A DNA stretch of 64,000 nucleotides from Candidatus Gastranaerophilales bacterium (lineage in GTDB: Bacteria; Cyanobacteriota; Vampirovibrionia; Gastranaerophilales; Gastranaerophilaceae), in contig CALUUI010000005.1 of assembly GCA_944323925.1 (NCBI GenBank), positions 1-64,000 of the forward strand, given 5' to 3'. This document shows, one piece after another, positions 1-64,000 of the stretch. Both the position numbers and the translations under genes were made by a program. The notes below the pieces were generated by a model. The model made no database searches, was not told where the DNA came from, and saw only the letters and a program-made list of their open reading frames with translations. Within the stretch, counting starts at the first letter, position 1. Each line of letters starts with the position of its first letter.

Positions 1-330
1 AAGTCTATAACCCTCCCCGATGAAGATAACTCCCAAACACAGCCTAAGAAGTTCAGCTGGGCGTTTGGGGAATAAAAACTTCCGAACGAGGATGAAGAAA
101 AATCCAAAAATTGATGAATTTTTGAGATTTTTCAAATCCGACCTTAGGTGTGTGAAAGTCCGGTTGTACGTGAGATAACGCACAACCGGACTTGAAACCG
201 TACCCAAGGTTTTGAGAAAAAATTTTTCTCAAAACCCTTCAACATAGCACAAAAACGGATATTTTACTCTCTCGATGGTTTATCTCGGAGGCTTCTCCTT
301 CAGCCTCCCTTTTTTTTTGCTATGTTGGTA
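1..330 (+). other. Structured intergenic region, possible 3' part of a non-coding RNA
   Basis: There is no coding sequence here. Several strong stem-loops follow one another: CCCAAAC (32-38) with GTTTGGG (63-69); a 12-bp stem 156-167/182-193 (AAGTCCGGTTGT); a near-perfect palindrome 208-236 (GGTTTTGAGAAAAA arms); and an intrinsic terminator at 287-318. A longer-range repeat, CAACATAGCA (240-249) with TGCTATGTTG (318-327), encloses the terminator. Dense structure plus a terminator suits the end of a structured RNA that starts left of the window, but I recognise no known family (no tmRNA, SRP RNA, RNase P core or riboswitch consensus). Confidence 0.3.
287..318 (+). terminator. Intrinsic terminator
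   Basis: GGAGGCT (287-293) pairs with AGCCTCC (302-308) around an 8-base loop, followed by C and nine T residues. It would end transcription entering from the left, before ddh. Confidence 0.7.
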
Positions 331-460
331 GGTTAGGAAATCAAACTTAAGAATTCTCATTTCCGCGTTTTTATCAGGTAAAGTAAAATTTGCAGGAAGT
401 CTATTCAGGGCTAAGATATAAGTTCATAGTTACGTGCTAATAATTAGTTTTTTAATAAAA

Positions 461-490
461 TTGTTGTATTTTTTAATAAAATTTGATACT
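461..490 (+). promoter_or_regulatory. Possible sigma-70-type promoter of ddh
   Basis: TTGTTG at 461-466, an 18-base spacer and GATACT at 485-490. The -10 box matches the consensus at four of six positions. It lies 35 bases before the ddh start, after which a clear AAGGAG ribosome site appears at 512-517. Confidence 0.35.
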
Positions 491-525
491 ATTCAAAAGA
501 ATATAAAATATAAGGAGAAACATTT

Positions 526-1512
526 ATGGGTATAAGACTTGGTATTTTGGGTTACGGGAACCTTGGCAGGGGTGTCGAATCAGCTATTAAGCAAAATCCA
601 GACACTGAACTTGTTGCTGTTTTTACAAGGAGAAAACCTTCAGAGCTTAAAATACAATCACAAAATATACCCGTTATTAATATCAAAGATATTCTTGACT
701 GGAAAGATAAAATAGATGTACTTATTATCTGCGGAGGTTCAGCAACAGACCTTCCTGAACAAACTCCAAAATATGCTGAATTCTTCAATGTCATAGACAG
801 CTTTGATACTCACGCAAAAATTCCCGAACATTTTAACAATGTTAATAATGCTGCTATTAAAGGTAATAAAACAGCTATTATTTCTGTTGGTTGGGATCCA
901 GGAATGTTCTCTCTTAACAGAATGTATGCTAATGCAATTCTTCCTGACGGCAAAGATTACACCTTCTGGGGTAAAGGTGTAAGTCAAGGTCACTCAGATG
1001 CAATAAGACGAATTGAAGGGGTTGCAGATGCTAAACAATACACAATCCCCGTTGAATCTGCTTTAGAAAAAGTTAGAAACGGTGAAAACCCTGAACTAAC
1101 TACTAGACAAAAACATACAAGAGAATGTTTTGTAGTACTTAAAGAAGGGGCTGACCCAAATAAAGTTGAACACGAAATCAAGACTATGCCTAATTACTTC
1201 GATGAATATGATACAACCGTTCATTTCATTTCTCAAGAAGAATTAACCCAAAATCATAGCGAAATTCCTCATGGCGGATTTGTTTTGAGAACTGGGAAAA
1301 CTGGGATTAACAAAGAACATAATCATTTAATTGAATACAGTCTAAAACTTGATTCAAATCCGGAATTTACTTCAAGCGTTCTCGTCGCCTACGCTAGAGC
1401 AGCTTTCAAGTTAAATATGGAAGGTAATTTCGGCTGCAAAACTGTTTTCGATATCGCTCCCGCTTACCTAAGTCCTAAATCAGGTGAATACCTTAGAGCC
1501 CACATGCTTTAA
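526..1512 (+). CDS. ddh: meso-Diaminopimelate dehydrogenase
   Basis: NADP-dependent reductive amination of tetrahydrodipicolinate straight to meso-diaminopimelate, the one-step route to lysine and the peptidoglycan cross-linker. The N-terminal Rossmann motif GYGNLGRGV (residues 9-17) is nearly diagnostic for this family, and the central stretch with SVGWDPGMFSLNR (about 120-132) and GKGVSQGHSDAIRR (149-162) is the family's substrate region. At 328 residues it has the normal length. The start is fixed by AAGGAG nine bases before ATG. It stands alone, between the terminator on its left and a convergent gene on its right. Cyanobacteria proper usually use the aminotransferase DapL for this step, so the gene may be an acquired alternative, which is inference. 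Confidence 0.93.
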   Translation: MGIRLGILGYGNLGRGVESAIKQNPDTELVAVFTRRKPSELKIQSQNIPVINIKDILDWKDKIDVLIICGGSATDLPEQTPKYAEFFNVIDSFDTHAKIPEHFNNVNNAAIKGNKTAIISVGWDPGMFSLNRMYANAILPDGKDYTFWGKGVSQGHSDAIRRIEGVADAKQYTIPVESALEKVRNGENPELTTRQKHTRECFVVLKEGADPNKVEHEIKTMPNYFDEYDTTVHFISQEELTQNHSEIPHGGFVLRTGKTGINKEHNHLIEYSLKLDSNPEFTSSVLVAYARAAFKLNMEGNFGCKTVFDIAPAYLSPKSGEYLRAHML

Positions 1513-1540
1513 TTTTCAAATTAATAAATTTAGAATTAAG

Positions 1541-1573
1541 GGATTATTACAAACTCAAGTAATAATCCTTTAA
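1541..1573. terminator. Hairpin between convergent genes
   Basis: GGATTATTAC (1541-1550) pairs with GTAATAATCC (1559-1568), followed by TTTAAT. It lies just past ddh and overlaps the last codons of the convergent minus-strand gene, so it could serve ddh. The T-run is short. Confidence 0.4.
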
Positions 1574-2365
1574 TAGTTTACAATCATCTTCGATATTAGG
1601 ACTTTCACAAACAACAGCACCCTTTACTTCAAAAGCCTTAAACGCTTTCAACAAATCTTTATAGTTCATATCTGATTCTTCTAAATTCAAATGCTGCTTT
1701 TCACCTTTCTGTGTATATTCAATACCTGCAATATGTGCATGAAAATTATTCAATGCAAAATCACCTAACTCTTTGCCAATTTTTTCAAACACAGAACAGA
1801 ATTCGTCATAAGTATTCATAATTCCTGCATACCTTGCATGCAAATGCGAAAAATCCACACAAGGATACACCGTTTCATACTCCTTTGATAATCTGATAAT
1901 CTCATCAACATCGCCCCACTGAGTTGCTTTGCCTGTAGTCTCGGGACGTACAAAAATTTTATTTCCGTTTTTTGAAAGGGCATCTGTTATTATCTTTATC
2001 TGGGATGAAATTTTTGAATAAACCTCTTCTTTATCTTGTCCCAAATAATACCCGGCATGGAAGGTTATACTGTAACCGCCTAATGCATTTGTAACTTCTG
2101 CTGTTTCTATTATTCGCTGAACACTAGCTTCAACTTTTTCAGGCTCTACTGCGTTCAAATTAACATAAAAGGGGGCGTGTGCAGTTATTATCTTTTTAGT
2201 CCTGCTTACAGCTTCACGGCTCTTGTCACTTATTCTAACTCCTCGGACAAATTCTAATTCCAATCCGTCCAAATTCATTTCATCTAATATCTCAAAAGCT
2301 CTGTCATAGCCTTTTGTTCCTGTTCTTAAAGGCATGCCTGCCGTTAAAAAGTATAATCTATCCAT
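1547..2365 (-). CDS. Endonuclease IV / sugar-phosphate-isomerase-like TIM barrel protein
   Basis: A 272-residue protein of the AP endonuclease family 2 (xylose isomerase-like TIM barrel) fold. Plausible metal ligands recur in the expected order: H63 in AHAPF, H103 in FHAG, E142 in RPET, D171 and H174 in DFSHLHAR, a histidine in NFHAHIAG (about 210) and a glutamate in VVCESP (about 254). It resembles the short archaeal-type deoxyribonuclease IV subgroup more than classic Nfo (about 280-290 residues), so either abasic-site repair or a sugar isomerase role is possible. Its ATG overlaps the upstream formyltransferase stop by one base (TAATG), indicating translational coupling in a three-gene set. 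Confidence 0.75.
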   Translation of the reverse strand: MDRLYFLTAGMPLRTGTKGYDRAFEILDEMNLDGLELEFVRGVRISDKSREAVSRTKKIITAHAPFYVNLNAVEPEKVEASVQRIIETAEVTNALGGYSITFHAGYYLGQDKEEVYSKISSQIKIITDALSKNGNKIFVRPETTGKATQWGDVDEIIRLSKEYETVYPCVDFSHLHARYAGIMNTYDEFCSVFEKIGKELGDFALNNFHAHIAGIEYTQKGEKQHLNLEESDMNYKDLLKAFKAFEVKGAVVCESPNIEDDCKLLKDYYLSL

Positions 2366-3306
2366 TATTTGAATTCTTCTCCTATCTTTGGATTTACTAT
2401 TCTGATAAAATCAGCAGCATCTCCAATAAAGAAATTACCAAACTGCAATACTGTCGGAACAATCAAACCTTTGGATGTCGCAATAAAGAACTTGTTATCC
2501 TCTATCTTTGAAACACACCCCGGTGGATGCGGCATACATAAGGTATCACTTGCTACTTCTACCTTACTTATTTTCATTAAGTTACCACGAAACATCGTTG
2601 AGGCAAGAATAAAAGGATTCAATGCTCTTACGAATTTTTCTATCTCTTCAGCTGTTTTGGTATAGTCTATATACAAGGCTTCTTCTGATAAGGTATTTCC
2701 CTTTACAAAATTACCCGCCGGCTGTTTTTTCCTTGGCAATTCGCGTTTTTCATATTCTTTTAGAACCAACAATAAAAGCTCCACGCCCAATATATTCAAT
2801 TCATTAAACAGTGTTCCCATCGTAGATTTCGGATGAATTGGATATTTCTTTTGAATAATAATATCCCCCGTATCAAACCCTTCATCCATAAAATGAATGG
2901 TTACACCTGTTTCAGTTTCACCGTTTAATAATACATTAGTATAGGGATTTCCGCCCCTGTATAGAGGTAAAAGCGATGGATGAACATTTATAAATCCGTC
3001 CTTTGTCGCTTCTAACAAAACCTTTGGTATCTTATAGTTAAATGAACAAACTACTGCCAAATCAACATTCAGCCCCCTAACAGTCTCTATCAATTCGGTC
3101 TCATCAAGCTCATCATATTCAATAAAATTTAAAGCTCTTGCAACAACAAAACGCTTAAAATTGTAATACATCGGATGACGTTTTTTAGGACCTATTACCC
3201 CAACAACATTGATTCCTGACATAAGCAAACCGTCTAAACCAACATACGCCATATCCGGTATGCCTACAAATAATATTCGTTTCTTGCCCTCTACTCGTCT
3301 ATCCAT
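2365..3306 (-). CDS. Methionyl-tRNA formyltransferase-like protein
   Basis: This 313-residue protein has the length and layout of Fmt: an N-terminal formyl-transferase Rossmann domain and a C-terminal oligonucleotide-binding-like domain. The catalytic triad seems present as N107 and H109 in INVHPSLLPLYRG and D145 in DEGFDTGDII. The N-terminal GIPDMAYVGLDGL aligns with the usual GTPDFAVPVLEAL. It differs from typical Fmt in HPSLLPLYRGGNPY (usually RGAAPI), so it may formylate another substrate such as an amino-sugar nucleotide; I cannot decide. It overlaps the upstream C_GCAxxG_C_C gene by eight bases and the downstream TIM barrel gene by one base, so all three are coupled. Confidence 0.7.
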   Translation of the reverse strand: MDRRVEGKKRILFVGIPDMAYVGLDGLLMSGINVVGVIGPKKRHPMYYNFKRFVVARALNFIEYDELDETELIETVRGLNVDLAVVCSFNYKIPKVLLEATKDGFINVHPSLLPLYRGGNPYTNVLLNGETETGVTIHFMDEGFDTGDIIIQKKYPIHPKSTMGTLFNELNILGVELLLLVLKEYEKRELPRKKQPAGNFVKGNTLSEEALYIDYTKTAEEIEKFVRALNPFILASTMFRGNLMKISKVEVASDTLCMPHPPGCVSKIEDNKFFIATSKGLIVPTVLQFGNFFIGDAADFIRIVNPKIGEEFK

Positions 3307-3700
3307 TTACTCCCGCTTTTAAATCCAATACTTTATCTAACAAGCGAGAACAAAAATGAACCATTTCTGAACAATGTGCTCGCCTTGCTTCTCCTTCAAG
3401 ACCCTTACATAAAGTTTTACAACAGGTAAATTTATATTTATCTTTAAATAAACTCACAAACTCTCTTGCTTTATCTTTTGCTATCTGACTATTTTCTTTT
3501 GCATTGCTTCTGCCATATATTGAACCAATCACTATTTGTGAACCAGCTACCGCTCCACATAAACAACCTGAACTCATTCCCGCACAAAACGATGTCGCTA
3601 CTGGTAATACTTCCTCTCTACAATAACCATTATCAATGCCTTCTTTTACTATACTCTCAGAACAAGAATAACCTTGTTTGTAATATTCTTCTGCTCTCAA
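3299..3700 (-). CDS. C_GCAxxG_C_C family (redox-type cysteine-rich) protein
   Basis: A small cysteine-rich protein with the pattern of the C_GCAxxG_C_C family: GYSCSE near the N-terminus, SSGCLCGAVAGS in the centre (the GCAxxG element), then FTCCKTLC and a C-terminal HCSEMVHFC. Members are thought to have a redox or metal role and are often near transporters or oxidoreductases; the exact function is unknown. The frame opens at an ATG at 3718, but a perfect AGGAGG (plus-strand 3707-3712) lies inside that extension, six bases before a TTG at 3700. I therefore place the start at TTG, giving 133 residues. It is the first gene of a coupled three-gene reverse-strand set. Confidence 0.75.
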   Translation of the reverse strand: MRAEEYYKQGYSCSESIVKEGIDNGYCREEVLPVATSFCAGMSSGCLCGAVAGSQIVIGSIYGRSNAKENSQIAKDKAREFVSLFKDKYKFTCCKTLCKGLEGEARRAHCSEMVHFCSRLLDKVLDLKAGVNG

Positions 3701-3765
3701 AATATACCTCCTAAACATTTAACAGTATATCATGAGTTTGATATTTATAAAAATATGTTTACATT

Positions 3766-3794
3766 TTGAATAAAAACATTAACTCGAATATAAT
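3766..3794 (+). promoter_or_regulatory. Strong promoter, predicted leaderless transcript
   Basis: TTGAAT (3766-3771), exactly 17 bases, TATAAT (3789-3794). The ATG of the next gene is at 3801, only six bases past the -10 box and about where transcription should begin. No Shine-Dalgarno sequence precedes it, so the mRNA is predicted to be leaderless. Confidence 0.65.
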
Positions 3795-3800
3795 TTTAGT

Positions 3801-5390
3801 ATGAGAAATATCAAAGACATTATTCAAGGGATTAACATAGGTATTGCTATTGGCTTAGCGCTTAGTGATAACAAGAAAAACACGATTGAACTGTATAACG
3901 AAATCATGAAACGCTCGCTAATTGACACAAAAGAGATTGAAAAAAATTACTCAAACCTCGTTAGAGGGCATGCCAAAATTGATTTTGAAAACAATAAATA
4001 CAATAATGCCGTACTTCAATATCTTGATGCGTTTAAATTAAGCCCGCTAACTCCTGAAGAATATAGAAACATAGGACTCTGCTTAATCGAACTCAATCAG
4101 TTAGATGCAGCTAAAGAATTTTTTAATCTGTATGAAACAAGTTCCGATAATAAGCTTTTTGCTATCAAAGATATCGGTAAAATTTATCTTAACAAATTAC
4201 AAGATTACAAAACTTCTATTGAATACTTTGAACGATTTATTTCATTATTCAAAAAAGATGATGAAGTCTATAATATCTTAGGGCACTTGTATTCCCTAGT
4301 ATACAAAGATAAAAAACTTGAGCAGCAAAAACAATATTTCCTTGCCGCCCATAACCTTAAGAAAAATACAAGATTATACATAAGAAACCTTATTTTTACA
4401 CTCTTTAGGCTTGGAGAATATAAAGAAGTAGAAAAACTCTACAAAAAACTCTTAAACCTAAATCCGAATCATTCAGACTACTATTACTACGGATGTTTCC
4501 TTGTTAACCAAAAGAATTTTAAAGAAGGGTACAAGTACTTACAACATCGTTTTGAAAAAGAAGGTGACGATAAATCAATTATTCCGGCAGTACTTGATAA
4601 AAATAAATACTGGAGGGGAGAAAATCTAACAGGTAAAAGCATTCTTGTACACTGTGAACAAGGTTTTGGGGATACAATTATGTATTCAAGGTTCGTTAAA
4701 GACTTGTCTAAAAAAGCTAAAAAAGTTTACTTTGTTGTACAAGATGAATTATTTGAATTAATGAATAACTCAAACTTAGGAGCTGAAGTGTATTCAACTA
4801 ATTTTGAGCTCTGTAAACTTAGTTATGACTACTTTACGACTCCCGTTGACTTGCCTTTATACTTAGATATCAATCCAAGTGATTTACCATATAAAAACGG
4901 TTGGCTTAAAACGAACTCTCAAATAACTTTAAAACCTAATAAGAAACTTAAAATAGGGCTCTGCTGGCATGGAAATACGAAGTCTAAGGAATCTGCTCGT
5001 GATATTGAGTTTAATGAACTCCTACCACTATTTGATATTACTGATACAGAATACTACTCTCTACAATATGCAGAAAACCCTCTTCCCGATTCAAGATTGA
5101 TTGATATGACTACAGATTTTAAAACTTTTAACAACACCGCAGAATTAATTAATAATCTGGATTTAGTGATATCAACAGATAATGTAATCTTAAACCTTGC
5201 AGGTGCTCTTGGTAAAAAATGTTTAGGACTATTTAACAAATACCCTGAGTACAGGTGGTTTGATATTGAAGACGGAAAACCTACTAATTGGTATAATTCT
5301 ATAACAGTATTTCAAAACAAAAATCAAGATGAATGGTCTGAAACAATAACAAGATTATGTAAACATATAAACCGCTTAAAAGAGGGATAA
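3801..5390 (+). CDS. TPR protein with C-terminal glycosyltransferase-9-like domain
   Basis: 529 residues. Roughly the first 270 are tetratricopeptide-type helix pairs (for example NNAVLQYLDAFKLSP and YKEVEKLYKKLLNLNPNHSDYYYYG). The C-terminal half starts with YWRGENLTGKSILVHCEQGFGDTIMYSRFV, split here as WRGENLTGKS then HCEQGFGDTIMYSR, a signature of TPR-linked glycosyltransferases related to GT9 heptosyltransferases. It ends with LVISTDNVILNLAGALGK, the usual nucleotide-sugar-binding region. Likely it glycosylates protein or surface glycan in the cytoplasm; the donor is unknown. The start has no ribosome site but sits right behind a strong promoter. No signal peptide is seen. Confidence 0.7.
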   Translation: MRNIKDIIQGINIGIAIGLALSDNKKNTIELYNEIMKRSLIDTKEIEKNYSNLVRGHAKIDFENNKYNNAVLQYLDAFKLSPLTPEEYRNIGLCLIELNQLDAAKEFFNLYETSSDNKLFAIKDIGKIYLNKLQDYKTSIEYFERFISLFKKDDEVYNILGHLYSLVYKDKKLEQQKQYFLAAHNLKKNTRLYIRNLIFTLFRLGEYKEVEKLYKKLLNLNPNHSDYYYYGCFLVNQKNFKEGYKYLQHRFEKEGDDKSIIPAVLDKNKYWRGENLTGKSILVHCEQGFGDTIMYSRFVKDLSKKAKKVYFVVQDELFELMNNSNLGAEVYSTNFELCKLSYDYFTTPVDLPLYLDINPSDLPYKNGWLKTNSQITLKPNKKLKIGLCWHGNTKSKESARDIEFNELLPLFDITDTEYYSLQYAENPLPDSRLIDMTTDFKTFNNTAELINNLDLVISTDNVILNLAGALGKKCLGLFNKYPEYRWFDIEDGKPTNWYNSITVFQNKNQDEWSETITRLCKHINRLKEG

Positions 5391-5409
5391 AACTAAACGA
5401 TTATTAATT

Positions 5410-5415
5410 TATAAT
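5410..5415 (+). promoter_or_regulatory. -10 box eight bases before the oppD-like start
   Basis: A perfect TATAAT lies eight bases upstream of the ATG at 5424. There is no ribosome site between them, which again suggests a leaderless message. I see no convincing -35 box at the right distance, so the support is partial. Confidence 0.4.
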
Positions 5416-5423
5416 AGATAACA

Positions 5424-6386
5424 ATGAATAATATAGAAATTAAAAACTTAAATATCGGTTTTGTAACAGAACAGGGGTATCGTCCCGCATTGTTTGATGT
5501 TTCACTAAAATTAAAACCCGGACAAATGCATGCTATTGTCGGAGAGTCAGGTTGTGGAAAAACTCTAACTGCTACAAGTATTCTAAGGCTTTTACCTAAA
5601 AATGCTGTAATAAAAAGCGGGGAAATAATATTTGAAAAACAAAATTTACTAACACTAAAAGAATCAGAAATGAGAAAAATAAGAGGTGCAAAAATAGCAT
5701 TTATTCCTCAGGATCCGATGACCTCACTCAACCCGCTATATACTATCGGAAATCAAATTATAGAAGCCATTTTGTGCCATAAAAATATTTCAAAACAAGA
5801 TGCAAAAAGAGAAGCAATAAATGTACTTGATATGGTAAAAATACCTGATGCTGAAAATAAACTAAATTTATACCCACACGAGCTGTCAGGCGGTATGAAG
5901 CAAAGAGTAATAATATCAACTGCGTTAGCTCTAAATGCAGGAGTGATTATAGCCGATGAACCAACCACCGCACTTGATGTTACTATTCAAGCACAAATAA
6001 TGTCCCTACTTGATGAGATTAAAAATGAATACAACAAAAGTATCTTAATAATAACTCACGATTTAAACTTGATAGGACAATACGCTGATGAGGTTTCTGT
6101 AATGTACGCAGGAAATGTTGTAGAAAATGCTCCTAATCGGGAATTCTTCAATCATCCTACTCATCCTTACTCTAAAGCTCTTTTAAAATCTCTGCCTAAC
6201 GAAAGTAAAAACAAACTATATACTATAGAAGGTGCACCGCCAAGTATTTTTGAAAATATACCTGGCTGCAGATTTAATCCAAGATGTAAATATTGTACCA
6301 CTCAATGCAAAACAGAAAAACCAACACTGGAAGAAGTTATGCCATTTCATTCTGTAAGCTGTTTTAATTATAACTTCAAAATGTAA
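5424..6386 (+). CDS. Oligopeptide/dipeptide ABC transporter ATP-binding protein
   Basis: ATPase subunit of an Opp/Dpp-type importer. Walker A GESGCGKT (residues 40-47), Q-loop FIPQDPMTSLNP, signature LSGGMKQR (about 154-161), Walker B VIIADEPTTALD (about 173-184) and the H-loop ITHDL are all present. The C-terminal extension with CRFNPRCKYC is the cysteine-containing tail typical of OppD/DppD-type subunits. At 320 residues the length is normal. Neither the partner ATPase (OppF/DppF), the permeases nor a binding protein is adjacent; the next gene is convergent, so the rest of the transporter must be elsewhere. The stop codon directly abuts the stop of the opposite-strand gene. Confidence 0.88.
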   Translation: MNNIEIKNLNIGFVTEQGYRPALFDVSLKLKPGQMHAIVGESGCGKTLTATSILRLLPKNAVIKSGEIIFEKQNLLTLKESEMRKIRGAKIAFIPQDPMTSLNPLYTIGNQIIEAILCHKNISKQDAKREAINVLDMVKIPDAENKLNLYPHELSGGMKQRVIISTALALNAGVIIADEPTTALDVTIQAQIMSLLDEIKNEYNKSILIITHDLNLIGQYADEVSVMYAGNVVENAPNREFFNHPTHPYSKALLKSLPNESKNKLYTIEGAPPSIFENIPGCRFNPRCKYCTTQCKTEKPTLEEVMPFHSVSCFNYNFKM

Positions 6387-6701
6387 CTACATAGTAGTTA
6401 AAGCAACTTCCCAACATTCTTCTAGACGAGCCTTAATCCCAACTCTTTCAAACCAGCGATGAATAAAACGTTCTTCGAACCCTAAACCGCCGCTTATTTT
6501 TTCGCAAGTTTTTAAATCAAAAGTAGCTTCGGACATTCCCATTTTTATAGTAAAATGAGCCTCTCTAATTTTTTTAGGATCCATAGAAACTCTGATATTA
6601 TTATATCGCGACGCCTGCATTGTTTTAATGTTGTGAGCATCGGACTGTGAATCAATTAAAAATTGTTTTAAATTATTTTCTAATTCTCTAAAACTTGCCA
6701 T
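6387..6701 (-). CDS. Hypothetical protein downstream of UPF0210 gene
   Basis: A 104-residue protein I do not recognise. It is mixed alpha/beta in appearance, with no signal peptide or membrane segment, and has a central RVSMDPKKIREAHFTIKMGM and a C-terminal WFERVGIKARLEECWEVAL. A good AGGAG lies seven bases before its ATG, and it starts 12 bases after the UPF0210 stop, so it is very probably cotranscribed with that gene. Its 3' end abuts the end of the convergent ABC ATPase gene without spacer. Confidence 0.6.
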   Translation of the reverse strand: MASFRELENNLKQFLIDSQSDAHNIKTMQASRYNNIRVSMDPKKIREAHFTIKMGMSEATFDLKTCEKISGGLGFEERFIHRWFERVGIKARLEECWEVALTTM

Positions 6702-6713
6702 AAAATCTCCTAA

Positions 6714-8075
6714 TTAATTATTTAAACTATGTATAGGCGACGGAATATGTCCAGCACGCTCTACAAAAATCGATGAATCTAAACTACCAACATCCATTAT
6801 TGGTGCTTCACCAAGCAAACCACCAAAAACAGCCTTATCACCAACCTTTTTATTTGGAACAGGTATTACTCTTACAGCTGTCGTTTTTTTATTAATCATA
6901 CCAATAGCCATTTCATCAGCAATCATGCCAGCTATTGTTGTAGCCGGAGTATCACCCGGAATTGCTATCATATCAAGCCCAACAGAACAAACAGAAGTCA
7001 TTGCTTCCAATTTATCAAATGTTAAAAATCCATTTTGAGCCGCCTCAATCATACCTGCATCCTCTGAAACAGGAATAAACGCGCCAGACAAACCTCCAAC
7101 ATTGGAACTAGCCATTATTCCACCTTTTTTAACGGCATCGTTTAACATTGCCAAAGCTGCCGTAGTCCCATGAGCCCCAACATGTTCCAATCCCATTGCT
7201 TGGAATATTTCGGCGACACTATCACCAACTTTTGGTGTTGGTGCCAATGATAAATCCAAAACTCCGAAAGGCACACCAAGCATTTGTGCTAATTCTCTAC
7301 CTACTAATTCTCCGGCTGTTGTAATCTTATATGCGGTATTTTTTATTCTTACAGCCAATTCTGATAAACTAGCATCTTTAGGCAATTGCGCTACCGCATT
7401 TTTTACAACCCCAGGTCCTGACACTCCAACATTTAGTGCACACTCCGGTTCTCCATAGCCGCAATATGCTCCTGCCATAAATGGATTATCACTTACGGAA
7501 TTGCAAAAACAAACAAACTTTGCTGCCCCTAAACCATCTTTATCTGCTGTTAATTCTGCTGCTTGTTTTATTACATCACTTACATCTAGAATTGCATCCA
7601 TATTGATTCCGGCTTTTGAAGACGCAACATTTACTGATGAACAGACTCTTGAGGTAATGCTCAGTGCCTCAGGAATTGACTCTATTAAAGCCCTATCTCC
7701 GGATGTTGCACCCTTTTCCACCAAAGCCGAATAACCGCCTATAAAGTCTATATTTAAATCCTCGGCTACTTTATCCAATGTCTTAGCTATTTTGATATAA
7801 TCTTTTTCTATTGCACTCTCACCTAATATTGATACTGGAGTTACTGATATTCGCTTATTCACTATAGGTAAAGAATAATTATCCTCTATTATCGATGCAT
7901 AATTTACTAAGTTCTCTGCGTAAGATGTTAATTTATACGCTATTTTATCACATACCCTATTTATATCTTCACTTATACAATCACGCAGACTAACAGCAAG
8001 CGTCACTGTCCTTATATCAAAGTTGTGAAGCCTTATCATATCTATTGTTTCTAAAACTTTCTCTTTATTAAACAT
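6714..8075 (-). CDS. UPF0210 / DUF711 (PFL-like) family protein
   Basis: 453 residues matching the UPF0210 (DUF711) family, a pyruvate-formate-lyase-like fold of unknown activity found in many anaerobes. Recognisable stretches include [14 protein letters not shown] near the N-terminus, [31 protein letters not shown], and [13 protein letters not shown] followed by [19 protein letters not shown]. The length is normal. In other genomes the gene commonly follows a small ACT-domain protein, which is not the case here; a 72-residue hypothetical precedes it instead. The ATG has no ribosome site and lies 10 bases past a TATAAT box, so the leader would be only a few bases long. Confidence 0.85.
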
Positions 8076-8085
8076 AGCTATGTGG

Positions 8086-8115
8086 ATTATATCATAATTT
8101 TTATGGGCTGCGCAA
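8086..8115 (-). promoter_or_regulatory. Promoter of UPF0210 gene, very short leader
   Basis: Read on the minus strand: TTGCGC (8115-8110), an 18-base spacer, TATAAT (8091-8086), then 10 bases to the ATG at 8075. No ribosome site is present in the 10 bases. Confidence 0.45.
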
Positions 8116-8129
8116 TATTATGTATTACT

Positions 8130-8348
8130 TTATCCTGCTTTATACCTTGGAACCAATAATGCAGGATCAGCGACTGCCGTTGAATATATTACAAAATCAT
8201 TATCTCGGGATAAATATTTCCGCATTGCTGCCCTATTTGTTATTTTCTCACAACAAATATATGAATCTACACGATTCTTTAAATATCCGGCAAAAACTTT
8301 CTGTTTTTCCGACAGCTTATAATCTTTTAAATTTTTGACGATATACAT
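8130..8348 (-). CDS. Small hypothetical protein, 72 residues
   Basis: An unrecognised small protein, rich in Lys, Tyr and Arg, with no membrane segment or signal peptide. A comparable open frame exists on the other strand over the same bases. I favour this one because a promoter-like TATAAT lies eight bases before its ATG with a weak TTACAA 17 bases further upstream, the same arrangement seen at several neighbouring genes. There is no Shine-Dalgarno sequence. It could still be chance or a remnant of a longer gene. Confidence 0.35.
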   Translation of the reverse strand: MYIVKNLKDYKLSEKQKVFAGYLKNRVDSYICCEKITNRAAMRKYLSRDNDFVIYSTAVADPALLVPRYKAG

Positions 8349-8356
8349 ATATATTA

Positions 8357-8385
8357 ATTATATGCCACTTTATACATTTTTGTAA
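8357..8385 (-). promoter_or_regulatory. Possible promoter of the 72-residue gene
   Basis: Minus strand: TTACAA (8385-8380), 17 bases, TATAAT (8362-8357), eight bases to the ATG at 8348. The -35 box is weak and the -10 box perfect. Confidence 0.35.
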
Positions 8386-8526
8386 CATTTTTCTTCGTTT
8401 TAATTAAGATTTGTAAATCCCAATATTTCTTTTATTTACCGATTAACCCATTAATTATCAATTTTATAGAGTTATATTTGGATTTGTTCATGATAAACTA
8501 ATACACATACATAAAAAGGCGGTGCT

Positions 8527-9807
8527 ATGGAAAGATTTTTTGGAATTTTTGGTATAATTGTAATTTTTACTATTGCTTTTGCTTTATCTAATAATAGAAA
8601 AGCAATCAATTACAAAACTATTGTTACAGGCTTTATATTACAAATACTTCTAGCAGTTTTCATCTTTAAAGTCCCCATTGGTCAACAAATGTTTATGTTC
8701 ATAGGACATTGCATTCAAAAAATCCTTGAGTTTGCATACATTGGCGGCCATTTTGTTTTTGGCGGACTTATGGATACTGAATTATTTGATAATTTGTTTG
8801 GCAGTAAAAACAGGATTTTCGCACTGCAGCTTATCGCATCAAACATCTTTATGATGATGTTAGTAAATATCTTGTATTACTACAATATAATGCAACGTGT
8901 AGTTTCATTCTTAGGTAAAGCAATGAACAAAGCGATGGAAGTCTCAGGTGCCGAAGCACTTTGTGCAGTTGCAAACTCTTTTGTCGGACAAATCGTTGCA
9001 CAAATAATGATTAAACCATATTTAGAAAAACTTACACGTTCAGAAATGCTTGCCTCAATGGCTGGAAGTATGGCATGTATCTCAGGTGCAATGATGCCTA
9101 TATACATTGGAATGGGAATACCGGCAACATACATTCTTGCCTCTTCTCTTATGGCTGCTCCAGGGGCTATGATTATTTCTAAAATAGTTTATCCTGAAAC
9201 AGGAAACCCTGTTACAAAGGATGCCATAAGAATTAGCAAAAGAAAAACTCACATCAATGTATTTGATGCTATTTCAAGCGGCGCTTCTGAAGGTATGAAG
9301 GTTGCAATAAGTGTTACTGCTATGATTCTTGCCCTAGTTGCTCTTGTTGCTATGATTGATTATATTCTTGGCGGAATTGGACTATTTATTTATAAAATTT
9401 TCCACCTTAGCGCTCCTGTTCTTGGATTTGATTTCCAACACTTGTCATTAAATATGATTTTAGGTAAAATCTTCGCTGTATTTGCTTGGATTATTGGTAC
9501 ACCTATTAATGAAGCAGCAAGCGTTGGCGCACTAATGGGTACAAAAATTGTACTTAATGAAATGGTTGCGTTTGTTGACCTTACACATATTGCAAATACA
9601 CTATCACCAAAAAGTTTTATGTTGGCAAGTTTTGCACTATGCAGCTTTGGGAACTTCGGATCTATAGCTATTCAAATCGGTGGTATCGGAGAACTTGCTC
9701 CTAACCAAAGAAAGAATTTAGCTAGACTTGCTCTTAGAGCTCTCATTTGTGGTACTCTTACCTGCTATATGTCTGCTGCTATTGTTGGCGTGCTTATAAC
9801 ATTCTAA
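8527..9807 (+). CDS. Concentrative nucleoside transporter (CNT/NupC family)
   Basis: A 426-residue polytopic membrane protein that imports nucleosides driven by H+ or Na+. CNT family features are clear: an N-terminal pair of helices, the GLMDTELFDNLFG loop, the central EALCAVANSFVGQ segment, GSMACISGAMMPIYIGMG, and the C-terminal SFALCSFGNFGSIAIQIGG and ELAPNQR motifs, all of which form the transport core in CNT structures. The length fits bacterial NupC-type proteins (about 400-425). AGGCGG six bases upstream acts as ribosome site. NAD kinase starts 19 bases after its stop, suggesting cotranscription. Confidence 0.9.
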   Translation: MERFFGIFGIIVIFTIAFALSNNRKAINYKTIVTGFILQILLAVFIFKVPIGQQMFMFIGHCIQKILEFAYIGGHFVFGGLMDTELFDNLFGSKNRIFALQLIASNIFMMMLVNILYYYNIMQRVVSFLGKAMNKAMEVSGAEALCAVANSFVGQIVAQIMIKPYLEKLTRSEMLASMAGSMACISGAMMPIYIGMGIPATYILASSLMAAPGAMIISKIVYPETGNPVTKDAIRISKRKTHINVFDAISSGASEGMKVAISVTAMILALVALVAMIDYILGGIGLFIYKIFHLSAPVLGFDFQHLSLNMILGKIFAVFAWIIGTPINEAASVGALMGTKIVLNEMVAFVDLTHIANTLSPKSFMLASFALCSFGNFGSIAIQIGGIGELAPNQRKNLARLALRALICGTLTCYMSAAIVGVLITF

Positions 9808-9826
9808 AAGATAGGATTAGCTCTAT

Positions 9827-10615
9827 ATGAAAATCGGTGCTGTTTACAATAAATACATCAATAATACTCAAGAAATTATTCATATTTTAGATACTTCTCT
9901 CAAAAGTTGTAATGCTGATTATTTAATACTTGATTCTGAAAACCTTAATGAAAATTTTGATTTTGTATTTGCAATAGGCGGAGATGGCACGATTCTTAAT
10001 GTAGCAAAATACTATGCAAAACAAGACATTCCTGTAATGGGTGTTAATCTTGGTAGGCTTGGATTCTTATCACAAGCTAATTTGTCTATGTTTACAAATA
10101 TTGTTAAAAATGTACTTAATAAAAATTTTAAAACAGACGAAAGAATCATACTGGAATGTAACGGTTATACTGCTCTAAATGACTTTGTTATAAAGGGTTC
10201 ACAGAACACAAGAACCACCAAATTCACCTTAAAAATTAACAATACACCTGTTTGCGAATATATATCCGATGGATTAATCATATCTACCCCAACAGGCTCT
10301 ACAGCATATTGTCTATCAGCAGGAGGCCCAATACTTGCTCCTCAAATGGGTGCTTTTGTTATTGTACCAATTTGTCCTCACACGCTAACAGCCAGACCGC
10401 TAGTTATTCCTGATTATGAAAAGCTATCTGTTTCATCTTCAGAATGCATTTTATCTGTTGCGGCTGACGGTACAGACCTGAGTTTTAATGCTGATAATAT
10501 TAATATTCAAAAGGCAAACTATAAAGCCAAATTAGCATTCCTTGAAGATAATAATTTCTACAACGTTCTAAGAGAAAAACTTTTCTGGGGCGTTTCTCCC
10601 TGTAATAATTTCTAA
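9827..10615 (+). CDS. nadK: NAD kinase
   Basis: Phosphorylates NAD+ to NADP+ in the cytoplasm. The family GGDGT motif is at residues 51-55 (AIGGDGTILN), followed by GVNLGRLGFLSQ and the conserved second site SDGLIISTPTGSTAYCLSAGGP. Near the C-terminus SVAADGTDLSF provides the last conserved segment. At 262 residues it is slightly short but complete. The ribosome site is a modest AGGA ten bases upstream. It follows the nucleoside transporter by 19 bases. Confidence 0.92.
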   Translation: MKIGAVYNKYINNTQEIIHILDTSLKSCNADYLILDSENLNENFDFVFAIGGDGTILNVAKYYAKQDIPVMGVNLGRLGFLSQANLSMFTNIVKNVLNKNFKTDERIILECNGYTALNDFVIKGSQNTRTTKFTLKINNTPVCEYISDGLIISTPTGSTAYCLSAGGPILAPQMGAFVIVPICPHTLTARPLVIPDYEKLSVSSSECILSVAADGTDLSFNADNINIQKANYKAKLAFLEDNNFYNVLREKLFWGVSPCNNF

Positions 10616-10626
10616 ATAAACCAACC

Positions 10627-10655
10627 TTAACCAATCTGTCTTCTTCTGCTATAAT
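10627..10655 (+). promoter_or_regulatory. Promoter, predicted leaderless transcript
   Basis: TTAACC (10627-10632), exactly 17 bases, TATAAT (10650-10655), then seven bases to the ATG at 10663 with no ribosome site. It would drive the TPR-GGDEF-tsaE-tsaB-methyltransferase operon. Confidence 0.6.
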
Positions 10656-10662
10656 AATACTT

Positions 10663-11712
10663 ATGAAACGTTTCTTTAGATTTTTGTTAACAATCATATT
10701 ATTAATTGCTGTTGCTTTAGCATGCTTCTTTGGCTGGGATTTTATAGTAAAACAGTTTCACCACGCTCAAGGAGTCTACTACATCTACAAAGGTGATAAA
10801 GCATACTTTAAAAATAATATGAAAAAAACTATCTATTATTATAAAAAAGGATTGGAACTATACCCTGAGCATTATGAGGCATGGTTTAACCTCGGAAACA
10901 TCTATGCAGTCCATGAAGACTACTTTGCGGCAATTGATGCCTATGAACAAGCCATAAAAAATAACCCCAAATACATTCTTGCAAGAATGAATCTTGGAAT
11001 TGTTTATTCTGAAGACCTTGGGGACTTTGATTCAGCAATAGAACAATATGATGAAATCATTAAAAATAAATACAGAACTCTTTATATCCCTAAAATTTAC
11101 AACAACAAAAAAAGTACTAAAGAAAATATAGGTGTTGCCTATTATAACAGAGGTTTAGCTTATAGACTTAAATCAATTTATCTCCCTGATGAAAAAAGGT
11201 ATCTGGCAGGAGAATTTGTTGAAAAAGCTATTGAATCTTACAAAAAGGCACAAAAATACTTGAAAAAAGATTACGCAAACAGCTATAATATGGGGCTTGC
11301 ATATCACGTTAACGGCGAATACACTAATGCCGCCATCAACTACTGTAAGGCTATTGAATACTCTCCAATGAGCTTTGAAGCTCACTACAACCTTGCTGTT
11401 TTATTAAGACAGCTTCACCATTATAAAGAATCCTTAGATGAGTTCCAAAAAGCGGCTCTTATTATTTCTGAAGATCCAAATGCTACTAATCAAGCACTTT
11501 ATGTGTTCAATTTGCTTAATGAAGCAACCAGAATTTTAATTTATAACGAACAAAATACTATTGAGCACTTAACCGATGAACCAATGTACTCCTACAGTTA
11601 TACCTACGTTGGCGGGAAATTGGTACCAACAGAGGAACTTGATAAAATTATTCTTAATAATTTCAAAAAATGTTCCGCTGATATAATTTTCACGGAGAAT
11701 GAAAATGATTAA
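10663..11712 (+). CDS. Membrane-anchored TPR protein
   Basis: 349 residues with an N-terminal membrane segment (about 5-27, FRFLLTIILLIAVALACFFG) and then a long series of tetratricopeptide repeats, for example YYYKKGLELYPEHYEAWFNLGNIY and YCKAIEYSPMSFEAHYNLAVLL. The topology suggests one inner-membrane helix with the TPR domain outside, serving as a protein-protein scaffold; the partner is unknown. It is the first gene of a tightly packed operon: its end overlaps the diguanylate cyclase start. The ATG sits right after a promoter without a Shine-Dalgarno sequence. Confidence 0.75.
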   Translation: MKRFFRFLLTIILLIAVALACFFGWDFIVKQFHHAQGVYYIYKGDKAYFKNNMKKTIYYYKKGLELYPEHYEAWFNLGNIYAVHEDYFAAIDAYEQAIKNNPKYILARMNLGIVYSEDLGDFDSAIEQYDEIIKNKYRTLYIPKIYNNKKSTKENIGVAYYNRGLAYRLKSIYLPDEKRYLAGEFVEKAIESYKKAQKYLKKDYANSYNMGLAYHVNGEYTNAAINYCKAIEYSPMSFEAHYNLAVLLRQLHHYKESLDEFQKAALIISEDPNATNQALYVFNLLNEATRILIYNEQNTIEHLTDEPMYSYSYTYVGGKLVPTEELDKIILNNFKKCSADIIFTENEND

Positions 11713-13123
11713 ATATATAAACTTCTTAGAAAATATCACTCAAATAGTTAATACTGACAAGCCTTTCGGCGAAACAGAGCAATTTATAAAAGAAAACTTT
11801 AAAGATTTTGGCGAACTTGAAACGCTAAATATCTTTTTACTCGATAACAATACAAAAGTTCTTCGTGATTGCTACAAAGAAATGAAGCCAATTCAAGAAA
11901 TCTTTGAAGATGAAATTGCGGTAAAATACAATAACACAATTGATGAGTTCTGGTTCAATGATTTTATTATAAATGGCAAAGCGTACAAACTTCCTCAAAA
12001 TATTGAAGAAATAACTATCAAACTTAAAAGTCTGGCTTTTCCTATTTACAAAGGTGATGATATTTGCGGATTAATAGAAATTGTTTTCAACTCGGAAACC
12101 GCTGTTCAACTATCATTTTTACATGTAATGAAAATTTTTTCATCTATTATTGCTCTAAAAATTCAAAATACGGTACTTGATGAAAAAATGCACACAAATG
12201 TCGAATTTTACGATTCAATGAAAAGTATTGCGAAAATTATTGAAACCCAATATGAATTGACCTACATAATTCCTCTAATCGGAGAAATGCTAGACCGGTT
12301 CATAGAAGATCACTTAATCTATATCTTTTTAAGAAATAATGATAAATTCGAACTATTTTGGCCAAAATCTTGTAATGACGAACGTGCAAAAGCTCTTATG
12401 CTTCAACTGGACAGTGAGTCAACATATTTATTATCTGATGACGGCAAACTTGGAGCTTTTGCAATGACAACAGAAAACAACTTACTTGGATGTATTATTG
12501 CAAAAAGCCTGTCTGAAAGACTTAAGCCTAAAGAAATTGATTATCTTGAACAACTTACAAGACAAGCCTCAATTACAATATCAAGAGCGAATTCATATTC
12601 TGAAGTTCTTCAATATGCAACACTGGATGCTCTAACAGGCTTAAACAACCGCAGACAACTTGAAACAAGACTTAAACAGGAGACTTCACAAGCTGAACGT
12701 CAAGGTCATCCGCTTTCTGTTATTATGATGGATATTGACTTCTTTAAAAACTTTAATGACACTTACGGACACGCTATTGGCGATTTGGTATTAAAAGAAG
12801 TTGCTAATACTGTTAAACAAACTTTAAGAGAATCAGACATTCCCGCAAGATATGGCGGAGAAGAGATTTGCGCACTGCTTCCTTTTACTGATTTAGAACA
12901 GGCAAAACAAGTTGCAGAACGTGTTAGACAAGGAGTTGAAGAACACGAAGTACCTGTTGAAATTGATGAAAAAGTTCAAAATCTTAAAGTAACTGTTAGT
13001 ATTGGGGTTGCTCAATATTCTAAAGGTTCTAAGCCTGAAGAATTATATATTAAAGCAGATGAAGCACTATATAAAGCGAAGAAAAACGGAAGGAATAGGG
13101 TTGAAATAAATGACAAAATATAA
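11705..13123 (+). CDS. Diguanylate cyclase with GAF-like sensor domain
   Basis: C-terminal GGDEF domain (about the last 165 residues, from YATLDALTGLNNRRQLE) that makes cyclic di-GMP from GTP. The active site reads GGEEI instead of the usual GGEEF/GGDEF; the product-inhibition I-site RESD lies five residues upstream, and the metal-binding DIDFFKNFND is intact, so the enzyme should be active. The N-terminal ~300 residues look like one or two GAF-type domains and have no membrane segment. An ATG at 11699 sits only one base after GGAG, whereas ATG 11705 is seven bases away, so I choose 11705 (472 residues). It overlaps the TPR gene before it and tsaE after it. Confidence 0.85.
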   Translation: MIKYINFLENITQIVNTDKPFGETEQFIKENFKDFGELETLNIFLLDNNTKVLRDCYKEMKPIQEIFEDEIAVKYNNTIDEFWFNDFIINGKAYKLPQNIEEITIKLKSLAFPIYKGDDICGLIEIVFNSETAVQLSFLHVMKIFSSIIALKIQNTVLDEKMHTNVEFYDSMKSIAKIIETQYELTYIIPLIGEMLDRFIEDHLIYIFLRNNDKFELFWPKSCNDERAKALMLQLDSESTYLLSDDGKLGAFAMTTENNLLGCIIAKSLSERLKPKEIDYLEQLTRQASITISRANSYSEVLQYATLDALTGLNNRRQLETRLKQETSQAERQGHPLSVIMMDIDFFKNFNDTYGHAIGDLVLKEVANTVKQTLRESDIPARYGGEEICALLPFTDLEQAKQVAERVRQGVEEHEVPVEIDEKVQNLKVTVSIGVAQYSKGSKPEELYIKADEALYKAKKNGRNRVEINDKI

Positions 13124-13586
13124 AAGAATTTGTAATACACTTGAAGATACAGCGAAACTTGCAAAAGAATTTTCAAAATTTATTAAAAACGGAGCTTTTA
13201 TCTGCTTATACGGAGAAATTGGCGCAGGAAAAACTGCTTTTGTTAAAAAACTTGCAGAAGCAATAGGTGTTACAGAAAGAGTTACAAGCCCAAGTTTTGT
13301 AATTCTAAATGAATATCATAGTGCTAAACTTCCTATGTACCATTTCGATTTATACAGGCTGGAATCTGCCGGAATTTCTACTATAGAAGATGAACTTAGG
13401 GAATACACCTCTGGTAAAAAAATTACACTTGTTGAATGGGCAGAATTTGATTCAGGAGCACTTCCATTTGACAGAATTGAAATAAATGTTACATATGACG
13501 ATAACGATGCAAGAATATACGAATTTTCCTGCAAAGGTGAGACCTATAAAAATATTATTGAGGAGTTGAATTGTGTTAACGCTTAG
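13110..13586 (+). CDS. tsaE: tRNA threonylcarbamoyladenosine biosynthesis ATPase TsaE
   Basis: ATPase that works with TsaB-TsaD in adding threonylcarbamoyl to A37 of ANN-decoding tRNAs. The P-loop GEIGAGKT is at residues 35-42, the family TSPSFVILNEY follows at about 58-68, then HFDLYRLES and VEWAEF. At 158 residues the length is typical. It overlaps the diguanylate cyclase by 14 bases and tsaB by 14 bases, so translation of the three is likely coupled; its own ribosome site is weak. Confidence 0.92.
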   Translation: MTKYKRICNTLEDTAKLAKEFSKFIKNGAFICLYGEIGAGKTAFVKKLAEAIGVTERVTSPSFVILNEYHSAKLPMYHFDLYRLESAGISTIEDELREYTSGKKITLVEWAEFDSGALPFDRIEINVTYDDNDARIYEFSCKGETYKNIIEELNCVNA

Positions 13587-14208
13587 TTTTGATACCAGCC
13601 TTGATAAAACATACATAGTGCTTGGTGATAATGGTAAAATTTTAGAATCAAAAGAAATTAAATCAGATGATAAAAATTATCATTCCGCGTATTTAATTTC
13701 AGAAATAGCAAATATTTTAAAAAAGAATAATAAAACACCTAAAGATATAAAATTGATCGGAGTAAATATTGGTCCGGGAAGTTTTACGGGAATTAGAGCA
13801 GGTGTTACAGTTGCAAGAGTTATGGCACAGGAAACAAACGCTAAAGTTCTTGGAATTTCTTCTCTTGAAATTTTGGCTAAAGCATCTAAACTCGATAATC
13901 CTATTGTAATACTTGATGCAAGAAAAAATATGGGATATCTATGGGATAATAATAAAATTCAAGGTGCACTATTACTTGATGATATCGATAAAATTGCATC
14001 TAATCGTAATATTATTACAGATAACACTTTATTTGAACGATACAAAAATATCGGAAATAATGTATTATCTTATCAAGAGAAAAATTTTCCGCTTGGAGAA
14101 ACTCTATTTGAAATAATCTCAGGAAAAACACCTGATGAAAAAGATATATGGCAATGTCTTAAACCGCTATATATACAACCACCACCTGTAACTTTAAAGA
14201 GGAATTAA
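13573..14208 (+). CDS. tsaB: tRNA threonylcarbamoyladenosine biosynthesis protein TsaB
   Basis: An ASKHA-fold partner of TsaD in t6A synthesis. Diagnostic motifs: LSFDTSLDKTYIVL at the N-terminus, HSAYLISEI, and IGVNIGPGSFTGIRAGVTVA (about 63-82). At 211 residues it is near the usual length. The start is a GTG at 13573 placed seven bases after AGGAG; the gene overlaps tsaE by 14 bases. TsaD itself is not in this window. Confidence 0.9.
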   Translation: MLTLSFDTSLDKTYIVLGDNGKILESKEIKSDDKNYHSAYLISEIANILKKNNKTPKDIKLIGVNIGPGSFTGIRAGVTVARVMAQETNAKVLGISSLEILAKASKLDNPIVILDARKNMGYLWDNNKIQGALLLDDIDKIASNRNIITDNTLFERYKNIGNNVLSYQEKNFPLGETLFEIISGKTPDEKDIWQCLKPLYIQPPPVTLKRN

Positions 14209-14210
14209 TA

Positions 14211-15077
14211 ATGAACGGAATTTGTCAAAACTGGTCACAATGGCTAAATGAAACAAGATTTTCAGCTTTAACTGATGAGATGAAAGCTCAAAATATGAAA
14301 TGGCTTGAAGCTGTTAGAGATGTTATTCTAACGTATGCAGAAATCTCTCAAAATGATGTAATCCTTGATATTGGGACAGGAACAGGACTCCTTGGAATGA
14401 AAGCCCTTGAAATGCAAAAATGCCAAGGAAAAGTTATTTTTTCTGATAAGTTTCAAGATTGTCTTGATAGTTGTAAAGAATTCTTAGAGAAAAACGGAGT
14501 TACTGAAGGCTATGAGTTTTTACTCAGTGAGTGTGAACATCTTGCTCTTAATGAATGCACTGTAACAAAAGCTCTTATGCGCTCCGTTCTTGTACATATC
14601 GTTGATAAACAAGCTGCTATTAATGAAATCTACAGAGTTCTTAGACACGGCGGAAGATTCTGTGCTTTTGAGCCGGTTATTCGCTCTAATACTAAATATT
14701 GGGAAATTTTACACCCTTCATTCATTGATAGATATGACGAATTTAAAGCTGCTGAAGAAGAATTTTCTAAAGACCCGCTTGACCCACTATTTAACTTCGA
14801 TGAAAAATCTATTAAGAAAAATCTTGAAGAAGCCGGGTTTGAGAATCCTGAAGTTAATCTTCAAGTTGTTAAATCTAAATATGTAGTACAAAGAGATATG
14901 GTTCAAAAATGGTTTACAACACCACCTTCCCCAACTACAAAATGTACTAAAGAAAGATTCTTGATGTACTTCCCTGAAAGTGTTGTTAATAAATATATAA
15001 GAGATATTGAAAACTTTCTTACAGGCAAAGAAATTTCTCTTAAAACCAACGCTATACTTATTAATGCTAAAAAGTAA
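14211..15077 (+). CDS. Class I SAM-dependent methyltransferase
   Basis: 288 residues. The SAM-binding motif I is VILDIGTGTGLLGMKAL (about 50-66), followed by an acidic strand end (IFSDK) and a motif resembling MRSVLVHIVDKQAAINEIYRVLRHGG, the post-motif region of UbiE-like Methyltransf_11 enzymes. The substrate cannot be told. It begins two bases after the tsaB stop with GAGGA as ribosome site and is the last gene of the operon, followed by a terminator. Confidence 0.8.
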   Translation: MNGICQNWSQWLNETRFSALTDEMKAQNMKWLEAVRDVILTYAEISQNDVILDIGTGTGLLGMKALEMQKCQGKVIFSDKFQDCLDSCKEFLEKNGVTEGYEFLLSECEHLALNECTVTKALMRSVLVHIVDKQAAINEIYRVLRHGGRFCAFEPVIRSNTKYWEILHPSFIDRYDEFKAAEEEFSKDPLDPLFNFDEKSIKKNLEEAGFENPEVNLQVVKSKYVVQRDMVQKWFTTPPSPTTKCTKERFLMYFPESVVNKYIRDIENFLTGKEISLKTNAILINAKK

Positions 15078-15105
15078 TTTGTTTATATCTAAATTTAAAA
15101 ATAAA

Positions 15106-15136
15106 GCTCTTTTGTTTAATACAAAAGAGCATTTTT
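15106..15136 (+). terminator. Intrinsic terminator of the TPR-to-methyltransferase operon
   Basis: GCTCTTTTGT (15106-15115), a five-base loop, ACAAAAGAGC (15121-15130), then ATTTTT. Confidence 0.75.
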
Positions 15137-15175
15137 AATAAAGGTATACTACACATTCATCATTCTACACACTTA

Positions 15176-15679
15176 TTATGCATATTTAGGTGCATCTTGT
15201 GATCGTTGTTCTACAGCACCTTCAACGCTTTGTAATTCTGCTTCTACAGCCTTTAATCGTTGTTCTATTCTTGCTGTTCTTATATCTATTTCTTTTTCTG
15301 CTTTATTCAATTCTAATTCTTTTGCTTTTCTTATTTGTTGGAATGCCTGCTCTGCAAAACAATTAAAGTAATATCGTCTCATTTGCATTTGTTGTGCAGG
15401 AGTACCGCCTTTAGGCATCATGCCTGATTGGTCAAATATACTAAACTTCTGCTGAGCTGACTGCAACGCAATCTGATTGCTCATATTCATAAACCTAAAA
15501 CCATCTGAAAATACCGAACCAGGTAGTGATGCGATTGACGCCGGTGTCAATCTGCCTTGTCCAAGTGTTGCTGCATATGACTGGATATCATACAGCTTTT
15601 GCTTTTCATCCAGCAACTGCTTCGTTAAGCTATTTCGTTGTCTTAATAAAGACATCTGTCTATACAATAGCAAAAACAT
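15176..15679 (-). CDS. Hypothetical coiled-coil protein
   Basis: 167 residues, unrecognised. The N-terminal part (LLRQRNSLTKQLLDEKQKL) and the C-terminal part (KAKELELNKAEKEIDIRTARIEQRLKAVE, about 115-150) are charged helices with coiled-coil character, joined by a Gly/Met/Ser-rich middle with ASIASLPGSVF and GMMPKGGTPAQQMQMRR. No signal peptide or membrane segment. The ribosome site before ATG 15679 is poor (AGGTTAGAAAA). The pattern resembles a structural or secretion-related filament component, but that is only an impression. It stands between a terminator and the 5'-nucleotidase gene. Confidence 0.55.
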   Translation of the reverse strand: MFLLLYRQMSLLRQRNSLTKQLLDEKQKLYDIQSYAATLGQGRLTPASIASLPGSVFSDGFRFMNMSNQIALQSAQQKFSIFDQSGMMPKGGTPAQQMQMRRYYFNCFAEQAFQQIRKAKELELNKAEKEIDIRTARIEQRLKAVEAELQSVEGAVEQRSQDAPKYA

Positions 15680-15800
15680 TTTTCTAACCTACCTGTACTA
15701 ACCTTTATTAACCTACACTTATATAAAGTTTTTTACTTCTTTAAAATTGCTTTTTTATTACAGATATGTTAAGTTTTGTTACATACGGCTTAAAGACAAA

Positions 15801-17348
15801 TTAATCAACAATCGTCAAACGCCCTGTTTGATTGATTTTTACAGGTTCTTTCTTATCTTTTAAATACTGACAAACCATTATATCTTTATCATAGGGATAA
15901 ATTTTGTACGCTTGATTTATCTTATCCAACATAGGAATATCATCACCGCCCATGGTTATAAATTCATCTGCCGCAACTTTATAAACCTTATTTGGATCTG
16001 GATTATCTATATCAATAGGTATTACATTTCCATTTTTATCTATAAAGTTCATTGCAACTAATTCTTTTTTACTCTTGCTTACAGTATATGTTAAGCCTGA
16101 AACAGCATATAATCCCGGCTTATTACTTGCTCTAGATAATGTTCGCTTTGTTACTAGCTTAAAAGCATCTACCAATTCTTTTTCTGTTACAGGTACTACT
16201 GTCATATCATCTGAAAATGGTGCAATATCTTTAACTTCTCGATTATTTATTTTACCAACATGGAAATAATTTCTTATGCCCGAATTGTTCCATAAGCCTA
16301 TATCAGCACCTGTTATTTCTTTTATTGCGTCACAAACAAAATTAGCATGAGGGTTTTCTGAAATATAAATATTTTCTGGCGGTGGAATTACTTCACTTAC
16401 CTCACCTACTACTTCTGCTGGACCTAAAACTTGGTTAAATATGTATTCGTGTACATAACTCTTTGGATAATTATGTGTTTTATGAATATTATTCTGTGCA
16501 CGTTTTATTACCCCATCTTTATCAAACTCAAGGTTTAAAAGTCCAAAGTAATGACCGTCTTTTCCTGCCTGCGTTATTATTACAGGTTTGCCTGACGGCG
16601 AATATATCAAGTTATCGCCTTCTTTTATATCTTTTATTAGTTCGTGAGTATGCCCGCCTATTATTACGTCTATACCATCTATTTTTTCGGCTATATCTTT
16701 ATTTTTGTTATGCCCTAAATGCGAAAGTAAAAATATTTTATTTATTCCTTCTTTCTCCATTTTTTCAACTTCGGATTTTATTTTTTGAAGTGTTACATAA
16801 TAATTATCTACTTCACAATCTTTTATATAATCAGGATTTGTTACTCTTTCAAATATATCATTTGGACATGCTCCAATTAATCCTATTTTCTCACCTTTTA
16901 CTTCCGTCACCATTGAAGATTTTAGTACATCATTTAAATCAGTCTTATCAGGACGAGTTGTTTTTTCTCTAAAGTTTATTGCAAGAGTACTTGTTGAATG
17001 ATTTCTATTTAAGTCACAAAAATCATCTGTCATTGTATCCATTTCATGGTTGCCCATTGCACGTGCTACTATCTTTGCAAATTGTAAAAATAGTATTGTT
17101 GCAGCATTTGAATTATGATTTTTCTCATTCCCTATCTGATCATCGCCGCCTGAAAGTCTTATATCACCTTCTATACCGCTTAGAATTCTCAATTCGTTAT
17201 TTGTCTGACCATGCCCGTCATTTATATATCCGACAGACAACTGGAAATTATCTTTATCCTGTTTTTCGCCAAAACCATATCTCTGCATTGGATTTTGTGA
17301 GGTAAAATTCACTTTGGGAATTTGTTTAAATGGATTAAATCTTATCAT
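15801..17348 (-). CDS. 5'-Nucleotidase/2',3'-cyclic phosphodiesterase (UshA-like)
   Basis: 515 residues with the two-domain layout of this family. The N-terminal calcineurin-like phosphoesterase shows INDGHGQ, GGDDQIGN, MGNHEMD, LLSHLGH and GGHTHE, which together supply the two-metal site. The C-terminal 5'-nucleotidase domain shows WNNSGIRNYF and VAADEFITMGGDDIPML. It would release nucleosides from nucleotides. Unlike most family members it has no signal peptide: the N-terminus reads MIRFNPFKQIPKVNFTSQNP, so it may be cytoplasmic or use an unusual export route. AAGGTG precedes the ATG. Confidence 0.85.
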   Translation of the reverse strand: MIRFNPFKQIPKVNFTSQNPMQRYGFGEKQDKDNFQLSVGYINDGHGQTNNELRILSGIEGDIRLSGGDDQIGNEKNHNSNAATILFLQFAKIVARAMGNHEMDTMTDDFCDLNRNHSTSTLAINFREKTTRPDKTDLNDVLKSSMVTEVKGEKIGLIGACPNDIFERVTNPDYIKDCEVDNYYVTLQKIKSEVEKMEKEGINKIFLLSHLGHNKNKDIAEKIDGIDVIIGGHTHELIKDIKEGDNLIYSPSGKPVIITQAGKDGHYFGLLNLEFDKDGVIKRAQNNIHKTHNYPKSYVHEYIFNQVLGPAEVVGEVSEVIPPPENIYISENPHANFVCDAIKEITGADIGLWNNSGIRNYFHVGKINNREVKDIAPFSDDMTVVPVTEKELVDAFKLVTKRTLSRASNKPGLYAVSGLTYTVSKSKKELVAMNFIDKNGNVIPIDIDNPDPNKVYKVAADEFITMGGDDIPMLDKINQAYKIYPYDKDIMVCQYLKDKKEPVKINQTGRLTIVD

Positions 17349-17424
17349 ACTTTCACACCTTCACTATCTTTAAAATTAATGAAGGTTATTTTTTGCCTTT
17401 ATTTACGAAAAACTTAACGAAAAT

Positions 17425-18027
17425 TTACAATGATAAAACTGTCAAAACTGAACGAAGTACTTCTTCTTGGGTTTCACCTGTTTTTATCACGACTTTTGCA
17501 AATGCATCTTTTATTTCATTATCGTCATATCCTAAAGACTGAAGTATTGAAATGGCCTCACTATACTCATCAGGGACTTGAGGACAGATAGTTGCTTGCT
17601 CTGATATATTAACTTTCATCAACTTATCTTTAAGTTCTAATATTATCTTTTGTGCTAACTTCGGTCCTACACCCTTTGCTCTTGTCAATTCTTTGTAGTT
17701 TTGAGCTTGAACTAAGGATATTAATTCGTACAAATCAAATTCACCAAGTAGAGTAAGTCCCATCTTTGTACCTACACCCGATACTGATGTTAAAATCAAA
17801 AATATATCTCTCGTTTCTCTATTGGTAAATCCGCACAAATACATCGTATCTTCTCTATGAATTAGGGCTGAATAAACCTTCATTTCCGTATTCTTTTCAG
17901 GTAAAACTGAATAATCCCTCGATGTAATTTCAAACTTATACCCAATACCGTTATTTTCTATAGTAATAAAAGTCCCTTTTTCGGTTCTACGCTTATCTTC
18001 TAACACTCCCTTTATAAAATCAAACAT
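17425..18027 (-). CDS. ruvA: Holliday junction DNA helicase subunit RuvA
   Basis: RuvA binds four-way DNA junctions and loads the RuvB motor in branch migration. The 200-residue length is typical. N-terminal OB domain (IGYKFEITSRDY), central helix-hairpin-helix pair (LILTSVSGVGTKMGLTLL and LTRAKGVGPKLAQKIILELKDK, residues about 78-145) and a C-terminal RuvB-binding helix bundle (ISILQSLGYDDNEIKDAF) are all visible. GAGAGG precedes the ATG. It lies 26 bases after mutS, so the two DNA repair genes probably form an operon. Confidence 0.93.
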   Translation of the reverse strand: MFDFIKGVLEDKRRTEKGTFITIENNGIGYKFEITSRDYSVLPEKNTEMKVYSALIHREDTMYLCGFTNRETRDIFLILTSVSGVGTKMGLTLLGEFDLYELISLVQAQNYKELTRAKGVGPKLAQKIILELKDKLMKVNISEQATICPQVPDEYSEAISILQSLGYDDNEIKDAFAKVVIKTGETQEEVLRSVLTVLSL

Positions 18028-18053
18028 AATAATCCTCTCCGACGGTTCTTTTA

Positions 18054-20639
18054 TTATTCAGCGATCCCAAACAATGATAATTGCGGCTCAACTCCTGCAA
18101 CCTCAAGCGATTTCTTCTTCGTTGACAAATTCTTCGCCATATCTCGTTGCATTCTGGTCATTAAATCTTCAGAGCGTTTTATAACAGGATTTGGAAGCCC
18201 TGCCATTTTTGCTACCTGAATCCCGTAACTTCTGCTTGCTCCGCCTTGAACTATCTTTCTTAAAAACTCAATTTCACCGTTTTGTTCTTCTACTGTAACA
18301 CGATAATTCTTTATCTGAGGGTAATTATTTGTCATTACATTTAACTCATGATAGTGAGTTGCAAATATACAACGTGCTTTTATTTTTTGTGCAATATATT
18401 CTGCAACAGCCCAAGCTATTGCTACTCCATCATAAGTACTTGTACCACGACCTATCTCATCTATTAGGATAAAACTTCTTTCTGTTGCAAAATTCAAAAT
18501 ATAAGCTGTTTCACTCATCTCTACCATAAAGGTTGAACGGCCAAGACTTAAATCATCACTTGCCCCGACTCTTGTGAACACTTTATCTACTATACCTATC
18601 TTTGCATAATCAGCAGGCACATACGAACCTATCTGTGCCAAAATAACAATTAAAGCATTTTGTCTCATATAAGTTGATTTACCTGCCATATTAGGACCGG
18701 TTAATATCATTAACTGAGTTCTAACTTCTGAATCTGCAACCAAATCTAAATCATTACTTACGTAAGCGCCCAGCGGTAACAAGCGTTCTACGACAGGATG
18801 TCTGCCGTTTATTATGGAGAACTCCAAACTTTCATCAATTTCGGGCTTGGTATAATTATTCTCTACTGCAACAGAAGAAAAAGACAATAAGCAATCCAAA
18901 CTTGCTACAGCCTCTGAAAGCTCCCTTATTATATCTACATACTCTTTTGAATAACTCCTAAAATCATTAAATAACTTCTTTTCCAACTCAACAGATTTTG
19001 ATTGTGAAGCAAGTACTTCATCTTCATGCCTTTTCAGCTCTGGAGTTATATATCTTTCAGCATTGGCAAGCGTTTGTTTCCTTATATACGTTTCTGGAAC
19101 CTTTTGGGAATGCGAATTAGTTACCTCAATATAGTATCCGAAAACTCTGTTATAATCGACTTTTAAATTTGTTATCCCCGTTTTTTCTTTTTCTGCTTCA
19201 GTAAAATCTTTTAACCACTGTTCTCCACCCCTTAACAAATCACGGTAATAATCAAGCTCGGCATTTACTCCTTCCTTAATCATTCCGCCTTCTTTCATTG
19301 TTAATGGTGCATTTTCATCTATCGTTCTTGAGATAATATCGTAAAAATCTTCTAACTTTTCCTGATATTGTATAACTCTATCTAAAACTTTTATTCCTGC
19401 AACTTGAACAGTTTCAAACAACTCAGGAATAACAGCAAGTGAATATTTCAAATTAAGGAAATCCCTTGGTGAACCACTTTCATTACTCAGCTTGGAAGAC
19501 AAACGCTGAATATCATATATAGTACTTAATATTCTTGTTAATTTTTCTCTTGTTGAATAATCATTGATGAGCTGTTCAACAACTGCTTGACGGGACTTAA
19601 TTTTTTCAACACTCTTTAGCGGCTGACAAATCCAATTTCTTAAAAGTCTTGCCCCCATATTGGTTACGGTCTTATCTATAGCCCAAAGCAAAGTACCCAT
19701 TTTTGATTTATCGCGCATTGACTCTACAAGCTCCAAGTTTCTTCTTGTATTTGAGTCTAACAGCACAAAATCAGACAACTCATAGGTTTTTACCAAATCA
19801 AACTTTGGCAAACTACCTTTCATATTTTCCCAGACATAAGCTAATACTGCAGATGCCGCACGATATGCCAATTGATAATCCTTATACCCTTCCCAAGAGG
19901 TTGAAAAAGAAGGATACACGCTTTTTAAATTATTGCAAGCGAACTTTTCACCAAAAACTTTTGCAGGAATTTTTGAGCAATTATAAACAGAGGTTATTTC
20001 CTCAGGCAAGTTCAAAATTTCCTCAGGCACAATCTGAAACGGTTGAATTTCCTGATTAGCCGACGGCCCGATAACTTCTGCTGGCTTAATACGTCCCAAT
20101 TCAGTTAATACAACACCTATATCTCCTTGTGTTGCCTTGAACTCTCCTGTTGAAATATCAGCATACGCAAGCCCCCATTTCCCTTTTTCTTCAAATACGG
20201 CACAGATATAGTTGTTTGTTTTTTTCTCTAAATAATCACTTTCTATAATCGTACCCGCTGTTATTGTTCTTACAACTCCGCGTTTTACGATTTCACCCTT
20301 CTCTACATCTTTTGGATCTTCTAACTGCTCACAAATTGCAACTTTATGACCTTTTTCAAGTAATTTTTGCAAATATCCGTCTACTGATTTTACGGGAATC
20401 CCAGCCAAAGGAACTTTCCCATATACTTTCCCTGCATCTCTGCCGGTTAGGGCTATTTCTAAATCTTTTGAGATGGTTACCGCATCTTCAAAAAAAGTTT
20501 CATAAAAATCGCCCAAACGATATAATAATATTTTATTAGGATTCGCTGACTTTATATTTAAATATTGGCGCATTACAGGCGTAGTATCTTCTAATACAAC
20601 ATCCCCTGAATTTATATAGTTGATTTCATTCTTTATCAT
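18054..20639 (-). CDS. mutS: DNA mismatch repair protein MutS
   Basis: Mismatch recognition ATPase, 861 residues from the start I prefer. N-terminal mismatch-binding motif appears in LLYRLGDFYETFFEDA; the C-terminal ATPase has Walker A GPNMAGKST, the STFMVEMSET segment, Walker B FILIDEIGRGTSTYDG and the ATHYHEL motif. An open frame extends 57 codons further upstream (to 20810), but that extension is hydrophobic, unlike MutS, and overlaps the divergent gene at 20680; ATG 20639 leads straight into the typical MutS start region. No clear Shine-Dalgarno sequence precedes it. ruvA follows after 26 bases. Confidence 0.94.
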   Translation of the reverse strand: MIKNEINYINSGDVVLEDTTPVMRQYLNIKSANPNKILLYRLGDFYETFFEDAVTISKDLEIALTGRDAGKVYGKVPLAGIPVKSVDGYLQKLLEKGHKVAICEQLEDPKDVEKGEIVKRGVVRTITAGTIIESDYLEKKTNNYICAVFEEKGKWGLAYADISTGEFKATQGDIGVVLTELGRIKPAEVIGPSANQEIQPFQIVPEEILNLPEEITSVYNCSKIPAKVFGEKFACNNLKSVYPSFSTSWEGYKDYQLAYRAASAVLAYVWENMKGSLPKFDLVKTYELSDFVLLDSNTRRNLELVESMRDKSKMGTLLWAIDKTVTNMGARLLRNWICQPLKSVEKIKSRQAVVEQLINDYSTREKLTRILSTIYDIQRLSSKLSNESGSPRDFLNLKYSLAVIPELFETVQVAGIKVLDRVIQYQEKLEDFYDIISRTIDENAPLTMKEGGMIKEGVNAELDYYRDLLRGGEQWLKDFTEAEKEKTGITNLKVDYNRVFGYYIEVTNSHSQKVPETYIRKQTLANAERYITPELKRHEDEVLASQSKSVELEKKLFNDFRSYSKEYVDIIRELSEAVASLDCLLSFSSVAVENNYTKPEIDESLEFSIINGRHPVVERLLPLGAYVSNDLDLVADSEVRTQLMILTGPNMAGKSTYMRQNALIVILAQIGSYVPADYAKIGIVDKVFTRVGASDDLSLGRSTFMVEMSETAYILNFATERSFILIDEIGRGTSTYDGVAIAWAVAEYIAQKIKARCIFATHYHELNVMTNNYPQIKNYRVTVEEQNGEIEFLRKIVQGGASRSYGIQVAKMAGLPNPVIKRSEDLMTRMQRDMAKNLSTKKKSLEVAGVEPQLSLFGIAE

Positions 20640-20679
20640 AGATATAATTTTACAATAAGTATAGACTGGGGTGCAAGTA

Positions 20680-21291
20680 ATGTTTAGATTAATTAAAATT
20701 ATATTTAATGCAACAATTCTTGTTCTGGCAATAATTGGGTTTAACACAATCGGCGGACAAAAATATGTTGATGCTCTTATAAAAAATGTATCTGATTTTA
20801 TAAAAGACAACGCTCAAGAGCAAGCAAAAGAAATCGGTGATTTTTCAAATGTAGACAAGGAATTTGAAATAAACAACTCTTTCAAAATCCTTGGATATAA
20901 AGGTGTTTTGTCAACACACAAAGCCTCCGGACAAAGGCTTGTAATTCTTAATACAGGGAAATCAGAAGTTTTATCCCAAACAGATATACAAAGCAAAGAC
21001 ATCGCTGACAAGCTAAAATCAACCTTTGCAAAAACAAAATATCAGGCAATTACAATCGAAGAACTTAAACTCACTGAAAGAGGAATGCTATCCGTTAAGC
21101 AAACATCTGTACCTTACGCAAAGTTTGATATAAAGGTAACAAAACTGCCCGTAAAGGATTATACAGGAATTGTTGCCGCACTTAAAACAAAGAACGGCAA
21201 CAACGAAATTTTGTTAGCTGTAAACGAACGTAAAAAATACTCACAACTACTGACAAGAGAATTTTTCTCAAAAATCCAAGAAAACAGCTAG
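20680..21291 (+). CDS. Hypothetical protein with N-terminal membrane anchor
   Basis: 203 residues from ATG 20680 (a GTG at 20671 is also in frame, but GGGG at 20668-20671 suits the ATG, eight bases on). Residues about 2-22 form one membrane helix or uncleaved signal (LIKIIFNATILVLAIIGFN); the rest is soluble and would face the periplasm, with NSFKILGYKGVLSTHKASGQRLVILNTG and a C-terminal AALKTKNGNNEILLAVNERKKYS. I do not recognise a domain. It is divergent from mutS and convergent with the flagellar rod operon, ending one base before it. Confidence 0.6.
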   Translation: MFRLIKIIFNATILVLAIIGFNTIGGQKYVDALIKNVSDFIKDNAQEQAKEIGDFSNVDKEFEINNSFKILGYKGVLSTHKASGQRLVILNTGKSEVLSQTDIQSKDIADKLKSTFAKTKYQAITIEELKLTERGMLSVKQTSVPYAKFDIKVTKLPVKDYTGIVAALKTKNGNNEILLAVNERKKYSQLLTREFFSKIQENS

Positions 21292-21292
21292 T

Positions 21293-21736
21293 CTAGCTAC
21301 CAATATTTAAAGCTGTTTGTGCCATGGATTTAGAGATAGTAACAAGAGCAACGTTCGCTTCATAAGCTCTTTGAGCAAGAATAGCATCTGCCATATCAAC
21401 CATAGCATTAACGTTAGATGAGCGAATATAGCCGTTTGCATCAGCATCAGGATGTCCCGGTGCATAAATTCTATCCCCAGGAGTAGGGTCTTCAACGCAG
21501 CCGTTCATTACTACGCCACCTTGCAAATACGGTAATGTTCCTATTCCAAACACGTCATTTTTCATTACATTCAATAACCCGTGGAATGAAATATCTTCAC
21601 TTGCGTTCAATACTGGAATACGTCTTACATAGTTTGGAGTATCAATGTTTGCAATGTTTTTTGCGTGGATATCCATTCTAAGCCCGTGGGCTTTCAAGGC
21701 GTTTTTACCGATATTAATTGATTCCATTATACTCAT
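21293..21736 (-). CDS. flgC: Flagellar basal-body rod protein FlgC
   Basis: Proximal rod subunit. The N-terminal ALKAHGLRMDIHAKNIANIDTPNYVRR is the family's rod signature (NIANxxTPxY), and the C-terminal SSNVNAMVDMADAILAQRAYEANV with a terminal amphipathic helix is the typical FlgC end. 147 residues is normal. The ribosome site GGAGG overlaps the last codons of flgB, five bases upstream of which that gene ends. Last gene of a four-gene rod operon. Confidence 0.92.
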   Translation of the reverse strand: MSIMESINIGKNALKAHGLRMDIHAKNIANIDTPNYVRRIPVLNASEDISFHGLLNVMKNDVFGIGTLPYLQGGVVMNGCVEDPTPGDRIYAPGHPDADANGYIRSSNVNAMVDMADAILAQRAYEANVALVTISKSMAQTALNIGS

Positions 21737-21741
21737 AAGCT

Positions 21742-22095
21742 CTAACCTCCACCTACATTAAGTACTGTCTTCATCTCTGTTATGAGATTAGTCATCCTTT
21801 TTGTAGCCATTGTGTAATAAATCATATTTTTTTGGACTTCTGCCAACTCTTGAGTGATATCTATTTCTTCCTCTCGCCTATCCTCAATCATGCCTGACGG
21901 GCCAAGTTTTGTTGACAACTTAGTTTCAAGAGGACTGTTCATTGTGCCTAAGTACATCCCAAAATCAATATCACGTCTTACATACCCCGGGGTGTCCATA
22001 TTCGCAACATTTGACGTCAACGCTCTTTGACGTTGAGAGACTAAGTCCATCATTAAATTTACTTTGCCGAATGAATCAAGTGCCGTAAATGTCAT
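21742..22095 (-). CDS. flgB: Flagellar basal-body rod protein FlgB
   Basis: Proximal rod subunit joining FliE to FlgC. N-terminal LVSQRQRALTSNVANMDTPGYVRRDIDF carries the rod signature; C-terminal TQELAEVQKNMIYYTMATKRM is typical. At 117 residues it is slightly shorter than many FlgB proteins (about 130). GAGG precedes the ATG, nine bases after the upstream FlgG-like gene. No fliE follows flgC, which is unusual for a flgBC pair. Confidence 0.9.
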   Translation of the reverse strand: MTFTALDSFGKVNLMMDLVSQRQRALTSNVANMDTPGYVRRDIDFGMYLGTMNSPLETKLSTKLGPSGMIEDRREEEIDITQELAEVQKNMIYYTMATKRMTNLITEMKTVLNVGGG

Positions 22096-22104
22096 TTTCT
22101 ACCT

Positions 22105-22818
22105 CTATTCTCTTATGTTTATTGCCTTGTTATACATATCATCGGCAACCTTCATAAGATTTAAACTTGCTATCATAGATGCGTTCAACCTTAACATTTC
22201 ATTTACTTCATCAAATACGTTTGTATTAGATGTTTCAATCTGGTGTTGAACAATATAATTATGCTCTGCAACTAACCTTGGCGGGCCTGACTCTTGTGTC
22301 GGAACGAGTTTATTATTTTGCCCCTGCTCCAATCCTTCCGGAGAATCAAATTCTACTATCGGAATATGCCCGATTAATTGAGGTTCTGAGCCTGCATAAT
22401 CATAGTTATATACATCACCGTTCGGTTTTACGGTAAATTTGTAACTGTTTGAAGGGATTTGAATTCCGTCACCAACCAGCCAGCCGTCTGCTGTCATCAG
22501 ATACCCGCCTTCACCACGAGTGAATGCACCATCTCTTGTATATTGGATTTTGCCCTCAGGCGATATTACAGGGAAATATCCGTTTCCATTTATCGCCATA
22601 TCATAAGGATTATTGGTTACGAGCAAATCACCCTGACGAACATCTGTTCTCAAAACTCCTGTCAAATAACCGTCTTCACGCAGCATTTGTTCAAACTTTG
22701 TTACCTTATATGCGTTGGTTTGATAATTTGCAACATTGTTTGCTACCTGCCCTAAACGTTCAAACTGGTGAGTCGCACAGTTTATATTTTTTCTTACTAT
22801 TGCTTGTAAACTATACAT
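22105..22818 (-). CDS. Flagellar hook-basal body rod protein, FlgG/FlgF family
   Basis: 237 residues. The N-terminus (ATHQFERLGQVANNVANYQTNAYKV) carries the rod-type start, the middle has NPYDMAINGNGYFPV and TRDGAFTRGEGGYLMTADGWLVGD, which are hallmark FlgG/FlgF sequences, and the C-terminus (LRLNASMIASLNLMKVADDMYNKAINIRE) has the D0 helix. It is shorter than standard FlgG (about 260). It probably forms the distal rod together with its upstream paralogue. AAGGAG lies nine bases before the ATG. Confidence 0.85.
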   Translation of the reverse strand: MYSLQAIVRKNINCATHQFERLGQVANNVANYQTNAYKVTKFEQMLREDGYLTGVLRTDVRQGDLLVTNNPYDMAINGNGYFPVISPEGKIQYTRDGAFTRGEGGYLMTADGWLVGDGIQIPSNSYKFTVKPNGDVYNYDYAGSEPQLIGHIPIVEFDSPEGLEQGQNNKLVPTQESGPPRLVAEHNYIVQHQIETSNTNVFDEVNEMLRLNASMIASLNLMKVADDMYNKAINIRE

Positions 22819-22831
22819 AGTTACTTACTCC

Positions 22832-23530
22832 TTATGATACAGAACCCAGCTTACTTATTACACTCTGCAAGTTATTACTCTGCATAATAAATATCTGTCT
22901 GTTTGCTTCAAAATTTCTTACAACAGGCTTTACTTGCAAAAACTCGTTCTGCAAAGATACGTTAGAAAAATCGCAAAAACCTTGTTTTACATCAGGCTCA
23001 AGAACAGCCATACCATTTGAGTCTACAACACCGATTATGCCGCAATCTTCCAACTGCCTTGTTTCCGGATTAAATACGCTAACCTTGCCTCTTGTATTCA
23101 CAACAACATCCTCTGATGAGCGGGGAACTACACTCAATTGTATAGGGACACCACTGTCTGACAATACAGGATTATCTTCTATAGTTAATAAATTCCCGTC
23201 TTTATCAACCTTAAAACGTCCGTCTCTTGTTAATACTACACCTTCAGGTGTTGCTATTTGGAAATATCCTTTGTTTGCAATGGTTATATCCAAAGGATTT
23301 CCGGTAGAAATTATACGGCCGGGCTGATCATCTATAGTAGTTGAAAGCCCGTGGACACCTAAATATTCTGTAAATGATGACACTACAGGTTCTCGTCGTT
23401 GAAACCCTACTTTATCAAACCCGTTAACGTTTTCTGTCGTTATCTGCAATATACTGCTCTGCAAGTGCATTGCTCGGATTGATGATTTAATTCCGGATTC
23501 ACAAAATCTGACACCGCCGTTTATTTTCAT
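22832..23530 (-). CDS. Flagellar rod protein, FlgF/FlgG family
   Basis: 232 residues. Family motifs: SSILQITTENVNGFDKVGFQRREPV, NPLDITIANKGYFQIATPEG and LTRDGRFKVDKDGNLLT. The start region has NVNGFDKVGF where rod proteins usually read NxANxxTxGY/F, a divergent version, so it may be the FlgF-like proximal member of the pair. First gene of the four-gene operon; GAGG eight bases upstream. A small hairpin lies just before the ribosome site. Confidence 0.8.
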   Translation of the reverse strand: MKINGGVRFCESGIKSSIRAMHLQSSILQITTENVNGFDKVGFQRREPVVSSFTEYLGVHGLSTTIDDQPGRIISTGNPLDITIANKGYFQIATPEGVVLTRDGRFKVDKDGNLLTIEDNPVLSDSGVPIQLSVVPRSSEDVVVNTRGKVSVFNPETRQLEDCGIIGVVDSNGMAVLEPDVKQGFCDFSNVSLQNEFLQVKPVVRNFEANRQIFIMQSNNLQSVISKLGSVS

Positions 23531-23556
23531 AGCTATACCTCTTTTTTACTACTACG

Positions 23557-23571
23557 TCGGATGTTTTCCGA
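23557..23571. other. Small inverted repeat in the flagellar operon leader
   Basis: TCGGA (23557-23561), five-base loop, TCCGA (23567-23571), immediately upstream of the ribosome site of the rod operon on the minus strand. It could be a protein site or an RNA hairpin affecting translation; the size is too small to be sure. Confidence 0.25.
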
Positions 23572-23675
23572 TAATATTGAATTTTTTTTTATAATATCAT
23601 CCGTTTAGTGTAGTAATTACTTTTTAACGAGGTTTTCTGCTTTGTCAAGTTTTAAGCTAAAATTTTATTTATCAC

Positions 23676-24692
23676 TTACACGCCAAGCTCTGATTTTATT
23701 TCTGCTCTGATTGCTCGGTTTTCCTCTCTACGGCGTTTAAATGGTTTATATAATGTTAGCATTATTATTAACATTACCACTACGCAATAGCCAATTACAC
23801 TACAACCATGGCTTTCAAAATATATGACTATCAATTTCAACAACATGTAAAGCGGTATGAGTAATTTTATGAAATGTTTTTTGATAAAGTTTACTGTCCT
23901 ATCCATTCCATCCGTTATTACCACAGGAAAGGTTATTAATATTGATAAACTTATCGGAATAAAACACTTTGAACCTATATCATTATTCTTTAACCAAGCC
24001 CAGGATATCAATGAAAGACTTATTATTGATGATAATATTATCCATACCAAAAACGTACACGGAATACTATTATATATACGACAAATCTTATCACGGGCTT
24101 CCGATTTCAAAGAAGTTATAAAGTCACAAGACTCAGAATAGATTAAAATTGTCAAAATCATTTGCGGTACACAGGAGAAAAAAATAATTGCCAAAAGTTC
24201 AACAACTAAAATTGTTAGAGGAAAGAGATCATTTAAAAAATCGAAAATATTATAGCATAGCTCAAATATATTGCGTAGGAACAAATCCAGTACCGAAATT
24301 ACACCTTTTAATAAACTATCAAAGCAAATATCTTTTGGATAATTCGGAACGTGTAAAATTAATAATCCATACATAATTACTAAGGTAAAAAATAATACTA
24401 TATACAATAGTCGTTTGTTAAAAATCCCTTTTATTTCATACATCAGTTTTAATATTAATCTGTTTTTGGTAAATAGAAAAAAACTAAGATAAAATACAAA
24501 CAATGCCAAACTAGAAGTTAATATTAATCCTAAATCACCAAAAAACGCCCAATGATAATTATTCCGGCTAGAATCTGATAATAATGCCAACGAAAAAGTA
24601 AAGAATATTCCATTACTGAACAAAACTAAAATTTGAAAGCCCCAAAACAGGGTATTTTCTATAAACGATGATATGTTAGATTGCTTTTTCAC
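23676..24692 (-). CDS. Tandem paralogous polytopic membrane protein, copy 5
   Basis: 338 residues, the last and most divergent of five tandem paralogues. About eight hydrophobic segments are visible, with the family's short cytoplasmic elements KICRIYNSIPCTFLVW, FPVVITDGMDRTVNFIKKH and the C-terminal KRRREENRAIRAEIKSELG. The start is a GTG at 24692, eight bases after GGAG; the leader has the same AAAAGGAGTATGAAAA string as the other copies, but the ATG is out of frame here. I recognise no known family. The conserved, charged C-terminal tail suggests a shared cytoplasmic partner. Confidence 0.75.
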   Translation of the reverse strand: MKKQSNISSFIENTLFWGFQILVLFSNGIFFTFSLALLSDSSRNNYHWAFFGDLGLILTSSLALFVFYLSFFLFTKNRLILKLMYEIKGIFNKRLLYIVLFFTLVIMYGLLILHVPNYPKDICFDSLLKGVISVLDLFLRNIFELCYNIFDFLNDLFPLTILVVELLAIIFFSCVPQMILTILIYSESCDFITSLKSEARDKICRIYNSIPCTFLVWIILSSIISLSLISWAWLKNNDIGSKCFIPISLSILITFPVVITDGMDRTVNFIKKHFIKLLIPLYMLLKLIVIYFESHGCSVIGYCVVVMLIIMLTLYKPFKRRREENRAIRAEIKSELGV

Positions 24693-24706
24693 TTTTCATA
24701 CTCCTT

Positions 24707-25732
24707 TTACATCCCAAGCTCCGATTTTATTTCTGCTCTGATTGCTCGGTTTTCCTCTCTACGGCGCTTGAAAGGCGTATATAAGGTCAACATTATTAAT
24801 AGCCATACTATTATTCCATAGAAAAACATACTGTATCTTATACTATCAAAATAAAGAATTTTAAATTCCAGCAATACAAAAAACGGTATAAGTAGTTTTA
24901 TATAATGTCTTTTGATAAAGTTTACAGCCTTCTCCATTCCGTCTGTTATTACCGCAGGAAAGGTTACTAATAATGCTATTACTACAGCAGCAACTCTTTC
25001 TAATAATTCATTTTCTATAGCATTCGTAAGAAATATACTAGTTAGAATCATTCCTGCTGCTAACAATCCCCACAACAAAAACGTACACGGAATACTGTTA
25101 TATATTCGACAAACCTTTTCTTTTACTTCTTGCTTCAAAGAGGTTATAAACTCCCACGGCTCGAATAAAATGACAAATTGAAATAGTATATAAATACATA
25201 TTAAAGATATAAGAATCCAAATACACGATAAACCTGTACTTTTAACTAATAAAAAAGGAACTTTACTAAGACAAAATACCGTAAATGTCAAAACCATAAG
25301 TGATATTGCAGAACATTTATCCATTATAGAATCTGCTATACTATACATTTTTGAACTAAAAATATCTACACTACGATTAACATTATCTATATCAAAAAAA
25401 GTAAAATATGTATATGCTATAAATACTAGCGGAAACAATATAATATATGATTTCCATCGTAGAGATTTATTTTTCTTTATTCTATATACCATTCGTAAAA
25501 TTTTTTTGTTTTTTGTAAATAAAAAATAGCTCATATATAAAATGCTTACCGAAATACAGGATAATAGCAACACGGTAAAACAAAACAAATTTGAGCCAAA
25601 AATATTTCCAATAGCGCTCGTAAAAACTCTCATTCCTAACATTAAAAGACCGTTCCAAAATACATAAATTACGATTACGCTAAGTAAAATCCAATCTACA
25701 AACGATGATATAATATTAAACCTTTTGAACAT
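24707..25732 (-). CDS. Tandem paralogous polytopic membrane protein, copy 4
   Basis: 341 residues from ATG 25732. The frame opens 8 codons earlier, but GGAG sits seven bases before the third in-frame ATG, as in its paralogues. Its N-terminal half (MFKRFNIISSFVDWILLSV) is close to copy 1, whereas its C-terminal half is identical to copy 3 over more than 100 residues, so the gene is a mosaic. Shared elements: VCRIYNSIPCTFLLW, TDGMEKAVNFIKRHYIKLL and the KRRREENRAIRAEIKSELG tail. Membrane protein of unknown role. Confidence 0.78.
   Translation of the reverse strand: MFKRFNIISSFVDWILLSVIVIYVFWNGLLMLGMRVFTSAIGNIFGSNLFCFTVLLLSCISVSILYMSYFLFTKNKKILRMVYRIKKNKSLRWKSYIILFPLVFIAYTYFTFFDIDNVNRSVDIFSSKMYSIADSIMDKCSAISLMVLTFTVFCLSKVPFLLVKSTGLSCIWILISLICIYILFQFVILFEPWEFITSLKQEVKEKVCRIYNSIPCTFLLWGLLAAGMILTSIFLTNAIENELLERVAAVVIALLVTFPAVITDGMEKAVNFIKRHYIKLLIPFFVLLEFKILYFDSIRYSMFFYGIIVWLLIMLTLYTPFKRRREENRAIRAEIKSELGM
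24779..25113 (-). repeat. ~335-bp block identical to 25818-26152
   Basis: Read line by line, the bases from about 24779 to 25113 (C-terminal half of copy 4) match those from about 25818 to 26152 (copy 3) without a difference, offset 1039 bases. Flanking sequences of the same two genes differ clearly on both sides. This is the signature of recent gene conversion rather than of whole-gene duplication. Confidence 0.85.
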
Positions 25733-25745
25733 TTTCATACTCCTT

Positions 25746-26759
25746 TTACATCCCAAGCTCCGATTTTATTTCTGCTCTGATTGCTCGGTTTTCCTCTCGC
25801 CTGCGTTTGAGAGGGCTATATAAGGTCAACATTATTAATAGCCATACTATTATTCCATAGAAAAACATACTGTATCTTATACTATCAAAATAAAGAATTT
25901 TAAATTCCAGCAATACAAAAAACGGTATAAGTAGTTTTATATAATGTCTTTTGATAAAGTTTACAGCCTTCTCCATTCCGTCTGTTATTACCGCAGGAAA
26001 GGTTACTAATAATGCTATTACTACAGCAGCAACTCTTTCTAATAATTCATTTTCTATAGCATTCGTAAGAAATATACTAGTTAGAATCATTCCTGCTGCT
26101 AACAATCCCCACAACAAAAACGTACACGGAATACTGTTATATATTCGACAAATCTTTTCTCGCGTTTCCTGCTTCAATGAAGCTATAAATACCCAAGGTT
26201 CATAAGAGATTAGAATATCTATTAATATTGGCATAACTATTGGTAACAAGAAAAATACAATAAAATAGATTAGGATTGCTATAAGAGGAGAGAGATGCCT
26301 TAAAACCTCTACGATAGCCATACTAATACCATATATCCACTTTGACAAAAAATTTAAAACTGATAGACTTGCATTCAAAAAATTATCTTGACCAATATCT
26401 GTAGGGTAACTCGGATTACCAAGCGTTATCAGACCATATACTAAAATTATGTCAAATAAGAGAACTATATACAATAATCGTCTTTTTAGATTATTCTTTT
26501 TTATTTTATACATCAGTTTTAATATTAATCTGTTTTTGGTAAATAGAAAAAAACTAAGGTAAAACGACAACAGTGCAAGACTCAATATTAATATTTCTTT
26601 AAAATGCAAAAAAAGCACTCCATAATAATCATCAGATGGTAAACCTGAAAAGAAAAAGGATAAGATATATATCATTCCAATAAAACAGAAAGCTATAAGC
26701 GGAACAACTATAAATATGATACCCTCTATAAATGATGATATATTAAACCTTTTGGACAT
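25746..26759 (-). CDS. Tandem paralogous polytopic membrane protein, copy 3
   Basis: 337 residues from ATG 26759. The N-terminal half (MSKRFNISSFIEGIIFIVV, LTLGNPSYPTDIGQDNFLN) closely matches copy 2, while the C-terminal half is identical to copy 4. The ribosome site reads AGGCG rather than GGAG, the only copy with that change, so it may be translated less. Hydrophobic segments and the ICRIYNSIPCTFL, GMEKAVNFIKRHY and ENRAIRAEIKSELG elements are conserved. No known domain. Confidence 0.78.
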   Translation of the reverse strand: MSKRFNISSFIEGIIFIVVPLIAFCFIGMIYILSFFFSGLPSDDYYGVLFLHFKEILILSLALLSFYLSFFLFTKNRLILKLMYKIKKNNLKRRLLYIVLLFDIILVYGLITLGNPSYPTDIGQDNFLNASLSVLNFLSKWIYGISMAIVEVLRHLSPLIAILIYFIVFFLLPIVMPILIDILISYEPWVFIASLKQETREKICRIYNSIPCTFLLWGLLAAGMILTSIFLTNAIENELLERVAAVVIALLVTFPAVITDGMEKAVNFIKRHYIKLLIPFFVLLEFKILYFDSIRYSMFFYGIIVWLLIMLTLYSPLKRRREENRAIRAEIKSELGM

Positions 26760-26772
26760 TTTCATACGCCTT

Positions 26773-27789
26773 TTAGATTCCAAGCTCTGATTTTATTTCC
26801 GCTCTGATTGCTTGATTTTCCTCTCTACAACGTTTGAATGGCGTATATAAGGTCAGGCTTACTATTAACATTACTATTGACCCAAATCCAATTGCACTAC
26901 AACCAAGACTGTCAAAATATACTATTATCAATTTCAGCAAAAGATAAAGAGGTATGAGTAATTTTATAAAATGTCTTTTGATAAAGTTTACAGCCTTCTC
27001 CATTCCATCTGTTATTACTGCAGGAAAGGTTATTAATACTGATATACATATTGGAATAAAGCACTCTATACCTATACCATACTTATCATCCCAAGAGTAG
27101 GATATAAACGGCATACTTAAGGCTAAGGACAGAATTGTCCATACCAAAAACGTACACGGGATACTGTTATATATTCGACAAATCTTTTCTCGCATTTCCT
27201 GCTTCAATGAAGTTATAAATACCCAAGGTTCATAAGAGACTAGAATATCTACTAATATTGGCATAAATATTGGTAACAAGAAAAATACAACAAAACAGAT
27301 TGGGATTAGCAAAAGAAAGGAACAATTTCCTAAAGATTCTCCAATTCCAATACTAATATCATACATACACCTTAATAAAAAATTTAAGGATGAAAGACTT
27401 GAATTCAAAAAATTATCTTGACCAATATCTGTAGGGTAACTCGGATTACCAAGCGTTAACATACCATATATTATAATTATGGCAGGTAAAAGAACTATAT
27501 AAAATAACCGTCTTTTTAGATTATTCTTTTTTATTTTATACATCAGTTTTAATATTAATCTGTTTTTGGTAAATAGAAAAAAACTAAGGTAAAACGATAA
27601 CAGTGCAAAACTAAATATTAATATTTCTTTGGAATATCCACAAAAACTAACATAATAATTCTCAGATGGAAAAACTGAAAATCCTAAAATCAGGAGAAAA
27701 AACATTCCTAAGTAGAGCAGGAAAAATATAGTTACCACTATAAATATGATACCCTCTATAAATGATGATATATTAAACCTTTTGGACAT
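26773..27789 (-). CDS. Tandem paralogous polytopic membrane protein, copy 2
   Basis: 338 residues from ATG 27789, preceded by AAAAGGAG. N-terminal half shared with copy 3, C-terminal half closer to copy 5 (VWTILSLALSMPFIS, ECFIPICISVLITFP, LGCSAIGFG). The tail reads KRCREENQAIRAEIKSELG, a slight variant. Some eight membrane segments are predicted by eye. Function unknown. Confidence 0.78.
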   Translation of the reverse strand: MSKRFNISSFIEGIIFIVVTIFFLLYLGMFFLLILGFSVFPSENYYVSFCGYSKEILIFSFALLSFYLSFFLFTKNRLILKLMYKIKKNNLKRRLFYIVLLPAIIIIYGMLTLGNPSYPTDIGQDNFLNSSLSSLNFLLRCMYDISIGIGESLGNCSFLLLIPICFVVFFLLPIFMPILVDILVSYEPWVFITSLKQEMREKICRIYNSIPCTFLVWTILSLALSMPFISYSWDDKYGIGIECFIPICISVLITFPAVITDGMEKAVNFIKRHFIKLLIPLYLLLKLIIVYFDSLGCSAIGFGSIVMLIVSLTLYTPFKRCREENQAIRAEIKSELGI

Positions 27790-27802
27790 TTTCATACTCC
27801 TT

Positions 27803-28843
27803 TTAGATTCCAAGCTCCGATTTTATTTCTGCTCTGATTGCTCGGTTTTCCTCTCTACGGCGCTTGAAAGGCGTATATAAGGTCAACATTATTAATAGCA
27901 CTACTATTATTCCAAAGAAAAACATACCGTATCTTATACTGTCAAAATAAAGAATTTTAAATTCCAGCAATATAAAAAACGGTATAAGTATTTTTATATA
28001 ATGTCTTTTGATAAAGTTTACAGCCTTTCCCATTCCATCTGTTATTACTACAGGAAACGTTATTAATAATGCTATTGCTACAGCAGCAATATTTTTTAAT
28101 AATTCATTTTCTAATAATTCATTTTCTATAGCGCCCACTAGTAGTGAACAACTTAAAAACATTCCTGTACTCAACAATATCCACAACAAAAACGTACACG
28201 GAATACTGTTATATATTCGACAAACCTTTTCTTTTACTTCTTGTTTCAAAGAGGTTATAAACTCCCACGGCTCGAATAAAATGACAAATTGAAACAGTAT
28301 ATATATACATATAAATGAGAAAACAACTATTAGAAACGATAAACCTGTACTTTTAACTAATAAAAAAGGGACTTCACTAAGACAAAACACCGTAAATGTC
28401 AAAATTATAAGTGATATTGCAGAACATTTATCCATTAAAGAATCTGCTATACTATACATTGTTGAACTAAACATATCTACACTACGATTAACATTATTTA
28501 TATCCAAAAAAGTAAAATATGTATATGCTATAAATACTAGCGGAAACAATATAATATATAATTTCCATCGTAAAGATTTATTTTTCTTTATTCTATATAC
28601 CATTCGCAAATTTTTTTTGTTTTTTGTAAATAAAAAATAGCTCAAATATAAAATACTTATCGGAATACAAGATAATAGCAACATGGTAAAATAAATTAAA
28701 TTTGACCCAACAATCTCTCCATTTGGACCCGAAAAAACTCTTAATACTAAAATAAAAAGACCGTTCCAAAATACATAAATTACGATTACACTAAGTAAAA
28801 TCCAATCTACAAACGATGATATAATATTAAACCTTTTGAACAT
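27803..28843 (-). CDS. Tandem paralogous polytopic membrane protein, copy 1
   Basis: 346 residues from ATG 28843 (GGAG seven bases upstream; an earlier in-frame ATG at 28861 lies before the ribosome site). First of the five genes, right behind the palindromic promoter. N-terminal half like copy 4; the C-terminal half carries a short local duplication, ENELLENELLKNIAA, where the others read ENELLERVAA. The KICRIY-type motif, GMGKAVNFIKRHYIKILIPF and the ENRAIRAEIKSELG tail are conserved. Function unknown; expansion and mosaicism suggest diversifying selection. Confidence 0.8.
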   Translation of the reverse strand: MFKRFNIISSFVDWILLSVIVIYVFWNGLFILVLRVFSGPNGEIVGSNLIYFTMLLLSCIPISILYLSYFLFTKNKKNLRMVYRIKKNKSLRWKLYIILFPLVFIAYTYFTFLDINNVNRSVDMFSSTMYSIADSLMDKCSAISLIILTFTVFCLSEVPFLLVKSTGLSFLIVVFSFICIYILFQFVILFEPWEFITSLKQEVKEKVCRIYNSIPCTFLLWILLSTGMFLSCSLLVGAIENELLENELLKNIAAVAIALLITFPVVITDGMGKAVNFIKRHYIKILIPFFILLEFKILYFDSIRYGMFFFGIIVVLLIMLTLYTPFKRRREENRAIRAEIKSELGI

Positions 28844-28857
28844 TTTCATACTCCTAT

Positions 28858-28901
28858 ACAAGATGTATGCAGATTATAGCATACATCTTGTACATTTGCA
28901 A
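28858..28901 (-). promoter_or_regulatory. Promoter with -10 box inside a 13-bp inverted repeat
   Basis: On the minus strand: TTGCAA (28901-28896), exactly 17 bases, TATAAT (28878-28873). The -10 hexamer lies in the 8-base centre of a perfect inverted repeat, ACAAGATGTATGC (28891-28879) and GCATACATCTTGT (28870-28858). The transcript would begin within the second arm, only some 20-25 bases before the ATG of copy 1. A dimeric repressor bound to the repeat would cover the -10 box, so I read it as an operator. There is no T-run, so it is not an intrinsic terminator. Confidence 0.65.
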
Positions 28902-28913
28902 ATTTTAATATAT

Positions 28914-30668
28914 TTACTTATATAATAGCCTTTCAAGTTCTTTTGGAGTATATTTTAATCGCAGCATTAGCATATAATTTGTTAACTCGCCTTTCTCTTG
29001 CTGACGGTGAGCGATATTATTCACTTCAATTATATAGTCAAATTTTTTGCCATGTGGACGCTTATTAAAATCATAATAATCTAAAAGCAGCATATTCAAA
29101 TTGCCATATCTATCCATATAAGCATCATATATATGTCCATTACCAATTACTGTAGCTAAATCTCTCGTACCGTAAAAACTAATAATATCCGACGGTCGGT
29201 CTTTGAATTTACCGTTTTTAATAGAGTTTATATTATTTTTTATAAAACTCTTTACCGGTAAACTGTTTCTAACTTCCTGTACCAATTGAGAAGAAGCGTA
29301 TGGACATACCAATAAAGTATTCGGGTTTATTTTATCATTTATTTTTAGTATATGCTGTTTCAAATTATTATTTTTCAAAGTATCTACATTCGCATAATAA
29401 TTTTCTGTATCATTTTTCTTGTATGCCTCCGGATCTAATGATAATTGATAATACTTAGCTGATAACTCTTTACCATTTCCTTTTGCCAAACCAACACCCC
29501 AATCCCCTAATTCCATGACAATAGATTTTTGTGCCACCCTTTCAGTATTCAATGCATCTTCTTCTGATTGAATTTCTCGTAATAAGGATTGTGCCCCTTT
29601 AAATCTTTTATTCATACTTCGAGAAAAAGCAATTTGTCCAATATCACCGATTATTCTCATAGATTTATTAAATAGATGTTTCGTACCATTAATAGTATTT
29701 CCCGCTATCTTTTTTAACGCTTCTTGATAACTTGCTAATGTTTCAACAGCTTTTTTTATCTCCTTATAACCATTTTCTTTTATCAAATCTTTTAGCAAGT
29801 CTAGTTGGTGTTTTGTAAGGGAATACTTCTTTGCTACCTCGCCTTGCAATAAAGGGATATCCGTTTCATAACCCGCAGGAGAAACATTTGGGCTAACTTG
29901 CGGAATGTCAAATTCATAATCCGATTGGGAATCATCCGTTTCCACTTGTGGCAGTTCAAATTTGTAATCAGATTGGGAATCCTCCGTTTCCGCATGCGGC
30001 AGTTCAAATTCGTAATCACTCAGACCATCCTCGGGCAAGCCATCAATTTGATAATCAACCGTTGTTGCATCCGGTGACAAGTCCTGCCCGTAAGCCAGTC
30101 TGTAATCCTCCAAACCATCCTCGGGCACATCAATACCATAATCAATTTGGAAATCATACAAATCCTCCGGCAGAATGTCAAAGTCATAATCAACTTGGAA
30201 ATCATACAAACTCTCTGTCGGAAAGTCAAACCCATAATCCACCTGTGAATCATTTTCTATGGCTTCATCAGGAAACACTAATTCGCTTTCATTCGGCGCA
30301 TTAGTTTCTCCCTTCATTCTTGACGAATCAGTATCATTAAAATATTCGTCTATACGTTTTTGAAGATTGCTCTTATAATCCTGATATTCCTCTTTGACCG
30401 GTTTATTTGGATTAGAACGCCCGGACTTGCTCCTGTAGTGCGCTGAAACAACCGTCCCGTCATCTCTTGTGTATTCTCTTACATATACAACATCATCAGA
30501 TGACCTTAATACAGCATCACTCGGAAACCCGATTTCGCCATACTGATACGTAAGAGCATCTTGGTAATATTTACCCAGTTCATTGTCCATCTTTACTACA
30601 TCTTCATAACTGAAGATTTTATTGTCGTTTGAAATTTTGTTAACAAAATTTCTTAATGTATTATTCAT
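28914..30668 (-). CDS. Terminase-coupled protein with acidic Asp-Tyr-rich repeats, unknown function
   Basis: 584 residues from ATG 30668, which overlaps the terminase stop as ATGA and has AAGGAG upstream. N-terminal ~130 residues are soluble with VYVREYTRDDGTVVSAHYRSKSGR; next comes an acidic repeat region (about 140-280) of DYxFDxP / LYDFQxDY type units; then a helical region and a C-terminal ~150 residues with FYGTRDLATVIGNGHIYDAY and LLLDYYDFNKRPHGK. I recognise no named domain. Being cotranslated with TerL, it belongs to the phage operon; it could be an ejected virion protein or an effector carried by the particle. Confidence 0.65.
   Translation of the reverse strand: MNNTLRNFVNKISNDNKIFSYEDVVKMDNELGKYYQDALTYQYGEIGFPSDAVLRSSDDVVYVREYTRDDGTVVSAHYRSKSGRSNPNKPVKEEYQDYKSNLQKRIDEYFNDTDSSRMKGETNAPNESELVFPDEAIENDSQVDYGFDFPTESLYDFQVDYDFDILPEDLYDFQIDYGIDVPEDGLEDYRLAYGQDLSPDATTVDYQIDGLPEDGLSDYEFELPHAETEDSQSDYKFELPQVETDDSQSDYEFDIPQVSPNVSPAGYETDIPLLQGEVAKKYSLTKHQLDLLKDLIKENGYKEIKKAVETLASYQEALKKIAGNTINGTKHLFNKSMRIIGDIGQIAFSRSMNKRFKGAQSLLREIQSEEDALNTERVAQKSIVMELGDWGVGLAKGNGKELSAKYYQLSLDPEAYKKNDTENYYANVDTLKNNNLKQHILKINDKINPNTLLVCPYASSQLVQEVRNSLPVKSFIKNNINSIKNGKFKDRPSDIISFYGTRDLATVIGNGHIYDAYMDRYGNLNMLLLDYYDFNKRPHGKKFDYIIEVNNIAHRQQEKGELTNYMLMLRLKYTPKELERLLYK
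29837..30257 (-). repeat. Coding repeat region, acidic Asp/Tyr/Pro-rich units
   Basis: Roughly eight degenerate units of 14-20 residues built on DYxFD(L/I)PE(D/S)xLxDxQ, later on SDYxFELPQxETxDSQ. The last units are near-identical in DNA, suggesting slippage-type expansion. In protein terms the region should be extended and strongly negative. Confidence 0.7.
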
Positions 30669-31984
30669 AATTTTTCTCCTTTCAGCTCTGTTTTTATCTG
30701 CCAATAATACTCGACTAAGTAACTTGCAGCATCAAACGGATGTTCTAAAAACTTTAGTTTTCTATCCCTTCTTATTTGTGTTATCGTCGGGACATCAACT
30801 ATACTTGTACCCTCTTTAAAACCCAGATTGTAGATGTTATATAACAGCCATTTGCACTTGGGGTCCACAAATAAATGTACTTCATTACTATAATTCTTTA
30901 CCCTTGCATTAAAAGCTGATATACGGCTTAGGATAGGCGGATTATAATTCCTTAGTTTGAATTTTACGTTTTTATACCCGTAAGCGTTTAAACTGTTTTT
31001 TATAATCGCATAATTTGTGTATTCACTCTGGGTTGAACGGTTGTCGCCTGATGCGTCACCGTTAATAATGATTTCGCCCTGATGGTTTGGATATCGCCTG
31101 ATAAATTCTTCTATACATTCTTTTGTAGTTGTTTTTTCAATAACCAATTCATCAAAGAAATAAACATTATTTTCATCTTTATGCGCCAAACACCAGCACA
31201 TCGGATCAACGTTAAAGTCACAAGTTATGTGCAGCGGGATTTCTGAATTGTATTTCAAGTATTTTAAATTATCTTTAGAGAAATTCTTAACAACCAGACC
31301 GCTGGAGTAGTTACCGAATTCGCCCAGCACGTTAATCCTGTAGTACTCATTGTCAAAACTCTCCTGCATTGATTTGATAAAATGCTCGGGAAGATAAATA
31401 TTATTAGTAGTTGGCGCCATTATAATCCGATAATTGGGATGAGGATGCTCGATAAATCGCTCGTAAATCCATCCTTTTGAAGACTGCGGATTAGTATGAC
31501 CGAATAACCTGTATCTAAAATCGACCCAGTCTTTTTGGCGATAAGTATTCCTTAAACGCCCAAGAAGCTGTTTAAACGAAGTATCAGTCAGCTGCGAAGC
31601 CTCCTCAATCTCTGCCCAGTGAAGGTTTAATGATTTTATCTTTTCCGGGTTATCAAGACCGCAAAATAATATTTCAGAACCGTTTTGAAACTTTATCCGT
31701 TTATCCGATTTGCTATACAAATAATGAACATCAGGCACATATCCGAGTAGTTCCAGATGCTCAAAATACGTCACCAAAGTAGTCTTTCTGACAAGCTCAT
31801 ACTCTTTTGCACCGACAAGCCCCCGACAGCCGGGATACTTTCTTGCTAAAAGTATCCCGAGCAGGGCTCCGCACCAAGTCTTGCCGCTGCCATACCCGCC
31901 TTGATATATTGCTACATCAAGGCTTTCGTTATGGGGGATTTCTATAAACTCTCGCTGTTTGGGTAATAACTTGTATTCAACCAT
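30665..31984 (-). CDS. terL: Phage terminase large subunit
   Basis: DNA-packaging motor with ATPase and nuclease domains, 439 residues. Walker A GGYGSGKT (29-36), Walker B with catalytic acid AEIEEAS (about 134-140), and a coupling SGRLR-like LLGRLRNTY. The RNase H-fold nuclease acids appear in CDFNVDP (about 253), INGDASGD (about 305) and HPFDAASYLVEYY (about 416-428), so the enzyme should be active. Here it is one of the last genes of the late operon, far from the portal, as in T7-like phages. No small terminase is recognisable next to it. Confidence 0.9.
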   Translation of the reverse strand: MVEYKLLPKQREFIEIPHNESLDVAIYQGGYGSGKTWCGALLGILLARKYPGCRGLVGAKEYELVRKTTLVTYFEHLELLGYVPDVHYLYSKSDKRIKFQNGSEILFCGLDNPEKIKSLNLHWAEIEEASQLTDTSFKQLLGRLRNTYRQKDWVDFRYRLFGHTNPQSSKGWIYERFIEHPHPNYRIIMAPTTNNIYLPEHFIKSMQESFDNEYYRINVLGEFGNYSSGLVVKNFSKDNLKYLKYNSEIPLHITCDFNVDPMCWCLAHKDENNVYFFDELVIEKTTTKECIEEFIRRYPNHQGEIIINGDASGDNRSTQSEYTNYAIIKNSLNAYGYKNVKFKLRNYNPPILSRISAFNARVKNYSNEVHLFVDPKCKWLLYNIYNLGFKEGTSIVDVPTITQIRRDRKLKFLEHPFDAASYLVEYYWQIKTELKGEKL

Positions 31985-31988
31985 TTAA

Positions 31989-32483
31989 TCACCCAACCTT
32001 TGACTCACTTTTCTTTGAATTATTCGGTTCATCCCAGTTACAGAATTTTTGGTAGTTATCAACGCTATGAAATATTAACCAGCGATTAAAAGCTGAAACT
32101 CCCGAAATGTACAATAAACGTTCAAAAACACAGGTAGAAAAGTATCTGTCATTATCTACATAGTTGTGGTTTTCACATAATACATCGTGTATCATCGAAG
32201 GGATTAAAAACCTTGAATCGGTCTTTGAGCCAATCAATCGCCAAAATAGCCTCGGAATAGTCGCTCCGTCCCAACAATAACATTTGGGGATTACAAACTC
32301 GTATTTCTTTTGCTTTTGATGATTAAAAAGTACTACTTTTAAGCTAAGTTTGTTTTCAAACGGGTATTTTGCAACCGCATTCTTATCCGCTGCTGACATA
32401 CTGGGTAAAGCGTACCTAACTGATACAGAAGGACGTTTATCAAAAAATATCGCTAAATCTTTATCTTTATACCATTCTATCAT
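31989..32483 (-). CDS. DUF1353 phage protein
   Basis: 164 residues. CYCWDGATIPRLFWRLIG and FLIPSMIHDVLCE match the DUF1353 pattern (DGASIPRxFW ... aHDxLy), a small family found in tailed phages and often near lysis or tail genes. The exact role is unknown. It lies between the 81-residue secreted protein and the terminase and is four bases from the latter. Confidence 0.75.
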   Translation of the reverse strand: MIEWYKDKDLAIFFDKRPSVSVRYALPSMSAADKNAVAKYPFENKLSLKVVLFNHQKQKKYEFVIPKCYCWDGATIPRLFWRLIGSKTDSRFLIPSMIHDVLCENHNYVDNDRYFSTCVFERLLYISGVSAFNRWLIFHSVDNYQKFCNWDEPNNSKKSESKVG

Positions 32484-32523
32484 TCACCAAAATCTCCATC
32501 TGATACAAAACAACAACCCAAAC

Positions 32524-32769
32524 CTAGTTTCCAGATTGTAAGGAACTACTAATACTATCAAGTTTTCCGTTGACTTGAATAACAATACAAAACCAGTTAT
32601 TCTTAACAGCTTGCATCTGTGAATTATCATAAGCAGGCTGTTTTTGAACAGCCACAACAGCCCTGTTATCATTAAATATCTGGTTTGCACTTTCAGTATT
32701 TTCAGTATCAGCGCAAAGACCGCTTAATCCGATTAACAAAATCCCTAATATAAAAAATATCCTAATCAT
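32524..32769 (-). CDS. Small secreted phage protein, possible lysis accessory
   Basis: 81 residues. The N-terminus MIRIFFILGILLIGLSGLCA is a signal peptide with a likely signal peptidase I site after LCA; the cysteine context (GLC) is poor for a lipobox. The remainder is short, polar and of no recognised family. Position next to the DUF1353 gene and terminase makes an outer-spanin-like role thinkable, but nothing in the sequence proves it. It directly abuts the preceding gene. Confidence 0.5.
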   Translation of the reverse strand: MIRIFFILGILLIGLSGLCADTENTESANQIFNDNRAVVAVQKQPAYDNSQMQAVKNNWFCIVIQVNGKLDSISSSLQSGN

Positions 32770-33288
32770 TTACACATCTCCTACTTCCGGCTCATTTTGA
32801 GTTAGCAATGCAGTATAATCTCCTGTTTCAAAAAACGTATTAAGTTGCTCATCTGTAAAGCCTAACAGTGTACCAATTTGCTGAACATAAGGATTTCCCC
32901 TATAAAAGTTATTAGCTTTTAGTTCTATTTTCAAAGCCTTTATATCTACTATAGGTGTACCATCCTCTGCTAAAGGTTGAGCTTCTAAATAAGCGATAAT
33001 ATCGTCAAAGTCCATACCTTTTGCTTTATAAATTCCCCGTTCAACATCCGCACCTGTCAGATTGAGCATTGCTATTCTTTCAGCTTCTTTCTGCGCTTGT
33101 TCTTGTTCATAGTTGGGGTTTATTATTACAGTTTCTGTTTCGATATCCCAAACATACATGTCAGGGGTTTCAATATAAGCCTTAAAAAACGACTCGCTTA
33201 CTTCATAATTTATAACAATGTCACTTACTATTCTAGCTTGACCTGCTCCGTTAATTTTATTATTCTCTATAAATATATAATATTTCAT
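32770..33288 (-). CDS. Phage hypothetical protein after tail fibre (assembly-like)
   Basis: 172 residues. Starts MKYYIFIENNKINGAGQARI and has a central acidic helix (EQEQAQKEAERIAMLNLTGADVERGI). Location directly behind the fibre and a start of this style recall small fibre-assembly or fibre-tip proteins (DUF4376-like), but the match is only by eye. Six bases separate it from the fibre gene. Confidence 0.5.
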   Translation of the reverse strand: MKYYIFIENNKINGAGQARIVSDIVINYEVSESFFKAYIETPDMYVWDIETETVIINPNYEQEQAQKEAERIAMLNLTGADVERGIYKAKGMDFDDIIAYLEAQPLAEDGTPIVDIKALKIELKANNFYRGNPYVQQIGTLLGFTDEQLNTFFETGDYTALLTQNEPEVGDV

Positions 33289-33294
33289 ATTAAA

Positions 33295-35064
33295 CTACCT
33301 TACCTTTCTATAACCATTAAGATAAACTGCAATAGTACCAGTGTCCTCTACCGAGCCGTTTTGTATATTTAAAATTCTATCCGTACCAATAGGAATTATA
33401 ACTGATGATGTAGATATAGACTGGGAAGCAGTTACAGTCCTACAACCAGATACATATACAACACTTGGTATAACTGAAGTAAATACATTACAATATGCAG
33501 TATCGCCAGATGTAGTACTGGTTTTAGTATCTACACCAATTAATATTTCATATATACTTCCGTCATTAGGTAAATAGTTACTTAAGTCACAAGATTTAAT
33601 TTCTTCGGCTGTAAAACTTGCATTTACTAAAGTAACTCGGGTTGATAAACCTACCCATTGGCCGTCAATATCAGTTGCGTTAGCTTTCATCTGCAATTCA
33701 TTTAACACTTCCGCAACATCAATTGATGTTACATTTTTTACCACATCGCCAACCTTGTAATAAAGCAACTTGTTGCTTGATGGCGGTTGTACGGTGTCAG
33801 AGCTGCCATAGATAGGATTTGAACGAGATGCATCAAAACCAAGTTGTTTTAAGTTTCCATAAACCGCACTTGCTGAAATTCCTTGTGTCTTTAGATATTC
33901 TGCATATAAAGCACCTTCTTCTGCTTCTTGGTCCGATGTAAAAACAAGGCGCTGAACTTCACCTGTAATATTTGGCAACCCTACTTCGTTATATTGGTTT
34001 ACCAATGAAGTATCAAGCGTAAATTGATGGAACCATTTAGACCTAGGCAAGTAGAATTGGTTATTTACACTATCAAGAATATAAAAGTCTGCTACACCAG
34101 TAGTATCAAATAATGAGTCTACACTATCTTTTACCCCTATATCAGCGATATACCTGCCATCTGTAGACTTTTTACAAGCTATACCTCTATAAGTAGTATC
34201 ACTTCCACCTTCATACAGTTCTTTAATCTTATTAACTGCATCAGGATAAACCATTGTTACTAATGAACCTTGTAACAACCATCCTACGGCTTCTTCATCT
34301 TGTAATATATGGTCTGTGATTTTTGTATCAAAAAGGTTAAAATCACTACCGCTATTTTCTTTTATAACTTTTTTTGCATCCTCAGTTATATTTGATAAAT
34401 CAACATCTGCTCTGGTTGCCAGAGTACTTATTGCTTCCTGAGCTTGGTCATTAAAAAATTGCGCCTGTTCAGCATAATATTTTGCACTATAATCTTCACC
34501 ATTAACTAAAACTCCCGATGTTGCCCATTGTTTTGCTAATGATGCATTATCATAGGTTTCTGCTGCTTTCTGCTTTATATCATCATTTAATTCAAGTATT
34601 GAATTAAGTTTGTTTGTTACTGTCTCATCAGATTGCTTCATTTTATTTAAATATCCCTCTGCAACCGTTTTAGACAATCCCACAATACTCATATCTACAT
34701 TAAATTCATTTTGATAAACTTTTACATCCAACTGAATTGACTGCTCAGAAATTTGAGATGTATTTGCAACCTTTGTAACAACATTAAAGGGAATTACTGT
34801 AGTTACTGTTCTTATCCTTGATTCTGTATCGATAATCTTTAAGGTTCCATACATTTTACCTTGTTTTAATTTTGATGTAACTTCATTCGATAGAATAATT
34901 TCAATATACTTTGCCGATAAATCCGGATAAAGAAGTTCAATATTATCAATTTCAAAAACAGCTTTAAATCCGGCTAAATTTATATCTGTATTAAAATTAA
35001 CTACAAGATATTGATTATCCATGAAATCAGTATCATCGCCTTTTACAATTGTAATATATGCCAT
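33295..35064 (-). CDS. Phage tail fibre / receptor-binding protein
   Basis: 589 residues. The N-terminal ~110 residues (MAYITIVKGDDTDFM ... VTTVIPFNVVTK) look like a BppU-type baseplate or tail attachment domain; a helical spacer follows (KMKQSDETVTNKLNSILELNDD, YDNASLAKQWATSG), then fibre-type sequence with NLFDTKITDHIL, DFYILDSVNNQFYLPRSKW and a C-terminal beta-rich end. The FYLPRSKW pattern recurs in many phage fibres. It probably contacts the host surface. Confidence 0.75.
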   Translation of the reverse strand: MAYITIVKGDDTDFMDNQYLVVNFNTDINLAGFKAVFEIDNIELLYPDLSAKYIEIILSNEVTSKLKQGKMYGTLKIIDTESRIRTVTTVIPFNVVTKVANTSQISEQSIQLDVKVYQNEFNVDMSIVGLSKTVAEGYLNKMKQSDETVTNKLNSILELNDDIKQKAAETYDNASLAKQWATSGVLVNGEDYSAKYYAEQAQFFNDQAQEAISTLATRADVDLSNITEDAKKVIKENSGSDFNLFDTKITDHILQDEEAVGWLLQGSLVTMVYPDAVNKIKELYEGGSDTTYRGIACKKSTDGRYIADIGVKDSVDSLFDTTGVADFYILDSVNNQFYLPRSKWFHQFTLDTSLVNQYNEVGLPNITGEVQRLVFTSDQEAEEGALYAEYLKTQGISASAVYGNLKQLGFDASRSNPIYGSSDTVQPPSSNKLLYYKVGDVVKNVTSIDVAEVLNELQMKANATDIDGQWVGLSTRVTLVNASFTAEEIKSCDLSNYLPNDGSIYEILIGVDTKTSTTSGDTAYCNVFTSVIPSVVYVSGCRTVTASQSISTSSVIIPIGTDRILNIQNGSVEDTGTIAVYLNGYRKVR

Positions 35065-35083
35065 ATTTTCTCCTTTAAAAAAT

Positions 35084-35659
35084 TTAATTATCCTCTTGCT
35101 TAATCATTCCGCAAACTCGCCAATAAACTCCGCCGCCACCATTATCACGACCCGCGGTTATTGTTATTGTGGTTGTACTTGCAATCTTTGCACCTGCTAT
35201 ACCTATATCCCAGTTTCCATTTGTATATGATTTTATACAACTTACATAGACTGAAGCATTTGTATTCGCTAATTTCTTAAATAAGGTCACATTTTTAGAG
35301 GTACTATTCATTGCAACATACCCTCCTTGCTCACACCAACCATCTGAATATAACCTATACCAATTTTGACCGGAGCAATAGGATTCTTTTACATACGCTG
35401 CACCTATTGTTGTTTTTATTTCTTCTATGTCTGTAACTACATTATCTATATTTTTCTGCAATTCTTCATTTGCAGCATTTGCAGCCTCGTTATTTGAAGA
35501 TACAATCGCCGATAATGATGATATACTCCCTGATAACGTTGTTACATTTGTATTTAAACTTTGCGAAACTGACGAAATCTTATCATCTAAATATTGAAAA
35601 TTGTTATTTACAACTTCAGATGATGCTACCGAGCCATATTCTATATTTGTTAAAGCCAT
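35084..35659 (-). CDS. Phage tail fibre-like protein with gp53-like C-terminal domain
   Basis: 191 residues. N-terminal phage-type start (MALTNIEYGSVASSEVVNNNF), then a coiled-coil stretch rich in Ser/Leu/Asn (about 25-85), then a C-terminal globular domain with WYRLYSDGWCEQGG and TAGRDNGGGGVYWRVCG, which is the pattern of the gp53-like fibre tip domain. Likely a trimeric short fibre or side fibre. It sits between the membrane/coiled-coil protein and the main fibre. Confidence 0.75.
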   Translation of the reverse strand: MALTNIEYGSVASSEVVNNNFQYLDDKISSVSQSLNTNVTTLSGSISSLSAIVSSNNEAANAANEELQKNIDNVVTDIEEIKTTIGAAYVKESYCSGQNWYRLYSDGWCEQGGYVAMNSTSKNVTLFKKLANTNASVYVSCIKSYTNGNWDIGIAGAKIASTTTITITAGRDNGGGGVYWRVCGMIKQEDN

Positions 35660-35679
35660 TTCATTTCCTTTCTTGCAAA

Positions 35680-35916
35680 CTATTCTCTGCCATTCATTAT
35701 TACGTCATATATTTTGTCTATTTTGGATTGAATATCCGTAAACTGTGCTTTTAAATCCTTAAAAGAACTCCAAGTCACATATTTCCTTTCTACATTCTCT
35801 AATATCTCTCTGTGTTTTTTTTCTAATTGTTCAGGAGAAACAAGAAGATGCTGCTGAACTAAAAATATAAAGACACAGATTATTACAGGGGCATATTCAA
35901 GAACTCTATCTTCCAT
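35680..35916 (-). CDS. Small membrane-anchored coiled-coil protein, holin/spanin-like
   Basis: 78 residues. One N-terminal membrane helix (APVIICVFIFLVQQHLLV, about 9-26) is followed by a charged helix likely to form a coiled coil (QLEKKHREILENVERKY ... QSKIDKIYDVI). This topology resembles inner-membrane spanins or accessory holins in phage lysis modules. No second partner is certain. GAGGA precedes the ATG. Confidence 0.5.
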   Translation of the reverse strand: MEDRVLEYAPVIICVFIFLVQQHLLVSPEQLEKKHREILENVERKYVTWSSFKDLKAQFTDIQSKIDKIYDVIMNGRE

Positions 35917-35924
35917 AATTCCTC

Positions 35925-36593
35925 TTACTTGGCTTTTGTAACCCCACCTGTATATAAAGATGCAGCTGTCGTCAATGTATCACCCAACATATCCAAGTAG
36001 TCTTTTGCGCCATAATTTTGTGTATTTGTAGTTGAACTTGACATATTACCGACTTTTTCGGCATTTGAAGCACTTGTATTAAGTGACTGTGACTGGTTAT
36101 TAGAGATTACGTTGTAGCCGTTAAGATACATATTCATTAAATTAGACAGTATATTTGCAGCATTATCTTGAGAAGATGACATTAATTCCATTGTGTAATC
36201 TGATATGCTATCATTGATATTTTCTTGCATATTGTTATACATATCAGTCGCTTGACTTGAACGTATCATATTTCTTTGTGACAGCGGATTAATAATTTGA
36301 TTTTCTAATGTCTTTTCAGCTTCTTCATTAAGATTTTTTGTAAAACTGTCTAACTTCGCCTGATTTGTAGCATCATCTATGCTTGGATTTAAGTAATTTT
36401 GCAATAATGTAGAAATATTATCATTAACAAAATTATTAATACTTTCAAACGCACTTCCTTCTGCAAAAGCTGAATTTGTACCATTGTTTGTTGTAGTAGA
36501 TGTTACATAGGGATTGGAAGTTGTAGTATTTCCAAGAATATTTTTACTGCTTGAATTTGTTGTTGATGAACTGTTAGATGATTTACCACCCAT
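35925..36593 (-). CDS. Ser/Thr/Asn-rich phage virion protein, ejection-type
   Basis: 222 residues, low-complexity N-terminus (MGGKSSNSSSTTNSSS) then helices with NQAKLDSFTKNLNEEAEKTLE and a Ser/Asn-rich end. A start like this and the place after the nozzle gene recall internal virion or DNA-ejection proteins of podoviruses (the position of T7 gp14). The homology is not proven. No membrane segment. Confidence 0.45.
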   Translation of the reverse strand: MGGKSSNSSSTTNSSSKNILGNTTTSNPYVTSTTTNNGTNSAFAEGSAFESINNFVNDNISTLLQNYLNPSIDDATNQAKLDSFTKNLNEEAEKTLENQIINPLSQRNMIRSSQATDMYNNMQENINDSISDYTMELMSSSQDNAANILSNLMNMYLNGYNVISNNQSQSLNTSASNAEKVGNMSSSTTNTQNYGAKDYLDMLGDTLTTAASLYTGGVTKAK

Positions 36594-36594
36594 T

Positions 36595-36981
36595 TTAATT
36601 TTCTCCTTTCATTTTTACATAAGTATTACTGTTAACTTTTTTAAATCCGGCTCTTAGCAAACAAATTGCAGCCGTTCTATGCGGGGTTTGCGCCCAAATA
36701 TCACAATTAAACCAATTTTTTGCAAGTTTTAAACACTCTATGTTTTCTAAATGACAATGCCGATTTGAATAACCATTTACATACAATTTGTTGTCCTTTA
36801 AATAAAAATAAAGACATCCAATAAACTTATTATCTTTTTCTCTTATAAATGAATAGAAAAAAGTTGTTTTAAGAATATAATCAAAATCTTCAATATCATC
36901 TACTTGAGAGAGGTTTTGAATATAAAGTTGTTTGCATTCGAGGTAATTAAAACCAGGGTTTTTAGGTATTAAAACTTTCAT
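36595..36981 (-). CDS. GNAT-like protein within the virion module
   Basis: 128 residues. FSFIREKDNKFIGCLYFYLKDNKLYVNGYSNR is typical of the central strands of a GNAT acetyltransferase, and QTPHRTAAICLLRAGFKKV of its last helix and strand. GNAT-like proteins between nozzle and internal virion genes occur in several podovirus genomes, though their function there is obscure. It ends one base before the next start. Confidence 0.6.
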   Translation of the reverse strand: MKVLIPKNPGFNYLECKQLYIQNLSQVDDIEDFDYILKTTFFYSFIREKDNKFIGCLYFYLKDNKLYVNGYSNRHCHLENIECLKLAKNWFNCDIWAQTPHRTAAICLLRAGFKKVNSNTYVKMKGEN

Positions 36982-38526
36982 TTATCTTTGTTTAACCTTA
37001 ATATTTGAGCATTCAAGATTTTTTATACAAAATTCTTCACCAGCCTCTTGATTGAAAAAAGATATGTCCATAGTGTTAAACATAGCGGGCGGAAGTTTTA
37101 CTATCGAATTTAAGACCTTGGGCGGATAGGTAGATATATCCCAATGCCCAATATCCCAATAAAGTACATTTTTAATAGAATCCGCTGCTATATACCTTAT
37201 TTTAGCGGGCTTTAAGGTATCATAATTCTTTTGATACTTAACATAAAACCGATTATCGTAAGATAAATCCAAAGTTACTCTTGGCGGATAATAAAATATT
37301 TTCACTGTATTATCAGAACCCAAGTTTACAGATGTACAGTTATAATAAGATTGGATAAATTGTCCGTTAAAATCACTACCTGAGTATTCTTCATAAATAT
37401 CGGCACCTGCTGAGTAAAATATTTCATTTATTGTTTTAAAACAATTTATTTTTTGAGATTTTCGTTTAACCCAAGATTCTCTTATACAGTCATAAATCAT
37501 AATCTGAGAATAATAATCATCATTTGTCGGAGTCAAAAACCAAATCTCATTTCTGTCTTTAGTAACAATAGAATCCATTCTGCATTGTGAAATTTTTTCT
37601 AACGGAATTGAAACAAGCTCCTCTTGGATTTCTTCAGCGATATTTTTTCCAATAATTTTATTTCCTGCCATCTCTTGATTAAAAGTAAAAATACCTTTTT
37701 TGTTATGGTCGTAGAAATATAGCTTAACCCCATGAAAAACTAATGATTTATCTGAGGCACACCCTCCAGGTGACTCTTCTGAAACCACAAACCCATAATC
37801 AGATGCCACACTGACAAGAGCAGAACTATCTGAATGAAACACAGCAAGAGAACCCAAGTATGGATAGATTGCCGTAATTGGTTTAACAAATTCTATATAT
37901 CCTGCAGAAGTTACAATTTCAGCGTCAGAAGTCGAAAAATCATAAATATTTTCTTGAACTGAATACCAAAGGACTTTACCGTCAAAAACCCAAAGCCGTC
38001 CATCAAAATTAACAATTCCCATTCCTAAAACAGAACGTTCATCCATATCTGTTAAATTCATGTCAACGACCTCGGACAAAGTACCTTCTTCATCTACCGC
38101 ACCAAGTTCAATGGATAACATTTCCTTAGAATTTGAAAAAACAAATAAATCTGACCACCCCTGTGAAAAATCACAACCACAAGATTTTCCACTAACGGTT
38201 AAACCTGATTTCTTTAACTGCAATTCATTAGAGGCTACATTAAATAAATAAATTTTTCCTTCATCATTATTTTCAGTATGAACAAAGAAATTATGAACAC
38301 CATTTTGAACACTGTCAAAAATATTTATAACTGTTTCATCTTCAGGGATTAAGCCACAAACGGATACATTACCTTTAACAGTTCTTATACCAACCCCGGA
38401 ATTAGAATTTGTTGCAAACAATTCAACATTTTGCATATCGGAAGCTGATATTTCTTTAGATGAGAAAACAGATTCTTGACGTTTTATGCCACTAAATTTA
38501 TTACAAATAAGAGATGTATATTTCAT
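36982..38526 (-). CDS. Phage tail tube/nozzle-like protein
   Basis: 514 residues, nearly all beta-strand in character with many Asp/Gly/Tyr-containing turns (GRLWVFDGKVLWYSVQEN, GSLAVFHSDSSALV, KLYFYDHNKKGIFTF), as expected for a beta-propeller. Length, fold type and position after the head-tail adaptor fit the nozzle or tail-stabilising proteins of podoviruses (T7 gp12, P22 gp10). Identification is by position and style, not by a specific motif. Confidence 0.6.
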   Translation of the reverse strand: MKYTSLICNKFSGIKRQESVFSSKEISASDMQNVELFATNSNSGVGIRTVKGNVSVCGLIPEDETVINIFDSVQNGVHNFFVHTENNDEGKIYLFNVASNELQLKKSGLTVSGKSCGCDFSQGWSDLFVFSNSKEMLSIELGAVDEEGTLSEVVDMNLTDMDERSVLGMGIVNFDGRLWVFDGKVLWYSVQENIYDFSTSDAEIVTSAGYIEFVKPITAIYPYLGSLAVFHSDSSALVSVASDYGFVVSEESPGGCASDKSLVFHGVKLYFYDHNKKGIFTFNQEMAGNKIIGKNIAEEIQEELVSIPLEKISQCRMDSIVTKDRNEIWFLTPTNDDYYSQIMIYDCIRESWVKRKSQKINCFKTINEIFYSAGADIYEEYSGSDFNGQFIQSYYNCTSVNLGSDNTVKIFYYPPRVTLDLSYDNRFYVKYQKNYDTLKPAKIRYIAADSIKNVLYWDIGHWDISTYPPKVLNSIVKLPPAMFNTMDISFFNQEAGEEFCIKNLECSNIKVKQR

Positions 38527-38540
38527 AATAAAAATCCTTT

Positions 38541-39008
38541 TTAATAATTGTTTTGAATAAATTTTTCAAGTCTGCAAATTCGATTTAGCCATCCTTTAAG
38601 AAAAACCTTTTGAGAAGAGTTTCTCTGTGCAAACTCAATATATTTATCTTTTCTGAGTTTTAAATATTTATTAATATCTTTTGAGGATAGAACCAGAAAA
38701 TTATTAGCCCTTGATATGCCCATATTAACAGCAGTGTCAAAATGGACAAGCGCAAGCCTTTCATCCTCAAGTTTATCTGCACCTGAAGCCTGATAATATT
38801 TTTTATAATAAATTTCGTCAATTTCTTCAGATGTAATATCCTTAACTGATTTCACCTGCAAACCTTTAGATTTTCTATACAAATCGTATGTGGATTTAGT
38901 AATTCCAAAATTTGTTTCGCCACCCAAATCATTTGGGTTATTAACATACCCACCTTCAGATAGGAGAATAAAATCTAAGGCTTTTTTAAACTTCTTATCA
39001 TTTATCAC
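38541..39008 (-). CDS. Phage muramidase, glycosyl hydrolase family 108-like
   Basis: 155 residues from a GTG at 39008. The catalytic-type motif LLSEGGYVNNPNDLGGETNFGI lies at the N-terminus (Glu in SEGGY), followed by FDTAVNMG and a C-terminal peptidoglycan-binding-like end; this is the GH108 N-acetylmuramidase pattern. The open frame extends 46 codons further, but that part overlaps the preceding gene by 122 bases, and GGAGG lies eight bases before the GTG. It either helps penetration of the wall or releases progeny. Confidence 0.82.
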   Translation of the reverse strand: MINDKKFKKALDFILLSEGGYVNNPNDLGGETNFGITKSTYDLYRKSKGLQVKSVKDITSEEIDEIYYKKYYQASGADKLEDERLALVHFDTAVNMGISRANNFLVLSSKDINKYLKLRKDKYIEFAQRNSSQKVFLKGWLNRICRLEKFIQNNY

Positions 39009-39024
39009 GTATCCATCCTCCGCA

Positions 39025-39693
39025 TTAAAACGTAACTTTCCGCTGAGGATTAACCCCATTGGCATATTTAAGTAACAACTTATAAGCCTTCTCAAACTGT
39101 CGTTTATAGTTTGAATAATTTTCATCACTATCAGAGGCAATGGCATATAACATTGTTTTCGTTATCAGTGCGTTTTTAAACAAGTCTTCTAATTTTTCAG
39201 GAACATCAACGCTATCAGAATCATTTTTTAACGAAAAAATCGACCCACCGTTTTCATCAGTACCAACTGCTAGAGTATAATATTCGACTTTCGCCTCATA
39301 TACTTTGTCTGGTACAGGATAAAAATAAAGACTCTGATTATCGATATAGAAATATTTTGGCTCGCCAACTTCGGCTTTCACAAGAGTTTTATCTTCTAAA
39401 AATTCAAGATATCTACCGTCTATTGAAACACAATATCCTTTTTTACCATTAGAAACCCTCTCGACTATATTACCATCCGGCAAATTATACTCTTGTTCAT
39501 TTCCCATCAAAATAATTTCTTCTATCTTTCTTCTAAATGAAAAATCTGTTGAACACCACAAATCAGAAAGAGCTTTGTTTATTGACGAAATTAAAACATT
39601 TTCAAATTCAGCCTGTGAATCAACCTCATCATCAAACATAGACCAAGCCTGAGAAGCAACACTGTTATATATATCTAAAAGAGTTAAAGTCAC
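39025..39693 (-). CDS. Phage head-tail adaptor (T7 gp11 / P22 gp4-like)
   Basis: 222 residues. N-terminal helical region (LLDIYNSVASQAWSMFDD ... INKALSDLWCSTDFSFR) and a beta-rich core with YFYIDNQSLYFYPVPDKVYEAKVEYY. The INxALxDLWxxxDFxFR opening and the YFYPxPDxxY stretch are typical of the short-tail adaptor family. It begins four bases inside the end of the preceding gene (overlap 39690-39693). Confidence 0.7.
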   Translation of the reverse strand: MTLTLLDIYNSVASQAWSMFDDEVDSQAEFENVLISSINKALSDLWCSTDFSFRRKIEEIILMGNEQEYNLPDGNIVERVSNGKKGYCVSIDGRYLEFLEDKTLVKAEVGEPKYFYIDNQSLYFYPVPDKVYEAKVEYYTLAVGTDENGGSIFSLKNDSDSVDVPEKLEDLFKNALITKTMLYAIASDSDENYSNYKRQFEKAYKLLLKYANGVNPQRKVTF

Positions 39694-40001
39694 AATAATT
39701 TCTCCTTTTTATTAACTTTAGATTTTTTAACTGTCTTTTTTTTAGCCTTAGGCTTTACAACCACTTGAGTTTCTGGCTTATCTTCAATATTTTTTTCAAC
39801 GACATCACCAACAACCACCAGATTATATATATCTTTTGGGTTATTAACCGAAGGCTTTGGAGTTAAAAAATCAAGAATAGAATTATCTTTTAATCCGGAA
39901 ATAACCTGATAAAACTCAGGTTCTTGCTTTATGATTTCAATAGCCTTATCTTCCGGAAGAATGAAAATATTATTAGTAAGAATATTTTTAAATTTAATCA
40001 T
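39690..40001 (-). CDS. Small phage protein with Lys-rich tail
   Basis: 103 residues, unrecognised. The N-terminus MIKFKNILTNNIFILPEDKA is followed by a short helical part and ends in a very basic stretch (KPKAKKKTVKKSKVNKKEK) that could bind DNA. It lies between the capsid-region terminator and the adaptor. A position after the capsid suits a head completion protein. Low information. Confidence 0.5.
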   Translation of the reverse strand: MIKFKNILTNNIFILPEDKAIEIIKQEPEFYQVISGLKDNSILDFLTPKPSVNNPKDIYNLVVVGDVVEKNIEDKPETQVVVKPKAKKKTVKKSKVNKKEKLL

Positions 40002-40013
40002 TTTTTAAAACCT

Positions 40014-40088
40014 CCATAAAAAAAAGCGGAACGGAATTGAGAAGAGAGTATAAAAGAGCCTAATGAAAGATATAATTATCCGTTCCGC
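40014..40088 (-). terminator. Terminator with long loop behind the capsid genes
   Basis: On the minus strand GCGGAACGGA (40088-40079) pairs with TCCGTTCCGC (40035-40026) across a 43-base loop, followed by a run of T (plus-strand A, 40018-40025). It would reduce read-through from the highly expressed capsid genes, comparable in place to the T7 terminator after gene 10. Long loops make weak terminators, so partial read-through is likely. Confidence 0.5.
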
Positions 40089-40101
40089 AAAAGAAGTAAA
40101 A

Positions 40102-40494
40102 CTATGAAACAGGAACTAATCCGGCTCTCTTAGCAACAGCATAAATATTTCCTGCAAAAGTTCCTGAAAAGTCTAAATATAAAGACCCATCTCTATTTTC
40201 AAATCTTGAAAAATCTTGGATTTGACAAACAGTAGTCGCATTTGCGTCAATATTTACAACTAAATCACCAAGCATAGAATTCGGATAAGTATCACCAGCT
40301 ACGAACGTAACAGTTTCTGGTGTTGAAGCAGTATTTTCAATAACAATAGCAAGTGAATTATTTTTATTTTTAGCCACTTCTGCTATTTCAATACCGTTTG
40401 CAACAGTAACTGTTTGGGGTTCAACCTTAGTGCTTGCAACCGATTGAGAATCCTCAACTTGAGGTAAATATACATTAATAATATCTCTAGCCAT
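40102..40494 (-). CDS. Capsid decoration/cement-like protein
   Basis: 130 residues from ATG 40494 (GGAG nine bases upstream; a further ATG at 40509 lies before it). All-beta in look (QTVTVANGIEIAEVAKNKNN, SLAIVIENTASTPETVTFVAGDTY), with the sort of sequence seen in decoration proteins directly behind a major capsid gene. The gap to the capsid gene is 37 bases. No motif proves the function. Confidence 0.55.
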   Translation of the reverse strand: MARDIINVYLPQVEDSQSVASTKVEPQTVTVANGIEIAEVAKNKNNSLAIVIENTASTPETVTFVAGDTYPNSMLGDLVVNIDANATTVCQIQDFSRFENRDGSLYLDFSGTFAGNIYAVAKRAGLVPVS

Positions 40495-40531
40495 TTTATA
40501 AATCTCCATTAATCAATAAAACAAATAATAA

Positions 40532-41428
40532 CTACGCCGCCGCTGAAAGTGATAAAGGCGCTTTAATCTTAACAGTACCCAACAAATCAGCACGAGGAGC
40601 ACCAACACCGTATAATCCATAGCCTTTATAAGTAGAGTTAAAGTTCTTTTCAGGGATATAGAATTGAGTAGACATATCCGCTGAAACACCACCAGCAAGA
40701 GTTTTTCCTGCAACACCAAACAACGGATAAAATACACCATCTTCCGGTTGAGCAATATTATTAGAAGTATAAATTTCCCAACCGCAAAGTTTGCCGATAT
40801 GACCTTTTTCCATCTTATTATGACCTGATTCAACGTATTTTAAATCTTCTAGCTGACCAAGGTAGAATTGAAACTCTGGCGGAACAATACAAATCATAGA
40901 ACCATCTATCCAGTTGGTATGACCTTTTCCGTCACCTCTTTGGAATTTTGCTTGCATAATTGCTAAAATTTCTTTCGCATACTGAGCATTCAAAGTAATG
41001 GCTTCTCCGCCATCATCCAAGTAATGACCTGCTCTTGTATATAGAGACCCGAATGCGGTATCTACAGCTGCCGCAAATTGTTTAATTGCATCATCACAAT
41101 ATGCACGAGCAAGATTTAGTTGGGTATCATACGCGTCAGATTGTTCAATCTGCTTTTCTTCAACTGCTGATAACTCAAAATGGAAGGCTTTACCTTTATC
41201 CAGTTTTACTTTTGTAATAGATAAACCTGCTTCCTCTGCTTCGTGCAAGTCCCCTCCGTCATAATCATACATTGAAATACATGCCGGCATAATAATATCA
41301 ATTTCATCACCTTTTCTAACATTTGGTTTTGATTCAGTATGAGCAAGTTTTCCGATTACAAGTTCATCATAAAAATATTTTTGCATTGATTTGTCTAAAA
41401 TAGATTGAATAATTTGTTGTACAGACAT
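40532..41428 (-). CDS. Major capsid protein
   Basis: 298 residues, HK97-fold style: an N-terminal arm helix (VQQIIQSILDKSMQKYFYDE), an extended loop with RKGDEIDIIMPACISMYDYDGG, an A-domain with a DRAYCDDAIKQFAAAVDTAFG-like helix, NWIDGSMICIVPPEFQFYLGQLEDL and the C-terminal ADLLGTVKIKAPLSL. It lies between scaffold and decoration genes in the usual order. Encoded right before a terminator, consistent with high expression. Confidence 0.8.
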   Translation of the reverse strand: MSVQQIIQSILDKSMQKYFYDELVIGKLAHTESKPNVRKGDEIDIIMPACISMYDYDGGDLHEAEEAGLSITKVKLDKGKAFHFELSAVEEKQIEQSDAYDTQLNLARAYCDDAIKQFAAAVDTAFGSLYTRAGHYLDDGGEAITLNAQYAKEILAIMQAKFQRGDGKGHTNWIDGSMICIVPPEFQFYLGQLEDLKYVESGHNKMEKGHIGKLCGWEIYTSNNIAQPEDGVFYPLFGVAGKTLAGGVSADMSTQFYIPEKNFNSTYKGYGLYGVGAPRADLLGTVKIKAPLSLSAAA

Positions 41429-41455
41429 TTTTAATTCCTTTCATTTAATGAATAA

Positions 41456-42097
41456 CTACATCAACTCATCAAGAGCCTTATCAAGTTCTTCAGGAGTCAT
41501 ATCAGTGAGCTTCTTTTTCTTTGACTTAAATTTTGCAGCATTATCACTACTATAAGCTAACAAGTCAGTCGCATTATCAGATTCTGATAAAATTGCCTCA
41601 GCCTTTTTAGCCTGAGCTAATCTTGAATTATGGTAATTATCAATAAGTTTTACTAATGTATCAACATCTAATTTATTACCGAATCCATCATAAGCAGTTT
41701 TAAGAATTTCTCTAAACTCTCTGTTCTTAAGATAATTATCCGTATTGTATTTTTCATCAATGTTTTTAACAAGATTTTGAAATTCATCAAGCTGTCTTTT
41801 ACTTTCTCTGCAACGCTCAAGGTGATTTTCATATTCTTGAGCAATTTTTCGTAATTCACCAAGTTCTTTAGCTTGGATTCCAAACCTTCTTTGAAGCTCA
41901 ATATAGGCTTTTGATAGTTCTTGCGGAGATTTAAACTTACCACCGATTAAGTTTATATCTTCGTATTTTTGCGGAATATACTCCGCTTTTTTTTCAGAGC
42001 CGACATTTTTAGAGGTTGAATTTTCTTCTAATACAGAAGGTTCAATAAATTCTAAATCATACGGTTTTTCCGAGTTTTGACTAAATTGTTTTAACAT
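41456..42097 (-). CDS. Phage scaffolding protein
   Basis: 213 residues from ATG 42097 (AAAGGAG upstream; the frame opens at a TTG 8 codons earlier). Strongly helical and charged, with a long coiled-coil stretch (LGELRKIAQEYENHLERCRES) and a C-terminal basic-acidic end KSKKKKLTDMTPEELDKALDEL, the usual capsid-binding tail of scaffolds. Position between portal and capsid makes the role nearly certain. Confidence 0.75.
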   Translation of the reverse strand: MLKQFSQNSEKPYDLEFIEPSVLEENSTSKNVGSEKKAEYIPQKYEDINLIGGKFKSPQELSKAYIELQRRFGIQAKELGELRKIAQEYENHLERCRESKRQLDEFQNLVKNIDEKYNTDNYLKNREFREILKTAYDGFGNKLDVDTLVKLIDNYHNSRLAQAKKAEAILSESDNATDLLAYSSDNAAKFKSKKKKLTDMTPEELDKALDELM

Positions 42098-42136
42098 AAT
42101 TTTCTCCTTTCTAAAATTCAATACACAATTAATCTT

Positions 42137-44089
42137 TTATTCCTTATTCTCGCCATCACCTCCCGACTTTTTGGGAGCAGCAACCGAGTAACTTTCTTTT
42201 GTCTTTTTATCTTGAACAGCAGCTGGCTTAATAACTTGAGAAGCAAGATTATTTTTATTCTGAACAGCATTAGTAAGCTGAGCCGCAATATTTTTAATCA
42301 AATCAGGGTTACTCATTAAGCCTTGTATAGCCGTAATCAGCTGATTTTGGGATTGTTGAGGCTGCTCTTTTGCAAGAAAACGTTCAGGATTTTCAACACC
42401 CTTCTGTTCAAAATACCAAGTAAATATTTCTCTAATATCAATAGGAATAGACTGGGCAAATCTTTCTATAACAGATACAATCATATCCGCCTTTTGTGAT
42501 TTTTCAACGATTCCGGAACGATCAGAATATGTATATCTGTAATCACCTTGACGCACTTTATCATCAATTACAACGAGGTCTGCTTGGTTATTATTATTTA
42601 AATAAACTTGCTCAACTCCTGTTTTAAAATCAGCACACAGCTTTGCAACATTTTTTACATCCGGAATTATTAAATACTGATTGATAACATCAAGCATCAT
42701 TGATAAACGAGTTAACTGACCTTGGGTTTTAGTAGTAATTTCGGTTGCCGTTTTACTAGTTTCCTCATTATTTCCAACCATGTTAGGATATATTCCGCTT
42801 ACTTCTGACATCAAATCATCTAAAAATGAAATATCATTAAGGAATAAATTAACGTTAAACTGTAGCTGCTTAAACAAATTATTCGGCGAAATACTATCAC
42901 CATATTCAATAATCTTGCCGGGATAAAGCTCAATTTCTTCCTCATCAAAAAATCCTTCGGGAGCCAACAGCGGCGGATTTTCAGACAGTGATTGCATATC
43001 ACAGGTTCTGTTCAACAAGTTTTCTTGAGTTAGAGCAAGATTTAATATTGAGTATAAAGGACTAATACCTCTACGGGTTTCAGGGTCAATAACAAACGCA
43101 CCATAAGTAAACGGATTAATAATTCTTTCGTTCTTTGAAAACTTAACTAAATACTTTCTTGCAACAACAACAGCATGCCAGTTTTTTAGTACCGTCCCGT
43201 CCGGAAGTTGAAAATCTCCCCAATGTTCAAGTACTTCTACTGTAGATCCGTTAACTATCTCTCTATATAAACGTCTTTTTGACTGATTTGATAAATCCGT
43301 AGTAGATAATTCTGAAACTAAATTTTTAATGTCTTCTGCGTCTTCTTTAGATATTTTATAAAGTCTATTATTAATAATTTCATAAGGGGTTTTAAACGAC
43401 TTATAAACCTTCGGGCAACTATCCCAATTTGCCGCCTGAGAAACATCAAAAACTAAATCAGCAGGATTTACCGGATAAATATAAGGATTATCATAAACCT
43501 TTTTTGTATCAGTCCAAAAGTTTTGCCCTTTTGATATAGCATCAATCAATAATGGTAACTTTTTTACATCATTTTTAAGCACACTCCTAAAAAACGAAAT
43601 CGGTCGCCTGTATTCCTGATAATGCTTTTTCCAAGCAGTAAATGATATCATTTCACCATATAATAAAGCGTTATCAAGAATTGCATCACACGTTTTTTGA
43701 TAATCCATTTTTTCAAAAATATCTACCAAAATAGCCTTTTGTCTGTTTGCAAAATTATCACTTTCATGATTTTCTCCTGAAACATCAAACATTGAATTAA
43801 CATTAGAATATATATTTTTCCAGATAAAAGCCTTTAATGTCTGATAAAACATAAACAACTTACACATCTTAACTTTTGATTTCCATTTTTTATGCTTATC
43901 ACCCTCTGTAGAATAGGTATTTTTGAAAAATATCTCATTTATTAAAGAATCTGCTTTAGTAAGATTAGAAGAACGTGCTTCATTATAAGTAGTAAATGTA
44001 TTTACAATCTTACTAACAACCTCTTGAGTAATAGAATCAGTTAGAGCCACCTTTTTATTTTCCGATTCAATAATGTAATCAAATGACAT
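42137..44089 (-). CDS. Phage portal protein
   Basis: 650 residues from ATG 44089 (AAAGGA eight bases upstream; the frame opens 15 codons earlier). A big helical protein with YQTLKAFIWKNIYSNVNSMF, WGDFQLPDGTVLKNWHAVVVARKYLVKF, RGISPLYSILNLALTQENLLNRTCDMQS and a C-terminal Gln/Asn-rich part, in the manner of podovirus portals (P22/T7 type). The C-terminal QKNNLASQVIKPAAVQDKKT is disordered. First large gene of the late operon. Confidence 0.8.
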   Translation of the reverse strand: MSFDYIIESENKKVALTDSITQEVVSKIVNTFTTYNEARSSNLTKADSLINEIFFKNTYSTEGDKHKKWKSKVKMCKLFMFYQTLKAFIWKNIYSNVNSMFDVSGENHESDNFANRQKAILVDIFEKMDYQKTCDAILDNALLYGEMISFTAWKKHYQEYRRPISFFRSVLKNDVKKLPLLIDAISKGQNFWTDTKKVYDNPYIYPVNPADLVFDVSQAANWDSCPKVYKSFKTPYEIINNRLYKISKEDAEDIKNLVSELSTTDLSNQSKRRLYREIVNGSTVEVLEHWGDFQLPDGTVLKNWHAVVVARKYLVKFSKNERIINPFTYGAFVIDPETRRGISPLYSILNLALTQENLLNRTCDMQSLSENPPLLAPEGFFDEEEIELYPGKIIEYGDSISPNNLFKQLQFNVNLFLNDISFLDDLMSEVSGIYPNMVGNNEETSKTATEITTKTQGQLTRLSMMLDVINQYLIIPDVKNVAKLCADFKTGVEQVYLNNNNQADLVVIDDKVRQGDYRYTYSDRSGIVEKSQKADMIVSVIERFAQSIPIDIREIFTWYFEQKGVENPERFLAKEQPQQSQNQLITAIQGLMSNPDLIKNIAAQLTNAVQNKNNLASQVIKPAAVQDKKTKESYSVAAPKKSGGDGENKE

Positions 44090-44169
44090 AAATATATTCC
44101 TTTCTATTTTTTTAAAGAGAAGTACCCTGAACACTAAGGGTACTAATAATGCAGTGTAGGGGGAAAGTA

Positions 44170-44493
44170 TTATACTTTTGAAATATCGATACCCTTAATT
44201 ATAGAAATTTCAGGTTCAACACTTTTAACATCTTCTTCATCATCCAAGCCTAAAGCTATCCTGTGTCCCTTTTGAATTTTAACGATTGACGCTACTAAAA
44301 AATCAAGAGTAGAAATAGTAGACTTTGGAATGTCCGTAAAATCGAACTCCGAAGAAGCCACATCCTTAGAAAATCCCTCCAGTAGATATTCAACGTTATC
44401 CAATAATCTGTCATATATTTTTATATGCCGCTGATTTGCAGGAACATTTGAATTTTCTTCAACAATAACTTTTGGCATAGTTTGTTTTACCAT
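44170..44493 (-). CDS. Small phage protein, possible small terminase-like protein
   Basis: 107 residues, first full-length gene of the operon. Helical, with RHIKIYDRLLDNVEYLLEG, DFTDIPKSTISTLDFLVASIVKIQKGHRIALGLDDEED and an acidic C-terminal part. Its place just before the portal and its size would fit a small terminase subunit or a DNA-binding protein, but no HTH is clear. It has no ribosome site of its own; a tiny upstream frame ends across its start. Confidence 0.45.
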   Translation of the reverse strand: MVKQTMPKVIVEENSNVPANQRHIKIYDRLLDNVEYLLEGFSKDVASSEFDFTDIPKSTISTLDFLVASIVKIQKGHRIALGLDDEEDVKSVEPEISIIKGIDISKV

Positions 44494-44540
44494 TTTTCAG
44501 ATAATATTATCCGATTTAACATACAATATTTTTTTTTCAC
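44487..44540 (-). CDS. Putative 17-residue leader peptide
   Basis: GTG at 44540 with AAGGAG four bases before it, encoding VKKKYCMLNRIILSEKW, stop at 44489-44487. The stop overlaps the start of the next gene (ATGGTAA), which lacks a ribosome site, so the leader may translationally couple it. Too short to judge by composition. Confidence 0.35.
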   Translation of the reverse strand: MKKKYCMLNRIILSEKW

Positions 44541-44561
44541 AACTCTCCTTTCCAAGATATC

Positions 44562-44589
44562 AATATTCAGGGTAAATACGCAGGGTAAA
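44562..44589 (-). promoter_or_regulatory. Possible late-operon promoter with direct repeats
   Basis: Minus strand: TTTACC (44589-44584), 16 bases, AATATT (44667-style box at 44567-44562). The plus-strand direct repeat CAGGGTAAA occurs at 44568-44576 and 44581-44589, 13 bases apart, over the -35 region, which could be an activator or repressor site. The -10 box matches the consensus at four of six bases. Confidence 0.3.
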
Positions 44590-44883
44590 GTAATTAGGGG
44601 CAAATGTATTTAAGTAAATGTCTAAGGTTTACGAAAAACATATATCAACGACAATAATTTACAGAACTAAAATAAAAATATTCATTTTCTTTCCTTTCAC
44701 ATATCCAATGGGGTAATTATTAACTTATTACAAAGCAATCTTATACTTTTTTTTTAACCGGGCCCAAGAAATATTACGAAAACTTAACATCTTATCTACA
44801 AGCACTATTAGACAAGGCTTTTCAGACATTAAAAGCATTAAAAAACAATATTAATAGACATTTCATCCATAAAGATTTTAAAC
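44590..44883. other. Non-coding boundary between the phage module and gmk
   Basis: About 300 bases without a credible gene; short frames only. I see no tRNA, integrase remnant or obvious attachment-site core. AT-rich, with runs such as TTTTTTTTT (near 44750). If the module ever integrated by site-specific recombination, one boundary should lie here. Confidence 0.4.
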
Positions 44884-44912
44884 TTGAAAAGGCAAAATTT
44901 TTCAATTAAAAT
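44884..44912 (+). promoter_or_regulatory. Promoter of gmk
   Basis: TTGAAA (44884-44889), exactly 17 bases, TAAAAT (44907-44912), 21 bases before the ATG, with AGGATT as ribosome site. Confidence 0.55.
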
Positions 44913-44933
44913 TCATAAAAAAAAGGATTAAGA

Positions 44934-45488
44934 ATGAAAAGACTATATGTAATATCAGGCTCCTCAGGAGTAGGAAAAGGTACAATAATAAAAGAGTTTT
45001 TAAAACGAAACCCGAAGTATAAATTATCAGTATCCTCAACAACAAGAAAAAAACGTCCGGGCGAAAAAGAAGGTGAAAACTACTATTATATAAGTAAAGA
45101 AGAATTTGAAACCGGAATAACAAATGGAGAATTTATAGAATGGGCGGAGTTTTCAGGCAACTACTACGGAACTAGAAAATCAACAATAGAAGATGCTCTA
45201 AGCCGAGGAGAAAATCTAATCCTTGAAATAGAAACCCAAGGCGGACAGCAGATAAAGAAGTTATTACCCGATTCCGTATTGATATTTATTGCACCGCCAT
45301 CATTTGAAGAATTAAAGAAGCGATTAGAAGGCCGGAAAACTGAAGATGAAGCAACAATACAAAAGCGATTAAGTCAAGTAGAAAGAGAGAAAGAATCTTC
45401 AAAAGAATATGACTATATTGTAGTAAATGACGAAATTGAAAAAGCAGTAAAAAGAATAGAAGAAATCATTTCACAATCCGCAATATAA
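44934..45488 (+). CDS. gmk: Guanylate kinase
   Basis: Phosphorylates GMP to GDP. P-loop GSSGVGKGT (residues 9-17), the GMP-binding STTRKKRPGEKEGENYYYIS (about 40-59) and FIEWAEFSGNYYGT (about 72-85) are nearly textbook, and IFIAPPSFEELKKRL follows. At 184 residues the length is normal (usually 185-210). It is the first host gene to the right of the phage module. Confidence 0.95.
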   Translation: MKRLYVISGSSGVGKGTIIKEFLKRNPKYKLSVSSTTRKKRPGEKEGENYYYISKEEFETGITNGEFIEWAEFSGNYYGTRKSTIEDALSRGENLILEIETQGGQQIKKLLPDSVLIFIAPPSFEELKKRLEGRKTEDEATIQKRLSQVEREKESSKEYDYIVVNDEIEKAVKRIEEIISQSAI

Positions 45489-45490
45489 GA

Positions 45491-45519
45491 TTGACATGGT
45501 ATTTAAAATGATTTATCTT
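45491..45519 (+). promoter_or_regulatory. Promoter of the 97-residue gene
   Basis: Perfect TTGACA (45491-45496), exactly 17 bases, TATCTT (45514-45519), 28 bases before the ATG at 45548. Confidence 0.5.
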
Positions 45520-45547
45520 AAATGATATAAAGATAAGGGAATGCATT

Positions 45548-45841
45548 ATGTACAAACGTTGGTATGATAAAGATCCTGCAGTAAGTCTGGCAGTTAGTTT
45601 AATGAGGAATGCAAGTATTGAAAATCAATACAAGTATGCAGATTTTATAATTGAACAAGCGAAAAATTGTGGAGTAGTGCTAGATAGTAACCCTCTAACA
45701 GGAGCTTTCAATTATGTATTTAGACGTTGGTACGACAATGACAAGAAACTATCAGAAGCTCTTGAATATCTACAAAAGGCCCCTGTTGAAAGCCAAAAAG
45801 AAATAGCTCTTGATTTAATACATATTATTCAAGACTCGTAA
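45548..45841 (+). CDS. Hypothetical protein with internal duplication
   Basis: 97 residues built of two similar halves: YKRWYDKDPAVSLAVSLMRN with AS-IENQYKYADFIIEQ, and FRRWYDNDKKLSEALEYLQK with APVESQKEIALDLIHIIQ. Each half is a helix pair starting with RWYD(K/N)D. There is no signal peptide. Function unknown. AAGGGA precedes the ATG; the antiporter gene follows after eight bases, so the two are probably cotranscribed. Confidence 0.65.
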   Translation: MYKRWYDKDPAVSLAVSLMRNASIENQYKYADFIIEQAKNCGVVLDSNPLTGAFNYVFRRWYDNDKKLSEALEYLQKAPVESQKEIALDLIHIIQDS

Positions 45842-45849
45842 GAATAACA

Positions 45850-47154
45850 ATGGAAGCAATTATATTTAACCCTGTAATAATTTCAATAGTAGTACTCTGC
45901 ATAATGTGTATATGCAAAGTTAATGTTTTGCTGTCAATAATTGTTTCAGCGATTCTTGCAGGTTTACTTTCCGGCATGGATATAGAAACAATAATGCATA
46001 CATTTATAGCAGGCATGGGTGGAAATTCTGAAACTGCATTAAGCTATATACTACTTGGAACATTTGCTGCCGCAATGACCGATACAGGAATCACAGGAAT
46101 GCTTGGTAACACTATTTCAAAATATATAAAAGAAAATAAATATATGTTACTGCTAATAATAATGCTTCTAGCTATCGCATCACAGAACATTATACCGATA
46201 CATATAGCATTTATACCCATTTTAATTCCACCGCTGCTTGGTTTAATGAATAAGCTCAAACTTGACAGACGAGCAGTAGCCTGCACATTAGCCTTTGGAC
46301 TTAAAACTCCTTATATTACTATTCCTATTGGATTTGGATTAATCTTTCAAAATTTGATTAAAACAAGTCTAATAGATAATGGTTATATTGTAACGTCCTC
46401 ACAGGTCTGGAAATCCAATATTATTCTAGGAATAGGCATGACATTTGGCTTATTAACAGCAATTTTTATAAGTTACCGAAAACCAAGAGAATACAAAACA
46501 TCAAATAGCGAAATAAAATTAGCAACAGAAGAAAAATTTGGGAAAAAACAAATAATAATATTGGCAGCAATAATAGCAACATTTATAGTACAAATAATAT
46601 TCAAATCACTTCCACTAGGAGCCTTGGTTGGTTTAGGTATAATCTTTACACTGGGAGCGGTAAAACATCATAAAATGGATAACATACTAAATGAAGGAGT
46701 ATATCTAATGGGATATATCGCCTTTGTAATGTTAGTAGCATCAGGGTTTTCAGAAGTATTAAAAACGACAGGTGGAATAGATAGTTTTGTTAACACAATA
46801 ATTCCGCTTTTACCAGCAAACAAATTTATCATGTCATCAATCCTTCTTATTACGGGTCTGTTTGTAACAATTGGAATAGGAACGAGTTTCGGAACAATCC
46901 CAATATTAGCGGTACTATTTGTCCCTGTATTTATAAAAATGGGATTTACCCCGGCAGAGTCAATAATAATACTATCATCGGCAGCAGCCCTTGGAGATGC
47001 CGGTTCACCAGCATCAGACACAACACTCGGCCCCACTGCAGGTCTAAATGCGGATGGGCAACATAACCATATTTATGACACATGCATCCCGACTTTTCTG
47101 CATTACAACATCACTTTAATACTATTTGCTCTTATTGGTATAAGTATTTTTTAA
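45850..47154 (+). CDS. Na+/H+ antiporter family membrane protein
   Basis: 434 residues with about 11-12 membrane helices. IGTSFGTIPILAVLFVPVF, AAALGDAGSPASDTTLGPTAGLN and the early AILAGLLSGMDIETI correspond to the NhaC-like Na+/H+ antiporter family (PF13726-type). The conserved GDAGSPASDT is the likely ion site. Probably keeps pH or Na+ homeostasis at the inner membrane; the substrate could also be a metabolite. It starts eight bases after the 97-residue gene and has only a weak ribosome site. Confidence 0.82.
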   Translation: MEAIIFNPVIISIVVLCIMCICKVNVLLSIIVSAILAGLLSGMDIETIMHTFIAGMGGNSETALSYILLGTFAAAMTDTGITGMLGNTISKYIKENKYMLLLIIMLLAIASQNIIPIHIAFIPILIPPLLGLMNKLKLDRRAVACTLAFGLKTPYITIPIGFGLIFQNLIKTSLIDNGYIVTSSQVWKSNIILGIGMTFGLLTAIFISYRKPREYKTSNSEIKLATEEKFGKKQIIILAAIIATFIVQIIFKSLPLGALVGLGIIFTLGAVKHHKMDNILNEGVYLMGYIAFVMLVASGFSEVLKTTGGIDSFVNTIIPLLPANKFIMSSILLITGLFVTIGIGTSFGTIPILAVLFVPVFIKMGFTPAESIIILSSAAALGDAGSPASDTTLGPTAGLNADGQHNHIYDTCIPTFLHYNITLILFALIGISIF

Positions 47155-47277
47155 TTTATATACCAATTTACTAAAAAAAATAGGACTATCGGCTCATGCA
47201 CAAATGACCTAAATTTTGATATCTTAGACATATATTTTAATATTTTCAATTATATATATAGGTAATGAGAGGCGATA

Positions 47278-47484
47278 ATGCGAAAGACGAATGAAAATTT
47301 AACACAAAGGGAATTGGAAGTTTTAAGATTATGTGCAAAAGGTTACACAAACACCAAAATAGCAAATGAGCTAATGATAAGTAACCATACAGTAAAAGCT
47401 CATATAAGTAGTATTTTAGATAAATTAAAAGTATCCTGCCGATTATTAGCAGTAACGGTAGCAATACAAAAAGAAATATTATAA
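47278..47484 (+). CDS. Stand-alone LuxR-type HTH regulator
   Basis: 68 residues that are nothing but a LuxR/GerE DNA-binding domain: LTQRELEVLRLCAKGYTNTKIANELMISNHTVKAHISSIL, here seen in two parts, LTQRELEVLRLCAKGYTN and SNHTVKAHISSIL. There is no receiver or ligand domain, as in GerE. GAGAGG precedes the ATG. It lies 44 bases before the FliA-like sigma factor gene, so a shared regulatory role is possible. Confidence 0.85.
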   Translation: MRKTNENLTQRELEVLRLCAKGYTNTKIANELMISNHTVKAHISSILDKLKVSCRLLAVTVAIQKEIL

Positions 47485-47528
47485 AATCATATATATACAG
47501 GATGGTGTAAAACACACAATATTATAGA

Positions 47529-48377
47529 ATGGAACTAAAGTACCGGGACAGAGGGATGGAAGAATTCGACTTTAGTTCATACAATAAAATAAAGCGTGTA
47601 TCCAATGAAGAATTGGCTGAACTTTGGAATGCTTATTTTCAAGACAAGAGCAACAAAAAACTTCGTGATGCTCTAATATTGCAGTACATATATTTAACCA
47701 GATATGTAGCAAGTCGTGTAAAAATAGCGTTACCACCGACTTTTTCCTTTGAAGATATCTCAAGCTATGGTGTAGAAGGCTTAATTGATGCAATAGAAAA
47801 ATACAGTCCCAAGTATGGTGCCAGATTTGAAACCTATGCATTAGTAAGAATTCGTGGAAACATAATAGACAAAATTCGTTCTCAGGACTTTTTACCAAGA
47901 AGTGTAAGAAAGAAAATTAAAGACGTAAAAGAGGCTCAAGAAGAATTAAAGAAAAAATTCGGCAGAAACGCAACAACAAGCGAAATAGCAGAGTTTTTAG
48001 GATATGATAAAGAAAAAGTCGAACAAATTCTAGGAGAAGATACCGTTGTAACATCTTTATATGATAAGAAGATGTCCAATGATGAATCAATAGAAATAAT
48101 AGATACAATTCAAGATTATAATCAAAAAAATCCATCCGAAGAAGTCGAAGATAAAACAATCAAAGCGCAACTGGAAAATGCGCTGAAGCGATTACCAGAA
48201 CGTGAACGCACAATTTTGGTACTATACTATCACGAAAACATGACCCTAAAAGAAATTGGTGAAGCAATAAACATCTCTGAATCCAGAACATCACAGTTAC
48301 ATGCGCAAGCAATCATGAAACTTAAAAATCTGCTTAGTGAAAGTAGAGTTGAAAGACTTAAAAAAAGTATTTTATAG
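47529..48377 (+). CDS. RNA polymerase sigma factor, FliA/WhiG (sigma-28) family
   Basis: 282 residues. Region 2 with YIYLTRYVASRVK, FSFEDISSYGVEGLIDAIEKY and ETYALVRIRGNIIDKIRSQDF, region 3 with RNATTSEIAEFLG, and region 4 with LPERERTILVLYYHENMTLKEIG and SESRTSQLHAQAI, are in the FliA style. It would direct polymerase to flagellar, motility or development promoters, which suits the rod operon in this window. Two starts are possible, ATG 47529 or 47556 (GAGGG just before it); neither has an ideally spaced ribosome site. Confidence 0.85.
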   Translation: MELKYRDRGMEEFDFSSYNKIKRVSNEELAELWNAYFQDKSNKKLRDALILQYIYLTRYVASRVKIALPPTFSFEDISSYGVEGLIDAIEKYSPKYGARFETYALVRIRGNIIDKIRSQDFLPRSVRKKIKDVKEAQEELKKKFGRNATTSEIAEFLGYDKEKVEQILGEDTVVTSLYDKKMSNDESIEIIDTIQDYNQKNPSEEVEDKTIKAQLENALKRLPERERTILVLYYHENMTLKEIGEAINISESRTSQLHAQAIMKLKNLLSESRVERLKKSIL

Positions 48378-48414
48378 AGATTTAAAATTCGACAAAAGAA
48401 TAAATTATCTACAC

Positions 48415-48443
48415 TTTACCGATAAAAGTATTTGTTTTATAAT
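48415..48443 (+). promoter_or_regulatory. Promoter of glyS
   Basis: TTTACC (48415-48420), exactly 17 bases, TATAAT (48438-48443), 21 bases before the preferred ATG. The same TTTACC -35 recurs before fabI. Confidence 0.55.
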
Positions 48444-48464
48444 CAAAACCAATGAGGTATGATA

Positions 48465-50474
48465 ATGAGTAAATATTTATTAGAAATAGGTGTAGAGGAA
48501 CTACCATACAAATTTATTCCGTCAGCAATAGAGCAATTAAAGAACGGATTTAGCAAATTTTTAACAGAAAATAAAGTAACATATAATGATATAAAAGTTA
48601 TGGCAACGCCAAGACGATTGGCAGTAATAATATCAGGGCTATCAGAAAAGCAACCCGACATAGAAAAAATAATTAAAGGTCCAATAAAAAAAGTAGCGTA
48701 TAATGAAAGTGGTGAGCTATCCCCTGCAGGACTAGGATTCCTAAAGAAGAACGGGGTAACTAAGTCTGATATATATATAGAAAATGATTATATACATGCA
48801 AAAATAAAAATAGAAGGCAAAAAGACCGCAGATTTATTAAAAGACAATGTAGCTTCAATTGTATTAAAGTTACAAGGACCGCACTTTATGCGTTGGGGTA
48901 GCAATGACGAAAAGTTTTCAAGACCAATTCGTTGGATAGTTTCGATTTTGGATGATAAACAAATACCTATTACAATAATAGATAAAAGCTCTTCAAATAT
49001 AACAAGAGGCCATAGATTTTCAAAACAAGATATAGTAATAAACAATCCTGACGAATACATTGATAAATTAAAATCAGCACATGTTTATGTTGACCAAGAC
49101 GAAAGAAAAGCAAAGATAGTTTCTTTGGTAAAAAAAGAAGCAGATGAATTAAATGCAAAAGCAAATTACAGTGATGATTTATTAGAAGAAGTAACCTATA
49201 TTTGTGAATATCCTATTGCTGTAACTTGTGAGTTTGATAAAGACTTTTTAACAATTCCACAAGAAGTAGCTGTAACCGTTATGGAAGTTCACCAAAGATA
49301 CTTTGCATTATATGATAATAACAATAATCTTATTAACAAATTTGTAACCGTAACAAACTATATCGGAAATGAATTTGAGAATATAAGAGCAGGAAACTTA
49401 AGAGTAATAAAAGCCAGACTTGACGATGCAGTATTTTTCTTTAAAGAAGATACAAAGCGTCCATTGGAAAGCTACCTTGAGAATATAAAAGGAATAACTT
49501 TTCAAAAGGGCTTAGGTTCAATGTATGACAAGACTATGCGTTTAGTAAACTTGTCTGAATATTTAAGTAAAGAACTTAACATAAATGAAGAAGAAACTAA
49601 AAATACAAAGCGCGCAGCTCTATTATGTAAAGCAGACTTAGCAACCAATTTAGTATTTGAGTTTACAGAATTACAAGGATTTATTGGTGCAGATTACGCA
49701 AGAGTAAGCGGTGAAAATACCAAAGTTGTAGAAGGAATAAAAGAACATTACTTTCCGCTAAATGCCGAATCAGAAACTGCGAGCAGTATAGAAGGTCAAC
49801 TTGTAGGTATAGCCGATAAAATAGATACAATATGTGCTGTATTTGCCGGCGGCAAAAAGCCAACCGGCTCGTCAGATCCGCTTGGAGTAAGGCGTGCAGC
49901 ATTAGGAATTGTAAAAACAATTCTTGAGCACAACCTTAATATTGACTTGAACAAATTAATCAAGAAGACTTTAGAAATTTTACCTGTACAAAAAGACGGA
50001 TGCGAAGCTGATGTAGTAGAATTTATAACACAAAGGTTAATAATATTCTTATCGGATAATTATCCAAAGAATATTCTTGATGCGTGCGCATCAAACAATC
50101 CGCTCAGCGATATATGCGGATATTTAAAACGCGTTAAAACAGTTGTTAATATAAATAACCCTCTGTTAATAGAAAACGCAAACAGAGTAATTCGTATTTT
50201 AAAAAATGAAAAAATAGATACAGTTAAACCTGAATTATTTACAACAGATGCAGAAAGAGAATTGTACACAGCAATAAAAGAAGTTGATTTAAACGATTAC
50301 AACGAATATATAAGCTATTTAACTTCCCTAAATCCATACGTAGTAAAATTCTTTGACGATGTACTGGTAATGGATAAAGATGAATCAATAAAAAATAACA
50401 GAATAGGTCTTTTAACCAAATTAAAACAAGCGTATGAAAAATTGGCAGATTTTTCGAAGTTACAAAGTTTGTAA
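48465..50474 (+). CDS. glyS: Glycyl-tRNA synthetase beta subunit
   Basis: The tRNA-binding subunit of the bacterial alpha2beta2 enzyme. The start MSKYLLEIGVEELP is classical (LLxEIGxEELP), and VMATPRRLAVIISGL, GPHFMRWGSNDEKFSRPIRWI, FFKEDTKRPLESYLENIKGITFQ and FAGGKKPTGSSDPLGVRRAALGI are all family hallmarks. ATG 48465 is eight bases after GAGG; another ATG at 48459 is too close. 669 residues is normal. The alpha subunit gene glyQ is not adjacent in this window. Confidence 0.94.
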   Translation: MSKYLLEIGVEELPYKFIPSAIEQLKNGFSKFLTENKVTYNDIKVMATPRRLAVIISGLSEKQPDIEKIIKGPIKKVAYNESGELSPAGLGFLKKNGVTKSDIYIENDYIHAKIKIEGKKTADLLKDNVASIVLKLQGPHFMRWGSNDEKFSRPIRWIVSILDDKQIPITIIDKSSSNITRGHRFSKQDIVINNPDEYIDKLKSAHVYVDQDERKAKIVSLVKKEADELNAKANYSDDLLEEVTYICEYPIAVTCEFDKDFLTIPQEVAVTVMEVHQRYFALYDNNNNLINKFVTVTNYIGNEFENIRAGNLRVIKARLDDAVFFFKEDTKRPLESYLENIKGITFQKGLGSMYDKTMRLVNLSEYLSKELNINEEETKNTKRAALLCKADLATNLVFEFTELQGFIGADYARVSGENTKVVEGIKEHYFPLNAESETASSIEGQLVGIADKIDTICAVFAGGKKPTGSSDPLGVRRAALGIVKTILEHNLNIDLNKLIKKTLEILPVQKDGCEADVVEFITQRLIIFLSDNYPKNILDACASNNPLSDICGYLKRVKTVVNINNPLLIENANRVIRILKNEKIDTVKPELFTTDAERELYTAIKEVDLNDYNEYISYLTSLNPYVVKFFDDVLVMDKDESIKNNRIGLLTKLKQAYEKLADFSKLQSL

Positions 50475-50491
50475 TCTTTTGTATCAAACAC

Positions 50492-50520
50492 TTGCCAAAA
50501 CGTGAAAAAAGTAATACAAT
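50492..50520 (+). promoter_or_regulatory. Promoter of the zinc-ribbon gene
   Basis: TTGCCA (50492-50497), exactly 17 bases, TACAAT (50515-50520). The ATG at 50574 is 53 bases further on. Confidence 0.55.
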
Positions 50521-50573
50521 AGCGTAACGGGCAGAGATGTGGTAATAGCGCCTGTGAATTAGGAGAAAAGATC

Positions 50574-50867
50574 ATGTACCAAGATGAAACGCTTATTTGC
50601 GAAGATTGTTCAAAAGAATTTGTATTTACAGCAGGAGAGCAAGAGTTCTTTGCTGAGAAAGGGTTAACAAATAAGCCAAAACGCTGCCCTGAATGCAGAA
50701 AAGCAAAAAGACAACGCAACAGAAAGAAAATGTATGATGTAGTATGTGCAAGATGCGGAGTACAAACGAAAGTACCGTTTAAACCAAGAGGTGATAAAGA
50801 AGTACTTTGCAGGGATTGCTTTAATGCAGAAAATGCTCAACATCAAGAAGAACATACAGAGGAATAA
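50574..50867 (+). CDS. Zinc-ribbon protein (zf-trcl / CxxC family)
   Basis: 97 residues with two zinc ribbons. The first is LICEDCSKEFVFTAGEQEF ... PKRCPECRKAKR (the zf-trcl pattern), the second VCARCGVQTKVPFKPRGDK ... VLCRDCF. The KRQRN stretch between them is basic. Proteins of this type are common in Firmicutes and Cyanobacteria-like genomes and may bind RNA or DNA, but the function is unknown. AGGAG precedes the ATG; a terminator follows. Confidence 0.85.
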   Translation: MYQDETLICEDCSKEFVFTAGEQEFFAEKGLTNKPKRCPECRKAKRQRNRKKMYDVVCARCGVQTKVPFKPRGDKEVLCRDCFNAENAQHQEEHTEE

Positions 50868-50880
50868 ATAAAAATAACAT

Positions 50881-50916
50881 AAAAAAAAGCCTGAAGCATA
50901 AGCTTCAGGCTTTTTT
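50881..50916. terminator. Bidirectional intrinsic terminator
   Basis: A-run, GCCTGAAGC (50889-50897), four-base loop, GCTTCAGGC (50902-50910), T-run (50911-50916). It ends the zinc-ribbon transcript. Confidence 0.85.
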
Positions 50917-51004
50917 AGTACTAAGATATTTTTCTCTTGAATTAGAGCCATGTTCGGTCTACACTTAAGTTAAGTATTTAAAATAAATTTGAGAGGATAA
51001 AAAA

Positions 51005-52531
51005 ATGAAACGAGTTTTATTATGCATAATGGATGGTTGGGGAATTAGCAAAAACTTAACTCAATACGATGCAACGAAATTATCACACGCAGAAAACGTG
51101 CCCAAACTAATCTCAAACTACCCATCAATGGAAATCCATGCAGATGGAGAATATGTAGGATTACCTGACGGTCAAATGGGGAACTCTGAAGTTGGTCACT
51201 TAAATATCGGAGCAGGCAGAATTGTTTACCAAGATTTAACAAAGATAAATAAGAGTATAAGAGAAGGTAGCTTCTTTAAGAATGAAAAATTCTTAAATGC
51301 TATTGAACACGTTAAGAAAAACAATTCAGCACTTCACTTATACGGTCTTGTATCAACAGGCGGTGTCCACTCATCATTAGAACATCTTGAAGCATTAATA
51401 AAATTAGCAGCGGATAACGGCTTAAAGAAAGTATATGTACACGCATTTTTAGATGGAAGAGATACACCACCACAAAGTGCTTGTCAATATTTAGAAATAA
51501 TCGAAAACGAATTAAAGAAATACAACTTACCGCCAATCGCATCTGTAGTTGGAAGATATTACATAATGGACAGAGATAACAGATGGGAAAGAGTAGAAAA
51601 AGGATATAACTGTCTTGTTTTAGGTGAAGGCGAAAAAGCATCCTCAGCAATAGAAGCAGTTAAGAATTCATATGCAAACGGAGTAACCGATGAATTTGTA
51701 CTACCTGCAGCAATAGGCGGAGAGGAATCAAGAATCCACGATAATGATGCAATAATTTTCTTTAACTATCGTCCAGACAGAGCAAGAGAAATATCAAAAG
51801 CAATAAACTTCAAAGAGTTTGACGGTTTTGAAAGAAAGAAAGTTTTATCAAACATTTATTATGTAACAATGACAAGTTACGATGAAACCTTCACCTTCCC
51901 TGTAGCATTTGAAAAACAGCACTTAAACAACATTTTAGGTGATGTTTTGCAGGCAAACGGAATAAAGCAATTCAGAACAGCAGAGACTGAAAAATATGCG
52001 CACGTAACATTCTTCTTCAATGGCGGAGTAGAAGAACCACAAAAGGATGAAACAAGAGTTCTTGTAGCATCACCGAAGGTTGCAACCTATGATCTGCAAC
52101 CGGAAATGAGCGCTCCTGAAGTTTGTGAAAAGGTATTGGAAGCAATCGATAATCCAGAATACGGATTTATATTAGTAAACTTTGCGAACCCTGATATGGT
52201 TGGTCATACAGGAGTTTTAGAGGCTGCTGAGAAGGCTTGTAAAACTGTTGATATATGTGTTGGCAAAATTGCTGACAAATGTATAGAAAAAGGAATTACG
52301 ATGTTACTAACAGCAGACCACGGTAACGCAGAGGTAATGTATAATGAAGAAACTGGAAAACCTCATACAGCACATACAACAAACAAAGTTCCTTTTGTTG
52401 TAATAAATGCAGATAGAGAAATTAAACTCGAATCAGATGGTGCATTATGCAATATCGCACCAACCGTTCTTGACCTTATGGGTATAAAACAACCGGAAGA
52501 TATGGACTGTAATTCACTAATAAAACATTAA
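51005..52531 (+). CDS. gpmI: 2,3-Bisphosphoglycerate-independent phosphoglycerate mutase
   Basis: Interconverts 3- and 2-phosphoglycerate in glycolysis with two Mn ions. LCIMDGWGI gives the first metal site, DGQMGNSEVGHLNIGAGRIVYQ holds the catalytic serine (in NSEVGH), GRDTPPQSA, GRYYIMDRDNRWERV and the later NFANPDMVGHTG and LTADHGNAEVM give the rest. 508 residues is normal. GAGAGG precedes the ATG. A SNF2 helicase follows after 12 bases. Confidence 0.95.
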   Translation: MKRVLLCIMDGWGISKNLTQYDATKLSHAENVPKLISNYPSMEIHADGEYVGLPDGQMGNSEVGHLNIGAGRIVYQDLTKINKSIREGSFFKNEKFLNAIEHVKKNNSALHLYGLVSTGGVHSSLEHLEALIKLAADNGLKKVYVHAFLDGRDTPPQSACQYLEIIENELKKYNLPPIASVVGRYYIMDRDNRWERVEKGYNCLVLGEGEKASSAIEAVKNSYANGVTDEFVLPAAIGGEESRIHDNDAIIFFNYRPDRAREISKAINFKEFDGFERKKVLSNIYYVTMTSYDETFTFPVAFEKQHLNNILGDVLQANGIKQFRTAETEKYAHVTFFFNGGVEEPQKDETRVLVASPKVATYDLQPEMSAPEVCEKVLEAIDNPEYGFILVNFANPDMVGHTGVLEAAEKACKTVDICVGKIADKCIEKGITMLLTADHGNAEVMYNEETGKPHTAHTTNKVPFVVINADREIKLESDGALCNIAPTVLDLMGIKQPEDMDCNSLIKH

Positions 52532-52543
52532 TCAAGGAGAAAT

Positions 52544-55522
52544 ATGGCTGAAGTAAAAGGTTTGGATATAGATTTATCATTCAAAAAGAATAATGTTGAT
52601 GAATTTTTCTTAAATCTGAGCGAAAATCCTGACGGATTTAAAAACAAGGATTTTCGCTATACACTAAGCCTCATATATCAAATTGTAGAAGATGAGTTTG
52701 AGGGAATATTTCTTGGTAAGAATTCCCCGGTGAGGAATACTGATTTTTATTTAATAAATGAAAACGGGAAATTTTCTTTTTTTGTAACTCCAACAAACAA
52801 TTTTCAGTTTTACTTAAAATCAAAAGGTTCAATGTTTAGATTTACGCCCAAAGAAGTTAATGGAATTATGGGTTACGTAATGCCGTTAGACATAGTGCTT
52901 GATTATTTTGGGAGTTTTAGTGAAATAGTTGACTTTGATGCGATATCACAAACATTTATTTACTTTAACAAACTTACTCAATATGTAATAAAGTTAATTG
53001 AAAAACTATATTTTATTCCAACAGTTGTAAAGACTCATAACGACCAAATGTTCAAAATTATTTATGAGCCAATAACTAACACAAAAGAATCAGCACGAAT
53101 TTTAAACGAACTAGAGAAGCATTTACCTAACAACATATTTATCAAAGGAGAACAACCGAAGAATTTTGTAACAGATTTTGTTAGAAATTACTTAAACTAC
53201 CTTGTCTATAAGTTTTTAGGTATAAAGAGTTACAAATTTAAGGATGTAAAATCAGGACATTATATGCTCAAAAACTTAGAGCAAAAGTGCTACTTAAAAG
53301 GTCAAGATATAGCGGAAAATATAGCTCAATGGTTCGACGAACTATATTTAGGGAAATATGATCTAATCCCGTTCTTCAAAATAGAAAAAGTTGATGATAC
53401 AGATTTTGAACTAAAAATCCACATAAAAAACAGAAAGAATGATGAATCGATTTTAATAGACAAATTATATACCGATGATGAAGTTTGGGGAATAGCATCA
53501 GCAGATATCGGAAAAATAGTAGAAAAGCAGTTAAATTATGCTTTAAGATATATGCCGGAATTAGAAAAATTATTTGAGGATGAAGAAAAATTATCATTAC
53601 GTTTAAACCTCAATGAAGTCTATAAAATAATAGCCCAAACCTCCTATTACTTACAGAAAGCACATATAGATGTAATCTTACCACCCGAGTTAAAAAATAT
53701 AATAATACCAAGAGCATCAATAAATGCAAAAGTAAAAGCAAAACGCTCGGAAGAATTGATGAACATCTTTAATACAGTATCCTCAGGCTCGATATCATTA
53801 GATGACATCTTGGAATTTTCATACGAAATAGTAATCGGCGATGAAAAAATAAGTGTAGAAGATTTCAAAAAGATAATTGATGAAAATACAGGATTGATAA
53901 AATATAAAAACAAATATGTTCTAATCGACCCGGAAGAAGGAAAAAAATTATGTGAAAAGATATCGACAGCAAATCACAAAACAATGACGAGATTAGAACT
54001 TCTACATGCATCAATGTCAGGTAAAGTTCAGGATTACGAATTTAACTATGATGAAGCGTATGCAAACGTGTTAAAAGATTTCCAAAAACCTGTAGAAGTA
54101 ACCCCACCAGAAGGATTACACGGTACATTAAGATTTTACCAAAATACCGGTCTAAAATGGTTATGGACAAACGTAAGCAAAGGCTTTGGCTGCTGTATGG
54201 CTGACGATATGGGGCTTGGTAAAACCATCCAAGTTATTTCATTAATCCTAAAACTAAAAGAAGAGAATAAAATCAAAAAACCAGTACTAGTAATTTGTCC
54301 TACAACATTAATGGGTAACTGGATAAAAGAATTGCAACAATTTGCACCGGATTTAAGTGCAAAAATGTATCACGGACTTGATAGGAAACCTGAATTTGAT
54401 GCGGATGTAATTTTAACAACCTATGCAATCATGCGTATAGATGTAGAGGAGATGAAAAAGCATACTTGGGGAATGATAATAGTTGACGAAGCTCAAAATA
54501 TTAAAAATCCGGATACGGCACAAACAATAGCAATAAAATCACTTAAATCAGATATAAAAATAGCAATGACAGGTACCCCTGTAGAAAACAGATTAACTGA
54601 ATTATGGAGTATATTTGACTTCTTAAATAAAGGTTATCTAGGCTCACTAAAAGAATTTCAAAAGAGTTACGCTGTTCCAATAGAAAAATTTAAAGAAAAA
54701 TCAAGAGCAACAAAGTTAAAAATGTCAGTAAGTCCTTTTGTACTAAGACGTTTAAAAACAGACAAATCAGTAATCTCAGACTTACCGGAAAAACTTGTAA
54801 TAAACGATTATTGTTACTTATCAAAAGCTCAATCAATTCTATATGAAAAAACATTAAATGAAATGATGACAAAAATCAGCGGATTTACGGGAGTAAGCCG
54901 TCGAGGTAACATTTTCAAATTAATAACAGCATTGAAACAAATATGTAACCACCCATATCAATTTATAAAAGCCGGAGAATTTACCAAAGAAATGAGTGGT
55001 AAGGCAGAAAAATGTGTTGATTTGGTAAGTAATATTTTAGACAATAATGAAAAGACATTAATATTTACCCAATATAAAGAAATGGGGGAAATATTAACAA
55101 AAATTTTATATGATGAATTCAACAGAGAACCATTATTTTTCCACGGTTCATTAACCGTTCCCCAGCGAGAATCTCTGATAGAAGATTTCCAAAATAACAA
55201 AGATACAAAGGTAATGATACTATCACTAAAAGCCGGCGGAACAGGTTTAAACTTAACAAGTGCAACAAATGTAATCCATTACGATTTATGGTGGAATCCA
55301 GCAGTAGAGGATCAAGCAACAGATAGAACCTACAGAATCGGTCAAACCAATAACGTAATGGTACACCGATTGATAACACTAGGAACGTTTGAAGAAAAGA
55401 TAGATGAAATGTTAAAATCTAAAAAAGAACTTGCAGATATGGCTGTTTATGAGGGTGAAAAGATAATCACAGAATTATCAGATGAAGAAATCTACAACAT
55501 TTTCTCATTATCAGCAGTATAA
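52544..55522 (+). CDS. SNF2/HepA-family DEAD/DEAH helicase
   Basis: 992 residues. The N-terminal ~520 residues are of no clear domain; the C-terminal half is a SWI2/SNF2 motor: ADDMGLGKTIQ (motif I, about 553), CPTTLMGNWIKEL, IIVDEAQNIKNPDT (II), MTGTPVENRLTELWSIFDFL (III), IFTQYKEMG (IV), LKAGGTGLNLTSATNVIHYD (V) and DQATDRTYRIGQ (VI). Such proteins remodel nucleoprotein or recycle polymerase. Ribosome site AAGGAG. Both motor domains and all motifs are intact. A strong terminator follows. Confidence 0.88.
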   Translation: MAEVKGLDIDLSFKKNNVDEFFLNLSENPDGFKNKDFRYTLSLIYQIVEDEFEGIFLGKNSPVRNTDFYLINENGKFSFFVTPTNNFQFYLKSKGSMFRFTPKEVNGIMGYVMPLDIVLDYFGSFSEIVDFDAISQTFIYFNKLTQYVIKLIEKLYFIPTVVKTHNDQMFKIIYEPITNTKESARILNELEKHLPNNIFIKGEQPKNFVTDFVRNYLNYLVYKFLGIKSYKFKDVKSGHYMLKNLEQKCYLKGQDIAENIAQWFDELYLGKYDLIPFFKIEKVDDTDFELKIHIKNRKNDESILIDKLYTDDEVWGIASADIGKIVEKQLNYALRYMPELEKLFEDEEKLSLRLNLNEVYKIIAQTSYYLQKAHIDVILPPELKNIIIPRASINAKVKAKRSEELMNIFNTVSSGSISLDDILEFSYEIVIGDEKISVEDFKKIIDENTGLIKYKNKYVLIDPEEGKKLCEKISTANHKTMTRLELLHASMSGKVQDYEFNYDEAYANVLKDFQKPVEVTPPEGLHGTLRFYQNTGLKWLWTNVSKGFGCCMADDMGLGKTIQVISLILKLKEENKIKKPVLVICPTTLMGNWIKELQQFAPDLSAKMYHGLDRKPEFDADVILTTYAIMRIDVEEMKKHTWGMIIVDEAQNIKNPDTAQTIAIKSLKSDIKIAMTGTPVENRLTELWSIFDFLNKGYLGSLKEFQKSYAVPIEKFKEKSRATKLKMSVSPFVLRRLKTDKSVISDLPEKLVINDYCYLSKAQSILYEKTLNEMMTKISGFTGVSRRGNIFKLITALKQICNHPYQFIKAGEFTKEMSGKAEKCVDLVSNILDNNEKTLIFTQYKEMGEILTKILYDEFNREPLFFHGSLTVPQRESLIEDFQNNKDTKVMILSLKAGGTGLNLTSATNVIHYDLWWNPAVEDQATDRTYRIGQTNNVMVHRLITLGTFEEKIDEMLKSKKELADMAVYEGEKIITELSDEEIYNIFSLSAV

Positions 55523-55542
55523 ACATATAGACAATTATATAG

Positions 55543-55577
55543 AGAGAGGGGCGGCAAAATTATTGCCGCCCCTCTCT
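55543..55577. terminator. Strong bidirectional terminator
   Basis: A 15-bp stem, AGAGAGGGGCGGCAA (55543-55557) with TTGCCGCCCCTCTCT (55563-55577), five-base loop. The T-tract on the plus strand is short (TCTTCT). Lies between the convergent helicase and amidohydrolase genes. Confidence 0.75.
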
Positions 55578-55587
55578 TCTACTAAAT

Positions 55588-56703
55588 TTATCTTCTTCGA
55601 TGATGATGGTGTCTATGTCTAATATGCGAATGGTCTTCGTTTTTATTAACTGCAGCTGCGCCAATAGCACCTACGGCAATAACTCCAGCGATTGCAGCAC
55701 CGGCTTTCGCAAGTGGCGAAACGAATAAACCCTTTTTCATATACAATTTTTTTGAATTAGAGTAAAATATTTGTTTAGACACTTTCTCTGCATCCTTACC
55801 GAACAGTTGAGAAATAGTAGTCTTAAGATAGCTAACCGTATCAGAATAACATCTCTTATTATTAAAATGCGGGCTTTCCCATTCTCCATAGCACCCTAAA
55901 GGAGCATCCGTACCAAAAACTACTTTACCAAGTCCATTATTATTATAAGCAATATCCAAAATTCTTCTTGTATCTGGCTGTTCCTTTGAAGGGAAACCTG
56001 AATCTAACCAGTCGACCCAAGATAAATCCATATAAATATTAGCTTTCTTTGTTTTTAGAGCATCCTCAAATACTTTAATCGCATTTTCACGATTAACACG
56101 TCCTTCACCAGCAAGCGATCCTGAATGTCCTAGTATAAAAGGAACTTCAGGAGCTTTTTGAGCTAATTCATAAATTTTCCAAGCATCAGCTTGTCCACCT
56201 TGACAATGAAAGAAACAAGGCAGATTTTTTTCTTTTGCGAAGTTAATGTATGGCTCATAAGCCTTTAAAAAATCTGCATCATTTTCTAATGGTAATGCCG
56301 TCGGATGAAATTTTAAACCTGAAAAAGTATTTGGATGTCTATTAAATAACTCTTTTATATTAGTTATATCTCCATTAGTCTTAGAAGGTTGGCAAACAGC
56401 CAGAGGTATAAACTCTTTACGCCCTTCAATCATAGTAAGCATTTTTTCATTACCGGTTAACTCATCAGCAAAATTTCCTTTATCAGCAAGAGCAAAGGCA
56501 CTTGATACAACCATTTTTTCAATAGTATCAGTAGATTTTTGTCCATTCACTACAACCTCTATCGGAGACTTGATAAACTTATCTAAATTATCAACACCAT
56601 AAGTTCTTTCACCCCACTTACCTAAATGAGCATGACCATCAATAATCTTTGCCTGAAATGCAGGATTAGCTCCTCTACCTGAAACAACAGGGATAATTCT
56701 CAC
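55588..56703 (-). CDS. Amidohydrolase-type TIM barrel protein with His-rich C-terminus
   Basis: 371 residues. A metal-dependent hydrolase (amidohydrolase_2-like) shows DGHAHLGKWG at the N-terminus, FHPTALP, CFFHCQGG, ILGHSGSLAG and VVFGTDAPLG with the expected His and Asp ligands. After the barrel comes a Gly/Ala-rich hydrophobic stretch (AKAGAAIAGVIAVGAIGAAAV) and then a basic His-rich end HSHIRHRHHHHRRR. The N-terminus contains NPAFQAKI. The substrate is unknown. The membrane-like stretch may tether the enzyme with the tail outside or inside; the His run could bind or deliver metal. Confidence 0.72.
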   Translation of the reverse strand: MRIIPVVSGRGANPAFQAKIIDGHAHLGKWGERTYGVDNLDKFIKSPIEVVVNGQKSTDTIEKMVVSSAFALADKGNFADELTGNEKMLTMIEGRKEFIPLAVCQPSKTNGDITNIKELFNRHPNTFSGLKFHPTALPLENDADFLKAYEPYINFAKEKNLPCFFHCQGGQADAWKIYELAQKAPEVPFILGHSGSLAGEGRVNRENAIKVFEDALKTKKANIYMDLSWVDWLDSGFPSKEQPDTRRILDIAYNNNGLGKVVFGTDAPLGCYGEWESPHFNNKRCYSDTVSYLKTTISQLFGKDAEKVSKQIFYSNSKKLYMKKGLFVSPLAKAGAAIAGVIAVGAIGAAAVNKNEDHSHIRHRHHHHRRR

Positions 56704-56810
56704 TATTTACCTCCTAAAACCTTTTATATAATAAACACTTCCAAGATTATGATACACCCTATAATTGATTAATCCAAGTGGGTAATATAGCATTATTAAG
56801 AAATGTAAAG

Positions 56811-57416
56811 TTAGAGTTTATTTAGCAACCTTGATTTTATGTTGCAAAAAACATCCGATTTTATTAAATCAAAATTCAACACTGGCAATAATTTGTAAGA
56901 ATAAATATTATCAATATCGTTAATATCAGTATAAATAAAACTTTTTATATTAACAGAAGAAAGAGCATGCTTATCTAAAGAATCAGAGTCATAAATAATA
57001 GCAAAATCAGCTTGTTGAGAGATAGCAATATCTACTTGAGAGAGATTATGACAAGCGATACCAATAATAGAATTTGAGACTAAAATATCCCTAGCAGAAA
57101 GAATATCAATATCATTTTGCCCTAATAAAACCCCATCCGATTGGATTACAAATGCTATATCGGGTCGGTTATTTACGAGGAAAGTAACACCAAATTCTTC
57201 ACATAACAACTTTATTTTTTTTGCATTAGAAATATATTCCCTATCAGAACTTTTATTATCACGATATAGAAGAACTTGAATTCCAGATAAACAAGCCGAA
57301 GCAATTTCATTCAAAAAAGAGTCAACAGAACTGGACATCTCAAAATCAGCAACTAAAAACAAATTTTTAGAGTGAATTTTTAAATATTTAAGTTTTTGAT
57401 TAAAAGCATCATTCAT
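56811..57416 (-). CDS. Divergent ThiE-like (thiamine phosphate synthase fold) protein
   Basis: 201 residues. VTFLVNNRPDIAFVIQSDGVLLGQNDID followed by SARDILV and IIGIACHNLSQVDIA matches the middle of ThiE (INDxxDIA ... GVHLGQxDL ... AR ... iGxS). However the phosphate-binding GPxFPTxTK segment and the later catalytic region are replaced by FAIIYDSDSLDKHALSS, so thiamine phosphate synthase activity is doubtful; a regulatory or decayed paralogue is more likely. Divergently placed relative to the ECF sigma gene. Confidence 0.6.
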   Translation of the reverse strand: MNDAFNQKLKYLKIHSKNLFLVADFEMSSSVDSFLNEIASACLSGIQVLLYRDNKSSDREYISNAKKIKLLCEEFGVTFLVNNRPDIAFVIQSDGVLLGQNDIDILSARDILVSNSIIGIACHNLSQVDIAISQQADFAIIYDSDSLDKHALSSVNIKSFIYTDINDIDNIYSYKLLPVLNFDLIKSDVFCNIKSRLLNKL

Positions 57417-57507
57417 ATAGAAAAAAAATAAGATTACCCAAACGATTATATAACAAAGAATGAGTTAATTCACGAAATAAGGATTTAAGTTATTTATAGA
57501 GGCGGAT

Positions 57508-58080
57508 ATGCTAAAAGCAACATATAAGAAAAAAAGTATAACAGAACTAATAGAGTTAGCACAAGAAGATGATTACAAAGCGTTAGAAGAAATCATCAAA
57601 TCTGTGCAGAAGACAGTATATACAACATTAGAATATTTGATGCCAAATAAATCTAATATCTCAGATTTAACTCAAACAGTTTTAATCAAAATGTCTAAAA
57701 ATATAAAAACACTAAAAAGCCCCCAAAAATTTAATATTTGGCTAAACAAAATAATCACAAATGTATATTTTGACGAAATGCGTCGCCTAAAAAACAAATG
57801 TTTTTATATATCAATAGAAGACAACGAATGTAAAGAATTAAAGGATGAAAAAAGCAATACCCCAGCAGAAAAATGCATAGCACAAGAAATAAATAAAATA
57901 GTAAAAGAATCCATTTTAAGTTTACCGGAGCATTTTAAAATAGCAATAATATTAAGAGAATTTGGCGGATTAAGTTATCAAGAGATAGCAGATATAACCA
58001 ATACCGAAATAGGAACAGTAAAATCAAGAATAGCAAGAGCGCGATCGAGATTACAAAACGACTTAAAACACTGTATATAA
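57508..58080 (+). CDS. ECF-type RNA polymerase sigma factor
   Basis: 190 residues. Region 2 (YKALEEIIKSVQKTVYTTLEYLM, ISDLTQTVLIKMSKNI, FNIWLNKIITNVYFDEMRR) and region 4 (SLPEHFKIAIILREFGGLSYQEIAD, GTVKSRIARARSRLQ) are complete. Group IV (extracytoplasmic function) sigma factor, RpoE/SigW-like. GAGG precedes the ATG. The next gene, 12 bases on, encodes a zinc-finger anti-sigma factor, so it is likely released by an envelope or surface signal. It may control its own operon and perhaps the surface genes downstream. Confidence 0.9.
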   Translation: MLKATYKKKSITELIELAQEDDYKALEEIIKSVQKTVYTTLEYLMPNKSNISDLTQTVLIKMSKNIKTLKSPQKFNIWLNKIITNVYFDEMRRLKNKCFYISIEDNECKELKDEKSNTPAEKCIAQEINKIVKESILSLPEHFKIAIILREFGGLSYQEIADITNTEIGTVKSRIARARSRLQNDLKHCI

Positions 58081-58091
58081 GGAGAATAAAA

Positions 58092-58640
58092 ATGGATTTA
58101 ACCTGCACACAAGTAGAAATGTTACTATCATTTTATATAGATGGCGAATTAAAAGAAAATTTAAAAAACAAAGTAGAAGAACACTTAAAAAATTGCCCTG
58201 TCTGTAGTGCAAAATATGAAACCCTAGTAAAACTATTTAGCGGAATGAGAGAATCAGTAGCAGAATTAAGTCTAAAACAAAGCTATAAGAATGATAACAG
58301 CATAATAAGCAATCCGGATTATAAAACAAATATGTCCGCATACATAGACAATGAACTTGATAATAATGAAAATATAAAAATAAAAAAACTAACAATAAAT
58401 AATAAAAAAGCAAGAAAATATCTAGAAGATAGTTATGCACTAAAGCATATAATAAACAGTGCCTACGAGAAAAGCAAAAATGAAATGAAACAGGATTTTA
58501 GCAAAAATGTAATGTCAACACTTGATATAGAAAACCAAGAATACACAATAAATCCAATAATAAAAGGATTAGCGATTTTATCGTCAGTAGCGCTCTTTGG
58601 AACAATAATAACAGCAGTTGTTTTAAATATAAGCTGGTAA
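58092..58640 (+). CDS. Anti-sigma factor with zf-HC2 domain and C-terminal membrane helix
   Basis: 182 residues. N-terminal zinc-binding anti-sigma domain (LLSFYIDGELKENLKNKVEEHLKNCPVCSAKYE; H-x3-C-x2-C at HLKNCPVC, about 35-42). A second, metal-less copy appears to follow (MSAYIDNELDNNENIKIKK, about 78-130). One membrane helix at the C-terminus (IKGLAILSSVALFGTIITAVVL). There is hardly any periplasmic domain, so the signal must act within or near the membrane. AAGGAG precedes the ATG. Confidence 0.85.
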   Translation: MDLTCTQVEMLLSFYIDGELKENLKNKVEEHLKNCPVCSAKYETLVKLFSGMRESVAELSLKQSYKNDNSIISNPDYKTNMSAYIDNELDNNENIKIKKLTINNKKARKYLEDSYALKHIINSAYEKSKNEMKQDFSKNVMSTLDIENQEYTINPIIKGLAILSSVALFGTIITAVVLNISW

Positions 58641-58641
58641 A

Positions 58642-58980
58642 TTACTTTTTTCTTAAATCAAACAAGGCGCTAATAAACTTAGATACAACTTCAAGTTCAT
58701 AATCAGATAATTTCTTAATATTTAAAATAATTTCATTTCGTCTATTCTTAAGTTTATTAGCATTATCAAAAACAAATAAATCACTAATGTCGACCTGAAA
58801 GACTTTAGCGATAGAAACCAGATTTTTGACTTTAGGGAAATGAATACCATTTTCCATCTTACACAGATGTTGCGTATCAAGCCCAACAAGTTCAGCAAGT
58901 TGTTCTTGAGTTAACCCTGCATTTTTTCGCAAAGTTTTAATTCTATTACCAAATAATTTCTTAAAAATTTCTTCATTCAT
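58642..58980 (-). CDS. XRE-family HTH transcriptional regulator
   Basis: 112 residues. N-terminal helix-turn-helix (RIKTLRKNAGLTQEQLAELVG ... HLCKMENGIHFPKVKNLVSIAKVFQVDISDLF, residues about 13-72) and a short helical C-terminus. Convergent with the anti-sigma gene (one base apart) and divergent from the pilin-YadA gene at 59129, so it could control that promoter. An inverted repeat lies right before its own start. Confidence 0.85.
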   Translation of the reverse strand: MNEEIFKKLFGNRIKTLRKNAGLTQEQLAELVGLDTQHLCKMENGIHFPKVKNLVSIAKVFQVDISDLFVFDNANKLKNRRNEIILNIKKLSDYELEVVSKFISALFDLRKK

Positions 58981-59128
58981 TACAGTTCTTTAATCTTACC
59001 TAGCACAAGGTAAATATAGAATATTGTCATTAAACAATAAAATATTGACAAAGTTGTTGTATTATGACATGTATATTATGTATAACTTGATATTCTTTAC
59101 CAAGTACTTGATAGAATGAGGAAGAAGG
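58981..59128. promoter_or_regulatory. Divergent control region with repeats
   Basis: Between the XRE gene and the adhesin-like gene. TTACCT (58996-59001) and AGGTAA (59008-59013) form an inverted repeat with a 6-base spacer, a likely operator. TTGACA occurs at 59046-59051. The direct repeat TATTATG is at 59061-59067 and 59075-59081 (14 bases apart). No -10 box is exactly 17 bases from TTGACA, so the start point is uncertain. GAAGAAGG-type ribosome site before ATG 59129. Confidence 0.45.
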
Positions 59129-61339
59129 ATGAAAAATATTTTACGAATAAAGAGCGGATTTTCATTAATGGAAATGATGGTCGTAATGCTGGTTGTCGCA
59201 GTAGTTATGGCACTATCTGCACCAATGATAACAAAGAAATCATTAGGAAGCGGTTCAGGCGGGTGTTTGTGGACTAGCTTAACAGGTGGTAATATTGGCT
59301 ACAACATGAACCAGTCTGTAATATCCGCAGTAATAGGCGGTGATAATGGTGATATAGGTACGATGGGAGCTAATATTCCTAAGTTAACTATCTCCTCAAG
59401 CGGAAACTATCCTCAGATCGGCTTTTTACACGAAAACACAAAGGCCGGTATATTAATGTTAAGCAATACAAATAGTCTATCGTTAGGACAAAATATAGAA
59501 AATACAGGCTCTGAGAGTATATCAATCGGTTCAAACGCGAATGCTGCTGACTATGCAGCAATAGCAATGGGCTCATCAGCTATTGCGCAAAATCAATATA
59601 GTATAGCTATTGGTCGAAACGTCAGTGCTTTAAACACTTATGCTATATCAATAGGTTATGGTTCAAATGTAACAGGAGACCAAGCAACAGCAGTCGGTCC
59701 GGGAACAAAAGCAACAGGAACAGAATCAACGGCTATTGGACAAGCCGCTAATGCTAATGGAGAGATTTCAACCGCTCTTGGATATTATTCCGTAACAGAA
59801 GGTAATGCAGCAACAGCGATAGGGGCAAATGCAAATGCAAACAGAGGTGTTGCAGTTGGTTATCACGCTAATGCAAATGGTGCTTGTTCTACCGCAGTAG
59901 GTCAATCAGCAACTGCAGATGGAGATTATACAACCGCCCTTGGGCATTGCTCTATTGCCGGTAGAATGAACAATACTGTTGTAACATTTGGCAACGAATC
60001 AACAGCTGTTGGTCGAAATGCCTATGCAACAGGTTCAAAATCTATAGCTGCAGGATATTATGCTAATGCTAGTAGCAGTGAAGCATCTGCTTTTGGGTAT
60101 CACGCAAATGCACTTAATACTAGTGCCGTGGGTATAGGACACCATGCTAACGCTAATGGTATAAACTCAACAGCACTTGGATTCAATGCAACAGCTTCTG
60201 CTAATGACTCTATTGCTATCGGATATGCTATTGCCAGCGGTACTAATTCTGTCGCTATTGGCCGTCAATCAATGTCTTCAGGACTCAATGCTATTGCTTT
60301 TGGGTATAACGCAATAGCCGGAGCATATGCGGCTACAGCTATTGGTAATAACGCAAATGCTTCTGGGTCATCATCTATAGCTATTGGAAAACATGCACGC
60401 TCTGATTGTTCTGAAAGTATTGCTTTAGGTATCAATTCAAACGCTTCCCCATCATTATTACCATCAATAGCCATTGGTTCTTACAGTAGTGCACGTGGGG
60501 GGACATCGACAGCTATTGGATGGTCAAGTAATGCAAATGGCTATGGTTCCGTTGCTCTTGGAGAACTAGCAAAGGCAACTGGAACTTTTTCAACAGCTAT
60601 TGGACCCGCCGCAAATTCTCAATATAATCACTCTACTGCTATAGGTTGTGGAGCTGAGACTACAGCAGCTAATCAAATAGTATTGGGGAATAGCAATACA
60701 ACCGTCTATATCCCTGGGAAACTAATAGTTGGTAGTTATTCTTTTTTAGGAATACATATTACAAGCAAATCTGCTTTATGGACAAGAGCAAAAAAAGGTC
60801 ACAATTCATGTGGTAGTGGCTGGCTTCAAGATAACGACGAACATGGTTGGCATTTCAATAAGACCTCGACATATACACTAGATCAAGCAATAAATTATTC
60901 ATCAGACCGACGTCTTAAAGACATAATAGGCGAAAATTTGGATGCAATGAATAAGATTAATCGGTTAAAAATCTATGATTATACCTTCAAAAAGGATGAC
61001 CTAAAGACTCCGCACGTTGGTGTTATTGCTCAAGAGCTTCAAAAAGTCTTCCCTAACGCCGTTACTAAAGACGAAAACGGTTATCTGCAAATCAGACACG
61101 AAGACATGTTCTTTACTATGATAAATGCTCTGAAAGAACTTGATTCAAAAATCAAAAAACTGGCAGAACAATTAGCTGATAACATCAAAATCGTTTCTAA
61201 TGACAACCAAAGAATCAAAGAACTAACAATTCGTGTTAATAATCAAGACAAACAGCTTAAAACTCAAGATAAAGAAATTAGAGCACTAAAAAAAGAAGTT
61301 GCTGATTTAAGAAAGTTAATAAATAAAAAATTAAAATAA
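59129..61339 (+). CDS. Chimeric surface protein: prepilin N-terminus, YadA-like head, S74 chaperone
   Basis: 736 residues. (1) A class III/type IV prepilin start, SGFSLMEMMVVMLVVAVVMALSAP: Gly before Phe, Glu at +5, hydrophobic helix. (2) From about 110 to 530, over twenty 14-residue YadA/Hep_Hag head repeats (AIGxxAxAxGxxSxAxG), e.g. STAIGQAANANGEISTALG. (3) From about 590, SDRRLKDIIGENLDAM, FKKDDLKTPHVGVIAQELQ, an endosialidase-type intramolecular chaperone (Peptidase_S74) of phage fibres with the Ser-Asp start for self-cleavage. (4) A terminal coiled coil. No YadA beta-barrel anchor. I know of no described protein with this layout. Confidence 0.85.
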   Translation: MKNILRIKSGFSLMEMMVVMLVVAVVMALSAPMITKKSLGSGSGGCLWTSLTGGNIGYNMNQSVISAVIGGDNGDIGTMGANIPKLTISSSGNYPQIGFLHENTKAGILMLSNTNSLSLGQNIENTGSESISIGSNANAADYAAIAMGSSAIAQNQYSIAIGRNVSALNTYAISIGYGSNVTGDQATAVGPGTKATGTESTAIGQAANANGEISTALGYYSVTEGNAATAIGANANANRGVAVGYHANANGACSTAVGQSATADGDYTTALGHCSIAGRMNNTVVTFGNESTAVGRNAYATGSKSIAAGYYANASSSEASAFGYHANALNTSAVGIGHHANANGINSTALGFNATASANDSIAIGYAIASGTNSVAIGRQSMSSGLNAIAFGYNAIAGAYAATAIGNNANASGSSSIAIGKHARSDCSESIALGINSNASPSLLPSIAIGSYSSARGGTSTAIGWSSNANGYGSVALGELAKATGTFSTAIGPAANSQYNHSTAIGCGAETTAANQIVLGNSNTTVYIPGKLIVGSYSFLGIHITSKSALWTRAKKGHNSCGSGWLQDNDEHGWHFNKTSTYTLDQAINYSSDRRLKDIIGENLDAMNKINRLKIYDYTFKKDDLKTPHVGVIAQELQKVFPNAVTKDENGYLQIRHEDMFFTMINALKELDSKIKKLAEQLADNIKIVSNDNQRIKELTIRVNNQDKQLKTQDKEIRALKKEVADLRKLINKKLK

Positions 61340-61340
61340 C

Positions 61341-61399
61341 TAACCGGATATAATCCGGTTATGTGCTTGCTTATATGCGGAACATAGTTCCGCTTTTTT
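61341..61399 (+). terminator. Terminator of the chimeric surface protein gene
   Basis: First a hairpin AACCGGAT (61341-61348) / ATCCGGTT (61352-61359), then GCGGAAC (61376-61382) / GTTCCGC (61386-61392) followed by seven T. The second is a classic intrinsic terminator. Confidence 0.8.
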
Positions 61400-61447
61400 T
61401 ATATAAAAATTATATTACAAAACAATAATAAAACCAAAATCAAACAC

Positions 61448-61476
61448 TTTACCACATAATATGTTTTTGATAAAAT
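61448..61476 (+). promoter_or_regulatory. Promoter of fabI
   Basis: TTTACC (61448-61453), exactly 17 bases, TAAAAT (61471-61476), 30 bases before the ATG. Confidence 0.55.
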
Positions 61477-61506
61477 CATTATGTCAATGTTAATAAGGAG
61501 ACGAAA

Positions 61507-62325
61507 ATGGATTTAATGAAGGGGAAAAAAGGGGTTATATTTGGTGTTTCAAATAACCACGGTATAGCATACGCTATAGCAGAACAATTACATGCCGCAG
61601 GCGCTGATATTGCATTTACATACGCAGGTGACGCTATGGAAAAAAGAGTTCGCCCGCTTGCTGAAGGGATGAATGCTAAAATTATTATGCCTTGCGATGT
61701 TACCAAGGAAGAAGAAGTAAAAGCTGTTTTTGCTGAATGTGAAAAAGTTTATGGGAAATTAGACTTTGTAGTTCACGCTGTTGCATTTGCGGCAAAAGAA
61801 GATTTACAAGGTGATTTCATTAACACTTCAAGAGCAGGATGGGATCTGGCACTTGGTGTTAGTGCATACTCTTTAGTATCAATCTGCCGTGCAGCTCAAC
61901 CTATTATGAATGAAGGCGGATCAATATTTGCGCTTACATATCTTGGTTCTGAATACGTTGTTGCTAACTACAACGTAATGGGTGTTGCAAAAGCTGCCTT
62001 AGAATCATCTATGAGATACCTTGCTGCAGATATGGGTAAATATGGTGTTAGAGTTAACTGTATTTCAGCAGGTGCTGTTAAAACTCTTGCTGCAAGAGGA
62101 ATCAGCGGATTTGATAAAATGCTTAAAGCGGCTATCGCTAAAGCTCCGCTTAAACGTAATGTTGCGTTGGAAGATGTTGGTAAAGCTGGTTTATACTTAG
62201 CTTCTGACTTATCAACAGGAACAACAGGGCAAATTCTTTATGTAGATTGCGGTTGCCACTGTGTTTATGCTTCAGGTGAAGAAATGGAAATTATTTATAA
62301 AGGTATGCAAAACGTAGAGTTATAA
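61507..62325 (+). CDS. fabI: Enoyl-[acyl-carrier-protein] reductase (NADH), FabI
   Basis: Last reductive step of fatty acid elongation. Dinucleotide-binding start KKGVIFGVSNNHGIAYAIA, DVTKEEEVKAVF, LDFVVHAVAFA and the catalytic Y-x6-K in NYNVMGVAKAALESS, then VRVNCISAGAVKTLAARG. These are FabI-specific. 272 residues, slightly longer than E. coli FabI (262). AAGGAG eight bases upstream. Single gene between two terminators. Being FabI rather than FabK or FabV, it should be of the triclosan-sensitive type, an inference. Confidence 0.94.
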   Translation: MDLMKGKKGVIFGVSNNHGIAYAIAEQLHAAGADIAFTYAGDAMEKRVRPLAEGMNAKIIMPCDVTKEEEVKAVFAECEKVYGKLDFVVHAVAFAAKEDLQGDFINTSRAGWDLALGVSAYSLVSICRAAQPIMNEGGSIFALTYLGSEYVVANYNVMGVAKAALESSMRYLAADMGKYGVRVNCISAGAVKTLAARGISGFDKMLKAAIAKAPLKRNVALEDVGKAGLYLASDLSTGTTGQILYVDCGCHCVYASGEEMEIIYKGMQNVEL

Positions 62326-62351
62326 TTTTCATTGTTATACTGATTTGCAAA

Positions 62352-62386
62352 AGAGGTGTTAATTTTGTAATTAACACCTCTTTTTA
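62352..62386 (+). terminator. Terminator of fabI
   Basis: AGAGGTGTTAA (62352-62362) pairs with TTAACACCTCT (62371-62381), eight-base loop, T-run to 62385. Confidence 0.8.
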
Positions 62387-62478
62387 TTGAATTTATAGAT
62401 GACAAAAGTCCTAAAAAGTGGTACATTAGTTATATAAAATTGTTTAGAGAGTTTTATAAAAAAGAAAGGAATAATCAA

Positions 62479-63195
62479 ATGTCAGCAAAGAGACAAAAAG
62501 GCTTTACACTGGCGGAAGTACTTATTACCTTAGCAATAATAGGTGTAATTGCTGCACTAACAACACCTGCGGTCATAAGAAACAGCCAAAATGCTAAAAT
62601 CGGACCACAGATTGCAAAAATAGTAACAACCTTAGAAAATGCAACTCAATCTGCTTGCGTTGAACAAGAAAAGCACTATTTTAAAGATGTTGTCAATCCT
62701 GACGAACTGGACAATATTAATTTGGCAAGTCAAATAAAACTTTTGTCTAATAAATTTATGAAAGCTAAAGAATTCAGTTTTAAACAAGGTGAATCACTTC
62801 CGACGGTTGTAGGTATGAACTATAGTACATACGAGATGCCAGAAACATATAGTATCTTTATGTTTTCAGATAAATCAGCAATTTTAGTACCTTCTTGTAC
62901 ACTTGGAACCAGTGAACAAAAAGAAGAAGGCAGTGACGAAGCTGAAACAGTCATAACTGACAATTGCAAAATTTTTGCCATGATGCCGGGTTTTGCAACA
63001 AAAAACAGGCTTATGCTTGGTAGAGATATTTTCCCTCTGTATATAACAAGAGACGGAGATGTTGTAACGCCTAAAGAAGCAGGTGATGCGACAGAAGCTG
63101 ATACTTGTACTGATGCTAATATAGCCGCAGGAGCAATCACTGGCTATGGGTGCATCAATAGAATTGCAGATAACGGCTGGAAAGCTGATTGGTAG
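62479..63195 (+). CDS. Type IV pilin-like protein, array copy 1
   Basis: 238 residues from ATG 62479 (AAAGGA eight bases upstream; the open frame starts 13 codons earlier). Prepilin leader MSAKRQKG, cleavage before FTLAEVLITLAIIGVIAALTTPA with Glu at +5. The globular domain has several Cys (SACVEQ, VPSCTLG, DNCKIFAM) and ends with DTCTDANIAAG, GYGCINRIADNGWKADW. Either a pseudopilin/minor pilin of a type II secretion or type IV pilus machine. The C-terminal GYGC-x-RIA-x2-GWK-x-D pattern is shared with the next gene. Confidence 0.85.
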   Translation: MSAKRQKGFTLAEVLITLAIIGVIAALTTPAVIRNSQNAKIGPQIAKIVTTLENATQSACVEQEKHYFKDVVNPDELDNINLASQIKLLSNKFMKAKEFSFKQGESLPTVVGMNYSTYEMPETYSIFMFSDKSAILVPSCTLGTSEQKEEGSDEAETVITDNCKIFAMMPGFATKNRLMLGRDIFPLYITRDGDVVTPKEAGDATEADTCTDANIAAGAITGYGCINRIADNGWKADW

Positions 63196-63218
63196 ATTTT
63201 TATTGGAAAGGATTTATT

Positions 63219-63920
63219 ATGAAAAAATATAAAGGTTTCACTTTAGCAGAAATTCTAATTACAATTGCAATTATTGGTGTAGTTGCAGCGTTAACAGCTC
63301 CTGCTCTTATTCAAAGTGCTAACAATGCAAAAATAGGACCGGAACTTGCAAATGCAATTTCTACACTCGAAAATGGTGTACAACAATTTTTAAGTGATAA
63401 TAACTCTGATTATATTTCTGTAGCAATGAAAAAAACTGGTGCTAGCGATACAAAACTTGAAACATTAATCTCCAGTTATTTATTTCAGCATTCTATCAAG
63501 GGTGCATATATTAAAGGTCTTAAGCTAACAACAACTTCGTTAACCCCTACTACTTCTTATAAATGGAACGGAGAGGAGGGTGGTTTAAGCGGTGATGGTT
63601 CGACTTGGATTCTCAATAATAAAACAGCAATAAAAGTTGAAGCAGATGACTGTAATTTCAGTGCTACTGATTCGATATGCGGAATTATTTTTTATACTTC
63701 CGGATATCAAAAAAAGGTTGTTAATAACAAATTAGTAACGGGCAAAGATGTTTTTAAAATTAATCTATCAAATCAAGGTGAAGTACTTCCAGAAGGTCAA
63801 ACTCCAGGTCATGACTGGTGGGGTACCACCTGTGGCGATGCTGAGCTTAAAGCGGGAACAGCAACAGGGGTTGGTTGTGCCGGGCGTATAGCTACTAAAG
63901 GCTGGAAAGTTGATTATTAA
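63219..63920 (+). CDS. Type IV pilin-like protein, array copy 2
   Basis: 233 residues from ATG 63219 (GGAAAGGA upstream; the frame opens 10 codons earlier, overlapping the first pilin). Leader MKKYKG then FTLAEILITIAIIGVVAALTAPA. The N-terminal third resembles copy 1 (NAKIGPELANAISTLENG), the middle differs, and the end TTCGDAELKAG, GVGCAGRIATKGWKVDY is again conserved. Likely a disulphide-stabilised pilin domain. The gene is 23 bases after copy 1. Confidence 0.85.
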   Translation: MKKYKGFTLAEILITIAIIGVVAALTAPALIQSANNAKIGPELANAISTLENGVQQFLSDNNSDYISVAMKKTGASDTKLETLISSYLFQHSIKGAYIKGLKLTTTSLTPTTSYKWNGEEGGLSGDGSTWILNNKTAIKVEADDCNFSATDSICGIIFYTSGYQKKVVNNKLVTGKDVFKINLSNQGEVLPEGQTPGHDWWGTTCGDAELKAGTATGVGCAGRIATKGWKVDY

Positions 63921-63939
63921 TATTTGGAAAGGAAAAGTT

Positions 63940-64000
63940 ATGAAAATAAAAGGTTTTACATTAACAGAAGTCTTAATAACTTTAGGTATCATTGGGGTTA
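63940..64000 (+). CDS. Type IV pilin-like protein, array copy 3 (cut by window edge)
   Basis: Only the first 20 codons are inside the window: MKIKGFTLTEVLITLGIIGV, a prepilin leader with Gly-Phe cleavage site and Glu at +5. GGAAAGGA lies before the ATG and it begins 19 bases after copy 2. The array therefore has at least three tandem members. Confidence 0.8.
   Translation, partial: MKIKGFTLTEVLITLGIIGV

Follow-up and report, generated by a model that had tools for sequence, protein, structure and literature searches.

The gene at positions 59129-61339 (+) of the window, the 64,000-nucleotide stretch of Gastranaerophilales DNA analyzed here, encodes a 736-residue protein with a type IV prepilin N-terminus, a long series of YadA-type head repeats, and a C-terminal S74 intramolecular chaperone followed by a coiled coil. 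To judge from the sequence comparisons, the prepilin and the S74 domain are the constant frame of a family that extends across the order Gastranaerophilales, gut bacteria that are non-photosynthetic relatives of cyanobacteria. The protein is probably a modular minor pilin bearing a self-chaperoned trimeric fiber, from which the S74 domain would be cut off so that an adhesive tip becomes exposed on a type IV pilus.

Architecture of the protein

The reading frame is single and intact, open over 736 codons, in accord with the preliminary description of this DNA. A purine-rich ribosome-binding stretch, gaggaagaagg (59118-59128, +), lies directly 5' of the ATG, and a terminator-like hairpin with a T-run (61377-61400, +) is found 3' of the gene, in a fitting position, such hits in general being no more numerous than in shuffled sequence. 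The leader MKNILRIKSG (residues 1-10, 59129-59158, +) ends in Gly10, after which prepilin peptidase would be expected to cut, and the site is canonical, with Phe11 following and Glu15 at +5. The prepilin N-terminus and its Glu at +5, both claimed at the outset, are borne out by the Pfam N_methyl profile, which matches residues 8-29 (E 3.9e-5) above its curated cut-off, and by the prepilin profile TIGR02532, also above its own cut-off. The mature hydrophobic helix (residues 11-37, 59159-59239, +; residues 13-29 in the structure model) leads into a short Gly/Ser linker, SLGSGSGG (residues 38-45, 59240-59263, +), and a post-linker segment (residues 46-119, 59264-59485, +); model confidence is low from residue 30. 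Pfam gave no match to a globular pilin module of the beta-sheet type beyond the helix, and residues 30-106 are modeled with low confidence.

The YadA-type head repeats occupy residues 120-525 (59486-60703, +). YadA_head (PF05658) is matched in 14 stretches above its curated cut-off (E 2.4e-51), and 22 regular-expression matches to the core motif agree with the more than twenty repeats counted initially. Next come a predicted distal tip (residues 526-591, 60704-60901, +) and the Peptidase_S74 domain (PF13884, residues 592-646, 60902-61066, +; E 1.6e-15, above the curated cut-off), which opens with the predicted self-cleavage residue Ser592 (codon 60902-60904, +) and has Lys597 at +5. The C-terminal part (61067-61336, +) contains a long coiled coil of the trimerizing type (model helix 657-735). 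The S74 chaperone with a coiled coil stands as first described, and it has the Ser...Lys(+5) pair. The spacing in Ser592-Asp-Arg-Arg-Leu-Lys597 is that of S587/K592 in MYRF and S911/K916 in endoNF (PMC8326128), and of S1264/K1269 in T5 pb1 (PMC4690869).

The single-chain structure model (mean pLDDT 67) starts with the N-terminal helix and ends in the coiled coil; between them is a beta-roll, whose pLDDT is about 90 through most of residues 170-420. Residues 30-106 and 522-619 are modeled unreliably, the S74 region is of low confidence, and a separate model of the C-terminal part is poor (mean pLDDT 57). Fold comparison turned up nothing significant in the PDB and, in BFVD, matches that include YadA-like heads, at low TM-scores. 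The beta-barrel through which YadA heads are usually exported was said to be missing, and a profile search, with a positive E. coli control, indeed detects no YadA_anchor in the protein or in the host genome. Membership in the trimeric autotransporters was accordingly rejected: the head repeats are present but the C-terminal YadA_anchor barrel is absent genome-wide.

A constant frame across the order

The search for the same architecture in other genomes, which the preliminary description had proposed, yielded 88 different S74 ORFs whose 5' ends are intact, from 39 Gastranaerophilales genomes (families f1, f6, and f7). All 88 begin with the prepilin motif and all 88 keep S-D-xxx-K. Of 150 ORFs in these loci that lack S74 and are 300 aa or longer, 4 carry the motif: two resemble membrane transporters, and two are prepilins beside the gene triplets described below. 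Pfam recovers S74 in 70/70 members checked, N_methyl in 61/70, and YadA_head in 26/70. Four S74 ORFs read outside f1, f6, and f7 lack the prepilin: L124 and L136, each from another family (that of L124 belonging to the phylum), and L134 and L135, from the same class. A single contig scan with the 736-residue protein recovered relatives combining prepilin and S74 only in Gastranaerophilales or unnamed metagenome-assembled genomes. From these Pfam counts, and from the lack of a prepilin outside the families, it follows that, at the sequence level, prepilin and S74 are the constant frame and the YadA shaft is one among several shafts. The protein, described at first as an isolated chimera that joins three unrelated systems, belongs instead to an order-wide, often multi-copy family, most members of which have no Pfam-detectable YadA head. 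The attendant worry that the chimera arose by assembly error is likewise laid to rest, because the same frame recurs in independent genomes.

S74 is present in 49/116 sampled relatives and in 84/292 genomes of the phylum sample, mostly in the window's own family. Three genomes (G349, G162, and G026) contain 11-12 S74 genes each, scattered over contigs; numbers of this order suggest large fiber repertoires. A different solution is seen in L066 (5980-7392, +), which encodes a prepilin N-terminus, a YadA-like head, and a C-terminal coiled-coil-like stretch without S74, and seems to be a stalk that manages without this chaperone.

The members have diverged widely: in an alignment of 70 rows, mean column identity is 13%, and the only invariant columns are Glu+5 (Glu15), Trp48, Ser592, Asp593, Lys597, and Gln635, that is, the pilin assembly residue, the S74 self-cutting pair, two further S74 residues, and one Trp. 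Glu+5, present in 70/70 members, is important when type IV pilins assemble into filaments. At residue -1, Ala (39/70) and Gly (30/70) predominate, both of them accepted at prepilin sites (PMC10191384, PMC8179133). Conservation reaches its minimum at residues 541-580, immediately N-terminal of the S74 domain. Trp48 (59270-59272), just past the linker, is invariant in 70/70 members.

Paralogs with common ends and different tips

The host genome holds exactly one further S74 gene, C11 (L003 5616-7814, -), on another contig. At the DNA level, the two copies are 100% identical over 59150-59544, 48-82% identical across the YadA heads, and about 35-43% identical over 60744-60899, where the tips are unrelated; identity resumes at the Ser592 codon (60902) and is 93-100% from 60900 to about 61200. 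The flanks of the two copies are unrelated and each is unique. In phage fibers, the receptor-binding tip sits just before the S74 cut site.

The same pattern is seen across the genus. Copies within one genome are alike in their N-terminal 270 nt (identity 1.00, 0.94, 0.88, and 0.87) and in 300 nt of S74 (0.96, 0.94, and 0.89), the exception being one G006 copy at 0.73-0.81; between genomes, both ends are at 0.62-0.83, mostly below the within-genome values. The tips fall into class A (the window copy, G002, G003a, and G006a) and class B (C11, G003c, and G006b), with alignment scores of 67-204 for A-A, 72-102 for B-B, and -14 to 4 for A-B, and both classes are common to several genomes and species. 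These sequences are most simply read as two tips, old and distinct, that have persisted while recombination or gene conversion acted on both ends. In these draft genomes many contigs end inside such genes, so that copy numbers are lower bounds, and part of the identity at the ends could be an assembly effect; the two copies in the host genome have their own unique flanks. Cassette inversion and silent copies were considered and rejected: the S74 genes of the host genome number only two, as do its YadA loci, and no silent S74 or YadA pieces were seen elsewhere in it.

Tandem triplets

In eight genomes (G065, G031, G080, G075, G074, G079, G082, and G034), three prepilin-S74 genes stand in tandem, overlapping or nearly touching, and a two-plus-one layout is seen in four genomes of the same genus (G013, G050, G174, and G339). 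Directly 3' of the triplet, a fourth prepilin gene, this one lacking S74, is present in G079 and G082 (f6) and in G075 and G080 (f7), an arrangement that can be likened to a minor-pilin operon; these f6 and f7 genes are at L098 8121-9605, L104 2722-3690, L138 3622-5106, and L139 8423-9319. In a tree of S74, built on a short alignment and with many forks unresolved, the members of that genus and of f7, and partly those of f6, cluster by position in the triplet, not by genome. This grouping suggests that the three genes may have three separate roles and would allow a heterotrimer. A speculative scenario, to be taken or left as a whole and in our estimation rather improbable, goes further: in the triplet lineages, which in f6 and f7 also have the fourth, adjoining prepilin gene, the three different prepilin-S74 chains would form an obligate S74 heterotrimer, self-processing in the manner of phage fibers, that replaces the minor-pilin tip complex together with PilY1 and primes the pilus; the paralogs of the window's genome would be a simplified descendant, a pair whose tips diversify as recombination holds the two ends alike.

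Proposed assembly and maturation, and alternatives

The host genome encodes a prepilin peptidase (C3), a secretin adjoined by PilB/GspE and PilC/GspF (C2), two PilT-family ATPases above the cut-off, and 14 N_methyl proteins, so that the peptidase and the assembly ATPase and platform on which type IV prepilins depend are at hand. PilM has no match in the host genome, and the machine is therefore not a textbook T4aP. Type IV pilus genes have been reported before in the Gastranaerophilales group (PMC5877343).

We infer, as did the preliminary description, a prepilin route, trimerization driven by S74, and self-cutting before Ser592, a course of events that fits all the findings. As the motif and the host genes imply, the prepilin would enter the inner membrane, where the peptidase would cut after Gly10 and the helix would stay. 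In the periplasm, by analogy with the S74 family, the coiled coil and S74 would gather three chains and fold the tip and the YadA-type shaft. The invariant residues Ser592 and Lys597 would then cut the chain in front of Ser592, so that about 145 residues are lost and the variable tip is uncovered, much as cleavage in T5 pb1 has been proposed to unmask the receptor-binding tip (PMC4690869). Finally, the N-terminal helices would be built into a type IV pilus or a pseudopilus, in all likelihood at the tip, where the homotrimeric minor pilins TcpB and CofB also sit (PMC9565799), and the fiber would pass out through the secretin. Outside, the tip may bind a gut surface or a cell, and copies with constant ends and different tips would make up a repertoire of binding specificities. 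The grafting of adhesive modules onto pilins is in itself established and widespread (PMC8179133).

Two features weigh against the last of these steps: the mature pilin-like part would be a helix and a flexible linker, with no recognizable pilin globular domain for packing into a filament, and a C3 trimer with three helices could be accommodated in a pilus of one-start helical symmetry only by way of flexible linkers. The prepilin helices might instead hold the trimer in the inner membrane, as a fiber that is periplasmic or spans the cell wall and never enters a pilus. The reduction of the pilin-like part to the N-terminal helix alone, followed by a linker, speaks for such an anchor, but one would not expect mere anchoring to preserve Glu+5 in 70/70 members, the diversification of tips suggests exposure to outside ligands, and the f6 and f7 genes are joined to another prepilin gene; this alternative accordingly seems unlikely, if worth keeping in view.

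The fate of the S74 domain invites a still less probable alternative, namely, that it acts solely as a folding and trimerization cap that is left uncut and remains as a distal knob, as do the uncleaved trimerization domains of other fibers, e.g., the fin of the P22 tailspike (cited in PMC4690869). Against such a cap stands the retention of Ser592 and Lys597, invariant in 70 very diverged members and present in 88/88 ORFs. That S74 is a pilus-displayed peptidase acting on other proteins, as suggested by the listing of pilin+S74 under "peptidase activity" (Raynaud et al. 2021, PMC8179133), we find hard to credit, given that characterized S74/ICA domains cut their own chain, within the trimer (PMC8326128, PMC3742443), and that S74 here, like that of phage fibers, comes C-terminal of fiber repeats and is joined by a coiled coil. 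A prophage tail-fiber gene or an assembly chimera can be dismissed almost entirely: phage fibers often carry S74 and YadA-like repeats, but the neighbors are housekeeping genes, the same frame occurs in 39 genomes, no close match and no confirmed relative was found among viral contigs, and the best phage matches cover only about 20% of the query.

Relation to known systems

The fusion of pilin and S74 as such is already catalogued: IPR012902-IPR030392 is among the 15 commonest modular pilin architectures in Raynaud et al. (2021, PMC8179133), where S74 is read as a peptidase and YadA does not appear in the main text. In the non-subscription papers searched, we found no description of a self-maturing trimeric fiber of this kind, nor of its YadA shaft, its tips, the gene triplets, or the order-wide rule. 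With modular type IV pilins of the S. sanguinis PilB/PilC type, the protein shares the class III signal peptide with Glu5 and the grafting of a non-pilin module, but here the module is of the trimeric-fiber type (YadA shaft, variable tip, S74, and coiled coil) and there is no recognized pilin globular domain. TcpB and CofB of type IVb pili are large trimeric minor pilins at the pilus tip with a binding surface (PMC9565799); the likeness is a functional analogy only, since their C-terminal domains are others, no S74 chaperone has been described in them, and no sequence relation has been shown.

The C-terminal half of the story belongs with the S74/ICA fibers of phages (T5 pb1, endoNF, and phi29 gp12) and with MYRF, in which a C-terminal chaperone with a coiled coil and the Ser/Lys(+5) pair follow the functional part; in the phage fibers, too, a variable tip is combined with a constant chaperone. 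The difference is that the present protein is cellular and inserted into the membrane N-terminally by a prepilin helix. From YadA and the type Vc adhesins, with which it shares the head repeats, it differs in having no YadA_anchor barrel and a prepilin segment in place of the Sec signal peptide. The PilV shufflon minor pilins (R64 and TP114; PMC9045228) likewise join a constant N-terminal prepilin part to alternative adhesive C-termini, but here the alternatives are separate genes, constant at both ends.

The family points to a concrete way, open to testing, for a trimeric adhesin to get to the surface with no autotransporter barrel to carry it, and it would represent the uptake of a phage-fiber maturation domain into the pilin repertoire of a whole order of gut bacteria. 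The design and the copy number suggest home-made, phage-like fibers displayed on pili, and suggest also that the pilin+S74 entries in databases are self-maturing fibers rather than pilus-borne peptidases. Surface adhesion in Gastranaerophilales is little explored in the literature that we found, and the tip is a defined piece for ligand tests.

Genomic neighborhood

The neighbors of the gene at 59129-61339 are housekeeping genes. Directly upstream, 57508-58640 (+) encodes an ECF-type sigma factor and then a possible anti-sigma factor, and 58642-58980 (-) a divergent XRE-type regulator. Just downstream begins a row of prepilin-type genes (GFTLAE...; 62440-63195 and 63189-63920, +), with further N_methyl matches at contig positions 63943 and 64623; the row belongs to the 14 prepilins of the genome, and two of its proteins end in a similar GxGCxxRIxxxGWKxDx motif. 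Elsewhere, adjoining the prepilin peptidase gene, L113 7403-8584 (+) encodes a prepilin followed by a long PTPEPTP-type repeat.
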